A DNA stretch of 56,082 nucleotides from NCBI GenBank assembly GCA_018668695.1, contig JABJBS010000053.1:1-56082 (forward strand), written 5' to 3'. Under the pieces are notes generated by a model that saw only the letters and a list, made by a program, of their open reading frames with translations, searched no databases and was not told where the DNA came from. This document shows, in pieces, positions 1 to 56,082 of the stretch (position 1 is its first letter; the number at the start of each line of letters is the position of its first letter). Source of the DNA: Deltaproteobacteria bacterium (GTDB lineage Bacteria; Myxococcota; XYA12-FULL-58-9; JABJBS01). The translations under genes were made by a program, and so were the position numbers.

Positions 1-1
1 A

Positions 2-86
2 GACGCAAGTGATGCGGCAGACGCAAGTGATGCGGCAGACGCAAGTGATGCGGCAGACGCAAGTGATGCGGCAGACGCAAGTGATG
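2..86 (+). repeat. 18-bp perfect tandem repeat (DASDAA-coding)
   Basis: The unit gacgcaagtgatgcggca is present four full times (2-19, 20-37, 38-55, 56-73) plus 13 bases of a fifth copy. It keeps the frame of the LNR protein and encodes Asp-Ala-Ser-Asp-Ala-Ala. Copies are identical, so copy number may vary by slippage. The array may continue left of the window. Confidence 0.95.
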
Positions 87-3000
87 TCACAGACCCACTC
101 GACGACTGCGACGGCAACGTGGCCTGGGTTGGTGATGGGTATTGCGACTCCACAAACAATACTGAGCAGTGTTTTTACGATGGTGGTGACTGCTGTGAAA
201 GCACCTGCGTAGACGGTTCTTTTAGCTGCGGCGCTACAAGCTTCGATTGCGTTGACCCGAACGCACCAGAGGGAGATCCTTGCTTTGATGTTGTGTGCGA
301 AGAGCCACCCGCTCCAAGCTGCGATGGCAACTCCATCATCGATTCGGCGTCATCTGGTGAATGCATTGAAGGTGATTGCTACTACATGGAAACCGCAACA
401 GATTGCGGTGATGACACATGCTGGGATGGCGTGTGCTTAGACGGCTCTGATCCTTGCGTTGGCGTACTTTGCGAAGCGCCGCCCGAGCCTTATTGCGATG
501 GTAACACCGCTTATACTTACGGGCCTCAGGGTTATTGCGATGAGTCCGGAGAATGCGTTTATGGGTTAACCGATATCGAAGAATGTGCCGAAGGCTTCAG
601 TTGCGAAGCAGGTGCATGCGTTGACGACGACCCCTTCGCTAACTGCGGCGGTAACACCACCTGGATTGGAGATGGCTTCTGCGATAGCTCCACCAACAAT
701 TCAGAGTGCGGATGGGACGGCGGAGATTGTTGTGAAACAACATGTGTGGACGGCCCTCAATATACCTGCGGACAAGTTGGCTTTGACTGCCTCGACCCAA
801 GCACCCCCGACAGCGACCCATGCTTTGAAGTTGCTTGCGAAGAGCCACCCGCTCCAAGCTGCGATGGCAATGAAGTCCTAAGCTTTGATGCTTCCGGAGC
901 GTGTTTTGAGGGTGTATGCGAGTACCTTGAGTACAGAACAGATTGCGGAGACGAGGCACTGTGTACCAACGGCGAGTGCGTTGATGCAGCAGACCCTTGT
1001 GCGGGCGTTGAATGTAACGAAATCCCTGCAAACTATTGTGATGGAAACACCGCGGTGACTTACGGCGAGACCGGAGCTTGCTACGACGGCGTGTGCGATT
1101 TCGGTGAAACCATCACAGCTTGCGACGCAGGGTTCACATGTACCGACGGAGCATGCATCGAAGACGATCCATTCCCTGATTGCGGTGGCAACCTAACATG
1201 GCTTGGTGATGGTTATTGCGACTCAAGTAATAACAACGAAGGCTGTGGTTTTGACGGAGGCGATTGCTGCGAATCCACCTGCGTAAACGGAACCTATACC
1301 TGCGGCGTCATGGGCTTTACATGTCTTGACCCGGGAGCATCCGAGAACGACCCATGCGTGGGTGTGGACTGTACTGAAGCACCCGCAGATATTTGCGATG
1401 GGAATGAAGTGGTTAGCTTTGCTCCCGGCGGAACCTGCGATGCAGGAGACTGTTCATTCGAGGAAGCCAGTCGTACCGATTGCGGTGAGGATGCACTGTG
1501 CACCAACGGTGAATGTGTTGATGCAGCGGACCCGTGCGCCGGTGTTGAATGCTTCGAGCCACCTGCTTCGTATTGCGATGGCAACACACTCGTATCGTAC
1601 CTCGCCGCAGGATCCTGTGTTGACGGAACTTGCGAATACACCACAGAAGAATCAGATTGCGGCGATGTTGCATTCTGCAACATGGGTGTTTGTGAGCCGT
1701 TTAACAATGTTCAGGTTTTGGTGAGTTCGGATACATACGGCTCAGAAATCAGTTGGTTTATTGAAGACTCTGAAGGCAACCCGATAACCGAAACCTACGG
1801 CATTACAAGTAACACCGACGAGGAATACATCTACAGCTTAACGCCGGGTTCTTACTGCGTGATGGTAAGTGACAGTTACGGCGACGGCGGTCTTTCGGGC
1901 ACGGTCACCGTGGACGATGGCGAAGGCGTTTCTTGGGAGTCCGGTTCAGGTGCCGCTACCCAGGATTACACAACAGCTGGAGAATTTTGCTTTACTGTCG
2001 GCGAGGCTCAACCTCCCGTCGACTTAAGTGAGTGCGAAAACAATGGCGGCAACCTCGGATGGGTTGGCGATGGCTACTGTGATGGTACCAATAATATTCC
2101 TTCATGTGGTTTCGATGGCGGTGATTGCTGCGCAGACACGAACCCAAGTTGTGCGGAGTCCTCTGTCTATCCATGTGACTGTCAGACTGATGATGGTGAT
2201 GGCGGTGACGGTGGTGACGGTGGTGACGGCGGTGACGGCGGTGATGGCGGCGATGGCGGCGATGGCGGTGATGGCGGCGATGAATTGACGTGTACAGATA
2301 CCGATAACGGTGCTACGGATTCCTACGGTGATGCTTGCGCGGCCTACAACGATTTCCCAAGCTGGTGCGGTGGCTATGACGATGATGACTTCGACTCCAC
2401 GGCCATGTGCTGTATCTGCGGTGGTGGTGAGACAAGCGGCGGTGATGGCGGTGATGGTGGTGATGGCGGTGATGGTGGTGATGGTGGTGATGGTGGTGAT
2501 GGTGGTGATGGTGGTGACGGCGACGCCTTCGATCAAGCGGAGTGTGAGGCTGCCGGAGGTAACCTCTCATACCTGGGCGATGGTTGGTGCGATAGCGGGG
2601 CTAATAATACAGATGCCTGCGGATTTGACGGAGGAGATTGCTGCGAATCAACATGTAACCCTGAAGCTTCCTACACTTGTGGCTCAGCCGGTTACGAATG
2701 CGCAGATCCTAACGCCTCAGAAAACAGCGGCGGTGGTGGCGAGCTTGCTCAGTGCGGAGAAGGTCTCTATTGCAGCCCATTAACGGGGCTCAACGATGGC
2801 GGCTCCAACGGCTGTGTGACTGAAGCAGGTGATCCACCAGACGACGCTATCCTTTGCGATGACGACAGCCCTTGTGAAGACGCCAACTCAGTGTGCGTCC
2901 CACTGACTGAAAACTTCGGAGCCTGTATTCAGCTCTGCGAAGCCGATGACAATGAGAGCAGCTGTGAAGCGCAAGGCCTGATGGAGGACTGCTCTGGTAT

Positions 3001-3523
3001 GTGTTTCTCAGAAGACACTTGCGATGGTGGATGCTCAACTTGGCTAGGCGATGAGTTTTGCGATGATGGAACTTTTGGCGTGAATTTTAACTGCGAAGCA
3101 TGGAACTTCGATGGAGGAGCCTGCGAGCCAGCAGACTACCCTGCCTGCGCAGATGGCTTGCAATGTGCCGCGGCAGGTACTGGCAATGGCGCTGGATTTT
3201 GCATCACTGAAGATTCCGATCCACCAGCAGATGCCGCTGCTTGTGATACCGATAATCCATGTGCAGACGGCTACAACTGCGACACAATCTACAACGTGTG
3301 CCTCCAGTGGTGTACGGAAGATGGCGGTGGTGACGGCGGCGATACCGGAGGTGACGGTGGCGACGAACTAACTTGCTCCGACACCGACAACGGTGCGGAG
3401 GATGCTTATGGCGATGCGTGTGCGGCCTACAACGACTTCCCAAGCTGGTGCGGCGGCTACGACGATGATGACTTCGACTCTGTGGCCATGTGCTGCGTAT
3501 GTGGTGGTGGTCAAAGTGGTTAA
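2..3523 (+). CDS. Secreted Cys-rich mosaic protein with LNR (Notch/Lin-12) repeats, 5' truncated
   Basis: The frame is open to the left edge, so the start lies outside the window; 1,173 residues are visible. In order: a DASDAA tandem linker; five canonical LNR repeats of the form WxGDGxCD-x-NN-C-x-x-DGGDCC beginning near bases 107, 644, 1181, 2033 and 2543, plus a degenerate one near 3017; interleaved modules with the pattern PCxxVxCxEPPxxxCDGN; a Cys-poor, probably beta-rich segment (about 1700-2000) ending near DSYGDGG; three Gly-Gly-Asp linkers; and two copies of a module ending MCCxCGGG. Cysteines are dense and paired, which fits a disulfide-bonded extracellular protein. In Notch, LNR repeats bind calcium; a calcium-dependent surface or adhesive role here is inference. 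No C-terminal anchor or sorting motif is visible; it ends shortly after the last Cys-rich module. A strong terminator follows directly. Confidence 0.85.
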   Translation, partial: DASDAADASDAADASDAADASDAADASDVTDPLDDCDGNVAWVGDGYCDSTNNTEQCFYDGGDCCESTCVDGSFSCGATSFDCVDPNAPEGDPCFDVVCEEPPAPSCDGNSIIDSASSGECIEGDCYYMETATDCGDDTCWDGVCLDGSDPCVGVLCEAPPEPYCDGNTAYTYGPQGYCDESGECVYGLTDIEECAEGFSCEAGACVDDDPFANCGGNTTWIGDGFCDSSTNNSECGWDGGDCCETTCVDGPQYTCGQVGFDCLDPSTPDSDPCFEVACEEPPAPSCDGNEVLSFDASGACFEGVCEYLEYRTDCGDEALCTNGECVDAADPCAGVECNEIPANYCDGNTAVTYGETGACYDGVCDFGETITACDAGFTCTDGACIEDDPFPDCGGNLTWLGDGYCDSSNNNEGCGFDGGDCCESTCVNGTYTCGVMGFTCLDPGASENDPCVGVDCTEAPADICDGNEVVSFAPGGTCDAGDCSFEEASRTDCGEDALCTNGECVDAADPCAGVECFEPPASYCDGNTLVSYLAAGSCVDGTCEYTTEESDCGDVAFCNMGVCEPFNNVQVLVSSDTYGSEISWFIEDSEGNPITETYGITSNTDEEYIYSLTPGSYCVMVSDSYGDGGLSGTVTVDDGEGVSWESGSGAATQDYTTAGEFCFTVGEAQPPVDLSECENNGGNLGWVGDGYCDGTNNIPSCGFDGGDCCADTNPSCAESSVYPCDCQTDDGDGGDGGDGGDGGDGGDGGDGGDGGDGGDELTCTDTDNGATDSYGDACAAYNDFPSWCGGYDDDDFDSTAMCCICGGGETSGGDGGDGGDGGDGGDGGDGGDGGDGGDGDAFDQAECEAAGGNLSYLGDGWCDSGANNTDACGFDGGDCCESTCNPEASYTCGSAGYECADPNASENSGGGGELAQCGEGLYCSPLTGLNDGGSNGCVTEAGDPPDDAILCDDDSPCEDANSVCVPLTENFGACIQLCEADDNESSCEAQGLMEDCSGMCFSEDTCDGGCSTWLGDEFCDDGTFGVNFNCEAWNFDGGACEPADYPACADGLQCAAAGTGNGAGFCITEDSDPPADAAACDTDNPCADGYNCDTIYNVCLQWCTEDGGGDGGDTGGDGGDELTCSDTDNGAEDAYGDACAAYNDFPSWCGGYDDDDFDSVAMCCVCGGGQSG
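2189..2281 (+). repeat. Gly-Gly-Asp coding repeat block 1
   Basis: Nine-base units (ggyggygay) encode a Gly-Gly-Asp linker between the fourth LNR repeat and the first copy of the MCCxCGGG module. Synonymous third-base changes interrupt the array. Such acidic flexible linkers separate folded domains in exported proteins. Confidence 0.9.
2282..2428 (+). repeat. Duplicated Cys-rich module, copy 1
   Basis: This copy encodes a module beginning ELTC, with a DNGxxDxYGDACAAY segment, then WCGGYDDDDFDS and MCCICGGG. The second copy (3365-3511) is nearly identical in protein and very close in DNA, which points to an intragenic duplication. Six cysteines and an Asp cluster suggest a small disulfide-bonded, perhaps cation-binding, unit. 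Confidence 0.85.
2438..2524 (+). repeat. Gly-Gly-Asp coding repeat block 2
   Basis: A second run of nine-base Gly-Gly-Asp units, more homogeneous than block 1 (mostly ggtggtgat), links the first MCCxCGGG module to the fifth LNR repeat. Confidence 0.9.
3320..3364 (+). repeat. Gly-Gly-Asp linker block 3 (short, imperfect)
   Basis: A short acidic Gly/Asp linker with one Thr interruption precedes the second copy of the MCCxCGGG module, repeating the linker-module order of block 1. Confidence 0.75.
3365..3511 (+). repeat. Duplicated Cys-rich module, copy 2
   Basis: The second copy of the module seen at 2282-2428, with only a few substitutions (for example Ala-Glu-Asp-Ala for Ala-Thr-Asp-Ser, and CCVC for CCIC). 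It forms almost the extreme C-terminus of the protein. Confidence 0.85.
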
Positions 3524-3556
3524 CACACTTCGGGTCTAGAAAAAATCAGGAACTCT

Positions 3557-3586
3557 AAGGTGCGCCAAGCGGCGCACCTTTTTTTT
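3557..3586 (+). terminator. Rho-independent terminator
   Basis: A perfect 10-bp stem (aaggtgcgcc / ggcgcacctt) with the 4-base loop aagc is followed by an uninterrupted T run. It ends the LNR gene and also overlaps the stop codon of the convergent radical SAM gene. On the minus strand the T run is about ten bases away from the stem, so its main effect should be on plus-strand transcription. Confidence 0.92.
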
Positions 3587-4667
3587 ATCCAGCGAATAAA
3601 GACATCTGGTGACCCGATTTTTCGGGGCGCTCAAACAAATCAGTTCTTAGATTTCGTTGTGTCTTATTCAAGCCAAAGCGCTTAACTCCAGCGGCAAACC
3701 TTTTCCCAATAAGTTCAGCGTAAGGTCCACTGCCGTGCATCCTTGAATCATACTCCGCAGTATTGAGCGCCCCTCCCCTAATTCCTCGAATGCCATTCAA
3801 CACTTTCTGAGCGCGCTCAGGATAATTGGCATCGAGCCAGCTCTCAAAAAGACCTTTGAGTTCATGGGGTAGACGCAGCATTGTATAACCGGCATGGGTT
3901 GCGCCAGCTTCGGAGGCGGCTTCAAGAATCCGCTCCATCTCCCAATCATTTAATCCTGGTATCATTGGCGAGGTCAGTACTCCTGTTGATACACCAATCT
4001 CACTCAGAACTCCCAGTACTCTCAATCTTCCACCAGGAGAAGATGCTCTCGGCTCCATCCGGCGTGCAAGTTCTGAGTCCAAAGTGGTTACCGATAAATA
4101 AACATGAACCAGATCTTGCTTAGCCAAAGCTTCAAGTAAATCTGAATCGCGGAGTATTGTTGTGGACTTCGTAATAATGCTGACTGGGTGGCGATACTCT
4201 AAAAATACCTCGAGTAAATCACGTGTGATCCACAGCTTTTTCTCAGTGGGCTGGTAGGGATCGGTATTGGCTCCCAGTGCAATCACTTCTGGTACATACG
4301 AGGGGTGTTCAAAGGCCTCTCGCAACAAATCACCAGCGTCCGGCTTGCTAAATATCTGGGTCTCAAAATCAAGACCGGGGCTCAGCCCGAGGTAACTGTG
4401 GCTCGGCCTCGCGAAGCAATAAACGCAGCCATGCTCGCAGCCCTTATACGGGTTAACCGAACGACCAAAGGGTATATCCGGCGAGTCATTTGTGGAGATA
4501 ATCCTGCAAGTTTTTTCGGGCCGAACGACAGTATCCAGCCGCGGCTCCGGCTCATCACAGGTCGACCAACCGTCATCTACTGGCACAGTCTGTAGTTTTT
4601 CAAATCGCCCTGCGGGGTTGGTCACGGCGCCCCTTCCCTTGATACGTGTTTGGCTGATGCGTTCCAT
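3585..4667 (-). CDS. PA0069/SplB-like radical SAM protein
   Basis: A 360-residue radical SAM protein. The 4Fe-4S motif is GCEHGCVYC (Cys77, Cys81, Cys84), preceded by SVNPYKG, the signature of the PA0069/Rv2578c family, which is distantly related to spore photoproduct lyase. The ATG at 4667 is chosen because AGGAGG lies just upstream; an in-frame start 8 codons earlier (4691) has no such site. The substrate of this family is not established; DNA repair is often suggested by the SplB similarity, and that is inference. The last residues include QMSLF, which resembles a beta sliding-clamp binding motif. The stop codon lies inside the terminator of the convergent LNR gene. Confidence 0.88.
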   Translation of the reverse strand: MERISQTRIKGRGAVTNPAGRFEKLQTVPVDDGWSTCDEPEPRLDTVVRPEKTCRIISTNDSPDIPFGRSVNPYKGCEHGCVYCFARPSHSYLGLSPGLDFETQIFSKPDAGDLLREAFEHPSYVPEVIALGANTDPYQPTEKKLWITRDLLEVFLEYRHPVSIITKSTTILRDSDLLEALAKQDLVHVYLSVTTLDSELARRMEPRASSPGGRLRVLGVLSEIGVSTGVLTSPMIPGLNDWEMERILEAASEAGATHAGYTMLRLPHELKGLFESWLDANYPERAQKVLNGIRGIRGGALNTAEYDSRMHGSGPYAELIGKRFAAGVKRFGLNKTQRNLRTDLFERPEKSGHQMSLFAG

Positions 4668-4794
4668 GGTCCCTCCTGGCACTGAACACATTTACAGTAT
4701 CACCTTTATAAGTTCGCGCAAGTGATTAAAATCACAGAGTTGTAGGTAAGCTCCACACATTCTCCACATCCAAGCCTTAAGTCAGTAAGGGCAA

Positions 4795-4816
4795 GAGGAA
4801 AGCAGTGGGTTTCCTC
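4795..4816. other. Inverted repeat in the radical SAM / RND divergent leader
   Basis: A perfect 7-bp inverted repeat (gaggaaa / tttcctc) with an 8-base loop lies in the divergent intergenic region. A second inverted repeat, gtcgcc / ggcgac with a 12-base loop, spans 4847-4870 immediately before the RND start. Either could be an operator or a leader hairpin; the sequence alone cannot decide. Confidence 0.35.
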
Positions 4817-4872
4817 CTCCCCATCGCAACAAAACAATAACTTCAGGTCGCCTTCTAGATATTCGGCGACTG

Positions 4873-7311
4873 ATGATATGGACCCGAGCCATGGCACCAA
4901 AAACGCAAGATTCTCCAGTGGAACAATTCTTTCGCAACATGACCGCGAAAATTTTGGAACATCGTCTACTGACCCTCACGGCTTTGGCCATTATCAGTGG
5001 TGTATTCATCAGCGGATTTCCACAAATCACCATCAATAACTCCAACAGCCAGTGGTTTGAAGACAGTGATCCCACGATTACGCGGTACGAAAAATTTCAA
5101 GAATACTACGGAACCGACAAGTTTATCTACCTTCTCCTCGACACGCCCGGCGGTAAAGCCTTCAGCCCGGAGACTCTCAGTCAACTCCGAGACATTGAAA
5201 GCATGCTGCGCACCATTACCTTCAAGGATGCTGAAGTCTTCGAAGAGGTTGTTCACATCGCCAACGTAAAATTCATCGATGGGGATGCATCAGGTATTGA
5301 GGTCATTGAGCTTGCCGACGGCCTCGGTCAGTCCGAGGAAGATCTCCAACTCTTTCAAGAACGCGCCGAATCCAATCCAAATTATGAGGGACTCTTATTT
5401 TCTCCCGACAAGAATGCAGTGGGTATCCTCGCTGAGGTCCGTGTTGTTATGGACGATGATAAATACCATACAGCCATCGTCACCGAACTTAGAAAAAATC
5501 TAAACCAAGCACCCTTCAAAGATTCCTCGATTCACATTGGGGGCGGGCCCATCGTCGACACTGAAATGGATGCCCTGACCATTGGGGAATCACAATTGTT
5601 TGGTGTGTTGGCAGCGATTCTAAATATGCTCGTAACACTCTTTCTCTTCAGGAGATGGCCTGGTGTTGTCATCCCCATGCTCACGGTTGCACTCACTATC
5701 GGTTGGACATTTGGTTTAATCGGCTTTGGAGGACAACCTCTCGGAGTGGTTCACGTTATGCTACCGATGATGCTCCTCGTGGTTGGCGTAAGTGATTCTG
5801 TCCATATTCTTAGCGAATACCAACGTGAATATACTCATGTAAACAACAGACGTGAGGCCATTCTCAACACGATGGCTGAGGTCTCTTTACCATGCCTTTT
5901 AACCAGCCTGACCACGGCTGCTGGTATGCTTAGCTTGAGCCTCGCTCCTATTCCACCCATTCGAACCATGGGTATCTATGCGGCGGTTGGAGTAATCTTT
6001 GCGTACATCATCAGCGTCTTTCTTGTACCGGTCGTACTTAGCTATACGGGCCTGGAAAGCTCACAAGCCAAAAACAGCGACCGCTTTGAGGGCATCCTCG
6101 CATCGATAAGCTCTTTCACCACACGGCGAGCCAAAATCATAACAGCGGCGACTGCGGTACTGATTGGTCTCTCTATCTGGGGAGCAACCTACATCAACAT
6201 CGAAAGTAATTTTATGGAGAGCTTTAAAAAAGACTCTCAAATTAGGATATCGGCCAGCCACATTGACTCAACCCTCGGTGGAACGGCCAGTCTTCAAGGT
6301 ATGATCGATACCGGTAAAGAAGGCGGTGCCAAAGAGCCTGAATTTTTGCGTAAACTCGAAGAGTTCGAAAACTATCTCGCCGAAAGTGAAAGCGTGGTTA
6401 AAGTGGTCAGCATGACCAGCTTGGTCAAAGAGCTCAACCAAGTCATGATGGACGGCGCACCAGAAGAGTACCGTATTCCAGATAATAGAAACATCATCGC
6501 TCAAGAACTGATGCTTTACGAAAACTCCGATCCCGACGGGCTCTTTAAAATGGTTACGGACGATTACCAGATGGTTCGTCTCGATGTGAAAACAAAAAGC
6601 GGAGGAACTCATCAAGCCAGTTTGATGATGGAAGACGCGGCAGAAAAATTTGAAGAGCTTTTCGGTGATACGGCCACGCTCCAATACTCGGGCATATCCC
6701 ACCTCTTTGTACGCATGACTGAAAACCTGAGCCGGGGACAAATATACAGCTATGGTGCTGCTTTTATCATGGTTTTTATTATGATGATTGCCGTCTTGAA
6801 GAGCTTTAAGCTGGGGCTTCTAAGTATGATTCCCAATCTACTCCCAATCTTAGTGACCTTGGGACTTATGGGTTTCTTAAAAATAAACCTCGACTTCATC
6901 ACTTTGCTCATCGCCTGTATCGCCATCGGTATTGCCGTAGATGATACCATTCACTTTCTCGTACGATTCAAACGTGAATTTGAAAAAAGCGGCGACTATG
7001 AAACCGCTTCAAGAAGAACGCTACAAAGCTCCGGACGCGCCATGCTCTTTACCACGCTGATTCTTTGCGGTGGCTTCTTGATGTTTCTTCCAAGTAAAAT
7101 GGTAAGCATCGCCCTCTTCGGTGGTCTCGTCGCATTCACTGTATTCATGGCCTTGGTTTCCGACTTCATCATTTTACCGGCCATACTTGAGCTCACACGG
7201 CCCTTGGGCGCTGTAAACCGTGGTCAAACGCAATCCGTTGAGAACGCCCCGGACACATCGAGTTCTGGTCCTCTCAATTTTTCTGCCCAGATTGAAGCCG
7301 CCAAAAGCTAA
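4873..7311 (+). CDS. RND-superfamily (MMPL type) exporter
   Basis: An 812-residue inner-membrane protein with the two-fold RND layout: one membrane helix near residues 34-51, a large periplasmic domain, five helices ending near residue 400, a second helix and periplasmic domain from about 420, and five further helices to about 790. TM4-type motifs are visible in both halves (GVSDSVHILSEY and GIAVDDTIHFLVRFKRE), carrying the Asp residues used in proton coupling. Such proteins export lipids, hopanoids or other hydrophobic molecules using the proton gradient. No periplasmic adaptor or outer-membrane channel gene is adjacent, which argues for the lipid-exporting MMPL/HpnN side of the family rather than a tripartite drug pump. 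No clear Shine-Dalgarno precedes 4873; the ATG at 4891 is an equally possible start. Confidence 0.88.
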   Translation: MIWTRAMAPKTQDSPVEQFFRNMTAKILEHRLLTLTALAIISGVFISGFPQITINNSNSQWFEDSDPTITRYEKFQEYYGTDKFIYLLLDTPGGKAFSPETLSQLRDIESMLRTITFKDAEVFEEVVHIANVKFIDGDASGIEVIELADGLGQSEEDLQLFQERAESNPNYEGLLFSPDKNAVGILAEVRVVMDDDKYHTAIVTELRKNLNQAPFKDSSIHIGGGPIVDTEMDALTIGESQLFGVLAAILNMLVTLFLFRRWPGVVIPMLTVALTIGWTFGLIGFGGQPLGVVHVMLPMMLLVVGVSDSVHILSEYQREYTHVNNRREAILNTMAEVSLPCLLTSLTTAAGMLSLSLAPIPPIRTMGIYAAVGVIFAYIISVFLVPVVLSYTGLESSQAKNSDRFEGILASISSFTTRRAKIITAATAVLIGLSIWGATYINIESNFMESFKKDSQIRISASHIDSTLGGTASLQGMIDTGKEGGAKEPEFLRKLEEFENYLAESESVVKVVSMTSLVKELNQVMMDGAPEEYRIPDNRNIIAQELMLYENSDPDGLFKMVTDDYQMVRLDVKTKSGGTHQASLMMEDAAEKFEELFGDTATLQYSGISHLFVRMTENLSRGQIYSYGAAFIMVFIMMIAVLKSFKLGLLSMIPNLLPILVTLGLMGFLKINLDFITLLIACIAIGIAVDDTIHFLVRFKREFEKSGDYETASRRTLQSSGRAMLFTTLILCGGFLMFLPSKMVSIALFGGLVAFTVFMALVSDFIILPAILELTRPLGAVNRGQTQSVENAPDTSSSGPLNFSAQIEAAKS

Positions 7312-7333
7312 GCCTGTCGCAAAGGCAACTTGT

Positions 7334-7354
7334 CCGTGTCGCATATATGGACAC
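7334..7354. other. Imperfect palindrome before the MarR gene
   Basis: cgtgtc and gacacg flank the perfect 8-bp palindrome catatatg with a one-base offset. It lies about 105 bases before the MarR start and could be an operator, but the distance is long. Confidence 0.25.
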
Positions 7355-7375
7355 GCTGCTTTCTGAACTCAGTGA

Positions 7376-7392
7376 CAGGCCAACGAGGCCTG
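7376..7392 (+). other. Hairpin between the RND and MarR genes
   Basis: A 6-bp perfect stem (caggcc / ggcctg) with the loop aacga is followed by ctaaatccc rather than a T run. It may be a weak or Rho-assisted terminator of the RND gene, or an RNA-stabilising hairpin. Confidence 0.3.
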
Positions 7393-7459
7393 CTAAATCC
7401 CTAATATTGTTAAGCCTCAATCATGAGACCTCTGGCATGTGGCATGCATTACAACTGCC

Positions 7460-7906
7460 ATGAACACACAAATCTACAATACAAAACCAGACAGCAACGA
7501 CGACCAGAGTTCTTTTGCCCTTTACGCAGCCGCACGATTGGTCGTCCAATCTTACAGGCCCTACCTCGATAGACTCGGAGTCACATATCCACAGTATATG
7601 GTGATCCGGCATCTCCACCGCTTTGGGGCACAAACCGTCACCCAAATCGCTGACCAACTTTATTTAGATGCGGGGACCGTTACACCCATTCTTAAAAGGT
7701 TAGAAAAGCGAGACTGGCTAACAAGAGAGAGAAGCGGAGAAGACGAACGCATGGTCTTTAATCGACTTACGCCCAACGGCCATACTCTGGCCCTCGAAGC
7801 CAGTCAGGTAAGCAGAGCGGCGCTAAACCGCGGAAGAATGCGGGAGGACTGGGTGAAACCATTGGTGAGCGAGGCCAAAACGCTATTGAAGCACCTAGCT
7901 GCCTGA
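7460..7906 (+). CDS. OhrR-like MarR family regulator lacking cysteine
   Basis: A 148-residue winged-helix regulator. It follows OhrR closely: SFALYAAAR, then YRPYLDRLGVTYPQY, a recognition region DQLYLDAGTVTPILKRLE and wing residues RSGEDERMV. In OhrR the N-terminal motif is QLCF and its Cys senses organic peroxide; here the same place reads QSSF, and the protein has no cysteine at all. Loss of peroxide sensing, or sensing of another ligand, is inferred. The ATG at 7460 is preferred over the GTG at 7439 because it gives the usual family N-terminus. No ohr gene is nearby. It converges on the ROK gene with a 12-base overlap. Confidence 0.88.
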   Translation: MNTQIYNTKPDSNDDQSSFALYAAARLVVQSYRPYLDRLGVTYPQYMVIRHLHRFGAQTVTQIADQLYLDAGTVTPILKRLEKRDWLTRERSGEDERMVFNRLTPNGHTLALEASQVSRAALNRGRMREDWVKPLVSEAKTLLKHLAA

Positions 7907-8809
7907 GGCCTTCATATCCTCAACCGACCAAAGGAGGGCGGCGCCTCGGACGCCGCCTGAGTCGCCCCACTTGTTTTTAACGACCGGAGTTTTAAATTCA
8001 TCGTTGAAAATATTAGCCAACACCGCCTCAGGGAGTCTCTCGTAAATCTCATCTACGTTAGACAGTCCGCCACCAAGCACAATCGCATCCGGATCAACAA
8101 TGTGGAGCAGTGGGCAAATTGCCTGACCAAAGCGCCGAATGTATTCATCAAATGCTTTATTGGCCGCGGTATCACCCGCCCTCATTTTTTCAATGACCGT
8201 TTTACCGTTGGCTCCAGCTTCGCCGCCATTATTCTCATAGAGAAGAGCTAAGCCGCCGCCGCAGAGATAAGCTTCAACTGGGCCATGTTGACCGTCAAAC
8301 CACTTTGGGCCTGTGCCATCTAGAACGTTATGCCCCCATTCCCCGGCGATACCATGTAAGCCTTCACGGACTCGTCCATTGATGACCAAACCACCGCCAA
8401 CGCCGGTACCAATGATCACTCCAAATACAATGGGCTTACCCGCTGCCGCCCCATCAATCGCTTCAGAAAGTGCGAAACAATTGGCATCGTTCGCCATACG
8501 AACAGTTTTACCGAGACGCTCTTCAATGGCCTCTTTAAGAGGCATATCGTTTAAGCAAAGCGTGTTGCTGTTTTTCATCCGGCCCGTCACTTGAGAAATG
8601 GCGCCGGGTGTACCAATGCCTACATAGCAAGACTCGCCGCATTCTTTTTCAAGATCTTCAATCAGACCACAGATTCCAGCCACAACAGCTTCGTAACCGT
8701 CCTCTTTAGGGGTTGGCCTGCGCATCCGATGAAGCTCTTTCATCTGTGGATCAACCACAACAGCTTCCATCTTGGTCCCACCTAGATCAAACCCAATCCT
8801 TAACGACAT
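7895..8809 (-). CDS. ROK family sugar kinase
   Basis: A 304-residue kinase with the phosphate-binding DLGGTK near residue 8, NDANCFALSE containing the catalytic Asp, GVIIGTGVGGG, and GEWGHN, as in fructokinase (Mak) and N-acetylglucosamine kinase (NagK). It should phosphorylate a hexose or amino sugar in the cytoplasm with ATP. The usual zinc site after GEWGHN, CxCGxxGC, is replaced by WFDGQHGP, so all three cysteine ligands are missing while the following Glu and the GGGL remain. Start is supported by GAGGTG four bases before the ATG. Substrate cannot be assigned: no transporter or glycosidase is adjacent. Confidence 0.9.
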   Translation of the reverse strand: MSLRIGFDLGGTKMEAVVVDPQMKELHRMRRPTPKEDGYEAVVAGICGLIEDLEKECGESCYVGIGTPGAISQVTGRMKNSNTLCLNDMPLKEAIEERLGKTVRMANDANCFALSEAIDGAAAGKPIVFGVIIGTGVGGGLVINGRVREGLHGIAGEWGHNVLDGTGPKWFDGQHGPVEAYLCGGGLALLYENNGGEAGANGKTVIEKMRAGDTAANKAFDEYIRRFGQAICPLLHIVDPDAIVLGGGLSNVDEIYERLPEAVLANIFNDEFKTPVVKNKWGDSGGVRGAALLWSVEDMKASGS

Positions 8810-8886
8810 ATTGCACCTCGTGTTTATACCGTTATCGGATATCGAGCCTGGGCCTTCGGAGCAACCCGCGGTAATAATATCAGTGT

Positions 8887-9624
8887 ATGTGCTCCATTAT
8901 TCTCATCCACAACGTCCTACCGGGTATACCGCTTTTGGTGGCTGCCAACCGGGACGAGAACAAAGACCGTCCAGCCGCCGGCCCCGCTCAAGGCCTTCAG
9001 GGCGAACGCCGAATTTTAGCGCCCAAAGACCTGAAAGCTGGAGGAACCTGGCTAGGAATAAATGACGCGGGGCTCTTCGTCGGTATTACCAATCGATTCG
9101 CTGCCCCCAGAGACGACACACGCCGCTCTCGAGGTGACATTCCCCTCTTGGCCCTCCGACAACTCGGCCCTCAACAAGCAGTAGAAGCGCTCCAAGCTTT
9201 CAAACCCACAATGTTCAATGCTTTTCACCTCCTGGTGGCGAACCGCGATGAGGCCCGAATCCTCTGGAGTGATGGTCAGAGCTTTCATCATCAACTTCTG
9301 GAGCCAGGGGTTCACACCCTAACCGAGAGCAGCTTCGAGGCAGGTCCGCCCGACCGGGAGCAATGGGTTGGAGAAACCGTCAACCACCTCATACAAACCC
9401 AATCTCTGACCGCTACCGCCCTTCAAAAGCTTCTCGGCCAGAAAAAAGACCCCTCTTTTCACGGTCTCTGCGTGGATATCCCGGAGATTAACTACGCCAC
9501 CCGATCGGCGGCAGTTTACGGTCACCACGCCAATGGCGAACAAGAGTTTTTATATTCTGAAAGACCACCTGACACCGGCCCATGGGAAGAACTCAGTCAT
9601 CTAATACCCACCCACCCTTTTTGA
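8887..9624 (+). CDS. NRDE family protein (TANGO2 homologue)
   Basis: A 245-residue protein with the family signature AANRDE (NRDE at residues 21-24) and an N-terminal Met-Cys-Ser, so processing would expose Cys2, the conserved N-terminal residue of the family fold, which resembles Ntn hydrolases. Further family segments are GGTWLGIN and GLFVGITNR. In eukaryotes TANGO2 has been linked to heme trafficking and lipid metabolism; the bacterial role is not settled. Divergent from the ROK gene with a 77-base gap. No strong Shine-Dalgarno is visible. Confidence 0.88.
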   Translation: MCSIILIHNVLPGIPLLVAANRDENKDRPAAGPAQGLQGERRILAPKDLKAGGTWLGINDAGLFVGITNRFAAPRDDTRRSRGDIPLLALRQLGPQQAVEALQAFKPTMFNAFHLLVANRDEARILWSDGQSFHHQLLEPGVHTLTESSFEAGPPDREQWVGETVNHLIQTQSLTATALQKLLGQKKDPSFHGLCVDIPEINYATRSAAVYGHHANGEQEFLYSERPPDTGPWEELSHLIPTHPF

Positions 9625-9655
9625 AACCCCCATCATCGGGTAAGGTGCAGCCGTT

Positions 9656-10639
9656 ATGACTAAGCCGATTGTTTCACTGATAGTAAGTATGCTTCTCGCC
9701 AGTTCTGTGGCGCATGCCAGCCCTTATGAAAATCGATTTGAAAAAGTAGCAGCCACCTACACCTTTAAAATCGAAACATCCCTTCACAGTAAAACCAGAA
9801 CGCGGTTTTATAGGCCGGTATTTCTATTTGCGAATCGGCTGGAAAAAGTTCGCGCAGAAACAATGCTCACCTCGATGACCCTTGACGTTCATTGGACAAA
9901 TCAGCTGGCGCTGCAGTTCAAACTGCCCTTGGTTGCTCGAAAAGTATTCGCAAAATTCTCGCCGGTTAAAATATCAGAAACTCAAATTTTACCCAGCCAA
10001 ACCCGGGACTATCTAGACTTTGGCCCTGGAGATCCTACTTTGAGCCTGTCTTGGTTGGCCTGGGAAAAATCCAGCTTTAACTTCTACACCGAAATCGGAA
10101 CCACGCTGCCGCTAGACGACAATTCCGGTTCTACAATCTTACCTACAAAAATTCCGGCGAGTACGGGCCAGAATTCAATATTTGCAACACTTGGTACCAA
10201 TATCTCTTGGTCTTCGCTGCGAATGAACCTCCAATACCAAGCCCACTACTTTCCAGGAAATGCCGCCAGCTACCTCATCCACCAAGCGGCCACCCAAACC
10301 TGGCTAAGCGGTGCGCTCAGTGCTTTTCAAAAACATCATATTCACGCTAGGTTTCACGCATCCCCCACGAAGCAACTCACCTTAGAGCTCACGCCGGGCT
10401 GGACAGTCACCCAAGTACCAAAGCTAATTATCCGCGGCGCAGCGGTAGAGGACACCAATGTCCAATTCCTAGAAGACCTATACCTCACGGGTGCGTTGGT
10501 CTGGAATCTATCAAAGCGCTACTCACTCAAGGTTTGGTACCGAAGCACCCTCATCGACTCAACCGACGTCAATCCATTTTTTCCAATCGATGTGCCCCTC
10601 CAAGGTGGTGGTCTCAGCTTCACAGCAAAGAGGTGGTGA
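9656..10639 (+). CDS. Exported outer-membrane beta-barrel-like protein
   Basis: A 327-residue protein with a clear signal peptide (cleavage expected after SSVAHA, residue 21) and then alternating short amphipathic strands rich in Tyr, Trp, Phe and Leu, ending GGGLSFTAKRW. This is the texture of a small outer-membrane barrel of the phenol-degradation / DUF3187-like type, but I do not recognise a specific family. It is the first gene of a three-gene unit: only two bases separate its stop from the ATG of the next gene, whose ribosome-binding site lies inside this reading frame. Co-translation and a shared envelope role are therefore likely. Confidence 0.7.
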   Translation: MTKPIVSLIVSMLLASSVAHASPYENRFEKVAATYTFKIETSLHSKTRTRFYRPVFLFANRLEKVRAETMLTSMTLDVHWTNQLALQFKLPLVARKVFAKFSPVKISETQILPSQTRDYLDFGPGDPTLSLSWLAWEKSSFNFYTEIGTTLPLDDNSGSTILPTKIPASTGQNSIFATLGTNISWSSLRMNLQYQAHYFPGNAASYLIHQAATQTWLSGALSAFQKHHIHARFHASPTKQLTLELTPGWTVTQVPKLIIRGAAVEDTNVQFLEDLYLTGALVWNLSKRYSLKVWYRSTLIDSTDVNPFFPIDVPLQGGGLSFTAKRW

Positions 10640-10641
10640 AA

Positions 10642-13600
10642 ATGAAATATTCTATCATCATCACGCTTATTCTTTGCAGCCTTACTGCCGTGTTGGACCC
10701 AGCTGTGGGTCACGCCACACCTTACGGAAAATATAACCAAGGCCATCTTGAATGGCAGGTGACTGAAACTAAACACTTCCGGTTCTACTCAACTCCCGAG
10801 AGCCAAAATACGCTGGCCTACCTAACACAAATTGCAGATGACACCTTCGAACGACTCAATGTGTTTTACGGCTGGCAACCTAAAGATAAAATCAAGGTGA
10901 CCGTTCTCGGCTATACTTCTTATGCAAATGGATTCGCTGAGTATTCCAAAGAGCGTATCACCATCTTCCCTACCGCTCCCGACTTCCACAACCGAAGCCG
11001 TAAACCATGGCTGGAAGGCGTTTTCACCCACGAACTCAGTCACATCATTTCGTTAAACGTATCAACCCACTGGCTCAGCCAAATGCCCCTCTTTCTGATG
11101 AATGGGCTGTCCCGCGCTGGCGACCATGTACAAATGTCTTTCAAGCTTCCACTATTCGGGCCCAACCACCCGCACTGGTATAAAGAAGGCATTGCTCAAT
11201 TTGATACATGGCTCTTAGATCGCGACGACTACGATGAAAATCGCCGAGCCTACCAGCGAGCCTCCATCGAAGACGACACCTTTTACCCCATGGCAAAATT
11301 GGCATTCTTTGGCGGAGAGAAGTGGTACAACACAGGCTTTGGTTTTCTCATCTACTTAGAAAAGCGCTTTGGTGCAGGTACGGTGCATAAGGTCGCTAAA
11401 GAGCTGGGTGAAAGTTATTACTTCGTATTTGAAAATGTCTTTGAGAAAGTAACCGGCGTACCCTTTGAGGAGCTGGAGAAAGATTTTCGGACACGCGCTC
11501 AAGCCAGCTACACCGCTCACCGCATGAGCACCGAAGACGGCGCCTACGATGGTCAGCCACTTCGTATCGAAAAACAAAATACCCGCTATACAGAGCTCAG
11601 CGCCGACGAAAAAGAATACGAAGGCAAACACTATAGATTAACGCCGCTTCGATACTCCCGTGGGAAGCTTTTCTTTAAACGGTACGGTGCGGTTCATCAT
11701 GCCGAATTCAATCAAGAAACGCTCGAACTCACCAACATCAAACGCATTGGCTCCGCAAAAAGCTTTGGCCCGCGCACCAACGATAGCTATTTGATTTTAA
11801 AGAATGAAGGAAGTTCGCCTTCACTTATTCCGAGCTTCCACCGTCAAGACTTTGAGAGTGCCTCAATCTTCGCAGTGGATGAAGACGGCGCTGAGACCCT
11901 CCTACTTTCCGAGTCTCGCCTGATGGCCATCGATACCTGCGCCTCTCGAAAAGAAATAGCCGGCGTTTACAACGACGGCGATGCCAGCCTTAAGCTCGCC
12001 TTGATCCCTGTTGAAGGATTTGATGAAGCCGACCACCGGAATATAAGCATCAAGCATGAGGCCATGACCTTTCCTCTCACGGCCAGACCTCTCGATGAAG
12101 TTCGCAACCCCCGCTACAGCCCGGATTGCAAACGGCTCTATTACTCAAGGCGTATGGGCGACGACCACGACATCTATTACTACGATTTCACCACGCGCCA
12201 AGAGGTAGCCGTCAGCACAGAAGAGTCCTTTGAACTCTACCCCGAGCCAACCAACCACGGCGTCTATTACGTGTCGGCCCGAGATGGCTCGATGAATATC
12301 TACTATCAAGAAAACGAAAAACAACCTGTCAACATCACGCAGGCAATAACCTCTCACCACCATATCGTGCACACGCCGGCCGGTCTCTTGTTTGGAAGGT
12401 TCTACAGCACCGGATTGCAAACGCACTTCTTGAGCAATCAGGCTGCTGCCAATGAAGCGCTTCGTTCCACGCATCCAAAAGAGCAAACGCCTCCGCTCAC
12501 AATTGAGGCTGCACCAAAAGATGGCAAGCCTTACACCGGACTTCTAGAATGGGTCCCACCTACTTTTGTCCCCATTATTTCATGGGAGTTCGACACATCT
12601 AGAGCCGGCGCGCAGTCACTGCGCCTACAGGGCGGCCTCGAGTTCACAGTAGAGGACCAACTCAAGCAACACTGGTTGTTGGTACGTGCTTTCGCCGGAA
12701 ACCGCAGTAATCTTCATGCATCGTATTGGAATCGAACTCTTCCGGTAAACCTTTCTATATGGGGCGGTATCTCAAAGATTAAGAGTCTTTACACATGGAC
12801 CAACAACGACTCGGTTTATGACCGCGTCAGCACCTATCACTGGGCCTATGCCGGCGCCCTTGCAGAACTACCGCTCAACCTCTTTTACGACATCCAATTT
12901 TCAGCCAGCACCATTCGAGATACCGGAACGATTTATGGAGCGGGCGAGCTTCCCGCAACCTGGCTCAAGCCACGGTTTGGACGCGACCTCGTGGGGCTGA
13001 CCATAGAGTATGCGGGTATAGACCAAAGCAGCCCACTCTACAGTCCGCGGACCATCAATCGGCAAGGCTATCGAAAATTCGAATTGGAACTCTACTTTGG
13101 TCAAGAATATATCAATCCATGGCTTGGTGAGTTTGACTCTACCCTGCCTCTGGGCAATTCACCGTTTTTTAAAGGTGAGTTCAATTACACGGAATACATT
13201 ACACTTCCCAAACTGGCTCATGGATTTTTCGACCATACCCTGCAGATCGATTTCCAGTTGGGCTATATAAGCCGCGACGTGCGCTTCTTGCCCTTCATAG
13301 GCGGCGGACGCCTCTACTCGATGTCTCTCCCAGAACTTAATACGTCGGTGGGTTTTGTAGGCTACCGTTACTTTTCTCTACGCGGCGAAACCGCGCTCAA
13401 CCTTGGCCTGACGTACCGTTTTCCTATTATGAGAAAGATAAGTAAAGACGTCGCCAATTTCTTCATCGAAGATATCTACGGCCAAGTATTTACCTCTTGG
13501 GGCAACATCTGGGGCTATAACGAAGACGGCACCCGGCAGATACCATTTAAAGATAAGGCCTCCAACGGCCAACATATTTTAGGTGATATCGGCTTTGATT

Positions 13601-13782
13601 TACGAATCAATCACTTTACCGGTGAGCTCAATGGTAACTTTGGAACAACCATTCGCACCGCTTATAGAATCATGCCCTTTCTCGATTGCTCAGGGGATGA
13701 CAAAGACGCCGAGGGTTTATGCCCTCTTGAAGATGGCAAACGAGCCCTTAGTTTTTATTTGATGTTCGGAGGTGGTTTCTAA
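10642..13782 (+). CDS. Outer-membrane protein: gluzincin peptidase + TolB-like propeller + beta-barrel
   Basis: A 1,046-residue protein. Signal peptide about residues 1-27 (ends VGHA). Residues about 35-320 form a peptidase-MA-like gluzincin: HELSH at 130-134 supplies two zinc ligands and the catalytic Glu, and WYKEG with Glu182 supplies the third. Residues about 380-640 carry PD40/TolB-type propeller blades (for example SPDCKRLYYSRR). The last 400 residues look like outer-membrane beta strands, ending LMFGGGF with a terminal Phe as expected for a BAM substrate. The ATG at 10642 is chosen over the upstream in-frame ATG (10534) because it has AGAGGTGG before it and starts the signal peptide. 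It overlaps the next gene by one base (TAATG). Function unknown; a surface metallopeptidase is inferred. Confidence 0.85.
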   Translation: MKYSIIITLILCSLTAVLDPAVGHATPYGKYNQGHLEWQVTETKHFRFYSTPESQNTLAYLTQIADDTFERLNVFYGWQPKDKIKVTVLGYTSYANGFAEYSKERITIFPTAPDFHNRSRKPWLEGVFTHELSHIISLNVSTHWLSQMPLFLMNGLSRAGDHVQMSFKLPLFGPNHPHWYKEGIAQFDTWLLDRDDYDENRRAYQRASIEDDTFYPMAKLAFFGGEKWYNTGFGFLIYLEKRFGAGTVHKVAKELGESYYFVFENVFEKVTGVPFEELEKDFRTRAQASYTAHRMSTEDGAYDGQPLRIEKQNTRYTELSADEKEYEGKHYRLTPLRYSRGKLFFKRYGAVHHAEFNQETLELTNIKRIGSAKSFGPRTNDSYLILKNEGSSPSLIPSFHRQDFESASIFAVDEDGAETLLLSESRLMAIDTCASRKEIAGVYNDGDASLKLALIPVEGFDEADHRNISIKHEAMTFPLTARPLDEVRNPRYSPDCKRLYYSRRMGDDHDIYYYDFTTRQEVAVSTEESFELYPEPTNHGVYYVSARDGSMNIYYQENEKQPVNITQAITSHHHIVHTPAGLLFGRFYSTGLQTHFLSNQAAANEALRSTHPKEQTPPLTIEAAPKDGKPYTGLLEWVPPTFVPIISWEFDTSRAGAQSLRLQGGLEFTVEDQLKQHWLLVRAFAGNRSNLHASYWNRTLPVNLSIWGGISKIKSLYTWTNNDSVYDRVSTYHWAYAGALAELPLNLFYDIQFSASTIRDTGTIYGAGELPATWLKPRFGRDLVGLTIEYAGIDQSSPLYSPRTINRQGYRKFELELYFGQEYINPWLGEFDSTLPLGNSPFFKGEFNYTEYITLPKLAHGFFDHTLQIDFQLGYISRDVRFLPFIGGGRLYSMSLPELNTSVGFVGYRYFSLRGETALNLGLTYRFPIMRKISKDVANFFIEDIYGQVFTSWGNIWGYNEDGTRQIPFKDKASNGQHILGDIGFDLRINHFTGELNGNFGTTIRTAYRIMPFLDCSGDDKDAEGLCPLEDGKRALSFYLMFGGGF

Positions 13783-14732
13783 TGTGGCGACATCTAGCGA
13801 CTCTCATACCCATAGCAATCTGTCTAAGTAGCTGCGGTATACAAACTGATGTGATGCACTCTGGGCAATACAACGCCTTACCCGAAAGCGAAATTGCCGA
13901 TACAGGCCTCTACCCAATGAAGCACTTTCTTCTGGTGGAAGAAGATGGGCTATCCGGTAAAACCTTAATCTACCTTTTTTCTGGGGATTTAGCTTCTGCG
14001 GGCATTGGCATCGAAGACCTTGACCGCGTTGCCCTGCGGCACGGCGCATACAATATTGCTTTTCGCTACCCACGCTCGTTCTTTTCAGAGCAAGCTATTG
14101 AAAGCAGCGGCCCAGCCATTGACCTCCAAAGCGGCGACCTCTCCGTGGGTCAACTCAAACCCTTGGAAGAAGACGACGACTTTTTTCTAAGCGGCGCTTA
14201 TAGTGTTCTACGAACAACTTCTCTGGATGTTCGTGGATGGTTTGGCACTTTTGTAAATAACGAAGTGGATGGCCCTGTTACACTCCAGATTGGAGACGAC
14301 ACGTTGGAAATCAATTCCCCACTCCAATTGCCAGTCTTTTCGATTACCACCGAGGAAGACAGAATCAATATGAACACTGGGGAGCTTGCAGGCATTGATT
14401 ACCGAACGATGGATATCTTCCAAGTCGGATCAGCCATTGCCGACGGCAGTCCCCGCGAGTTTACCGTCGTCACATCTTTAAGCCCTGACACTGACTATTT
14501 CGCCAGTCATCTGCTCCTCGAAGATGCTTTCGGCAAATCTTGCTGGACAATGGAGAAGTCACTTAAATTACGTGTGACCCAAGTTGCTCGCCGCTACCAT
14601 GACAATGATGGAAACCCATGGGGCGTCATTTACCGCAGAACCAATGCGCGGATTATTGATTCAGATGACTGGAAACCAACTCTAAACTTAGACAATGTTG
14701 AGACCGCTGATTACTGCGCTGATTACGAGTAA
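13782..14732 (+). CDS. Lipoprotein of the peptidase-propeller-barrel unit
   Basis: A 316-residue protein with a short signal and lipobox LSSC (Cys18), so it should be lipidated and lie in the outer membrane. The mature part is acidic and beta-rich; I do not recognise a family. A fairly conserved-looking C-terminal part contains CWTMEKSLKLRV and two late cysteines. Its ATG shares a base with the stop of the preceding gene, so translation is coupled. A partner or assembly factor for the outer-membrane peptidase is the simplest inference. It ends five bases from the convergent VLRF1 gene. Confidence 0.75.
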   Translation: MWRHLATLIPIAICLSSCGIQTDVMHSGQYNALPESEIADTGLYPMKHFLLVEEDGLSGKTLIYLFSGDLASAGIGIEDLDRVALRHGAYNIAFRYPRSFFSEQAIESSGPAIDLQSGDLSVGQLKPLEEDDDFFLSGAYSVLRTTSLDVRGWFGTFVNNEVDGPVTLQIGDDTLEINSPLQLPVFSITTEEDRINMNTGELAGIDYRTMDIFQVGSAIADGSPREFTVVTSLSPDTDYFASHLLLEDAFGKSCWTMEKSLKLRVTQVARRYHDNDGNPWGVIYRRTNARIIDSDDWKPTLNLDNVETADYCADYE

Positions 14733-14737
14733 CCCCT

Positions 14738-15424
14738 TCAACCCGCAGGGCTCTCCACCGCCCAATAACCCAACCCCAATTGCTCATTAAAAGCTTCCAG
14801 GCTTTCTCGGTTAGGCGTCTTAATATCAAGAGCCAGCCTCACCACACGATTGTCATCAGATATAAAAGGCGGCTTGGGCTTTGTTTTAAAAACCTGCGGC
14901 CAAAGCCGAACTGGTGTGGCCACGAAAAGGTTTTGACATAAAGCGATTTGGCGAGAGCGCAGATGCAACTCCTTGGATATCTCTTGAAAAAATTTTGTGG
15001 TTTCTCTGCGTCTTAGCTGAGAGCCGCCGCTGCTAACTCTCTTTTTAGAGTCGAGCGTTTCTTGGGCTACGCCCTGCCCCTTACGAATCATGTATTTACG
15101 TATAACCTTCACATCCCGAAGCTCATCCACGGTGCCTAGCCCGAGAGCGGCATGACCCGATCTCACGAGTAGGACCAAATGCTCACTGAGTTCCAGAGGA
15201 AGATGCCTCAAATAGTCTTCAGTGGTTTCGTAGATAGGAAGGATGGGATGGATGCGAGGCGGCACAAACACAATGCGCTCATCTGGGTGATCGCCCTCTG
15301 CCACGAATCTACGCCGGTTTTTAGATGGCCTAAAAGCGTAACTACGCATGAGGGATTCAAGTGTAATCCCAGCGCTTCGCCAATCGAAACGCTCCATCAC
15401 CATTTCTTGAACCGACTGCCCCAT
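14738..15424 (-). CDS. Vms1/ANKZF1-type VLRF1 release-factor domain protein
   Basis: A 228-residue protein (counted from the ATG at 15424; a GTG at 15439 is also possible) that is almost entirely a VLRF1 domain. Compared with human ANKZF1 and yeast Vms1 it keeps, in order, a strand like LVRSGHAALG, then KVIRKYMIRKGQGVAQ, which matches the RYTVRAKRGTAQ region with its catalytic Gln (here GVAQ), then SSGGSQLRRRE, matching SAGANLRRYNE, and finally a segment DDNRVVRLALDIKTPNRESL matching the RLWDIPFATRRPT region. These eukaryotic proteins cut peptidyl-tRNA on stalled 60S subunits in ribosome quality control. Zinc-finger, ankyrin and VCP-binding parts are absent. It lies 44 bases after the HEAT-like gene with no terminator between. 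Identification is from remembered motifs. Confidence 0.75.
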   Translation of the reverse strand: MGQSVQEMVMERFDWRSAGITLESLMRSYAFRPSKNRRRFVAEGDHPDERIVFVPPRIHPILPIYETTEDYLRHLPLELSEHLVLLVRSGHAALGLGTVDELRDVKVIRKYMIRKGQGVAQETLDSKKRVSSGGSQLRRRETTKFFQEISKELHLRSRQIALCQNLFVATPVRLWPQVFKTKPKPPFISDDNRVVRLALDIKTPNRESLEAFNEQLGLGYWAVESPAG

Positions 15425-15483
15425 GGCAGAATCTAACACGCTCGTTTCACAAAGCGTAAGATTACCGACGTGAAAGTCTGGAA

Positions 15484-16554
15484 TTAACGACGACGACGTT
15501 CGGCTCTTTCAGCCAACGCCAAAGCAGACTGCAAGCGGCCGCGAGCCGCTGCGCTGAGACTTTTATCACTGACACGGTTTTTGAGCGAGTCCACGGCAAA
15601 ACCTCCTCCAACCAAAGACAGCGTCTCACCAATGGTTTCCAGTGACGTATGAGGTTTACCCACTTCAAGGAGTCCCACCAATACCGGTGTCACCTGCTTG
15701 CGCAGCAATGCAAGCTCCTGCTCTCTTCCACTCCAGTGCCAGCGGCTTAGAAGAAGACGCGTGCTGCCCATTGCTGCAGACTGAACTTTCCTAGAAGGAT
15801 CACTGAAGAACCGTTCTATCAGTCCCCACGCACTTGCCACACGAATATGTCCCACAGACCCGGCCAGCCATGCTCGAAGCTCTTCATCCTTTTCGGCCTC
15901 GGGCAGCATCGCGACCAAAACCTCTAACGCTTCAGGAGACCCCGTTTTCGCGAGAGCCGCCACTGCGCTTAAACGCACCGCACGCGAACTAAAACGAGAC
16001 TCAACGATATCCCTTAGGAAGAAGACGCGCGCTGGGTGCTCCGACTCGCCAATCGCGTGCAATAAACCCATTTGCAATGCCAGTCGTTCAGTACCTTCAT
16101 AAGCCGGCCCTGACCATGGATAGCTATTAAAGCCCATGTGATAAAGTTCCATCATAGATGCAGCGAGTTCAGACATTTTTTTAAGTTCACGTAGAACTGC
16201 CGGCTGCGGGCGACGCCACTTGAGATAATACTCAGCGCGAATCCCCTCTAACTGATAGAGGCGTTCGACTGAATCAGGGCTTTTCTCTTTTAAAAGGGTG
16301 GCCTCAGCAATAACCAGCTTTACCCAAGTCTTACTGTCATAATCTGATGCAACGCGAATACTCTGAGCCCACTGCTCCACGTTGTACTCACCGGACAACA
16401 TGTCATTTTGCGTGTGAGCATAAATCGTATCCTCTCCGCTATTCCAGGCATCCATCAAGGTACCTGCTGAGTCTTTGGCGAATACTACCGATGTATTCAA
16501 GAGAGAAAACAGAAGCATCATCCATACGTTTGCTAACATTTTTTTCATATTCAT
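15484..16554 (-). CDS. Exported HEAT-repeat-like protein
   Basis: A 356-residue protein. The ATG at 16554 lies four bases after the stop of the PAD gene, with AGGAG at a suitable distance, and opens a signal peptide ending near SVVFA. The mature protein is alpha-helical; residues about 180-340 contain HEAT/ARM-like helical pairs such as RAVRLSAVAALAKTGSPEA and VQSAAMGSTRLLL, each preceded by a short turn. Such solenoids bind other proteins. Tight coupling to the PAD gene suggests it works with, or is modified by, the deiminase; that is inference. No catalytic motif was seen. Confidence 0.75.
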   Translation of the reverse strand: MNMKKMLANVWMMLLFSLLNTSVVFAKDSAGTLMDAWNSGEDTIYAHTQNDMLSGEYNVEQWAQSIRVASDYDSKTWVKLVIAEATLLKEKSPDSVERLYQLEGIRAEYYLKWRRPQPAVLRELKKMSELAASMMELYHMGFNSYPWSGPAYEGTERLALQMGLLHAIGESEHPARVFFLRDIVESRFSSRAVRLSAVAALAKTGSPEALEVLVAMLPEAEKDEELRAWLAGSVGHIRVASAWGLIERFFSDPSRKVQSAAMGSTRLLLSRWHWSGREQELALLRKQVTPVLVGLLEVGKPHTSLETIGETLSLVGGGFAVDSLKNRVSDKSLSAAARGRLQSALALAERAERRRR

Positions 16555-16558
16555 CGCC

Positions 16559-18784
16559 CTACTCCTGATTCCACCAACGAAGCGATTCCGCTTCACGCTC
16601 AAAATTTGTTCCACAGTGAGCTTCGCCCATGAGTGTGTGGTAACTGAAAAAGACGTCAACAAAGTGTGCTTCAAGACCAAGTCCTGAGAGAGCTTCCAGT
16701 GTCGATGTTTGCCAGATATCTTCGCCGTTTACGTTCGGCCCTTCCGGATCGGGAATAAACAAAACCGTATCTGCCATCACAAGGTTTTGAATCCCTGGAT
16801 TATAAGCAATCGCTTCATCCACACCGCTCCAGTTTTCGTACTCATAAAGAACTGGCACGTACCGAAAATCTTCTTCTGTAAGCCCTATTTCATCCATTAA
16901 AATCTGTTGGACACCGTCGATCCGCGCCTGCGCCAAATCCTGATAAGCCATGAGATCTTCATCCCCGAGCACATCACTCGTGGTGGTTTCGTAATCCTGA
17001 TTACCCCATCCACCAGAACTCGCCCGGCCTTCAAAAATGGGCGCTTGCCCTGCCCCAGCCGCTTGAGCCTCTTGCAACTTCTCAATCGCTAGCGAAGGCG
17101 ATGCCATCAAAACGACCCACGGCCGCTCCCCTGCCGTCGCATTCCTATTGGGGAGCACGAGAAAAATCTCATCGATATGACCCACCGCCAACCACTCACT
17201 CGAAACCTCGAAAGTTGGTCCTTGCACCACTTGTGAATCGAAGAAGTCTCGTTGGCGCTGCGCCATTCTGCGCGTATTATCATAACCATAAAGCGAGCCA
17301 GCCTCGCCGCCGCCAACCACAATTCTCCCATAAGGAAAGTTTTGGCCCCCTACCCGGTGAGCCGGAATCACTTCTAGGTTTCCTCCAGAGTTCAATGAAG
17401 TTCCGGTCCCGTGCGGATAAACATAGCCAACCACATCATCGAGAAGCTCATTGGGAAGAAAGTTCGCCAAGCCGCCATCACGCTCCAGCTGCATATGGAC
17501 CTTCATGCTTTCAAAACCAGATGCCCCAGGCCATTGCGTGAAGCCTGTCTGCATACTGTCTTGAGCCCAGCGGTCCCAGCCGTAGGTCTGGCCCCCAATC
17601 TTATAAAGCTCAACTGAGTCCGGTAGATGTTCTTCAAAAGCACTCACCAGCGCCATGTTGTTATCGGCCTCACCCGGATAGGGAATGTCTAGTACAAATA
17701 AACGCTCCGCAGCCGCCATGTGGTGGCTTAAAATAATCGGGCTGCCTCTGAGCTCAACAACGTCACTGCTGATTAAAGTGTCACCATCGAACAAGTTCAG
17801 TGTAAGCGTCACTTCTCCGCTAAAGCCAATATAGCGTCCCAAAATGCCTTCAAGGTAAAGCTTCGTAGCGCCCTGTGCTAACCATTCCACCGAGATCTCT
17901 GCGCTGGATTCTCCGGCCTCGATAAGAGTCGAGATGTCTCCATTGGGCGCTTCTCTAAAGATGCGGATAAATCCTGCCCCATCAACATCGGTGCCGCCCG
18001 TTAATTCCAAAACCGCTCGGTGGGAACCATTGAGGCCGCCTACTTGGCTAAGAAGGACGGGTGCCATATCCAAGAGATCGTCCTCACCATCATGGCCCGG
18101 TTCAAGGCCATCTCGGGTGCCGTTGTTGTCATCGTCATCTAGGTTAGGTGGAAAAATTGCGCCGCCCTGCGCGCTCCAGCCGTCCTCAAATGCTTCATCC
18201 GCAGGCGTTACAACACCATCGCGGTTTGCATCCACCAAGATATTTGCGGTGAGTTCCTCACTGGGTAGCTCCGGCTCAGTGACGGTTACCACCTGTCCTA
18301 AAGCGATGTCCGTAAGCTCTTGCGGGTCTTTAACTTCAACCCGCGGCGTGGATTCGCCCACCGTCCAAACGGTATGGCTGACCACCGCAGCTGATTCAAA
18401 ATCAGTATCCCACGTGCCATCTCCATCATAATCCCATCGAAACACCAACGCTTGGCCTTCAGGATCGGAACTGAGGGAGGCATCCAACTGAATCTCAAGT
18501 GGCAAAACACCTGACACGGGTGTTACGACCAAATCGGCTTGGGGAGCGATATTTTCTGGCTCTGGCTCTGGCTCGGGTTCGTTACCATTGTCACCGGAAC
18601 CATCATCACCTGGGGGGCTCGGGGTATCGGGCGTTGTTTCCGACGATTGGTCATCGGGATCTTTCTCTACGCCCTCCAGGGTCGACTCAGAGCAACCCGC
18701 ACTGAGAGCGATAAAAAGAAGGAAAAGAACTGAATGTCGAAAATTGGACGCAATATGCCTATTGCTTAAGACAAGAGTTTGCAC
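16559..18784 (-). CDS. Protein-arginine deiminase (PAD) lipoprotein with PKD domain
   Basis: A 741-residue protein. Lipobox LSAGC puts the lipidated Cys at residue 31; an acidic Pro-rich linker follows (40-78). Residues 79-170 form a PKD domain with DYDGDGTWDT. Asp-rich calcium-type loops lie at 185-235. The C-terminal half matches the PAD family: WDRWAQDSMQTGF (Asp409, like Asp350 of human PAD4), NSGGNLEVIP and FPYGRIVVGG, GHIDE (His536 and Asp538, like His471/Asp473), and GEAHCGTN near the end (Cys724, like Cys645). All four catalytic residues are present, so active, calcium-dependent conversion of peptidyl-arginine to citrulline outside the cytoplasm is expected. The GTG start is supported by GGAGG seven bases upstream. 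First gene of a unit with the HEAT-like and probably the VLRF1 gene. Confidence 0.9.
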   Translation of the reverse strand: MQTLVLSNRHIASNFRHSVLFLLFIALSAGCSESTLEGVEKDPDDQSSETTPDTPSPPGDDGSGDNGNEPEPEPEPENIAPQADLVVTPVSGVLPLEIQLDASLSSDPEGQALVFRWDYDGDGTWDTDFESAAVVSHTVWTVGESTPRVEVKDPQELTDIALGQVVTVTEPELPSEELTANILVDANRDGVVTPADEAFEDGWSAQGGAIFPPNLDDDDNNGTRDGLEPGHDGEDDLLDMAPVLLSQVGGLNGSHRAVLELTGGTDVDGAGFIRIFREAPNGDISTLIEAGESSAEISVEWLAQGATKLYLEGILGRYIGFSGEVTLTLNLFDGDTLISSDVVELRGSPIILSHHMAAAERLFVLDIPYPGEADNNMALVSAFEEHLPDSVELYKIGGQTYGWDRWAQDSMQTGFTQWPGASGFESMKVHMQLERDGGLANFLPNELLDDVVGYVYPHGTGTSLNSGGNLEVIPAHRVGGQNFPYGRIVVGGGEAGSLYGYDNTRRMAQRQRDFFDSQVVQGPTFEVSSEWLAVGHIDEIFLVLPNRNATAGERPWVVLMASPSLAIEKLQEAQAAGAGQAPIFEGRASSGGWGNQDYETTTSDVLGDEDLMAYQDLAQARIDGVQQILMDEIGLTEEDFRYVPVLYEYENWSGVDEAIAYNPGIQNLVMADTVLFIPDPEGPNVNGEDIWQTSTLEALSGLGLEAHFVDVFFSYHTLMGEAHCGTNFEREAESLRWWNQE

Positions 18785-18964
18785 CGATCGGCCTCCACTA
18801 TGTTTTTTAACGAGGAAAGTTTAAAAGACTGTGGGCACAATCTCTGCAACTCGATAGCAAACCTTAGCGATCAGGAGACCAACTCGTCAAGAGAATCTGA
18901 CCTTTAAATACATCAGCAGAGTCATCCTACTTGCACCTACATCAGAATAAGGCAATATCAGTCC

Positions 18965-19702
18965 ATGGAATTCAAAGTATTCACTCTATCTGTCGCTCTC
19001 GTCTTCGTCTTTCTAATTGAAGGATGCCAGACCATCCCGGTAGCTCAATCAACTCTCAAAAAGCCGCGCCAAAACGCGGCACTCGTGCTCGATGGCAAGG
19101 AGCTTGATGTCTACTGGGACGACGGCGACACATTCGAGTTTCGTGAGCATGGCCGAAAAACGCGGGCAAGACTGCGCGGCTTTAACACACTCGAATCTTA
19201 TGGACCCGTGCACAGTTGGGGGCAATGGAAAGGCCGCGAACTCTATGAGGTCGCCTTTCAAGCGACGGCCCACGCTAAAAGCGAAGTTTGGGAATGCACA
19301 CGCCATCTTGGCAGTGGAGGCTATGGCCGCATACTCGTAGACTGTCCCAAATTGAGAGAGACTCTATTGTCAAAAGGCTTGGCCCATGTATTCTGGATGA
19401 ACGGCGCTGCTCCTGAAGAAATTCTAAAATTTCAACACCAAGCTATCAAAGAGAAGATCGGGATGTGGAGCAAAGGAGCTCCAAGCTGGGTACTCACGTC
19501 TATTCACTCCGCCAGCGAAGACAACCTACCCAATCCTTACAATCGGCAAGTTTCAACCCAGACGGGTGAAGCCATGGCCAGTACACATTCGAAACGGTAC
19601 CAAACGTGCCAGAACGTCTGCGAGCAAGGCTCTTGCATGCTCTACGTTCCCTACCGGATGCGCTACGGTAAAAACCGAGCCAAGTGCCTTATAAGCCGAT
19701 AG
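18965..19702 (+). CDS. Thermonuclease (SNase-like) lipoprotein
   Basis: A 245-residue lipoprotein (lipobox IEGC, Cys21) with an SNase domain from about residue 38 to 165. By comparison with staphylococcal nuclease, the catalytic Arg35, Glu43 and Arg87 correspond to Arg69, Glu77 and Arg122, and the calcium ligand Asp21 to Asp55 in DDGDTF. The second ligand Asp40 is replaced by Asn74 (RGFNTLE). The C-terminal 80 residues add a Cys-containing tail not in the classical enzyme. A role in degrading extracellular nucleic acid at the cell surface is likely. It converges on the acyl-CoA dehydrogenase gene with a 14-base overlap. Confidence 0.85.
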   Translation: MEFKVFTLSVALVFVFLIEGCQTIPVAQSTLKKPRQNAALVLDGKELDVYWDDGDTFEFREHGRKTRARLRGFNTLESYGPVHSWGQWKGRELYEVAFQATAHAKSEVWECTRHLGSGGYGRILVDCPKLRETLLSKGLAHVFWMNGAAPEEILKFQHQAIKEKIGMWSKGAPSWVLTSIHSASEDNLPNPYNRQVSTQTGEAMASTHSKRYQTCQNVCEQGSCMLYVPYRMRYGKNRAKCLISR

Positions 19703-21425
19703 GCTTAACAGGATAGGAACCCACCTCGGCAACCATGTCTGCAATCGACTTACGAAGTTCATCCTCATTCTTCGACATCTCATAAAGGCTGGCACGAATT
19801 CGGCGTTTTGCCTGCTGGAGGTAACCTTCGGCAAGTTCCATTTCCAGCACACACTTTTCAACACCGCGTTCCTCGATGAGTGCCGTCGTTCTCGCTAAAA
19901 CACTGGTCAATCCAAAGAGATCGATTGCAACATTAGCCAGACGCTTCTGCGCAAATTGCATCAAGAAAATCTTTTTGCCGTGCTTACGCAAAATGTTTTC
20001 GACATGACCTGCAAATTCGACCGTTTCCTCTTCAATGACGCTGGCCATTTTCTTTAGAGCAGGATGAGCGTTCTCAATCGATTCGCCCATGACGCTGCGC
20101 TTGATTCGCTTGATTGCAAAATCAGAAACTGGTCCCAGCCCCTTCAAAGGATGCTTGATGGCTTCCGCAAGACCTGCGAGTTCCTCACCGGGTCCTTGCA
20201 TGCCACTCAAAGCAATAAACGCACGTAAGACCTCATTGGTGCCTTCGAAAATTCGGAAGATTCGAGCATCGCGAAGCCACATCTCAAACGGATATTCTTT
20301 CATAAATCCGTTGCCACCCCAGATTTGAATATTCTCATCAATGGCATTCCAAAGGGCTTCTGTGGCAAAGATTTTCGCCGCCGCGCTCTCCAGGTAGTAA
20401 TCGACATCACCGCGGTCGATGAGGTGTGTGGTTAGATAGACCATACTCTCGGCTGCGTAGAGGTCGATGGTCATCTGGGCGATTTTATCTTGAATCATAC
20501 CAAATTCGATAAGCTTCTTTTGAAACTGCCGACGTTCTGTTGCATGTTCTACGGCCGCTTTGATGCAGTTTTTGATACCACCAACACAACCCGCAGCAAG
20601 TCCCAAGCGACCATGGTTTAAAATACCCATCGCCACTTTAAAGCCCTTACCCGCTTCCCCAACGATATTCTCAACGGGGACTTTCACATTTTCTAGGTGA
20701 ACTTCATTTGTCCAGGACGCCTTAATTCCCATCTTCTTTTCAGGAGGACCTACCGTGACCCCTTCCGATGGTATTTCGAGAACAAAACAGGTGACCTTCT
20801 CTTTCTTCGCACCTTTGTGTTCAACTTCGACTTTTGCAAAGACCGTAAGGAAAGTAGCGATCCCCCCATTGGTAATCCAAATCTTGCTTCCGTTGAGGGT
20901 GTAATGTTTCCCATCTTCGGACAACACTGCTTTGGTCTGGATGGATGCAGCATCTGAGCCACTGCTTGGCTCCGTAAGACAAAACGCTGCAATCAATTCA
21001 CCCGTTGCCAGGCGCGGTAAAAAACGCTCGCGTTGCTCCTCATTCCCATAAAGAAGCAGCGCTTTGTAACCAATACTTTGATGCGCCCCGACGGTCACTG
21101 TGAGCGCGCTATCGTAAGTGGCTAATTTTTCAAAGATATGACCGTAAGCCATCATCGGAAGACCCAAACCATTATGTCGTTCTTCGACCAGCAGTCCCAT
21201 GAGGCCGAGTTCGCTTACTTTATCAACGATTTCACGCGGCATTGCCGCATCCTCATCCCATTTCGTAGAATCGATGTGTTCGTCGGCAAACTTACCAACC
21301 GCTTCTTGCATCATAGCGACCGTTTCAGCCACTTCGGGCTCTAACCTCGGAAACGGGAAGACCATGTCTTCTCGAATATTTCCGAAAAACAATGACTTGA
21401 TAAAACCTTCTGCATCTTCCTTCAT
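19689..21425 (-). CDS. Acyl-CoA dehydrogenase, VLCAD/ACAD9-like
   Basis: A 578-residue flavoprotein. It has the family elements CLTEPSSGSDAASI, KIWITNGG (FAD and substrate region), GRLGLAAGCVGGIK, and RIFEGTNEVLR carrying the catalytic base Glu394 of the VLCAD type. About 180 extra C-terminal residues beyond the ordinary ACAD length match the very-long-chain/ACAD9 branch, which is membrane-associated or dimerises through this part. It should oxidise long acyl-CoA to trans-2-enoyl-CoA. The ATG at 21425 is preferred over a GTG five codons upstream because GGGAGAG lies just before it. No electron-transfer flavoprotein or hydratase gene is adjacent, so it is probably transcribed alone. Confidence 0.93.
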   Translation of the reverse strand: MKEDAEGFIKSLFFGNIREDMVFPFPRLEPEVAETVAMMQEAVGKFADEHIDSTKWDEDAAMPREIVDKVSELGLMGLLVEERHNGLGLPMMAYGHIFEKLATYDSALTVTVGAHQSIGYKALLLYGNEEQRERFLPRLATGELIAAFCLTEPSSGSDAASIQTKAVLSEDGKHYTLNGSKIWITNGGIATFLTVFAKVEVEHKGAKKEKVTCFVLEIPSEGVTVGPPEKKMGIKASWTNEVHLENVKVPVENIVGEAGKGFKVAMGILNHGRLGLAAGCVGGIKNCIKAAVEHATERRQFQKKLIEFGMIQDKIAQMTIDLYAAESMVYLTTHLIDRGDVDYYLESAAAKIFATEALWNAIDENIQIWGGNGFMKEYPFEMWLRDARIFRIFEGTNEVLRAFIALSGMQGPGEELAGLAEAIKHPLKGLGPVSDFAIKRIKRSVMGESIENAHPALKKMASVIEEETVEFAGHVENILRKHGKKIFLMQFAQKRLANVAIDLFGLTSVLARTTALIEERGVEKCVLEMELAEGYLQQAKRRIRASLYEMSKNEDELRKSIADMVAEVGSYPVKPIGL

Positions 21426-21446
21426 AGCACTCTCCCGCACTTACAT

Positions 21447-21452
21447 ATTATA
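21447..21452 (-). promoter_or_regulatory. Possible -10 box (TATAAT) of the acyl-CoA dehydrogenase gene
   Basis: On the minus strand a perfect TATAAT lies 21 bases before the ATG at 21425. The -35 region is poor (TTCAGT at 19 bases, or CAGTCC at 17), so the assignment rests on the -10 box and position only. Confidence 0.35.
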
Positions 21453-21566
21453 ACGCACCACAGCATAATGGACTGAACGAAAACAATTCGCAAAGCGATT
21501 TGAAAAAGAATTCGGTCCTACCAGCCATGGCGAACCACTGGTGAACGTCACGCCCTGACTAAGAAA

Positions 21567-22553
21567 TTATCGTAACATACGGGCGAGGGCGAAAATACTA
21601 AGGGGCGAAGAACCCTCTGCCTTATTATTGACGATAAGCAGCCCACCTTTGCCGAGCTTGAGCGCACGCTGAAAAATCGCGGTCAAAGTCTGTCGTACGT
21701 CAACATCTTGGTCCAAGATCTTATTAAACGGCGCATAACGCTTCGCGGCCGATTCAAAGCTCAGACCCTCACGGAGCATCCAGCGAACAACCAATTGCTG
21801 ATTATTCTCAAGTGGCATCACCCGCAGCTGACGATCCAAGCTCGGCATCGTGGGATGAACATTGTAGCAATGATCGACCCTAAATTTATTAAGCACATCT
21901 CGGTATGTACGGGTAAGAAACTCCGCATTACGTATCTCCACCGCGTAGGGCACGCCGGTGGGTAAAGCGCCCAAAAACTTATCGAGCCGCTCTACAAACT
22001 TATGGGAACCTCCCAGGCTCCCCACCACCATCGGGGGAAATTGAAATAAAATGACTCCAAGCTTTTGACCCAACCCCTCGGCGGCAGGCCGAACAACATA
22101 ATCTCTTGCCCATTCGGGATTGAGAAAATGAGGGTTCATGCCTCGTCCATAAGGCTCGCGCGGACTCACGACCGTTTGCCCTGCTTTAACTAAGAAACGA
22201 AAGTTGTCTGGTACTTGGCTGGCATAGTCGCGGTAGTCATCTAGGGGGACAGGGGCATAATAACTGCGATCGATGCCAACAGTTCGCAGGAGCGGATGCG
22301 ATGCATAAGCCGCCAAACCCTGCCCCGAGAGATTCTTCTGGGACGTCTTGCGGTCGTAAACAATTCCTTCCCAGCCCGGAAAACTCCATGAAGAAGTGCC
22401 AAAGCGTATCGATGGGTGCAGCGCTTCCGCGCTTGTCGCATCCTCGGGGTCCACAGATGCGGGCCCAACCTTCGGTGCTTTTGGCATTTCAGCATCAGCA
22501 AACAGACTGAGCTGATCACTTGGGTCTTTACGCTTTGTCATCATCCGCTTCAA
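21567..22553 (-). CDS. DUF72 (YecE-like) protein
   Basis: A 328-residue protein. The DUF72 TIM-barrel begins near residue 49 with [12 protein letters not shown] and includes [20 protein letters not shown] and a late [13 protein letters not shown]. The biochemical role of DUF72 is not established. The first 45 residues are a low-complexity tail containing QLSLF at 14-18, a textbook match to the beta sliding-clamp binding motif. The start overlaps the end of msrB by 26 bases; ATGs at codons 1, 4 and 5 are all possible. Likely co-transcribed with msrB. Confidence 0.88.
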
Positions 22554-22935
22554 AATTAATCGATACCGAGTTTACGCAATAACGCAAACCACCTGGCTTC
22601 GGGCCATCATCAAAAACATGGCCCAAGTGAGCATCGCATTTCACACAAAATATTTCGGTTCGCACCATACCATGGCTGTTGTCGGGACGGGTTCCCACCG
22701 CTTCACTCTCAGCTCCCCAAAAGCTTGGCCAGCCACACCCAGAATTGAATTTATGATTGTCTTCAAACAAAACGGCATTACAACAGATACAGGTATATTT
22801 ACCCGCCTCTTCATGAACGTTGTACTTACCCGAAAACGGCGCCTCTGTACCTGCCTGACGAGTCACTCGAAACTGCTCGTCGCTCAGGGATTCTCGCCAC
22901 TCTTCATCGGTCTTTTCAATCTTCTCTGAACTCAT
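22528..22935 (-). CDS. msrB: Peptide-methionine (R)-S-oxide reductase
   Basis: A 135-residue MsrB. Two CxxC pairs (Cys49/Cys52 and Cys97/Cys100) form the structural zinc site; the catalytic Cys120 sits in RYCVNSVSI, and [13 protein letters not shown] gives the substrate pocket. A further Cys67 in SGCGWP is at the usual resolving position. It repairs methionine-R-sulfoxide in proteins with thioredoxin. The ATG at 22935 gives the normal family length; a GTG at 22965 would add ten residues. No signal peptide, so it is cytoplasmic. Confidence 0.95.
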
Positions 22936-23095
22936 TAAACACTCACTAAAAAGTTCGGACTCCACAGGATAACGCGCAGCGGGCTTGGGTTATTCCGAAA
23001 AGGAGACATCAGGTTGATAAGAATATGAACCAGACTCGATAGATTTTAAAGGGGTATCTCAAAAAGAATCGTTAGATTTATGACTAAAACTGCCC

Positions 23096-24367
23096 TTAAG
23101 AAGCACTGAATTTCTTAAATATCAGTGACGCATTTGTGCCGCCAAATCCAAAAGAATTACTCATCACCGCATCAATTTCGCACTTTTTGGACTCATGGGG
23201 TACGAAATCAAGCTCCCAATCCTCTGAAGGCTCGTCCAAGTTGAGCGTTGCCGGTACTTGTTGATCCCGAAGGGCTAAGATTGAGAAGATGGCCTCCACA
23301 CTGCCCGCACCACCCAATAAGTGGCCTATCGAACTTTTCGTCGAAGAAACCTTCAATCGAGTGCGGTGGTCTCCGAACACTGAACAAATAGCCGATGCTT
23401 CTACCGAATCGCCAAGCGGTGTCGAGGTACCATGAGCATTGATATAGCCCACTTGCTCGGGCTCAAGTTCCGCGGTGCGCAGCGCGGCCTTCATTGCGCG
23501 CGTTGCTCCCCGGCCATCCTCAGCCGGCGCTGTTAAGTGAAATGCATCCCCCGACATCCCATAGCCGCAGATTTCACCGTAAATTTGCGCCCCTCGATTT
23601 TGGGCGTGCTCAAGCTCTTCAAGTATCAAAACACCGGCTCCTTCGCCGACAACAAAGCCGTCACGCCGCGTGTCCCATGGCCGAGAAGCTTTGGTTGGTT
23701 CATCGTTGAAACCGCGAGACAGTGCCCGGGCTGCTCCAAAACCGGCCAAAGTCATCGGACCCACAGCAGACTCCGTACTGCCAACCACCATGACATCTGC
23801 ATCCGAACGGGCAATCATCCACATCGCGTCTCCCAGGGCGTGAGCCCCGGTTGCGCACGCTGTTGAGACGCAGTGATTCGGGCCTTGAAATCCGTAGGTC
23901 TGAGCAATCAAGCCTGATGGGATATTCGTAAGAATGGATGGCACAAAGAACGGACTGATTCGGCGGTGGCCCCGCTCTTTAACCATGAGCGTGGTCTCGC
24001 ATATTGTATTAAAACCACCAATGCCCGAGCCCATTAAAACGCCAGTTCGCTCCTGGGCGTCTAGCTCCTCTGGAAACCAACCCGCATCGTCAAGAGCCTC
24101 CTTGGCCGCCGCAAATGCAAAGCCAATATAATCTGAAAAACGTCGAGCTTCTTTATGTCCTAATACGCGACTTGCCTCATAAGAGGAACTCTCTTCACCT
24201 CGGGGGACTTTACAGGCTATCCGGGTGGGTAGATTCTTGTATTCTTCACCCTCTAAAGCGACCGCACTGGAATCACCAGCTAAAAGCCGCTTCCACGTAT
24301 GCTCAACTCCAACCCCTAAAGGGGTAACACACCCAAGTCCAGTGATGACTACTCGTCGCCGTTTCAT
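23096..24367 (-). CDS. fabF: Beta-ketoacyl-ACP synthase II
   Basis: A 423-residue FabF with the condensing-enzyme triad: Cys171 in STACATG, His312 in NAHGTSTPLGD and His349 in KSSIGHLLGGAG, with Lys344 conserved. It elongates acyl-ACP with malonyl-ACP in fatty acid synthesis. Start ATG is preceded by GAGGA at a workable distance. It is the third gene of a minus-strand run (tpm, ctaA, fabF); no acpP, fabG or fabZ is adjacent, so it stands apart from a fab cluster. This could make it a specialised or second KASII. Confidence 0.94.
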   Translation of the reverse strand: MKRRRVVITGLGCVTPLGVGVEHTWKRLLAGDSSAVALEGEEYKNLPTRIACKVPRGEESSSYEASRVLGHKEARRFSDYIGFAFAAAKEALDDAGWFPEELDAQERTGVLMGSGIGGFNTICETTLMVKERGHRRISPFFVPSILTNIPSGLIAQTYGFQGPNHCVSTACATGAHALGDAMWMIARSDADVMVVGSTESAVGPMTLAGFGAARALSRGFNDEPTKASRPWDTRRDGFVVGEGAGVLILEELEHAQNRGAQIYGEICGYGMSGDAFHLTAPAEDGRGATRAMKAALRTAELEPEQVGYINAHGTSTPLGDSVEASAICSVFGDHRTRLKVSSTKSSIGHLLGGAGSVEAIFSILALRDQQVPATLNLDEPSEDWELDFVPHESKKCEIDAVMSNSFGFGGTNASLIFKKFSAS

Positions 24368-24424
24368 GGAATTATCCTCAAAAGACCCGTACAGGATCGT
24401 TGCGGGCTCTAGTCCACCCGATTA

Positions 24425-25372
24425 CTAACTCGAAACTGGTTGTATAATGTTTTGGTCCTTGGCCTCAACACACGTCAAAATAGCAGCCACCCAAACCAAA
24501 TCTGCAACCAGCAAATGAACCAGCTGCATCCATCCCGGGGCATGCAATATGACATTCAACACACCGAGCATCATTTGCAGAGCAGTGCTCCAAACAAGGG
24601 CATTCGCAAGGTAACCCAAGGCACCGGACTGAGTCGTCCGTTCAACCGAAAGGCCCCATACCAAAATCCCGAGCCCTACACAGAGTGCAAGCAATGGGTG
24701 AACGATGCGGAGGCGAACCAAAATGTGCTGAGCCATTGAGATGTCGTTTACAATGGTCGCAATAAGCCCTGAGCCCTCAACCACAGGTACGGGAAAGAGA
24801 GTATCGCCAAGCGCTGTAATGGCTCCAGTGGCTCCAACCAAAACAAGACCGGTGACTAAGGCCAAGAGGCTACCCCGCCTTACACCTGTACCAAATGACC
24901 GTGGCCGCTCAACTGACCACCAAGCCGTAAGCGCTCCGCCGCCGACCAGACCGAGAGTGTTTACAAGGTGCAATGCAACCACAACTGCACGCACCGAAGA
25001 TGTGTCTTTAGCGACCAGCCCCTTCAATACCAGAATCGCGCCGAGCGCGGCTTCTAAGAGAATAAAAACCAAAGTCACCCAAGCCGCAGTGCGGGCTCGA
25101 TGACCCTTTGCAAAAACACGCCTTGCTATAACCACTAAAATAATGCCGAAGATGAGGGTCAAACCACTGGTGAGCCGATGAGAAAACTCGATTATCGTTT
25201 CTACACCAGGACTGCGTGGTATTATCTCACCACCACACGTTGGCCAATGGTCCCCGCAACCAGCTCCCGAGCCAGTAATACGCACCCATGCACCCCACAA
25301 AATCACTGCGAGATTGTAGACCAATGCGGCCCAAGCCAGGCGTGAAAACTTTATGTTCGATTCATTATTCAA
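24425..25372 (-). CDS. ctaA: Heme A synthase (CtaA/COX15)
   Basis: A 315-residue membrane protein with eight predicted helices in two four-helix halves. Diagnostic residues are visible: Cys39 and Cys46 in the first external loop (GAGCGDHWPTC), Glu62 and His65 in EFSHRLTSG, His135, then His216 in the second half and His286 in VHLLVAD. It oxidises the C8 methyl of heme O to make heme A for aa3-type oxidases, so the cell respires oxygen. The start is TTG, one base after the stop of tpm; there is no better ATG and translation is probably coupled. Confidence 0.92.
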   Translation of the reverse strand: MNNESNIKFSRLAWAALVYNLAVILWGAWVRITGSGAGCGDHWPTCGGEIIPRSPGVETIIEFSHRLTSGLTLIFGIILVVIARRVFAKGHRARTAAWVTLVFILLEAALGAILVLKGLVAKDTSSVRAVVVALHLVNTLGLVGGGALTAWWSVERPRSFGTGVRRGSLLALVTGLVLVGATGAITALGDTLFPVPVVEGSGLIATIVNDISMAQHILVRLRIVHPLLALCVGLGILVWGLSVERTTQSGALGYLANALVWSTALQMMLGVLNVILHAPGWMQLVHLLVADLVWVAAILTCVEAKDQNIIQPVSS

Positions 25373-25373
25373 T

Positions 25374-26036
25374 CTAGCGTGCCCTGGCTTTCAGAATGTG
25401 GGCACGCTCGACCAAGGAGTCTAAACCCCATTCTCGATACTTCGGCCGGGTGTCGATCACCTCGTTTTCAACCAACATTTCAAGTTCAAAATAGTGACCA
25501 AAATTTTTCTGTATTTCCGCAGGTGGCACAGAAAAGGGAGGGCCATCGTGTTTGGCTTGGTCATAGTCGATACTCAGGAGCAATCCGCCTGTGGTGGCGC
25601 TGATGAGTTTACCCACATGCGCCCCATAGAGGCTCCTCACATCAGGCGGCAGAGCGATATGAGCGGCTCGGTCATAGATAAAATCAATATCGCCTAACCA
25701 TTTCGTATCGGTCTCGAAAAAATCACAGCAATAGATTGTAATCGAACCAGAGCGCATCAAACGAAAGCCATGCTCCTGCTCCCACTTGGCCTCCATCTTG
25801 TTTTCTGTAAAGAAAGACTCGATAGCGATTTCGCTAAGCTCAACACCCACCACTTGGTGTCCCTGCTCCGCGAGCCAAATCATGTCTAAGGTTTTACCGC
25901 AAAGAGGTACCAAGACCAGGCCTTTGCGCTCCCCGGCGACGCGTTCCCAGAACTCCACGAGCCGTGGATTAAACTTTTCCTGATGCCAACCAATCTGATT
26001 GTCAGCCCAGCGTTTACGCCATGCATGTCCTTCCAT
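25374..26036 (-). CDS. tpm: Thiopurine S-methyltransferase family protein
   Basis: A 220-residue SAM-dependent methyltransferase. The opening RKRWADNQIGWHQEKFNP, LVLVPLCGKTLDMIWLAEQG and VVGVELSEIAIESFF are diagnostic of the TPMT family. In bacteria these enzymes methylate thiols, and often selenium or tellurium compounds. A strong AGGAGG lies five bases before the ATG. It heads the run tpm-ctaA, the two genes being separated by a single base. Confidence 0.93.
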   Translation of the reverse strand: MEGHAWRKRWADNQIGWHQEKFNPRLVEFWERVAGERKGLVLVPLCGKTLDMIWLAEQGHQVVGVELSEIAIESFFTENKMEAKWEQEHGFRLMRSGSITIYCCDFFETDTKWLGDIDFIYDRAAHIALPPDVRSLYGAHVGKLISATTGGLLLSIDYDQAKHDGPPFSVPPAEIQKNFGHYFELEMLVENEVIDTRPKYREWGLDSLVERAHILKARAR

Positions 26037-26120
26037 CGCAACCTCCTGCAGAGCTTCTACCCAGCTGAGGAAAAGGTCACAAGGAAAAGATGGAGCTTTA
26101 AAAAAACAAGTAATATCAGG

Positions 26121-26960
26121 CTAGTGGGATTGCCTCTTGTCGGACGAAAGCCATTTCTCAAGAATCAATTTCGCCGGGCCGCTCAGATCGCCAAACTGCA
26201 GCCCAGCTTCTTTGTGTGAACCAACGCTCACCCAAGCGATGCTGCAAGGCCCCTTCACCATTCCCCAAGCGGTCGCAAAGCGAATCTCGGCCGCGCCACC
26301 TCTTTCGATGGCACTGCCATTATCCTCGCCAATGATCCGAAACCTCGCGCCCCCCAATGACAAATCAACCAGACGGCCGAGAAATGTTTGACCATCGATT
26401 TCCAGATCACAACTGAGTTGCATGGGCACTCTCATGTGACGGCGCTTCTGCGGTTCTTGACGCTCACGCAATTGTTCCGAAGTGACTTCTAATTGGCTGG
26501 CCGCCTCTGCCACCAAAAGCTTAGAAATGGCGACACTCAATCGCCGAAAATTCACTGGTTTTGCGAGCATTTCGTCGCCGCCAGCCTGCACCAACTCGCT
26601 TCGAGAGTAGCGGGCTGAGTAGGCAGTTACGAAAATGATTCTTGCACCCTTGCAGTCGATGTTTTGCGCGAACACAGGAACTTGTCCGATTCCTCGACCC
26701 CGTAGAATTTTAGTGATGTCCACTCCGTTTAGGGTGGAGCCCGAAAGCTGGATATCCATCAGAATGAGGTCGAAGTTTTCTTTCTCAAGAAGCTCAAAGA
26801 CCTCGCGGTCGTTCTTTGCCCGTGTGAGGTTAAACTTATCTCGCAACCAAAGCTGCGCCACCTCCCAATTCGTATCCTCGTCTTCCACGTAGAGAATACG
26901 TTGATGGTCTTGGGCCTTACGACGCCCGAGAGGTACTGGATTTAACCGCCTAAACTCCAT
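26121..26960 (-). CDS. Response regulator with receiver and PilZ domains
   Basis: A 279-residue protein. Residues 20-150 are a receiver: acidic pocket VEDED, phospho-acceptor Asp69 in LILMDIQLSG, VTAYSA, and Lys134 in LAKP. A roughly 15-residue insertion lies between the Asp and the VTAYSA strand. Residues 171-270 are a PilZ domain with RRHMR (Arg173, Arg177) and DLSLGG, the cyclic-di-GMP binding signature. The output should join phosphorylation with c-di-GMP, for example in motility control. The ATG at 26960 is chosen for the GGGGGG just upstream; an ORF extension to 27044 lacks one. No histidine kinase is adjacent. Confidence 0.88.
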   Translation of the reverse strand: MEFRRLNPVPLGRRKAQDHQRILYVEDEDTNWEVAQLWLRDKFNLTRAKNDREVFELLEKENFDLILMDIQLSGSTLNGVDITKILRGRGIGQVPVFAQNIDCKGARIIFVTAYSARYSRSELVQAGGDEMLAKPVNFRRLSVAISKLLVAEAASQLEVTSEQLRERQEPQKRRHMRVPMQLSCDLEIDGQTFLGRLVDLSLGGARFRIIGEDNGSAIERGGAAEIRFATAWGMVKGPCSIAWVSVGSHKEAGLQFGDLSGPAKLILEKWLSSDKRQSH

Positions 26961-27169
26961 GTTCCCCCCGGATAAAAAGAAGCCCCCAAACGACAACTTG
27001 TTAAGTATAGCCGGATAGCCCATTGAAACGATAGCCAACAGCACCTTCTCTAAACATCATCCTAACCACAAAGTACGCTTTGATCTCTTACCTCCAACCA
27101 TTATGTAAGATTCTACTCACCTACCGTTCAGGCATTGATCCCGAGACTAAAAACGCATTCACTTCATCT

Positions 27170-27628
27170 ATGACTGACAAGAACTATTCGAAACTGAAAA
27201 TGTTGATGGAAGAGGAAGTCCCTTTTAATAAACACCTGCAGATGAAGCTTGAGAGCATCCGTGAGGGTTATTGCTTGGTACGTATACCCTGGGCGACACA
27301 CCTTACAGGCGACGCGAGTCGGCCAGCGGTTCACGGCGGGGTTCTTGCTACTCTTCTCGATGCTGCCGGCGGCGCAGCCTGTTGGAGTCTCTTGGAGAAC
27401 GAGAGCGACCGGCTCAGCACCGTGGACCTCCGCATCGATTACTTACGCCCAGGGCCCGCACAAGCAATGATCTGCGAAGCTAAAGTGGTTCGGATGGGCA
27501 ATAAAGTCTGCGTTGCGCGAATGGAAATATTCTCAGAAGGAGATGACCCAAACGAAATTGGTCCCATCGCTACCGGGCAAGGGGTTTATAATGTAGCCAA
27601 GCCCAAAACTCGTTCTAACAAAGTTTAA
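27170..27628 (+). CDS. PaaI-type hotdog thioesterase
   Basis: A 152-residue single hotdog domain. HGGVLATLLDAAGG carries the HGG motif and the catalytic acid used by PaaI-type acyl-CoA thioesterases, followed by TVDLRIDYLRPG on the central strand. It likely hydrolyses an aryl- or acyl-CoA. The ATG at 27170 gives normal family length; the ORF extends to 27080 without support. The region before it (26961-27169) carries no recognisable gene. It ends 24 bases from the convergent kinase gene. Confidence 0.85.
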   Translation: MTDKNYSKLKMLMEEEVPFNKHLQMKLESIREGYCLVRIPWATHLTGDASRPAVHGGVLATLLDAAGGAACWSLLENESDRLSTVDLRIDYLRPGPAQAMICEAKVVRMGNKVCVARMEIFSEGDDPNEIGPIATGQGVYNVAKPKTRSNKV

Positions 27629-27652
27629 ACTCAACTGAAGAGAATTGTTGAT

Positions 27653-29371
27653 TTAGGAATACCAACCATAAAGATGCATCAGTGCATCTCCTCGTACCCT
27701 GAAACCAGCCCGTAAATTATTCTTACTGGCTTCAAGCCAAGCATCGCGAAATTGCTCTGCACTCTGGAACCGGTTCACAGGGTTTTTGCATAATGCGACG
27801 GCTAAAACACGTTCGATATCTTTTGGAATATCTACAACATAAGAAGATGGCACTGGCGCATGCTCGTAAACAATCTTGTACAACACACCAGGAAGCTCTT
27901 CAGCAGCAAAAGGGGTTCGTCCCGTTAGCGCCCGATAAGCAATGGCCCCCAGTGAGAATACGTCGCTTCTCGTATCTACATCGATAGAGCGCGCTTGTTC
28001 TGGAGACATAAAAGCCGGTGTTCCCACCAGTTGGTTGCATGTTAAGGTACCCTGGCTTCCCTCAAATTTAGAAACCCCAAAATCCAAAAGCTTCCATGAC
28101 TTCACGCCATTGAAGGTTGTGCAAAATAGGTTTTGCGGCTTCAAGTCTCGGTGAACGATGCCCGCACGGTGAACCGCGGAGAGCCCCACCGTGATTTCGT
28201 CAAGGCACTGGGTGACCTCATCAACACTCATTACACCAGATTGACGAAGAACTGCGGCCAGGTCCTCGCCTTCGAGGTATTCCATGGCAATAAAATGCGA
28301 TGAAATCGGCCCATCCAAGCGGCCCACTTGATAAACCTGAACCACGTGACTGTCTTTGACGGCGCGGAGCATATCTCCCTCGCGTAAAAAACGAGCCAAG
28401 TTTGAAGGGTCACACCCCTCTGTTTCAGATAATATTTTAACAGCCACGCGTATGCGGCTGTCTCGGTGATAGCCAAGATAAACCTCGCCCATGGCACCGC
28501 GGCCAACCACCGCCTCAAGGCGAAAAGGTCCAGCCATTTCACCAGAAAAACGCCCCGATTTCCCCGCCCCATAGCGGCGGACAGCATTAATCTCTTGATT
28601 GACCTCGTGAAGTTGAAACTCACGTGCCTCCGCTTGATAGGCCGATGAATGCGCCTTCTCTAAAGCCCCTACCAAAGTTTGCCGTGACTTCTGCGCACAC
28701 CAAAGCGTGCATAAAAGAACCAACGGCACCATCACGGTCATAAAGATACGACCCGTATCGTCATAGACCGATGTCGCAAGCATTCCCATATCCGGAATAA
28801 TTCCCAGAACGACACCAAGCGCCAAAAGGAAATACCCCAGTGTTGCGCTAAGCGGGATAATCCATGCGTAAAAGGGATCGCGGGCCAGCCCAAAAAAACT
28901 AATGCCCAGAGTAAGTGTTAAAGGCGCTGGTGAAAATACCCCTAAAAAGTAAATCACGGGAAGTGAGCTAAGAGATGCCGTCCAACCGAATGCCCGGTAA
29001 ACAAAACGGGTATAGCCACTTGGCTGTGCCGCGCGCTGAGCAACCCAGAAACAAACAGGTACTAAAACAAAACAGGCAACCTGAGCGGCGAGCTTTAAAT
29101 CGGGGTGACCTTCAACCAAACCAATCAAGGCTCCCGTAATCGCACACAAGAAGCCTAATACTTTGGACCAAGTTTGGGCGTGAATCATTTCTTGCGCGTC
29201 GAACGACTCGGCTGCACGAAGTTCTGGGCTCAGCACACGCGATTGCAGCACTTCGTTGGACAAATCTTGCCGCTCAGCCTTAGGGGGAGGTCCTCCGGGA
29301 ACAACCGTTCGTCCTGCCCCAAGTTCCTTGGAATCAAACGTGCCTGCTGAAAGGACCGAATTCGAATGCAT
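27653..29371 (-). CDS. Membrane Ser/Thr protein kinase with N-terminal multi-helix domain
   Basis: A 572-residue protein with reversed layout: residues 65-226 hold about six membrane helices, 232-268 a probable coiled coil, and 283-550 a PknB-like kinase. Catalytic elements are intact: GRGAMG loop (290-295), Lys312, HRDLKPQN (407-414), DFG (430-432), GTPAFMSPEQA activation-loop end. The kinase faces the cytoplasm; the membrane part may sense envelope or membrane state. The ATG has GGGG before it, and a perfect 10-bp palindrome lies 21 bases upstream. Such kinases are abundant in Myxococcota. Confidence 0.92.
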   Translation of the reverse strand: MHSNSVLSAGTFDSKELGAGRTVVPGGPPPKAERQDLSNEVLQSRVLSPELRAAESFDAQEMIHAQTWSKVLGFLCAITGALIGLVEGHPDLKLAAQVACFVLVPVCFWVAQRAAQPSGYTRFVYRAFGWTASLSSLPVIYFLGVFSPAPLTLTLGISFFGLARDPFYAWIIPLSATLGYFLLALGVVLGIIPDMGMLATSVYDDTGRIFMTVMVPLVLLCTLWCAQKSRQTLVGALEKAHSSAYQAEAREFQLHEVNQEINAVRRYGAGKSGRFSGEMAGPFRLEAVVGRGAMGEVYLGYHRDSRIRVAVKILSETEGCDPSNLARFLREGDMLRAVKDSHVVQVYQVGRLDGPISSHFIAMEYLEGEDLAAVLRQSGVMSVDEVTQCLDEITVGLSAVHRAGIVHRDLKPQNLFCTTFNGVKSWKLLDFGVSKFEGSQGTLTCNQLVGTPAFMSPEQARSIDVDTRSDVFSLGAIAYRALTGRTPFAAEELPGVLYKIVYEHAPVPSSYVVDIPKDIERVLAVALCKNPVNRFQSAEQFRDAWLEASKNNLRAGFRVRGDALMHLYGWYS

Positions 29372-29391
29372 AGCTTATCCCCTGACAAGTT

Positions 29392-29401
29392 CGCTTAAGC
29401 G
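29392..29401. other. 10-bp perfect palindrome upstream of the kinase
   Basis: cgcttaagcg lies in the 285-base divergent gap (29372-29656) between the kinase and the histidine phosphatase. It is at a position where an operator or a start-site element could be, but no regulator is assigned. The rest of the gap shows no gene, hairpin or clear promoter. Confidence 0.25.
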
Positions 29402-29656
29402 CCTCATCAACGTGTCCAAAATACCTGCGCGCCGTCTCCTTACACACAAGGCTCATTTATTTAGGAATCGCTGCTCGGGTCCCCATACCCATTCGTGAGC
29501 AAACTACCAATGCCGCTATCACCCACAAACGGGGCTTCAGTCAACGGGCACAAGCCGCCTAAGTGACCTAAAACTACCTTATATTTGATACTTTTTCGTT
29601 GCCTTTTGAAGTTCTCGCTGTCATCAGAGCAATTCGATAAAACATAGGATATTCAG

Positions 29657-30355
29657 TTGAGTACACTCATTCTTATTCGGCACGCGCAGGCATCTTTCGG
29701 AGCCGACGACTACGACCAGCTCTCAGAACTTGGCTACCAGCAAGCGGCGCTTCTCGCCAAATGGTTTGCCAAAGAGCCCCACAGCATCGACCGAGTGGTC
29801 TGTGGTCCCTGCAAAAGGCACCAACAAACCGCTGAAGCTACACTGAGCCTCTCCTCAACAACTCCCCAAGATGCCGAAATAATTGAAGAACTCGATGAGT
29901 TTGATGCATTTCGTCTCTTCGGCTGGTTTATGCAGCGCGAAGATGACCCGCGCAGTGAAGAGATTCGCAATCTCATGGTGGCTCAGGATCCGGCTCAAGC
30001 AGGTCACTTGGGCAAACTCTTGGAGCAAGTCACGCTTGAATGGGCGCGCGGTGAACACGTGATCCCCGGCATGGACACATGGGCGCAAACACGTAAACGA
30101 ATGGAAACCGGTATTCGCAAAGTCACCGAAACCATGAAGTCATCCCAACGGGTCGCACTCTTTACATCGGGCGGTCCCGTAGGTGTTGCGATCGGCATGG
30201 CTCTTGAGCTCTCCGACGAGAAAACGATGCAAATGTGCTGGGCTGTGTATAACGCCGCGTTTTCCCGCTTCTTCGTCAACGACGGTCGTTTCAATCTCGA
30301 TAGTATGAACAACCTGCCGCACCTTGAGGCCGAAGAGCTCATCACAAGGCGCTAA
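29657..30355 (+). CDS. Histidine phosphatase family protein
   Basis: A 232-residue protein starting LILIRHAQAS, the RHx motif with the phospho-accepting His, then GYQQAALLAKWF and CGPCKRHQQTAE, both typical of the phosphoglycerate-mutase-like branch. The second catalytic His, normally in a HGG motif, is replaced: the strand reads FTSGGPVGV, as in one subgroup of this family. Activity is therefore uncertain. The start codon is TTG, supported by AGGAT seven bases upstream; no ATG fits the family start. Confidence 0.87.
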   Translation: MSTLILIRHAQASFGADDYDQLSELGYQQAALLAKWFAKEPHSIDRVVCGPCKRHQQTAEATLSLSSTTPQDAEIIEELDEFDAFRLFGWFMQREDDPRSEEIRNLMVAQDPAQAGHLGKLLEQVTLEWARGEHVIPGMDTWAQTRKRMETGIRKVTETMKSSQRVALFTSGGPVGVAIGMALELSDEKTMQMCWAVYNAAFSRFFVNDGRFNLDSMNNLPHLEAEELITRR

Positions 30356-30428
30356 AATAAAAATAGTCCATGACAAATAAAGGCCAAAGCTCATACGCTA
30401 TGGCTAAGTAGATAAAGTGAGAATAACG

Positions 30429-31391
30429 ATGTCTGAACAAACGATACCGGTCGTAAACCTTAGCCACTTCCATGGCGGTAGCTCTGAGCAACAACAACAA
30501 TTTGTTCAAACCCTTGGCGATGCGCTGATGGACCTTGGTTTCTTTGCCGTTACCAACCATGGCGTTGACTCAACGTTGATCGAGCGTTGCTATAAGCATG
30601 CCGAGTTGTTCTTCTCAAAATCAGAAGAGACCAAAAAAAGATATGAGTTTGAAGAGCTCAATGGTCAGCGTGGTTTTACAAGCTTTGGAAAAGAGCACGC
30701 CAAAGACAGCCCTGCGCCCGACCTTAAAGAGTTCTGGCATGTGGGGCGTGAACTCACTCCAGACCATGCACTCGCAAAAGTCTATGGGCACAACATCTGG
30801 CCTAAGCAGGAAGATGTTAGCCTGGACTTTCAACCTGACTTTCTCGAACTCTATAAACAACTCGAAACATGCGCGATGACTCTGCTTCAGGCTTGCGGTA
30901 TCTACCTGGGAGAATCGACAGAGCTTCTTTCCGACATGGCCATCGACGGTGATACCATTTTGAGAATCATTCATTATCCACCTATTGCAGATGATGCAGA
31001 ACCTGCATCCATTCGTGCCGGTGCACATGAAGATATCAATCTCATTACTCTACTGTGTGAGGCGACCAATGGAGGGCTTGAACTACTCCAACGCGATGGC
31101 ACCTGGCGTGCGATACATTCGCTCAAAGGCCAAATTGTAGTCGATGCTGGTGATATGATTCAGAACCTCACCAATGGAGTTCTCAAAAGCACAACTCATC
31201 GCGTCGTGAACCCCAATAATGCTCGAGAGCGGCGCTTTTCGATGCCCTTCTTCGTTCACCCAAGGGCCGAAGTGAGCCTTCAACCTCTGGAATCATGTGT
31301 CCGTAAGATGGGGCCTAATTCAGAGTTTAAATCCATCAGTGCTCGAGACTTTCTGATGCAACGGCTGAAAGAAATCGGCTTGACTGTTTGA
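30429..31391 (+). CDS. 2-oxoglutarate/Fe(II) dioxygenase, isopenicillin N synthase-like family
   Basis: A 320-residue oxygenase of the DIOX_N plus 2OG-FeII family. Iron ligands are His200 and Asp202 (AHED) and His257 (STTHRV); Arg269 and Ser271 (RFSMPFF) bind 2-oxoglutarate. The N-terminal part begins IPVVNLSHF and has DLGFFAVTNHGV. The substrate cannot be told; plant and bacterial members hydroxylate small molecules. ATG at 30429 is preferred over a GTG four codons upstream. No biosynthetic cluster surrounds it. Confidence 0.92.
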   Translation: MSEQTIPVVNLSHFHGGSSEQQQQFVQTLGDALMDLGFFAVTNHGVDSTLIERCYKHAELFFSKSEETKKRYEFEELNGQRGFTSFGKEHAKDSPAPDLKEFWHVGRELTPDHALAKVYGHNIWPKQEDVSLDFQPDFLELYKQLETCAMTLLQACGIYLGESTELLSDMAIDGDTILRIIHYPPIADDAEPASIRAGAHEDINLITLLCEATNGGLELLQRDGTWRAIHSLKGQIVVDAGDMIQNLTNGVLKSTTHRVVNPNNARERRFSMPFFVHPRAEVSLQPLESCVRKMGPNSEFKSISARDFLMQRLKEIGLTV

Positions 31392-31422
31392 CTCTCCGTA
31401 TCCCCTGTGGCCGAATTAAGGG

Positions 31423-32655
31423 GTGAAGTATTCTATCTGTATAATTACGGCCTTTGTTGGCCTGGCGGGCTGCCAACAACCCATCGCTGACGGCACAGAA
31501 AGTGTCTTTGACGAAAACCTAGTCAACACCTACCGCAACGCCTTACCGACCTACCCTAATCTTATTCCACCCACCCCCATGGAAACCATTGTCGTTTCCC
31601 CAGGTACACCGCAGGCTCTTGCTCCAGCCTTGGCCGAGCAAAGCTTAGCGCCGGTAAAATATACCTTCAATTTGATGAATGAGACGCTCGTCGAACTTAC
31701 CAGTTTCCCTCCGACTCTCTACAATGAGGACACCACGCAACTGGTTTGGGGTCCCTTTGAAGCACGAAAAGATTTCGGGACACTCGCCCTCTTCGTAAGC
31801 AAAAACAGTGACTACAATGCCGACTATTTTGACGAGGACGAACCGACCGGCTCGCCCCTAGAATACATCTTTGCCTTGATGCGAGGCGCAAATTACGACT
31901 TGAATACACTCACGCCGATTGTACTCGGTGGCTCAACCCCCAATGCCGACAACCCTGAATGGGGCCTCACCCTGCTGGTTTTTGATTTTGATACCAACAA
32001 AAGTTTTGTTGAAGCCTATGGCAAAGTTTCAGACCCGGGCTGTTTAGCTTCAGGGAGATTCGTAGCTCTTCGTAATCACGGACCCCATCTTGATGAGAAC
32101 GGAGTCCCCACCGACAAAACGCTTACATCCGTAGCTGGTATTTTTCGAAACTTTGTTCCCAAAAACGCGCCCGGCGCGCCACCTATCGACCTCGACTACC
32201 TCTACGGAGATATTGCATCCTCCGATACCACCCTCTCCTATTCCAACTTCGGTGCGCAATTTGACTTTGATGGTAATCCAGACACGCTCGAGAACGTCGC
32301 TGTAAAGATGGCATTTTGGAGTTATCTCAGACGCAGCCCGGCTGGCAGTGGGCGCGCTGAATTCGTGGCAACCAATGCGGAGATGGCCGAAGGTCAATTC
32401 CTCCAGGCAACCGAGTGCTGGGATTACAATCTTTCAAAAAGCTATTTTACGATGGCCAGTATTTACGGTGAAGAAATCACACCCGTTAGTACCATGGGAA
32501 CACCCATTACCAGCTGTGATGACAGCCTAGAAAACGGGTTAGATGTGATAGGTTTACCGTCAGCGAACGAAGCGGACCCTAGAATCAAAGAGCTGCTCGA
32601 GGATATCGCACAAAATGGGCTTCTAAATGATACTGGCGAAGAGCCTGCGAATTAG
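31423..32655 (+). CDS. Lipoprotein of unknown function
   Basis: A 410-residue protein. Start is GTG; signal peptide with lipobox LAGC (Cys17). The mature part is acidic, contains a few cysteines, and alternates short hydrophobic strands with Pro/Asp-rich loops. I do not recognise a family. The gene lies 31 bases after the dioxygenase and may share its transcript. An AAGGGG sequence abuts the GTG, too near for a normal Shine-Dalgarno, so the exact start is uncertain. Confidence 0.7.
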   Translation: MKYSICIITAFVGLAGCQQPIADGTESVFDENLVNTYRNALPTYPNLIPPTPMETIVVSPGTPQALAPALAEQSLAPVKYTFNLMNETLVELTSFPPTLYNEDTTQLVWGPFEARKDFGTLALFVSKNSDYNADYFDEDEPTGSPLEYIFALMRGANYDLNTLTPIVLGGSTPNADNPEWGLTLLVFDFDTNKSFVEAYGKVSDPGCLASGRFVALRNHGPHLDENGVPTDKTLTSVAGIFRNFVPKNAPGAPPIDLDYLYGDIASSDTTLSYSNFGAQFDFDGNPDTLENVAVKMAFWSYLRRSPAGSGRAEFVATNAEMAEGQFLQATECWDYNLSKSYFTMASIYGEEITPVSTMGTPITSCDDSLENGLDVIGLPSANEADPRIKELLEDIAQNGLLNDTGEEPAN

Positions 32656-32693
32656 AGTAAGGTCTGGCAACTTCAACATCAGGAGCGCTTCAT

Positions 32694-32954
32694 ATGAGTG
32701 ACCTAACAAGTAAATTCGAACAATCACAGGTTGATGTGAAAACCCTCACCTCCAATCCTGGCAACGAAATGCTGCTAAAACTTTATTCGAATTTTAAACA
32801 AGCAACTGTTGGAGATGTTCAAGGTAAGCGACCCGGTATGATGAATATCGCAGGCCGTGCCAAATATGACGCATGGGCAGGCTTAAAAGGTCATTCTAAA
32901 GACCAAAGTATGGAAACGTATATTACGCTCGTTGACCAATTACTTGGCCGCTGA
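32694..32954 (+). CDS. Acyl-CoA-binding protein (ACBP)
   Basis: An 86-residue protein of exactly ACBP length. LYSNFKQATVGD and GRAKYDAWAGLKGHSKDQS are diagnostic. Ligand residues of eukaryotic ACBP are all kept: Tyr31, Lys35, Lys57 and Tyr76. It should bind long acyl-CoA in the cytoplasm as a four-helix bundle and buffer or deliver it, for instance to the acyl-CoA dehydrogenase or to lipid synthesis. AGGAG is placed nine bases before the ATG. ACBP is universal in eukaryotes but patchy in bacteria. Confidence 0.95.
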   Translation: MSDLTSKFEQSQVDVKTLTSNPGNEMLLKLYSNFKQATVGDVQGKRPGMMNIAGRAKYDAWAGLKGHSKDQSMETYITLVDQLLGR

Positions 32955-32965
32955 AGTTTAAAACG

Positions 32966-34465
32966 ATGAATCCGGCACTGCTTTCAAAAAGACGTTTCCT
33001 TGCCGGGCACCAATGTCTTCTAAAAATGTGGAATCAATTTCACCGAAGAGAATTGGCCGCTCGCTTCTCAGGCTTTCAAAACGTTCTGTTCAAAGGCGGC
33101 ATTCAAGTTGAAGAGCTTGCCAGAACAAAATATCCCAAAGGGGTTCAGATCCCTCACCGCCAAATCACTTCAGCTGAAGCAGCGCACCAAACCCTTGATG
33201 CCCTAACCGACCACAATACCAGTGCGATATTTGATGGCGCATTCACTTTTCAAAACACATTTATTCGAACCGATATTTTGGCCAAGACCCCCGAAGGCTC
33301 GTGGGATCTCCTTGAGGTTAAAAGCACCACTCGAGTTCGTCAGAGTCATCTCGTAGATCTGGCTTTACAACTTTGGATGCTCCGGTCACTGGGCATTGAT
33401 GTAGACCGTGCAGGCATGCTCACCGTCAACAAAAACTATCAATTTCAAGGCGGTGATATTGAGCTGGAAAAGTATTTCAACTTCACCGATTGCACCGACG
33501 ACTTAGATGATTTGATGACTCAGGCTGAACAATCCGTCAAAAAGTTTAACATCATTCTCAATGACGAAGTTCCCCCAATTGTGCGCCAAGGCAAACAGTG
33601 CTCCAAACCACATCCGTGTGCGTTTTACGACCACTGTCACGATGAACCTGTGGAAGAACTCCCGTATCCGATTACTCTACTTCCCCAGCTCTCGGGGCAT
33701 CTACGTAACCGATTAGAAAAGCAAAACATCACCGATGTACGGGAACTAACGGACTCCAAGGACTTGGGACCAATACAGATGCGAGCGCTTCGCTGTATCA
33801 AAAGTGGTCTTCCCGAGGGATCCGACAAACTTGCTTCAGAGATATCCAAGGTTCAATACCCTATTCACCATATCGACTTTGAATCTTTCATGAATGCTAT
33901 TCCATCTTATCCGCATTCTCGGCCATACGACTCCATCCCATTTCAGTGGTCTAACCATATCGAGCACGAAGACGGGACCATCGAGCATCAAGAATTTCTT
34001 TGGCCACATAAAAGTGACCCACGCGAAGCGTTTACCAAAAGCCTTCTAAAATCCTTGGGCGATACAGGAACCATTTGTATCTATTCAAACTATGAAGAAG
34101 TTGAAATCGCGCAAATGGCAAAACTATTCCCAGAACTCAGTGTACCGCTCAAGGCGCTTTTAAAGCGCACCTGGGACGTGATGGTTCTTTTAAGAGACCA
34201 CTTTTATCACCCCGGATTCTTGGGTTCATTTAGTATAAAGAGAGTACTGCCTGCGCTGGCACCTCATCTACGTTACGAAGAACTTGATATCTCGGACGGT
34301 AAAGCGGCGATGCACGAATACCTGCGCAGTATTGAATTGGAGTCAGATGAGGAACGTGAAGAAATTCACAAGCAGCTTCTTGTTTACTGCGCGATGGATA
34401 CGCAGGCACTGATTGAGATTAGAAAATACTTAAAGACCTGGGTTGAGTCTCAACCCACTGCGTGA
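32966..34465 (+). CDS. DUF2779 nuclease: Cas4-like PD-(D/E)XK + DEDDy exonuclease fusion
   Basis: A 499-residue two-part protein. The N-terminal 225 residues look like a RecB/Cas4-type nuclease: Asp103, then Glu117-x-Lys119 (LLEVKSTT), an LALQLW motif, and four cysteines (Cys17, Cys212, Cys218, Cys224) positioned for an iron-sulfur cluster. The second half begins with DFE (Asp304, Glu306) after IHHI and ends with YCAMD (Tyr474, Asp478), the outer motifs of a DEDDy exonuclease. Known DUF2779 proteins share this layout; their function is not established. A role in DNA repair or defence is inference. It starts 11 bases after the ACBP gene, no ribosome-binding site being obvious. Confidence 0.85.
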   Translation: MNPALLSKRRFLAGHQCLLKMWNQFHRRELAARFSGFQNVLFKGGIQVEELARTKYPKGVQIPHRQITSAEAAHQTLDALTDHNTSAIFDGAFTFQNTFIRTDILAKTPEGSWDLLEVKSTTRVRQSHLVDLALQLWMLRSLGIDVDRAGMLTVNKNYQFQGGDIELEKYFNFTDCTDDLDDLMTQAEQSVKKFNIILNDEVPPIVRQGKQCSKPHPCAFYDHCHDEPVEELPYPITLLPQLSGHLRNRLEKQNITDVRELTDSKDLGPIQMRALRCIKSGLPEGSDKLASEISKVQYPIHHIDFESFMNAIPSYPHSRPYDSIPFQWSNHIEHEDGTIEHQEFLWPHKSDPREAFTKSLLKSLGDTGTICIYSNYEEVEIAQMAKLFPELSVPLKALLKRTWDVMVLLRDHFYHPGFLGSFSIKRVLPALAPHLRYEELDISDGKAAMHEYLRSIELESDEEREEIHKQLLVYCAMDTQALIEIRKYLKTWVESQPTA

Positions 34466-35262
34466 AACTCAACTGTTTTCAAAAGCTCGCCGCGTCCTGC
34501 GGGTAGGTCTACATCCGGCAACCGATTAAGCACCGAGCAAATACCCTGAGCATGAACGACCGAAGCATCACAAACTTCTTGTGAGCGATAAAAGCTACCA
34601 CGTCGTTCCAAATTATTACGGTCACCATGAATATGCATGCGCTGCGCATAAGCGTAACCTAAAAAGAGGTCTCGCATAATTTCAGCTTCGGTCGGCACTT
34701 CGGGAATGCTCAAACCATCTACCCGCTCTACAACCGCACTCAGCGCCATCAAGTTACCGCCTGCCTCGTGAACCTTTTGGACAAGGCCAGAGCGTACAGT
34801 TTCAATGTCGTGAAAAAGTTCTTCAAAGCTCTCATGCAGTACATCCGTGAGCATCACCTCAGCAGCCTCGGCAAGTTCGATCCCCATCTTCGCTGATTCA
34901 GCAACAACGTGAGGCATCATTTGAGCGACCATCGTGGTGCGAACAGCCGGACCACCGCCCCACACAATCGGTTGGTCAACATGGCGAGCTGCATTGGGTG
35001 CACCTGCCTGCTCTCGTAATTCTCGGATATAATACATGCCCGCAATGTGGCTGTTGCCTTCGAGCTGTATCATCGCGGAGCGTGAACGTTCTGCCCAGCG
35101 GTTGATTCGGTCGCGTAAAGTACAGCGCAGCTTCAGGACACGCGTTAGACTCACGGTACCGGGTACCGGAAACTCACCCGTCGTCTCTTCGGCAAAAACC
35201 GAATCGTCGTTGGCTCCAAAGCTATTTTTCGTGAATTGAAATTCTGGAATGATTGCTGTCAC
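34450..35262 (-). CDS. Conserved-looking protein of unknown function
   Basis: A 270-residue protein I do not recognise. The start is taken as GTG at 35262, because GAGGAGG lies nine bases upstream; the frame extends to a GTG at 35304 without such a site. No signal peptide or membrane helix. The protein is mostly helical, with HxQPIVWGGG-like Gly cluster in the middle (QPIVWGGGPAVRT) and a C-terminal part rich in His, Arg and Cys. It converges on the DUF2779 gene with a 16-base overlap of coding sequence. Confidence 0.7.
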   Translation of the reverse strand: MTAIIPEFQFTKNSFGANDDSVFAEETTGEFPVPGTVSLTRVLKLRCTLRDRINRWAERSRSAMIQLEGNSHIAGMYYIRELREQAGAPNAARHVDQPIVWGGGPAVRTTMVAQMMPHVVAESAKMGIELAEAAEVMLTDVLHESFEELFHDIETVRSGLVQKVHEAGGNLMALSAVVERVDGLSIPEVPTEAEIMRDLFLGYAYAQRMHIHGDRNNLERRGSFYRSQEVCDASVVHAQGICSVLNRLPDVDLPAGRGELLKTVEFHAVG

Positions 35263-35365
35263 CGCCGCTCGCCTCCTCAGAACCCTAACATCGGGTTCAC
35301 CCACCTAAGTCATCGTCGGGTATCGCGAGCACTTGAGGCAAAAGAGGCCTTGGCGAGGTGTTATT

Positions 35366-37258
35366 TTAGGTGTTCATGACTCGGAGGACGTATTTGCTTA
35401 AAAAGTTTTCTACGGACTCGTAAAAGTCTGTAATTGTTTCACTTTTTCTAAACCCGTGGCCCTCACCGGCATACACGCGGTACTGATACTGCACCCCATT
35501 TTTACGTAAAGCTTGAACAATACTTTCAGCCTGAGCCAAGGGGACGACTCGATCCTCCTCACCCTGGAAGATCGCCAGAGGGCGTTGAATCTTCTCCGCA
35601 TGAAAAATTGGGGACCTCGCCTTAAAGATTTCCTGGGCCTCTGGCAACACACCGATCAAGCCATCGGGATAATGCGCCTCGAATTTATGGGTGTCGGCCA
35701 AGAGGCCAAACAAATCGGTAACGCCGTACAAAGAAACACCTGCACAAAAAACATCGGGTTCATGAATCATGGATTGTAAGACGGTATAACCCCCCGCACT
35801 GCCACCCATGACAGCACATCGACTGCCATCTACCTTGCCTGCCTCGGTAAGAAACCGCACACCCGCGACCACATCTTCAACATCCACGACTCCCCATTGG
35901 CCTTGCAACGCATCCATATAGGCACGTCCATAGCCGCTGCTCCCACGATGATTCGGTAGGAACACTGCGTATCCACGAGTTGCGAAGTACTGCGCTTGGA
36001 CATTGTAACGTGCGGTCTCTTGGCTCGTCGGCCCACCATGGACAATCACCAAAAGCGGGGGTGGACCCTCCAGACCCGGAACGGAGCCAACCGGTGGATA
36101 ATAAATCCCGTGGGCTAAGCATCCCCCTGCGCTCTCGTAAGTCATCGGCTCGGCTTTACTAAGGGCATTCGCCTCAGGTGCTTGGGCTGCCACCAAGTAA
36201 GTTTCTAATTCACCCGATGGACAATCCCAGCCAATCAGACGGGATGCCAAAGCACCACCACTTGCAATTGCCGTGACGCGAAGACCGTCCGGGGAAATAC
36301 TCAAATGGGACAGATCACCAAAATGCGATAGAGAATCGAGGTCTTCCTGAACCCCATTCTTTAAATCAATAAGACACACACGCATAAAGCCAGCGCGATT
36401 CACGATGGTCAGTGCCTTTTCATCATTATGAATCAGAGCATAAGTTCGCAAATCTTGAACCCATGCCGGCTGGCCGTACTCCTCTTGCCCAAAAGTGAGC
36501 TGCTTTCGAGAGCCGGTCTCAATCTCCACATTCCAAATTTGTCCGAAACCTTCTCTATCGCTTACATAGTAAAGACTCGTCCCGTCCTCTGAAAACTCTG
36601 GCTGAAAAACCGAAACATCACCGGCCCCATCAAGAGCTTCGGCATTTTCAAGAGTAGGTAGGACCTCACCGTCAACAAGAACTTGACCACACTGAAGCAC
36701 TGAGCCATCCCAAGGCATATTGGGATGATTCCAAGAAATCCAAGCGACATGTTTTCCGCAGCGGCTCCAGCGGGGCTGCATGTAGAAGTCCCAACCTTCA
36801 CTCAGAATACGCGGCCAATGACGACCCAGAGTATCCACAACCGCTAAACGGTCCTCTCCGTCATCGTGGTGAACGTAAAGCATCCACTGCCCGCAAGGAG
36901 AAATCGTCATCGATGCGCTTCGTCCGAAATCAGGTGTGATGGCCACTGGCTTTCCACCCTCAAGGCTCATTCGGTAAATTCGACCCGAGCCCTTCAAAAC
37001 GAAATATACGTGACCGCCGTGAACCGTAAAGTCGCCTCCGCCGTAACCGACCTCCGCATGAACATTCAATTCACCGGTTAAATCCCGTGGTGCTTTTCCC
37101 GGCCCTTTAACAACCAAGACACCTTGGCCAGAACGTCCTTCTAGCCACACCAGAGTTTCACCATCACTGTCCCATTTAGCATCACCCAGCCTTAAAGAAC
37201 CGGCGACATCTTCTGGCATGATTGGACTGGCTTGAATATTCTTACGACCGTGTACCAT
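35366..37258 (-). CDS. Prolyl oligopeptidase family (S9C-like) peptidase
   Basis: A 630-residue serine peptidase. Residues about 30-350 form a beta-propeller with TolB/DPP-like blades (for example SPCGQWMLYVHHDDG and SEDGTSLYYVSDREG). The C-terminal alpha/beta hydrolase domain has LLVIVHGGPT (oxyanion region), Ser487 in GGSAGGYTVL, Asp in EEDRVVPLAQAE and His in GEGHGF. It cleaves short peptides, and no signal peptide is seen, so it acts in the cytoplasm. The ATG at 37258 is preferred over a TTG at 37282 because AGAAGAGA lies upstream. Follows the GT2 gene after 59 bases. Confidence 0.9.
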   Translation of the reverse strand: MVHGRKNIQASPIMPEDVAGSLRLGDAKWDSDGETLVWLEGRSGQGVLVVKGPGKAPRDLTGELNVHAEVGYGGGDFTVHGGHVYFVLKGSGRIYRMSLEGGKPVAITPDFGRSASMTISPCGQWMLYVHHDDGEDRLAVVDTLGRHWPRILSEGWDFYMQPRWSRCGKHVAWISWNHPNMPWDGSVLQCGQVLVDGEVLPTLENAEALDGAGDVSVFQPEFSEDGTSLYYVSDREGFGQIWNVEIETGSRKQLTFGQEEYGQPAWVQDLRTYALIHNDEKALTIVNRAGFMRVCLIDLKNGVQEDLDSLSHFGDLSHLSISPDGLRVTAIASGGALASRLIGWDCPSGELETYLVAAQAPEANALSKAEPMTYESAGGCLAHGIYYPPVGSVPGLEGPPPLLVIVHGGPTSQETARYNVQAQYFATRGYAVFLPNHRGSSGYGRAYMDALQGQWGVVDVEDVVAGVRFLTEAGKVDGSRCAVMGGSAGGYTVLQSMIHEPDVFCAGVSLYGVTDLFGLLADTHKFEAHYPDGLIGVLPEAQEIFKARSPIFHAEKIQRPLAIFQGEEDRVVPLAQAESIVQALRKNGVQYQYRVYAGEGHGFRKSETITDFYESVENFLSKYVLRVMNT

Positions 37259-37317
37259 TGGCTTATTCTCTTCTCTGCTCAAAATTCGGTTGGGGCTTCA
37301 TTTCATCAGAAATGGCA

Positions 37318-38340
37318 CTAAAGCACACACCAATAATCTTGACCTTCAACGTAACCGATGTCCTTGAGCCGCTCTCTAATCAAACTGCGCGCACCACGAC
37401 TTCCCACACAAGACACCAGCGGGCAACCCGAATGGGCCTCCAGATCAGCAGGACCAATCACGGGAACCCCCAGCCGAAGATTCCCAATCTTTCGTGGGTC
37501 GATATCTACGAAAGCACGCAGCTTCACACCCTCGGCAACAAGAAATCGTCCCAATTTTCCGCCCATTTGTCCCGCCCCCCAGAGCACCACATGCTCGGCC
37601 TCCTTCAACGGACCACGGGCCATGAAATGAGCACGGCATCTTAAAAAGGCCTCCGGGCTGTAGCGGCTATCTTGTCTCGACGTTCGGTTCGGATAATCAC
37701 GCCACCGCAAAAGCGTTTCGTTAACCTTAGCAAACCGCAGCCCTGCCTCTGCCGCCCGAAGCCAAAGGTCATAGTCCTCCGGCCAATCAAGATCTCGGTA
37801 TCCACCCAAATCTAAGATTGCCTGCCGACGAAACATCACAGTTGGGTGCGAGAGCGGGCTTTCTACATAGCGCTCTCTCATGAAATCCTCATGCGTTAAC
37901 AAGGTTTCCAGCCAGGCATCGTAATGCCGGTACCCGCCACCTAGTTCACCCTCACTAAAACTTTGTACCTGACAGGTTGCTATCGACACTTCAGGCGAGC
38001 TCTTCATCAGCGCATATTGAAGTTCCAAGCGGCGCGGCAATGCAATGTCATCGCCGTCCATTCTAGCGATGTACTCGCTTCGACTGGCATGCAAGCCAAG
38101 CTGCAACGCGGGAACCAAACCTGGCTTGTCTCCTGTGTCTAGGAGTCGCAGCCTGGTGTCTCCCGCAAAACAACGCTTTGCGATCTCTGCCGTATCGTCT
38201 GTGGAACCATCATTCACTAAAATGAGTTCGAAATTCTCAAACGTTTGAGCCTGAAGACTTAAGAGCGTTTCTTCTAGAAACTCCCCACCGTTACGCACTG
38301 GCAACAAAATAGAAATCTGGGCTTCGCTTTGGCTCTCCAT
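37318..38340 (-). CDS. Family 2 glycosyltransferase with C-terminal Rossmann domain
   Basis: A 340-residue protein. Residues 8-235 are a GT-A fold family 2 transferase: ISILLPVRNGGEFL, LVNDGSTDDT and the DxD motif Asp95-Gly-Asp97 in ARMDGDDIALP. Residues about 250-340 are a separate nucleotide-binding-like domain starting VVLWGAGQMGGKLG, as in PglD-type or CoA-binding N-terminal domains. The likely role is sugar transfer to an envelope glycan. No other sugar genes are next to it; it lies upstream of the S9 peptidase gene on the same strand. Confidence 0.88.
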   Translation of the reverse strand: MESQSEAQISILLPVRNGGEFLEETLLSLQAQTFENFELILVNDGSTDDTAEIAKRCFAGDTRLRLLDTGDKPGLVPALQLGLHASRSEYIARMDGDDIALPRRLELQYALMKSSPEVSIATCQVQSFSEGELGGGYRHYDAWLETLLTHEDFMRERYVESPLSHPTVMFRRQAILDLGGYRDLDWPEDYDLWLRAAEAGLRFAKVNETLLRWRDYPNRTSRQDSRYSPEAFLRCRAHFMARGPLKEAEHVVLWGAGQMGGKLGRFLVAEGVKLRAFVDIDPRKIGNLRLGVPVIGPADLEAHSGCPLVSCVGSRGARSLIRERLKDIGYVEGQDYWCVL

Positions 38341-38427
38341 GACTAGTATCTAATGCATTTACACTCTGGTCGCCAGCGCCGGGATACGTTAGAAATTCTT
38401 CAATCGGTGATTAAGAAGGAACCTGCC

Positions 38428-39642
38428 ATGACAAAATATTCTAGTTTGATTCAACATTGGCACCTAGACCACGAAACAACGTTTATCAATCACGGGTCCT
38501 ATGGAGCCTGCCCTAAAACCATCCTGGAGCAACAAACTCAAATAAGACAAGAACTTGAAAGGCAGCCCGTTAGGTTCTTCACCCACGAACTTCTTCCTAG
38601 AATGGATGCTGTCAGGGTTCGGCTCGGCAGCTTTCTAAAAACTGAGGCAAATACGCTCGCCTTGATTCCGAATGCCACCCAAGGGGTCAATACTGTCCTG
38701 CGTACTTATCCACTCGAAGCCGGCGACGAAGTCATTGTCACCAACCATGGTTACAACGCCTGTAATAACGCTGCCTCTTTTATTGCCAAGGAACGCGGAG
38801 CCTGCATCAAAACCGCGACACTCCCCTACCCCGTGCAATCCAGTGACCAAATTGTGGACGCCATTGAGTCGGCCATCACACCGCAAACAAAGCTAGCCAT
38901 CATTGACCACATCACAAGTCCAACGGCGGTGGTCACGCCGATACGTGAGATTGTTGAGTGTTTAGACAAGAAAGGGATCGATACCCTCGTCGATGGAGCC
39001 CATGCTCCTGGTCAAATTCCAATCGACCTGCAAACAATCGGCGCAGCCTATTACACGGGTAACTGTCATAAATGGCTTTGCACTCCTAAAGGCTCTGCTT
39101 TTCTCTATGTGCGTGAGGATAAACATCATGAGGTAAGGCCACTTGCTATCAGCCACGGTGCGAATGCGCCCGTTGGAGAGCGTTCATTCTTCCGCAACGA
39201 ATTTGATTGGCAAGGCACCCATGATCCGACTGCACATATGGTCATCCCTGCAGCCATCGATTTACTGGGAAGCTGGATGGAGGGAGGATGGGATGAAATT
39301 CAAAGCTCCAATCACGTACTCGCCCTTAAAGCACGTGATGTACTGTGTGAAGCTCTGCAAATCAGCCTTCCTGTACCCGACACCCTCTTTGGATCCATGG
39401 TCGCAATTCCCCTAAACCCTGAGGTCTTGCCTGGCGGTTTCCCCAACGCTGGGCTCCAAAAGATTTTAATGGACGACTATAGGATAGAGGTCCCAGTCTT
39501 TGACCAGCCCTACTCTCCAATAAAAACATTACGAATATCGGCCCAACTCTACAATCATCTTTCTCAATATGAACACCTAGCGCTTGCGCTCTGCGAAATA
39601 CAAAAATCACAAAACATTCAGTTGGGATTTGGTCATGAGTGA
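38428..39642 (+). CDS. Class V aminotransferase, isopenicillin N epimerase-like
   Basis: A 404-residue PLP enzyme. The start has INHGSYGACP, typical of the CefD-like branch; the cofactor Lys215 lies in GNCHKWLC and the PLP-binding Asp in LVDGAHAPGQ. AAGGA lies seven bases before the ATG at 38428, so the in-frame extension to 38353 is dropped. The reaction cannot be told from sequence; the group includes epimerases, cysteine lyases and desulfurases. It overlaps the Nudix gene by 8 bases (ATGAGTGA), implying coupled translation. Confidence 0.9.
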   Translation: MTKYSSLIQHWHLDHETTFINHGSYGACPKTILEQQTQIRQELERQPVRFFTHELLPRMDAVRVRLGSFLKTEANTLALIPNATQGVNTVLRTYPLEAGDEVIVTNHGYNACNNAASFIAKERGACIKTATLPYPVQSSDQIVDAIESAITPQTKLAIIDHITSPTAVVTPIREIVECLDKKGIDTLVDGAHAPGQIPIDLQTIGAAYYTGNCHKWLCTPKGSAFLYVREDKHHEVRPLAISHGANAPVGERSFFRNEFDWQGTHDPTAHMVIPAAIDLLGSWMEGGWDEIQSSNHVLALKARDVLCEALQISLPVPDTLFGSMVAIPLNPEVLPGGFPNAGLQKILMDDYRIEVPVFDQPYSPIKTLRISAQLYNHLSQYEHLALALCEIQKSQNIQLGFGHE

Positions 39643-40180
39643 ATACAAACGTTTAGATAGAAAGACCGGCTACAGCGGAACATTTCTTAATATGTTTATC
39701 GACAAAGTCCAGCTACCAAATGACCATGTCGTGGAATTAGAGTTCATAGACCATCCGGGTGCGGCTGCGGTGGTAGCTTTAGATGACGAGGGCTGTATCA
39801 TTATGGTACGTCAATTTAGGTACGCTGCGTCGGGCTTCATATTGGAAATACCCGCAGGAAAACTTGATGCGGGTGAAGAACCACACACCTGCGCCGAGCG
39901 TGAACTTCAAGAAGAGACGGGGTATACCAGTAACTCTTTTGAACCTTTAGGGTTTATTTGGACAACGCCGGGATTCACCAATGAAAAAATATGGCTCTAT
40001 CTGGCTACAAATTTGAAGAAGTCCACTCAAGCGTTAGAGGATAACGAGGTTCTGACAGTTGAGAAAATCCCAGCCGCTCAAGTTATCGAGGATGCTAAAT
40101 CAGGACGTATCAATGACGGGAAAACAGTCATCGCTTTACTGCGCGCTGAGCCGCTGCTCAAAGCATCGGGTGTGATTTAA
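39635..40180 (+). CDS. Nudix hydrolase, ADP-ribose pyrophosphatase type
   Basis: A 181-residue enzyme. The Nudix box is complete (Gly-x5-Glu-x7-Arg-Glu-Leu-x-Glu-Glu-x-Gly), reading GKLDAGEE, then RELQEETGY. EIPAGKLDAG and a following WTTPGFTNE loop resemble ADP-ribose pyrophosphatases (NudF/YffH). It hydrolyses a nucleoside diphosphate sugar with magnesium in the cytoplasm. The ATG lies inside the end of the aminotransferase gene; the ORF extension to 39584 overlaps that gene more deeply and is not used. Confidence 0.93.
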   Translation: MSEYKRLDRKTGYSGTFLNMFIDKVQLPNDHVVELEFIDHPGAAAVVALDDEGCIIMVRQFRYAASGFILEIPAGKLDAGEEPHTCAERELQEETGYTSNSFEPLGFIWTTPGFTNEKIWLYLATNLKKSTQALEDNEVLTVEKIPAAQVIEDAKSGRINDGKTVIALLRAEPLLKASGVI

Positions 40181-40189
40181 GAATGCTTA

Positions 40190-40211
40190 ACCACCTCCCC
40201 CTCGAGGTGGT
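40190..40211. terminator. Hairpin between convergent genes, possible bidirectional terminator
   Basis: A perfect 8-bp stem (accacctc / gaggtggt) with the loop cccctc lies between the Nudix gene and the convergent lipoprotein gene. Neither side has a T run, so termination would be weak or Rho-dependent. Confidence 0.45.
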
Positions 40212-40220
40212 CTTGCACGC

Positions 40221-42761
40221 TTAGTTAGATGGCTCCACTCCATCAGGCATTGGCTGCCCTGCCATCTTAATAACGCCTTGTACGGTTTCAACGAGAGCTG
40301 GTTCCATCACAACCGCCGCGCCGCGCTCGATGTCAAACATTGCTGCTAAGTCAAACGCCACACCTGGTAAAGCCGTAATCACTGCATCTGCATACTCCAG
40401 CGCAAAGTTCGTACACAGCGCTTCCATACCTTCAGGTAAAACCTGCGGCGCCTCTGTACTGGCTTCTCCACCGGTTACTTCCCAGATCATTGATTTGGCT
40501 CTTGCCGGGTCGACCTTAAGCTCAGGCACGCCCAAGTTTACCTCAACCATGACGGGGATACTGGCAGAAACAAAACCGGTGAAATCAGTTTCAACACCAT
40601 TTTCATCCATGGTTCCTGCTACCTGCATGTCGGCCCACTCCAGTCTTAAATCACCGCCGCAATCATTTAAGATTGGCGAGGTCATTGGAGTTAACGATGC
40701 AGTTATGCGCTCAAGCCCCGCTACATTTTCAATCGCCGAAGCAGCGAACGAAGTAGGCACCGAGCCACTAAGTTCACCTGTCCAAAAGGCACTGAAGAGG
40801 CCCTGGTTCACAACATCTAAGTGCTTCATCGCATCCATCGAGTAACCCGAGTTCCAGACATCTTCTTCAAGTATTTCGCATGACCGCACCAGCGAGCCTA
40901 AAGGCTCTCGCACCGTCCCACGCTCAGAAGCTGTTTTCGTTTCGAATCCAATAAACATTCCACCGGTGCGTAGGTCGCCGCTCTCCGGTGCCCTAAAAGA
41001 CAGAGAAGATATCTGGGTATCTAAGGTCAGCTCTGGACTCGGTAAACCTGCTTCCAGACTTGCACCCAAGGCCAATGGACCTGATGTAGACATTCCCATA
41101 ATAAAATCTTCAACTACATCACCGACACTAAGTGGATCTGATGGGTTTAAAAGTAGGAGGTTGACCGCTGGTTCCAAGAGAAATTGAAGGTCGTTTAAAA
41201 ACAGCCCTAAGACGCCGTCTGTAAAAACCGTGATTCCAGAAGCTAAGAGACTAAGGTCTACCTGACCTAAGTCAAAAACTTCGAGTCCGCCCAAAATGGA
41301 TACGCCACCGAGGTCAATCTGGATATCTTGAACTGGCGTCAAGTCCACTTGCCCACCCAGCATATCGATGGTCCCGTTTACGAGCTGAACATCAACTGAA
41401 CCAACTTCAGTCGTTTGAATATTAAAACCTGTTTCCATAAGCATCCGCTCAATGGCTAAGCCTGAATCAACCCACGCTGTAGGATCTGGCTCCAATGCTC
41501 CTAGAGGTGCAAGTGGGCCGCCTGCAGTAGCGGGGCAAATTGTGTTGAATGGTGGCCCTGGCGGGATAAACAAGCAAACCAAGTCGAGTGAATTAAGCGT
41601 GATGAAGCTGGTTTCTAAAACCGCGCTCACGTTGGTAAATCGAGCTTCGATGTTCACAGTAGCACTTGTGCGCACAGTTGCCGTGAAACCTGGTCCTTCA
41701 ACATTCGAGTCAATCGATACATCGGCATCAAGTCCGCCATCGCGTGCCTCTAAGCGCAGTCCAACTTCGTTCATGTCCAGTTCAATCACTTCACTCTTCA
41801 TGACTACGCCGCCGAAAAGTCCGATGTCACCAGAGAGTGTAATTGTGCCGACACCTTCAATCTCAATTGGAGGCAGAGACATAGGAATCGTTTGGTTGAG
41901 TAACTCGAGTTCTTCCTCATAGAGTCCAATCGAACCACCAAAATCATCGACGCTTAAATCGTTTAGGATAATTTCACCAACAGTTGCCAGATCGTCTACT
42001 TCGTCACAGACGTAAACGCCATCTACGGTAGAGCATGGGTGGTCAAAATCATCGAATGCTTCTTGGCCAAGGCGAAATTCAATTCGGTCACCAAGTCCAG
42101 CCATTGCTTCCTCTTCTACCAGAGGTGCATCCCACCACTGAGTCGAGTAATAATAACCACGGGTCGCCGTGTCTTCTTTACCGCCGAGGCTTAAAACACG
42201 AGCATCGATTTTATTAAGACCTTGTACAGATGACATCTCGTGCTCAAATGAACCGTCCACTTTTACTTCAACCGTTTCACCATTCACGTAAAGAGCATCG
42301 ACTCCGACACCTTTATCATCCACACGTCCCAAAACAGTTAGAGTCGTATCGCCATCAAATGTTTCACCGCGATTAGGGAAATCGATGATTAAATCAGGAG
42401 CATCATGCGTACAGTCCGCAGCACAGCCATCATCATCAAGGGTATTACCATCATCGCACTGCTCGGCGGGGTTGAGTCGGTCATCGACATAACCATCACC
42501 GCAAATGGACTCTCCACAGGCTCCGGCCAAACAAATCCCAGCAAATGAGCCCCCGTCGCAGATGTCACCGTCTTCTAAAGAAAGGTTCTTACAGCTGAAG
42601 CCGTCAGCGGCACATGAGTCCTGAGTACATGGGTCTTGATCGTTACATTCAGCATCGCTCTGGCAAACAAACTCAACACCTTGGAGCGTCTCTTCTGCAC
42701 AACCGACGACTATGAGGGAACAACTTACCAGCACTGCAAATAAAGCCCGATTACTTCTCAT
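40221..42761 (-). CDS. Large lipoprotein with Myxococcus-type Cys-rich repeats
   Basis: An 846-residue lipoprotein; lipobox VVGC, Cys21. Residues 33-125 are Cys-rich: a QSDAECNDQDPCTQDSC segment and a CGDGYVDDRLNPAEQCDDG repeat of the type widespread in Myxococcota exported proteins. Residues about 130-200 resemble an Ig-like Glucodextranase-B fold (PNRGETFDGDTTLTVLGRV). The remaining 640 residues are beta-rich with long alternating hydrophobic strands and an elongated, repetitive character, perhaps a lipid-binding or tubular fold; I do not recognise a family. The first mature residues, CAEETLQGVE, resemble those of the PAD lipoprotein. Confidence 0.85.
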   Translation of the reverse strand: MRSNRALFAVLVSCSLIVVGCAEETLQGVEFVCQSDAECNDQDPCTQDSCAADGFSCKNLSLEDGDICDGGSFAGICLAGACGESICGDGYVDDRLNPAEQCDDGNTLDDDGCAADCTHDAPDLIIDFPNRGETFDGDTTLTVLGRVDDKGVGVDALYVNGETVEVKVDGSFEHEMSSVQGLNKIDARVLSLGGKEDTATRGYYYSTQWWDAPLVEEEAMAGLGDRIEFRLGQEAFDDFDHPCSTVDGVYVCDEVDDLATVGEIILNDLSVDDFGGSIGLYEEELELLNQTIPMSLPPIEIEGVGTITLSGDIGLFGGVVMKSEVIELDMNEVGLRLEARDGGLDADVSIDSNVEGPGFTATVRTSATVNIEARFTNVSAVLETSFITLNSLDLVCLFIPPGPPFNTICPATAGGPLAPLGALEPDPTAWVDSGLAIERMLMETGFNIQTTEVGSVDVQLVNGTIDMLGGQVDLTPVQDIQIDLGGVSILGGLEVFDLGQVDLSLLASGITVFTDGVLGLFLNDLQFLLEPAVNLLLLNPSDPLSVGDVVEDFIMGMSTSGPLALGASLEAGLPSPELTLDTQISSLSFRAPESGDLRTGGMFIGFETKTASERGTVREPLGSLVRSCEILEEDVWNSGYSMDAMKHLDVVNQGLFSAFWTGELSGSVPTSFAASAIENVAGLERITASLTPMTSPILNDCGGDLRLEWADMQVAGTMDENGVETDFTGFVSASIPVMVEVNLGVPELKVDPARAKSMIWEVTGGEASTEAPQVLPEGMEALCTNFALEYADAVITALPGVAFDLAAMFDIERGAAVVMEPALVETVQGVIKMAGQPMPDGVEPSN

Positions 42762-42936
42762 TAATTTCGTATCCCGTTTTCCACAACCAGAGAGTTAAAC
42801 TGAACTCCATAACCGAAAGACATGGAGCACATTCACCTACACACTATTCGAGGCCTTGGTTAAGATTTGGATAAGAAAACCGTAGAATGGCGGATACAGA
42901 GCCCAAAGAGAAATGTAAGCCGCTGATTATGTTGAA

Positions 42937-43464
42937 CTATTCAACAACAGCTAATTTATGAAAGCGCCAGCTATTGTTGCCATGGTTGTGCAAATGTATC
43001 CGGATGGGTTCACCTGCATCGAAAGCCATAGGAGCCGTTAGCTCCTGAGAATAGGCGGCCGCAGGGCTTGGGATGGGCATCGTTCTCTCCCAAAGCAGCT
43101 CATCACCAATGGTCATTGCGACATAAGCCTCGGCTGGTTCGAGATATACCAAAGTTAAATGCCACAGAGACCACTCAAGGGTATCACCTGCCTTAAGACT
43201 TCGAGGCAGGGGTTGCTCCAGGGTCACGAAGTTACAAATACCTGTATCGATCTCCAAAATTTGGTCTGAGCCTTCACCCTCTACTTTGTAGCCACCTTCT
43301 GGGCACGAGGACTCTTCAGTGGCAAAGGCACTGTAGGGGTCATTCTCTAATGGAACATATTCCCAAAGCGTATGGTTGACGAGACTACCTACCTCAGTTT
43401 CATCTGAGCATCCCACTAAAATACAAACCAAAATGGATAATGCCAAATTGAGAACTGAAAACAT
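42937..43464 (-). CDS. Small lipoprotein with beta-sandwich-like domain
   Basis: A 175-residue lipoprotein (lipobox LVGC). The ATG at 43464 lies one base after the stop of the SDR gene (TAA-T-ATG), so translation is probably coupled; a TTG at 43479 is possible but weak. The mature part has a Cys pair (SSCPEGGY and TGICNF) and alternating strands that resemble a jelly-roll carbohydrate-binding fold. No precise family is recognised. Confidence 0.75.
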   Translation of the reverse strand: MFSVLNLALSILVCILVGCSDETEVGSLVNHTLWEYVPLENDPYSAFATEESSCPEGGYKVEGEGSDQILEIDTGICNFVTLEQPLPRSLKAGDTLEWSLWHLTLVYLEPAEAYVAMTIGDELLWERTMPIPSPAAAYSQELTAPMAFDAGEPIRIHLHNHGNNSWRFHKLAVVE

Positions 43465-43465
43465 A

Positions 43466-44272
43466 TTAAGGTCGCTCAACCTTCACGAAACGTGTCATCG
43501 CCCAATGTAACAAACCGGGTGTATGCTGCCCCAAAGAGGCTAGAAAAACACCGTGACCCGTAAATGTATATTCACGCTTTCTTCGCATAATCGCCGTCGC
43601 CATCACTTTGGCAGCTTTGTCAGCACGCCACATCAACTTGCTGGGCCGGCGGTCTTCTCGATCCGGGTGAAATACTCCGTTGTTATCGACTTGATTGATT
43701 TCACTTGAAACCAAACCTGGGAGTAAGTTGGTAAGCGTTACACCGCTACCATGCAGCTCAAGCTGAAGTGAGCGGCAAAGACCAACCAATGCAAATTTTG
43801 ATGAGACATACGGCGAGGACTTAGACATCGCGATTTTGCCCATGACACTCGATACAACAGCCAAGCGCCCATTCGTTTTCTCAATCTCAGGCAATGCCGC
43901 CTGGAGCGTATGAACAACGCCAAGCACATTGGTATCAAATTGTCCCTTCCACTGTTCGGGACTGATTTTTTCAAACTTGCCAGCGACACCAAAACCAGCG
44001 TTCGCAACCACAATATCAAGCTTGCCAAAATGCCCGACGACTTCAGCCACCGACTTTTTAACCGCCTCGGAATCGGTCACGTCACAAACTACGGACAGAA
44101 CGCTCTGGGAATCACTGCTTAATTCCGCCGCGGTCTCCTGAAGTTTTTCCAGCCTTCGACCAGAGATCGCAACTTTCGCTCCGCGGTCTAAAAACTCCTT
44201 GGCCAAAGCCTTACCAATTCCAGAACCACCGCCAGTTATCCACACTACGTGCTCATTACAGTCTATAGCCAT
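43466..44272 (-). CDS. Short-chain dehydrogenase/reductase
   Basis: A 268-residue classical SDR. NAD(P) motif TGGGSGIG at 13-20, NAG at 91-93, catalytic Ser141 or Ser142, Tyr155 and Lys159 in YVSSK. GRR after the second strand (SGRRLEK) favours NADPH. C-terminal length and a mobile hydrophobic tail (LHWAMTRF) resemble long-chain or retinol-type reductases; the substrate is not known. It is followed by a lipoprotein gene after one base and lies 80 bases downstream of the giant kinase gene. Confidence 0.92.
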   Translation of the reverse strand: MAIDCNEHVVWITGGGSGIGKALAKEFLDRGAKVAISGRRLEKLQETAAELSSDSQSVLSVVCDVTDSEAVKKSVAEVVGHFGKLDIVVANAGFGVAGKFEKISPEQWKGQFDTNVLGVVHTLQAALPEIEKTNGRLAVVSSVMGKIAMSKSSPYVSSKFALVGLCRSLQLELHGSGVTLTNLLPGLVSSEINQVDNNGVFHPDREDRRPSKLMWRADKAAKVMATAIMRRKREYTFTGHGVFLASLGQHTPGLLHWAMTRFVKVERP

Positions 44273-44352
44273 GTGACTACCCTTTCATTATGAAAGGCTG
44301 CATAACCCGTGAATTGAATATTTAGAAGTGCTCTGGAGCAATTGAGGTAAAA

Positions 44353-47300
44353 TTATGACACCAAACTGGTGATCGCCTCCGAAAAGTCCAATTGCTTGAA
44401 GGGCTTCGTTATATAGTGGTCCATACCTGCCGCGAGACAATTTTCACGATCTCCAGTCATAGCGTTGGCTGTCATCGCCACAATCGGCAATCTTTTACCT
44501 TCAGCCTCGTTACCACGAATGGTTCGCGTTGCCGTATAGCCATCCATTTCAGGCATCTGGCAGTCCATAAATACGATGTCGTAATCTTCGGCCTTTACTT
44601 GGTTAACGGCAAGCAAGCCGTTGGACACTACGTCGACACGGTGGCCCAGCTTCTGTAAGAACTTCGATGCCAGTTTTTGATTAACAACGTTATCGTCTAC
44701 GACCAAAACCCGTAATCCTTCGGTATTTTCTTCCGCTTCTGCTTTCGCAGGCGGTGACGCTTCAACCGAAACTTTCGGTACCCATGTTTCAATATTACGT
44801 TCAAAATCCGCCTTCTTAAACGGCTTTGTCATGTAATCATCCATACCGGAATCTAAACATCGCTCCCGATCACCAGTCATCGCATTGGCAGTCATCGCAA
44901 CAATTGGCAGCCGCTTATCTTTTGGTTCCCAATTTCGGATACTCTTCGTAGCGGTGTAACCATCCATCACCGGCATCTGACAATCCATAAACACGATGTC
45001 ATATTGGCTTTTTTGAACCTGCTCAAAACCCAGCTGGCCGTTCACAGCAATGTCGACATGGTGACCCAGCTTTTGGATCATCTTCGCCGCGAGTTTTTGA
45101 TTGACGAGATTATCATCCACAACCAAGATATTGAGACCATTCCCACGCGCCTCTTCGACTATAGGCTTCTTCGCCGAAGCCTCTTGAACCTTAGCCTCAA
45201 CCACCGCCTCAGCTTTTGGAGTTATCCTCGGGGCAGGTTCTAAGCAAACCTCCAAAGCAGCCAGTAGACGTGCAATACGGGCAGGTTTTGCGAGTACAGA
45301 GCGGCAGCCAAGCTGACCCAACCGCTTACGCTCTGTAAGGCGACCAGCACCGACCAAACCGATAAGCTCCGTGCCCATCGAGCGAGGGTCCTTGCGTAAT
45401 TTCTCGAACAACATGACGTCATCGACCGGAGCTTCAAATATAACAGCTAAGAATTTTTCGTCGTTCTCACGTGCTTGATTGATAGCATTTAGAATTTGGT
45501 CTAGCTCGGGCTCAATCGCCACGGAGCGGATCTCGTGATAGTTTAGACTGCGGACCATGGTCGCAACTATCTCAGGATGGCGACTGGCAATAAGTACAGA
45601 GCTTTGTTTCAATTTCTCAGGAATCAAAAGTGCTGGCTCTGGAGAGTCGGCCAATTCGAAGGGAACCTCAATTGAGAATACAGAGCCTTTGCCCAGCTCA
45701 CTCGTCACGCGAACATCACCGCCCATCAAACCAGCAAGGTGTTTGGAGATAGAAAGACCGAGCCCTGTTCCACCAAACTTACGGGTTGTGGATTCACTGG
45801 CTTGACTAAACTCCTCAAAAATTGCGTCCAAGCGGTCTGCTGGTATTCCTATTCCAGTATCTACAATATCTAATCGAATCAGCTCCTTGTTGTCGGATCG
45901 AGCTTCACTGGAAACACGAATTGCAACATGGCCATTTTCGGTAAACTTGATGGCGTTGCCCGCAAGGTTTGTAAGAATTTGCCGGATACGCCCAGGATCT
46001 CCAAGCACACCTGAGGGGATAGAGGGGTCATAATCAACAACCATCTCAATCGACTTTTCATCGGAACGGCTCGACATCAATTCGGCAACATCTTCTACCG
46101 CCAATCTTAAGTCCATCGGAATCGTTTCAATCTCAAGCTTACCGGCCTCGATTTTTGAGAAATCGAGAATATCGTTGACGATACGCAGCAGAGTTTTCGC
46201 GCAAGAATCTATGGAGCCGAGGTATTCACGTTGTTCTTCCCGTAAATCCGTATCACCCAATAAAGACGCCATTCCCAAAACACCGTTCATCGGCGTTCGA
46301 ATCTCATGACTCATATTGGCCAAGAACGTACTCTTCATATGAGAGGCCTGCTCGGCCATAACTCGGGACTGCTCAAGGTCATATGCTTTACGCTCGAGTT
46401 CATGACGCTGAAATTCACCTTGTACCGAACGGGCCGTCTCTTGAGAGATTGCAATAAAGCTGGCGATGATACTCAGTACTTCACCGTCTTTCTCAGTAAA
46501 GACGCCTTTCGCAGTTCGGTTGTCAAAATAGACAACACCAAGGAGACGGTCATGCAACATGAGTGGAGCAGCCATGACACTGCGCAAATCGTAAGTAATG
46601 ATACTGTCTGAAGCTGCTACAGGACCTCGTCCTGTACCCGTAACAACAATCGTGGTGTTGGACCGTGCAACTTGTTTAACAACACTCGTACTGTAATCCG
46701 TCGGCTTAACGATTTCTTGTTGTGCTTGATCTCGGCCCACATGGAAAGCCAAGTCCCCATCTTTGTTCGTCAGAAAGAGCAGACCTCGTTCCGCATTCAT
46801 CAAACGAATGGTTTCATCCAGGGCAACTTCCGCCTGCTCCTCAGGGTCTAGAACGCGAGCCGTCGCTGTACCAACCTGCATAATTGCATCGAGCTGTTGC
46901 TGAAATCGCCAAGTCCCAACTGTATTGGAATCCATGACCTGAGTTGGGACCACAGTTTGCCCACCACTTAACTGTGGGAACTCCATACGTAACCGCCGAG
47001 CACGGTCAGTCCAACTGTTATCAATACATAGAGCAAGCGCCGCTTGAGATGCCAACATCGCTCCTGCGGTGTTGCCTCGGCCCCATAAGAGATGTGCTTT
47101 TTGCCGTGTTGACTCATAAAGGGACCAGGCCCCATTTACCTCGTGAGACATCTCTTCACAAAGAGCGATTGCTTGACGTGACTTCTTCACATCCCCGTCT
47201 ATCCGGGCAAGGCCCGCCACAACCGCATGATAGTGACATTTGAAAAAGGGGACGCTCGCCGCCTCCTTTAAGAGCTTCAGCGCTTCAACCAAATCTCGTC

Positions 47301-50300
47301 TATCGGCAGCACGGGTGTCTCGAGTTGTAATTTCGTAACGTCTCAATCTGAGATAAGCCAACGAAACGTAAAAAGACTTAATATAGTAAGGTACTTTTCG
47401 TGGCCTCGGGGCGACTGTCAAGAACGCTTCGACACAGGACAATAGCCTTGGATTCGTATCTCCCGTTTCAGCCAAACAGAGTGCAACTGCGCCGTAGATG
47501 CGGCACAAAGAATAACGGTCTCGTGGCGATAGGTTCTTTGTACGCCGAACAGCCTCCTCGGCCACCGCAAGAGCTTCACGGTGTTGCCCCAAGAGTGCCT
47601 TTGACTGTGCTTCAAATAAATCAAAAACGTGGAAAAACTCGGGATCGGAATCTTCAGATTGCCCCATCTGCTCTAACTGCCAGCGACCCTCACCGATGGC
47701 TTGAAGGGAAGCGCTCGCCCGGCCTTGCATCAAGAAATGAAATGCGCGAACCACATGAGTCGCATTGAGAAGCCAAGGGTCCAAAGTACCCGCATAGCGG
47801 CGCAATCTTTCAGATTCAGCCTGACTTGCTCGAACATCTCCGACATACGCGCTCACGAAAGTAATTGTAAGGCTGGTTCTGGCCCGCAGCGTTGGCATAT
47901 CGAGCCAATCTGAAACTTCCTGGGTTCTGCGAATAAAACTAAAGGCCGCTTTCTTTAGCCCCATCACCGCACACGCTGCCGACAGCGCGGAGTAACCTTT
48001 CACCATCTCGAGTGACGGCCCTAAACGCTCAGCAATAACGAGTTCTTTAAGAACTTGGTGCAACATACCTGGACCGTTAAATTCATAATAGGACAGGGTT
48101 GCAGTGCGATCTAAAAGGTCCGCCAATAAACGCAGTCGCCCTTTTTCGCTTTTACTGGTAGGTTTTCGAAACCAACCCAATTTTTTAAATAACGGAATTG
48201 AAGCCCAGCGAAGAAACGCACCCGCCAAAGTGAGAGGCGTGGTATGGGGCATACTGGTGCCAAGTTCTTTGAAAGCTGCTTTGATATCTGCTCGCGCTTT
48301 ATCAAATTCATAACGACTACCTGCCAACTGGGACGATTGAACCAGTATACGCGTACGCGTCAGGGGATCTTGAATTCCTGCCAGTGCTTGGTCAAATAAC
48401 TCTCGTGCTTCTTTGAGCCGCTTCGTCTTAACACAAGCTTCACCCATCCATCGAGCGAGTTCCGCTCCTTCGGGCACAACCTCATAACCCGAACGGGGAA
48501 GGAATAACCGGGCGGTTGTGAAGTATCTTAACGCGCGGTCTGAATCGTTATCGATGACGGCACGGCATCCAGCTTGTTTGTTGGTCTCATAAACACGTGC
48601 AGGCGCTTCCTCAGTATACCCTGCAGCATAGTGCTCTGCCAGAGCGTAGATATGGCCGGGAATTGAAATATCCATTTGCTCAAGGGCCAGCGCCAAGTCT
48701 TGATGCGTTCGCTTAATCTGTTCATCGGCTTGTTGCTCTAAAAGAGCGATGCGAACCCTATCGTGAATGAAGACATAGTGGTCTCGTTTGCCCGTTGTAT
48801 CCAGTAAACGAGCTGCAGAGGCTTCCGCCACTGCATGGTAAACGGCATTTTGTTCCTCGGTATGCAACTCGTTAAGTAAACGTGCATCAAAACGAGCACC
48901 AACAACTGCCGCTTGACGTAAAACAACCAAAGTGTCCTGAGACAGCTCACGCAGGCGATGCAGACTGATATCGAGCACGTTATCGGGTAGGTTTAATTTC
49001 TCAAGCCCAGCAGTATCGAGTTTCCATTCTCCCCAGTGAGGCAAAAGAACACCTTGCATCAGCATAGCCCGCAAACATTCCCCAACCGCCATTGGGTTTC
49101 CTTCGGAGCGAGTCATTAACTGACTTACCAAATCGGGCGGCAACGTTTCACTGGCAAGCTGCTGAGAGACCATTGCGCTTACCTGCTCTGCATTGAGGTT
49201 ACCCAAAACAACCCGGCTAAAATAATAACCACCTACAAGGTCTCGGAGTTTTTTCGCGGTCGCATTAGAGATGTCGTCTCGGCGAATGCTTGTATAAATA
49301 ACAAGACCGGTCCCGGAGAGTTGCCGGATTAGTCTGGTTAAGAATTGCCAGGAGCCCTGGTCACACCACTGCAATTCATCGATCACAACACAAGCACCGC
49401 GGCCACCACCGGCAAGTCGGAATAGAAAATCGGCAACAGCTTGGTGCTCCTGGGCATCGTCGCTGCTGTCGCCCTCTTCGGCCTGACCGGTCTTTCCAAA
49501 CAACTTCTCTAGTTCATACGAAAAGCCAACCAAGTCACTCCGGCCATCTTCACCCGCTTCGACGATTCGCTCACGTAGAGCTTGAGCTGCGGGGTTTGAG
49601 CCCGCGGCTTGACATGAAATCATGCCATCAATGGCCCGCCTAAAGACTTCCAGGGGCAGACCACCTTCAGAGCTGCACCGGGCAACCATCACTGGCACTC
49701 CAGCGTCGGCCAGCTGCTGTAAATGGTTGTTTAGGAGATGTGTTCGCCCCGCGCCGGAATCTCCTTCAATCATGGCTACGGCGCCACTTCCAAGATGCCC
49801 ACGGTCCCAAACTTGTTGTAACTGCTTGAGCTGTTCTTTTCGGCCGACGGCCACAGCTTGTGGCGTCCGAAAACGAGAATCGATTGAATCAAGATAAACA
49901 GTTTTATTACCATCCAGTAGCTCGTTGAGAAACGGCAATTGAACAAGGTCACTCGCTAAGCCAGCGGCATTTTGGTAGCGGTCGTCTGGGTCTTTTGCCA
50001 AGAGCCGCGCGACAATCATCGCGAGACCATCGCTTACATCGCCTCGTAGCCCTCGAACATCCGGCGCGGCCACAACTGCATGCATTCTCAATAAGTCACC
50101 AACATCCTTCGCTTGAAACGGAAGTTGGCCTGTGAGGCATTCAAAAATCAATACACCGAGAGCGTAAAGGTCAGCACGTCCATCGACGGGTCTTTCGAGC
50201 ATTCCCGTTTGCTCGGGCGCAGAATACTGAAAAGTTCCTGCAACAACAGAATCAGCGGTGCCTGTAGCGACCGAAGAGATGCCATAATCGATGAGGCGAG

Positions 50301-50733
50301 CTCTGCCCTTGTCCGACAGTATAACGTTGCGTGGTTTCACATCCCGGTGAACAAGATTGGCGAGGTGCAGGGTGCCCAGTCCGCTGGCCAAATCGATTGC
50401 AACGCGGACAACCTCGCTTTCGGAAAGTGGATTTTTTTCAATTTCTGCGGCTAAACTTGTGCCGCCCATAAATTCCATGACGAGGTAGGGACAATCATCG
50501 GCCTCGCCCACCTCATACACTCTCGGTAATGCCGGGTGACGAACCTGCGCAACGATAGCTGCTTCCCGAATAAAATTAATTCGCCGGGATTCGTCTTCTA
50601 GATCTTCGATCCTGGGTAGCTTAACTGCGTAATCTTCATCACCGCGCTTGGCTTTGTATACAATGGAATGCGCACCCTGCCCCACCATGATGTCGAGCTC
50701 TAAACCTGGGATATGAACATTCGTTTGGGCCAT
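44353..50733 (-). CDS. Giant Ser/Thr kinase - AAA ATPase - GAF - hybrid histidine kinase
   Basis: A 2,126-residue cytoplasmic signalling protein. Domains: Ser/Thr kinase 10-265 (Lys38, HRDVKPRN at 129-136, DYG in place of DFG at 149-151); AAA-type ATPase from about 295 (Walker A GDSGAGRT at 324-331, Walker B with [10 protein letters not shown]); a helical TPR-like stretch of roughly 600 residues; GAF about 1285-1430; HisKA with [16 protein letters not shown] (His near 1473); HATPase with [13 protein letters not shown] and DTGIGIP (1595-1625); a degenerate receiver (about 1710-1830) that lacks the phospho-Asp; and two complete receivers with VFMDCQMP (Asp near 1914 and 2056). No membrane helix. 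The arrangement is that of the multi-sensor multi-kinases of Myxococcota and cyanobacteria. Probably upstream of the SDR and lipoprotein genes. Confidence 0.95.
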
Positions 50734-50754
50734 ACTTTACATTTCTTTCCAGTA

Positions 50755-50770
50755 GACCAATAGGTTGGTC
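50755..50770. promoter_or_regulatory. Inverted repeat upstream of the giant kinase
   Basis: gaccaa and ttggtc are perfect arms around tagg, 21 bases before the ATG of the giant kinase. It could be an operator or a leader hairpin near the ribosome-binding site. No Shine-Dalgarno is clear at this start. Confidence 0.35.
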
Positions 50771-50820
50771 GTGGCAGTCGTGGATGAGAATATCAACCAC
50801 TTAAGAGCGGTTCCAGCGCC

Positions 50821-50850
50821 TTGACGCCTTTAAACCCTGAAAATTAAAGA
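50821..50850 (+). promoter_or_regulatory. Possible sigma70-type promoter for the lipoprotein-sppA unit
   Basis: TTGACG at 50821 is followed, after 18 bases, by TAAAGA. The -10 overlaps a 6-bp inverted repeat (aaaatt-aaag-aatttt, 50840-50855) that could be a regulator site. Assignment is by consensus and position only. Confidence 0.3.
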
Positions 50851-50990
50851 ATTTTCTGTATTCGATACCGCTTTTAGCCCGTGAGATGAGTCTTGACATC
50901 GAATCGCAGAGCACCATATCCAAGGCAGACGTTTATCTTAGCAGGGTAAGAAGAAATGGACTTTCTCTGCTTTTAAAGGGGTACACCGCG

Positions 50991-51458
50991 TTGATTCACC
51001 GACTATTGATTTATCTATCTTTTACCTTCTTGGCCCTTACCCAGGCTGGGTGCACTCCAAGCACACCTACAAGCCCTCCACCTCCGGAGGCCCCAGCTAA
51101 GGAAGAAGTCGCATCGTCCTCATCCAAAATGGTTCGTGTACTTCGTGACTCCCTGCCAGACGGCGCACCAAAATGGCTCAAAACGCGCATCACGACCTCC
51201 ACTCAGAATAAGCAGCCAACGCTTATCGCCACGGGGGTCGTTTTCGGTATTCCCAATCGTGAGCTGGCAATCAATGCTGCATCAAGTCGCGCTCTGCATG
51301 AAGTCAGTGCTTGGCTTCAATCATCCAATATCCAAGGGCTCAAAGTGACCGATACCGCGTTCTCAGCGGAAAAGCATTGGGCTGCTGCGCGGGTGCAGGT
51401 GCCACTGCCCAAAGACTGGACCGCTCCAACACCACTTCCAGAAAGCAGACTACCATGA
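50991..51458 (+). CDS. Small lipoprotein, possibly LPP20-like
   Basis: A 155-residue lipoprotein when read from a TTG at 50991, which has AAAGGGG nine bases upstream and puts the lipobox QAGC (Cys22) at a normal distance; an ATG at 50886 would add 35 residues before the signal. The mature part starts with a Pro-rich acidic linker. A segment ATGVVFGIPNRELAINAASS followed by RALHEVSAWL resembles the LPP20 domain of outer-membrane lipoproteins. Its stop overlaps the sppA start by four bases (ATGA), so the two are co-translated. Confidence 0.7.
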   Translation: MIHRLLIYLSFTFLALTQAGCTPSTPTSPPPPEAPAKEEVASSSSKMVRVLRDSLPDGAPKWLKTRITTSTQNKQPTLIATGVVFGIPNRELAINAASSRALHEVSAWLQSSNIQGLKVTDTAFSAEKHWAAARVQVPLPKDWTAPTPLPESRLP

Positions 51459-53140
51459 AAAAATTTCTATGGGCGATGGGAGTATTTGGGTTCATCGTAT
51501 GCTTGGCCGTATCCCTGCGTGTTACACAGGCCAAAGGCGACAAGGTTCTCAAGCTCGAGTTTCATGGGGCCATTGAAGAGCTCCAAAGTAACGATATTTT
51601 GGGAGCACTTTCTGGAAACGCCAGTCAGTCCATCCATACCATTACGTCAAACATCCGGCGAGCAGCCAAAGACCCAGAAATCCAAGGAATCTTTTTCCAC
51701 ATCAGCAATGTGCAAATAGGAATCGCCCAGCTTCAAGATGTTGCCGATGCGATGGCCGTGTTTAAAAAGAGCGGTAAATGGAGTGTGTCCTACCTTGATA
51801 CCGCCGGGGAATTTTCATCGGGCAATGTACCTTTCTGCCTGGCATCTACAACAGACTCGATTACCATTTCGCCCACCGGCTCCGTTAACCTGATGGGGCT
51901 TCGAGCAGAGTCAGCGTTCTTCAAGAAAACGCTTGAACTCATGGACATCGATGTACTCGTCGAGCAACGTCACGAATATAAGAATGCCGCTGCACCCTTT
52001 GCTGAAGAAAAATATACAGAAGCTCATCTTGAGGCGACCAAAAGCCTGCTTGAAGATGTCCAATCGGCACTTATCCAATTGCTTGCCACCCATCGCGGTA
52101 TTGATAACAACGTCGCCAGGGCTTGGTTTGAAGAAGGTCCCTACAGCGTCGCTCAGGCACGCGAAAAAGGAATCATTCAAACTGCTGGCTATTACGACCA
52201 AGTGCTCGATGACATCGAAGGCCGTATGGTTGACGACTGGGAGACTGTCTCACTGGATAAATACCGTGAAACGGGCAAACTCTATCAAGGCGCTGTGCCT
52301 GTAGCCTTGGTCATAGCCGAAGGTTCCATTCACCGCGGGGAAAGCAGCGCAGATCCAAGTATTGGGTCAGATACGCTTACCCGAGCTATCCGCAATGCTC
52401 GAAAAGACGGCGTGGCCGGCTTACTGCTTCGAGTCGACAGCCCCGGCGGGTCGGTCATAGCCAGTGACGTCATTCGACGCGAAATCGAACTAACCAAAGC
52501 AGCTGGCATCCCAGTCGTGGTTTCAATGGGTAACTTAGCCGCATCCGGTGGGTACTACATCAGCCTGGATGCCGATTATATCGTCGCACAGGCGGGCACG
52601 ATTACGGGCAGCATTGGAGTCATTGCGATGCTCACATCGCTGCACCGTACGCTGAAGAACAACTTCAAGGTGAGCTTCGACAGCTATCAAACGATGGAAA
52701 ACGGAGATGCGTTTTCGATGACCGAGCTCCCGCAAGGCCAACGCCTGAAGCGGCTCCAAGAGTCCATCGACTTCATTTATGATGATTTCTTAAACAAGGT
52801 GGCCCAGGGCCGAAAAATGGACATCGAGCAGGTAAAAGAGGTTGCCAAAGGCCGGGTCTGGTCGGGATTAGCGGCTCAAAAAAACGGACTCGTTGATGAA
52901 CTTGGTGATGTTCACCTTGCCCTCGTTCGTCTCCAAGAGCGCATGAAAATCTCAGAGCAGGAAGGTATCCACCTTAAAGTTTATCCTGAAGATGATAACC
53001 CTCTCGCCATGCTTCGCAGTCTAATCGGAGCAAATATCAACCTACCCGAAGAAGTTAAAGTTACATTGGATGCACTCAAACTTTTATCGAATACGGGCGA
53101 TTCAACGCTCCGCGTTCCGACGGTCCCAACGATCCGGTAG
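51455..53140 (+). CDS. sppA: Signal peptide peptidase SppA (long form)
   Basis: A 561-residue S49 protease of the long two-domain type. A single N-terminal membrane anchor (residues 4-25) is followed by two SppA-fold repeats. The catalytic dyad is visible: Lys176 in HEYKNAA and Ser364 in NLAASGGYY, followed by GTITGSIGVI. It digests cleaved signal peptides in the inner membrane. The ATG at 51455 overlaps the previous stop; the ORF extension to 51311 runs inside the lipoprotein gene and is not used. Coupling to a lipoprotein gene suggests a joint envelope role. Confidence 0.94.
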   Translation: MKKFLWAMGVFGFIVCLAVSLRVTQAKGDKVLKLEFHGAIEELQSNDILGALSGNASQSIHTITSNIRRAAKDPEIQGIFFHISNVQIGIAQLQDVADAMAVFKKSGKWSVSYLDTAGEFSSGNVPFCLASTTDSITISPTGSVNLMGLRAESAFFKKTLELMDIDVLVEQRHEYKNAAAPFAEEKYTEAHLEATKSLLEDVQSALIQLLATHRGIDNNVARAWFEEGPYSVAQAREKGIIQTAGYYDQVLDDIEGRMVDDWETVSLDKYRETGKLYQGAVPVALVIAEGSIHRGESSADPSIGSDTLTRAIRNARKDGVAGLLLRVDSPGGSVIASDVIRREIELTKAAGIPVVVSMGNLAASGGYYISLDADYIVAQAGTITGSIGVIAMLTSLHRTLKNNFKVSFDSYQTMENGDAFSMTELPQGQRLKRLQESIDFIYDDFLNKVAQGRKMDIEQVKEVAKGRVWSGLAAQKNGLVDELGDVHLALVRLQERMKISEQEGIHLKVYPEDDNPLAMLRSLIGANINLPEEVKVTLDALKLLSNTGDSTLRVPTVPTIR

Positions 53141-53145
53141 AGACT

Positions 53146-54288
53146 CTAACTGAACTGCTTGACCAGCTCAGACATTCTTCTCAGTACTTCATCGATTTCT
53201 TCGTCGAGCGTATAAAAATGGGGTGAAAAGCGGATCCGCCCGCGCCTCAGAGAAGCCCTCACACCACTTTGCTCCAGTGCTTCATATATAGAACCAGTTA
53301 TTTCACCTGGCCATTTGACAAAAATGCTTCCGCCCCGTGAACCCGCAGGCGGTGATACTTCTGCTCCCAAATCGACACAGCCTTTTTCCAGCCTCTCCTG
53401 CAACTGACCAAGGCGAGTTTCAATAACGTCAAGACCGACTTCATGCAAAAGGTCCAAACAGGCACCGAAGCCGGCAATGAGAGGATAAGCGCTGCTTCCC
53501 TCTTCAAATTTAGATGCGTCTTCTCGAATATCAAATCGCACTGTATCGAAATCAAAAGGCGCGGTCGTACTTTTCCAACCAACGAGAACAGGCCTTAATC
53601 GCGAGAGCTTGGTTTCATCAACAAAGAGTAAACCGATACCACACACTCCCAACATCCATTTATGACTGTCGGCCGCCAAAAAGTCGATTCCAAATTCTTT
53701 CACATCTAAAGGTGCCGAACCGAGCCACTGAATCCCGTCAACACAGAATAAAATATCATGCGCTTTACAAAACTGTCCCAAAGCTTTGAGTTCGGTTTTA
53801 TGCCCGGTAGCAAACTGCACTGCACTTACCGCAAGTAACTTCGTTTTATCGGTTCTTGCTTTCTCCACTGCCGCTAAAGTCACGCCGCCGCCTTCAGGCG
53901 CAACCTCCACCACACGGACCCCGTAGTGGGATAAGTGCTGCCACACATAAACGTTGGATTGATACTCCACTTCAGGACAACAAATGACTTCATCACCTTG
54001 CTGCCAATCGATTCCCTCAGCAACCAGTCCCAAGCCATGGGAAGTGTTACGAACGAAGGTGATTTCATGGGCCTCTGCCCCAACAAGGCGGGCCGCGGAA
54101 TCGCGAACCTTGGCCGCATCCTCTTCCCACGTGGCTCCCATGTGAATGCCACGCCGCGCCAGCTCCAGCATCCAAGCCTGAACCGCCTCGCAAACCGGTA
54201 AAGAGGTCGGGGCCACGCCAGCGTGGTTGAGATAAATGCCCTCTTCACAGATTGGAAAGAGCTTTCGGTAGTCAGAAAGTTTTTTCAT
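53146..54288 (-). CDS. Class V aminotransferase (cysteine desulfurase-like)
   Basis: A 380-residue PLP enzyme. The start reads IYLNHAGVAPTSL; PLP-binding Asp lies in FCVDGIQWLG and cofactor Lys210 in DSHKWML. SRGGSIFVKW replaces the Cys loop of true cysteine desulfurases, so IscS-type sulfur transfer is not supported. The reaction is unknown. It is distantly related to, but clearly different from, the enzyme at 38428. Only five bases separate its stop from that of the convergent sppA gene. Confidence 0.9.
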   Translation of the reverse strand: MKKLSDYRKLFPICEEGIYLNHAGVAPTSLPVCEAVQAWMLELARRGIHMGATWEEDAAKVRDSAARLVGAEAHEITFVRNTSHGLGLVAEGIDWQQGDEVICCPEVEYQSNVYVWQHLSHYGVRVVEVAPEGGGVTLAAVEKARTDKTKLLAVSAVQFATGHKTELKALGQFCKAHDILFCVDGIQWLGSAPLDVKEFGIDFLAADSHKWMLGVCGIGLLFVDETKLSRLRPVLVGWKSTTAPFDFDTVRFDIREDASKFEEGSSAYPLIAGFGACLDLLHEVGLDVIETRLGQLQERLEKGCVDLGAEVSPPAGSRGGSIFVKWPGEITGSIYEALEQSGVRASLRRGRIRFSPHFYTLDEEIDEVLRRMSELVKQFS

Positions 54289-54411
54289 ACCAGTTGTTTA
54301 GAGCAAATCAGACAAGATCTCAAAAAGGGTGGTCAGCTCTTAACCGATAAGGTATGAGCAGCCTTGAATGGAGATTTTAGCCTCCAATACGGGCACATCG
54401 AGGAGTACCAA

Positions 54412-54708
54412 ATGACACGCATCGTAAACTGTAAAAAGCTCGGTAAAGAATTACCTGGTCTCGAATTTGCCCCGCTGAAGAATGAGCTCGGCGAAAGAAT
54501 TTATCAAGAAATCTCGCAAGAGGCGTGGGGAGAGTGGCTCAAGCACTCAACCATGGTGATCAACGAATACCGCCTCAATCCAGCCGAAGCTAAAGCTCAA
54601 GATATTCTGAGCGAGCAAATGTTTAATTTTTTCTTCGGAGAAGGTGTGGAAGCTCCACCAGAATTTATCGATATTCAACCCGCCGCAGAAGCAGCTCCTG
54701 AAGAATAA
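54412..54708 (+). CDS. yggX: Fe(2+)-trafficking / oxidative damage protection protein YggX
   Basis: A 98-residue protein. MTRIVNCKKL with Cys7, GERIYQEISQEAWGEWLKH and an E-M-F-N-F-F end to the helical part are the YggX family signature. It protects iron-sulfur enzymes against oxidation and aids iron trafficking. The ATG at 54412 has GAGGAG six bases upstream. A 14-residue acidic Ala/Pro/Glu tail extends the E. coli length. It converges on the glycosyltransferase gene with one base between the stop codons. Confidence 0.95.
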   Translation: MTRIVNCKKLGKELPGLEFAPLKNELGERIYQEISQEAWGEWLKHSTMVINEYRLNPAEAKAQDILSEQMFNFFFGEGVEAPPEFIDIQPAAEAAPEE

Positions 54709-54709
54709 T

Positions 54710-55897
54710 CTACAACGGTTTCAGCCAACCTCGTTCATAGCAAGCATCTAATATCACTTGAAAACGGTGCTCCATCGTATGCTCCCCAACAACCAGTTTA
54801 TGACCGTTTGAGGCTACTTCTCGGCATTTTTCCGGCTCAGCTAAAAGCTCTTCTACTCTAGTGGCTAAGGACGTTGAATCGGCATAGGTAAACAAATGCT
54901 CTCCCGGTGTGAAGAGCTCAAGTAACTCCGAACACTCCTCGGCCAGTAACGCGCCGCCACTGGCAAGCACATCAAAAACCCGCATGGTGATGATATCTCT
55001 TTGGTACAAGCGCGGAATGTCGAGGTTGAGCTGGCTCGCGCAGTAAATTCGAGTCAGTTCCTCACCGTGGTTTGCGACACCTCGGTAGGTCACGCCCGCA
55101 GTTTCCCACCCAGTATCTCCCCAAACTTGGATACCCGCATCGCTCAAGCTTTTCACACGCTCCATGCGTAAAAGATGAGCCAGGCGGCCATTCGCGGCCT
55201 CCAGACATTGAATACGTTCGCTCTGCGCGGTGACGTAAATCAAGAATTCTTCCGGTAAAGCCTCTGCTGGATCCGTTAAACCGCACCAATTACTATGACC
55301 CGCCCGGGCATCGAATATGCCTTGGAGAAACGCGTCCAGCTCCGGCACTCTTCTCTCCAGCTGGTGTTCGTCTAATACCGGCATAAAACCGGCCGAGTCG
55401 CCTTGCAGTGAATTACCAACAAAGCTTACCCGCGCTGAGTAAGGCTTAAGTGACTCGGTATGATCAACCGGTGCTCTCCTCTCATGAGGAGCTGCCAACT
55501 TAAGCGGCCGCACATCTTTGATCTCAAGGGCTTTAAAATCCTCAACCGATGCCTCGCGGTGACTGAAGACCATACAGGAGGCCAGTTCGGTGCCGTTACG
55601 AACCGCCATGCGCCCCGCAGGAAGGGGATCAATGGTCCAGCTCAAATACGGCTTACGAACAAAAGTAGCCAAGAGGGCCAAATCAGGGCTGTAGTTAATA
55701 CTGATGATTAGATCGGGGTTCCACTCACGACACATCGAGCGAAAAGGACCCACTTTCAGCTCCGCCGCGGGCAAAACCTTGACCTCGAAACCCGAACGCT
55801 TAAAAAGTGCCACCAAATCCTTCTGAATAAGACGGTACTCAATAACAACGATACGCCCTCGCGTGTCTGCATGCTGAATCGAAGATGTACTGCTCAT
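54710..55897 (-). CDS. CgeB-like glycosyltransferase (DUF3880 + Glyco_trans_1_2)
   Basis: A 395-residue GT-B fold protein. The N-terminal half has the CgeB/DUF3880 signature (NPDLIISINYSP, PYLSWTIDPLP). The C-terminal half matches Glyco_trans_1_2: LNLDIPRLYQRDIITMRVFD, LASGGALLAEE, LFTPGEHLFTYAD and SNGHKLVVGEHTMEHR. It should transfer a sugar from a nucleotide sugar in the cytoplasm. The ATG at 55897 follows GGAGGGG at good distance; the extension to 55939 is dropped. The acceptor is unknown; flagellin or surface glycan modification is common for relatives. Confidence 0.85.
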   Translation of the reverse strand: MSSTSSIQHADTRGRIVVIEYRLIQKDLVALFKRSGFEVKVLPAAELKVGPFRSMCREWNPDLIISINYSPDLALLATFVRKPYLSWTIDPLPAGRMAVRNGTELASCMVFSHREASVEDFKALEIKDVRPLKLAAPHERRAPVDHTESLKPYSARVSFVGNSLQGDSAGFMPVLDEHQLERRVPELDAFLQGIFDARAGHSNWCGLTDPAEALPEEFLIYVTAQSERIQCLEAANGRLAHLLRMERVKSLSDAGIQVWGDTGWETAGVTYRGVANHGEELTRIYCASQLNLDIPRLYQRDIITMRVFDVLASGGALLAEECSELLELFTPGEHLFTYADSTSLATRVEELLAEPEKCREVASNGHKLVVGEHTMEHRFQVILDACYERGWLKPL

Positions 55898-56023
55898 AGC
55901 AACCCCTCCACCCGCAGTATAAGGACATTCGAGGTACACGCCAACGATTGATTCTACGGAGCGCGCGGTCTATTGTTGAGCCGCATTAAAGAAGTTGTAA
56001 AAGCCAACTTAGGAGACTTAAGC

Positions 56024-56082
56024 ATGGGACTATTCGATAAATTACGCGGCGAACTGGTTGATATTATTGAGTGGATCGACGA
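56024..56082 (+). CDS. SPFH/YdjI-like (virion-core-protein-like) protein, start only
   Basis: Only 19 codons are in the window, cut by the right edge. The start MGLFDKLRGELVDIIEWID matches the N-terminus of the bacterial YdjI/virion-core-protein-like SPFH family. AGGAG lies eight bases before the ATG. SPFH proteins of this group form membrane-associated or stress-related oligomers; nothing more can be seen here. Confidence 0.75.
   Translation, partial: MGLFDKLRGELVDIIEWID

Follow-up and report, generated by a model that had tools for sequence, protein, structure and literature searches.

The window, the whole stretch of 56,082 nucleotides analysed here, carries on its minus strand a gene for a predicted lipid-anchored peptidylarginine deiminase (PAD) and, directly behind it, a gene for an exported HEAT-repeat protein, which we call the partner (Table 1). 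Judged by its relatives, the source genome comes from an uncultured lineage of Myxococcota at class level (8 genomes, including RIFOXYA12_FULL_58_15), related to the predatory myxobacteria, and it holds two PADs. The PAD gene has a GTG start at 18784, with a ribosome-binding site GGAGG ahead of it, and runs through 741 codons to a stop at 16559; a preliminary description of this DNA had these coordinates exactly right, the strand being minus, and treated the PAD gene alone, overlooking the adjoining gene. The partner ATG begins 4 nt past the PAD stop codon and its product also bears a signal peptide. At the PAD paralogue in the same genome, a partner relative lies next downstream, with a 4-nt ATGA overlap.

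Table 1. Features of the PAD-partner locus, in window coordinates.
Feature	Position	Strand	Basis
PAD gene, 741-aa predicted lipid-anchored peptidylarginine deiminase	16559..18784	-	translation; PF03068 2.7e-80; human PAD1 7.8e-55
Signal peptide up to lipobox, predicted lipidated Cys31 (LSAG/C), Ser at +2	18692..18784	-	sequence, pattern and hydropathy
PKD-like domain (aa 79-158)	18311..18550	-	PF18911 1.9e-5, under Pfam gathering score; low pLDDT in model
PAD_M-like middle domain (aa 183-333)	17786..18238	-	PF08527 4.8e-4, sub-threshold; unbroken phmmer alignment with PAD1/PAD2
Calcium cluster matching PAD2 sites 3-5 (N214, D216, D218, D225, D236, D239)	18068..18145	-	alignment to human PAD2
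PAD catalytic domain (aa 338-739)	16568..17773	-	PF03068
Catalytic Asp409 (PAD2 D351) in WDRWAQD	17558..17560	-	alignment to human PAD2
Catalytic His536 and Asp538 (PAD2 H471, D473) in GHIDE	17171..17179	-	alignment to human PAD2
Nucleophile Cys724 (PAD2 C647) in GEAHCGTN	16613..16615	-	alignment to human PAD2
PAD stop / partner start junction GAATCAGGAGTAGGGCGATG	16552..16571	-	partner ribosome-binding site AGGAG overlaps end of PAD frame
Partner gene, 356-aa Sec-exported HEAT-repeat protein	15484..16554	-	PF13646 HEAT_2 3e-8; conserved PAD neighbour; alpha-solenoid model pLDDT 93.1

By sequence comparison the protein matches the PAD family far beyond chance and is apparently a genuine, intact relative of the animal PADs, with deimination as its predicted reaction. 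The complete catalytic set named in the preliminary description aligns residue by residue with human PAD2, and the domain assignment held up both in the profile search, where PF03068 was matched over its full length (profile 2-395 of 395; 270.7 bits against a cut-off of 25), and in the structural comparison with PAD4. Moreover, PAD2 W348, Q350 and R373 are retained as W406, Q408 and R435, and the phmmer alignment to PAD1, the best among the solved human PADs, spans aa 155 to 740. In Pfam no other catalytic family was matched, the whole-domain likeness being to PADs alone, and NCBIfam held no model matching the protein. The AlphaFold model, built with 61 aligned sequences, reaches a pLDDT of 88.7 overall; values in the PAD part mostly exceed 90, and those in the linker and PKD region lie at 40-63. 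Foldseek ranked human PAD4 and PAD1 at the top (PAD4 1.4e-53), with TM scores of about 0.72-0.77 (0.72-0.76 for PAD4) and a large rmsd of 15-17 Å that probably reflects the low-confidence placement of the PKD region.

The N-terminal part is built differently from that of the animal enzymes. The N-terminus MQTLVLSNRHIASNFRHSVLFLLFIALSAGC fits a type II signal peptide by pattern and hydropathy, as had been noticed before; the lipobox lies behind a positively charged, hydrophobic N-terminus, RHIASNFRHSVLFLLFIALSAGC, lipidation itself being a prediction. Between the lipobox and the PKD-like domain runs a long acidic and proline-rich linker. The PKD domain proposed earlier is seen as a PKD_4 match of 25.0 bits, short of the 27-bit gathering score, and is likely, though sub-threshold, to be real. 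Pfam gave no PAD_N match in the protein, the linker and PKD-like domain occupying that region, and the PAD_M match (20.2 bits against a cut-off of 24.8) is likewise sub-threshold; among 20 PAD relatives, 11 match PAD_M at E<=0.01.

PADs of this kind are less rare in bacteria than the preliminary description, which regarded animal-type PADs there as rare, allowed: PAD relatives occur at a minimum of 494 loci in GTDB-representative contigs, and PADs are present in 54 of the 195 Myxococcota genomes examined and in 22 of the 294 from Planctomycetota. Myxobacterial and planctomycete PADs usually have a lipobox at the N-terminus. Lipid-anchored PADs are thus common in Myxococcota, and the lipid anchor of the window PAD is not exceptional. 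The PKD-like domain is present in only 4/20 relatives.

Both a 95-row tree and a 50-row tree with bootstrap, from which fungal sequences were left out, divide the PADs into the same three groups, each with bootstrap 100 in the smaller tree. Clade i holds the animal, cyanobacterial, Vibrio/Bowmanella and Methanophagales sequences, with some others at its base; clade ii holds Myxococcaceae, Polyangia and Streptomyces; clade iii, to which the window PAD belongs (bootstrap 100, SH-aLRT 98), holds uncultured Myxococcota, Planctomycetota, Holophagales and Cellvibrionaceae. The window PAD therefore stands outside the animal/cyanobacterial group, and also outside the myxobacterial type-2 clade with which the Streptomyces PADs group in these trees without fungal sequences. 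Cummings et al. (2021, PMC8826395) described an animal/cyanobacterial PADI clade whose outgroup was made up of fungal, actinobacterial and proteobacterial PADs; as our tree has no fungal sequences, part of clade iii may lie inside that outgroup.

The term animal-type, used in the preliminary description, does not fit a third-clade enzyme that also lacks calcium site 2 and the calcium-switch residue. In the alignment to PAD2, site 2 is replaced by S410, Q432 and L433 (E352 -> S410, D370 -> Q432), the site-1 ligand E354 is Q412 and the switch residue D389 is V451. The pattern is broadly that of the clade, where E352 is mostly S/T/N, D370 mostly Q and E354 often Q, and where several relatives have Asp at the switch position while the window protein has V451. 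Clade iii PADs retain the calcium cluster 3-5 together with an EF-hand-like loop at site 6. We consider calcium activation of clade iii PADs likely from these retained residues, but with site 2, D389 and E354 changed it may differ or be weaker, and it would probably follow a route other than the PAD2 switch mechanism.

Compared with vertebrate PAD1-PAD4 (PF08526-PF08527-PF03068), the window PAD shares the catalytic domain, the four catalytic residues, the substrate Trp and Arg, calcium sites 3-5 and the fold. It differs in having a lipobox, linker and PKD-like domain and predicted export in place of a detected PAD_N, in the lost site 2 and switch D389, and in its adjoining HEAT partner gene. 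Porphyromonas gingivalis PPAD is a secreted bacterial protein deiminase of the pentein superfamily. It is, however, an extended agmatine-deiminase relative without PAD_N and PAD_M (PMC8826395), whereas the window protein belongs directly to the PAD family and has a PAD_M-like region. Another bacterial relative is the cyanobacterial PADI, a PAD_M-PAD_C enzyme that was shown to be active (Cummings et al., 2021, PMC8826395); the cyanobacterial copies fall in another clade (bootstrap 100) and have neither lipobox nor partner. The actinobacterial/fungal and proteobacterial PADI type resembles the window PAD in the loss of calcium site 2 and the lack of PAD_N, the window protein too has His-His near the PAD_M/PAD_C junction, and the myxobacterial members of that type are lipobox proteins with the same HEAT partner. 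The type forms a separate clade, has mostly DQW/DLW where the window clade has DRW, carries F/Y at the PAD2 E352 position, and includes Streptomyces members without a partner.

The partner is modelled with confidence as an alpha-solenoid, its closest structures being artificial alphaRep and other HEAT-repeat proteins, from which it differs by an N-terminal motif of its own, a W-x-W signature and a gap in profile score. In NCBIfam it gave only a sub-threshold match to phycobilisome NblB. The most conserved and informative positions are the W-x-W motif (W272, W274), R114 and R285, a conservation that is not explained by generic HEAT repeats.

A profile iterated from the window partner was searched in 8,378 ORF stretches of 102 PAD loci. 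It gave 72 matches, every one adjoining a PAD (69 directly downstream and 3 upstream). Across the 195 Myxococcota and 294 Planctomycetota genomes the partner was present in 61/76 PAD-positive and 1/413 PAD-negative genomes. Taken by phylum, with kinship ignored in both tests, the counts are 47/54 against 1/141 in Myxococcota (Fisher 2e-36) and 14/22 against 0/272 in Planctomycetota (Fisher 1e-18), where all 14 partners lie downstream of the PAD on the same strand. The idea that the profile merely collects generic HEAT proteins was discarded in view of its specificity at PAD loci and of the whole-genome score gap, which in the Planctomycetota genomes separates partners at >=167 bits from generic HEAT proteins at <=74. 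The start and stop codons overlap by exactly 4 nt in 47 of 60 non-redundant PAD-partner loci. PAD and partner distances are correlated (Mantel r=0.89 overall, 0.73 and 0.84 within clades), a parallel divergence that would also follow from the shared inheritance of adjoining genes alone and so leaves contact unproven. By a simple pattern, and with several N-termini truncated, a lipobox was found in 42/63 PADs with a partner as against 3/28 without. An all-against-all comparison of flanking ORFs revealed no conserved PAD neighbour across genera besides the HEAT partner; the remaining clusters had the look of shadow ORFs or of synteny between closely related genomes and were set aside.

The coupling has exceptions. 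No strong partner match was found anywhere in the genomes of the partnerless PADs of Vibrio, Bowmanella, two Cellvibrionaceae, Nannocystis, two cyanobacteria and Methanophagales. Active-looking PADs without a partner occur in Streptomyces, in cyanobacteria and at two further loci (L043, L068), so the partner is not chemically essential to PADs in general. One paralogue, L050 (G027:C8:307500-320000), retains none of the four catalytic residues (N, G, G, D stand in their place) and lacks a partner; its genome holds two intact PAD paralogues beside this pseudoenzyme. In five Myxococcaceae (G057, G443, G463, G074, G458) the PAD matches are split, weak or fragmentary and there is no partner, which suggests decay of the pair. 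A single orphan member of the partner family (L134 5365-6186) lies in a genome, G043, with no detectable PAD. At the base of the animal/cyanobacterial side, the PADs of L080, L083, L087 and L095 are followed by a different coupled protein of 225-284 aa; these proteins are alike by eye, barely or not at all match the HEAT partner profile, and are perhaps a second partner type.

We think it fairly probable that the locus encodes a calcium-binding deiminase at the cell surface together with a dedicated helical-repeat protein with which it works, the biochemical role given to the latter being inferred. The PAD, a guanidino-modifying enzyme with a pentein-fold catalytic domain, would be exported by Sec, lipidated at Cys31 and tethered at the cell envelope via the linker and PKD-like domain, and calcium bound in the middle-domain cluster (sites 3-5) would help to shape the active site. 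Cys724 would then attack the guanidinium of a peptidyl arginine bound by Asp409 and Asp538, with His536 as acid/base, releasing ammonia and forming citrulline. Citrullination of extracellular proteins by this enzyme is plausible, and envelope, matrix or foreign proteins would be candidate substrates. The Sec-exported solenoid, made together with the PAD from one operon, would most likely be a dedicated binding partner, either a scaffold, a folding or activation factor, or a substrate adaptor. Three observations lead us to favour this role: translational coupling of the two genes is kept across phyla, a partner without a PAD is very seldom seen, and PADs that are cytoplasmic, or catalytically dead as at L050, tend to lack a partner.

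The same facts may be read more boldly or more sparingly. Since a co-exported partner occurs almost only beside PADs in two phyla, extracellular bacterial citrullination may be a two-protein system, and since PAD_N is absent from window-type enzymes, the partner might do part of the work that PAD_N does in animals. In its full form, with a lipid-anchored PAD and an obligate HEAT cofactor that replaces the role of PAD_N and calcium site 2 in regulation or substrate docking, this proposal is tentative and we would put it at somewhat under an even chance. If it is true, the system is shared by at least Myxococcota and Planctomycetota and is older than the split of two of the three PADI clades. 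The sparing reading, a stand-alone surface PAD whose HEAT neighbour is just expressed alongside it in the same compartment, for instance as its main substrate, appears unlikely to us. The near-invariant partner arginines R114 (45/47 rows) and R285 (43/47) could indeed be modification sites, and Streptomyces, cyanobacterial and Vibrio PADs do without a partner; yet the W272/W274 W-x-W motif together with the arginines resembles a binding site more than loose target arginines, and the coupling is kept across phyla.

Two other explanations change the function of the enzyme itself. Pentein enzymes act on diverse substrates, and calcium site 2 and the switch residue are unlike those of animal PADs, which would suit a domain that now acts on a small guanidino compound or catalyses some other guanidine-modifying reaction; but the retention of Trp406 and Arg435, the whole-domain similarity to PADs only and the lack of any other catalytic Pfam family make this quite improbable. 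An interbacterial toxin and immunity pair, in which the PAD modifies surface proteins of competitors or prey and the HEAT protein protects the producer, would accord with two tightly coupled, exported genes and with the many predatory myxobacteria among the holders, but we give it hardly any credence. A Pfam search of the PAD showed no toxin-delivery domain, the architecture is single and conserved with no polymorphic tip, the pair also occurs in Planctomycetota, and there is only the one orphan partner. PADLOC, moreover, gave no match to the PAD and, for the partner, only a trivial one to HEAT, and a defence system was rejected on the same result. The reading of a surface deiminase with a dedicated partner is thus the one that we retain.

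Citrullination has a central place in human autoimmunity and in chromatin biology, and the animal PADs are thought to come from bacteria. Since PADs in bacteria were already known, the window enzyme alone is a new member of the family and the pair is the new aspect: a coupled partner that tracks the PAD through two phyla offers a concrete handle on the bacterial role, and the third clade matters for the PADI tree on which the argument for horizontal transfer into animals has drawn. In the open-access literature we found neither the third clade nor the HEAT partner nor a lipid-anchored type of PAD mentioned, and no description of the PAD-HEAT pair. The same pair is present in cultured strains of Myxococcus and Polyangium, which makes the question directly testable.

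Around the pair, a minus-strand gene about 45 bp downstream of the partner (14738-15439) matches bVLRF1 (4.6e-21), a release factor family that is named for Bacteroidetes and here lies in a Myxococcota genome; by the flanking-ORF comparison it is not conserved next to other PADs. The divergent neighbour on the plus strand (18965-19702) is a predicted lipoprotein with a weak, sub-cut-off Staphylococcal-nuclease match (7.6e-4). Elsewhere, on two Methanophagales contigs, L107 (3350-6656) and L122 (350-3644), a protein-glutamine gamma-glutamyltransferase (TGL, about 4e-98) is followed at a short distance downstream by a cytoplasmic-type PAD, an arrangement that recalls the pairing of PAD and transglutaminase in animal skin. 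A single archaeal PAD match was earlier dismissed as misattributed (Cummings et al., 2021, PMC8826395); the presence of FmdE on one Methanophagales PAD contig suggests real archaeal DNA.
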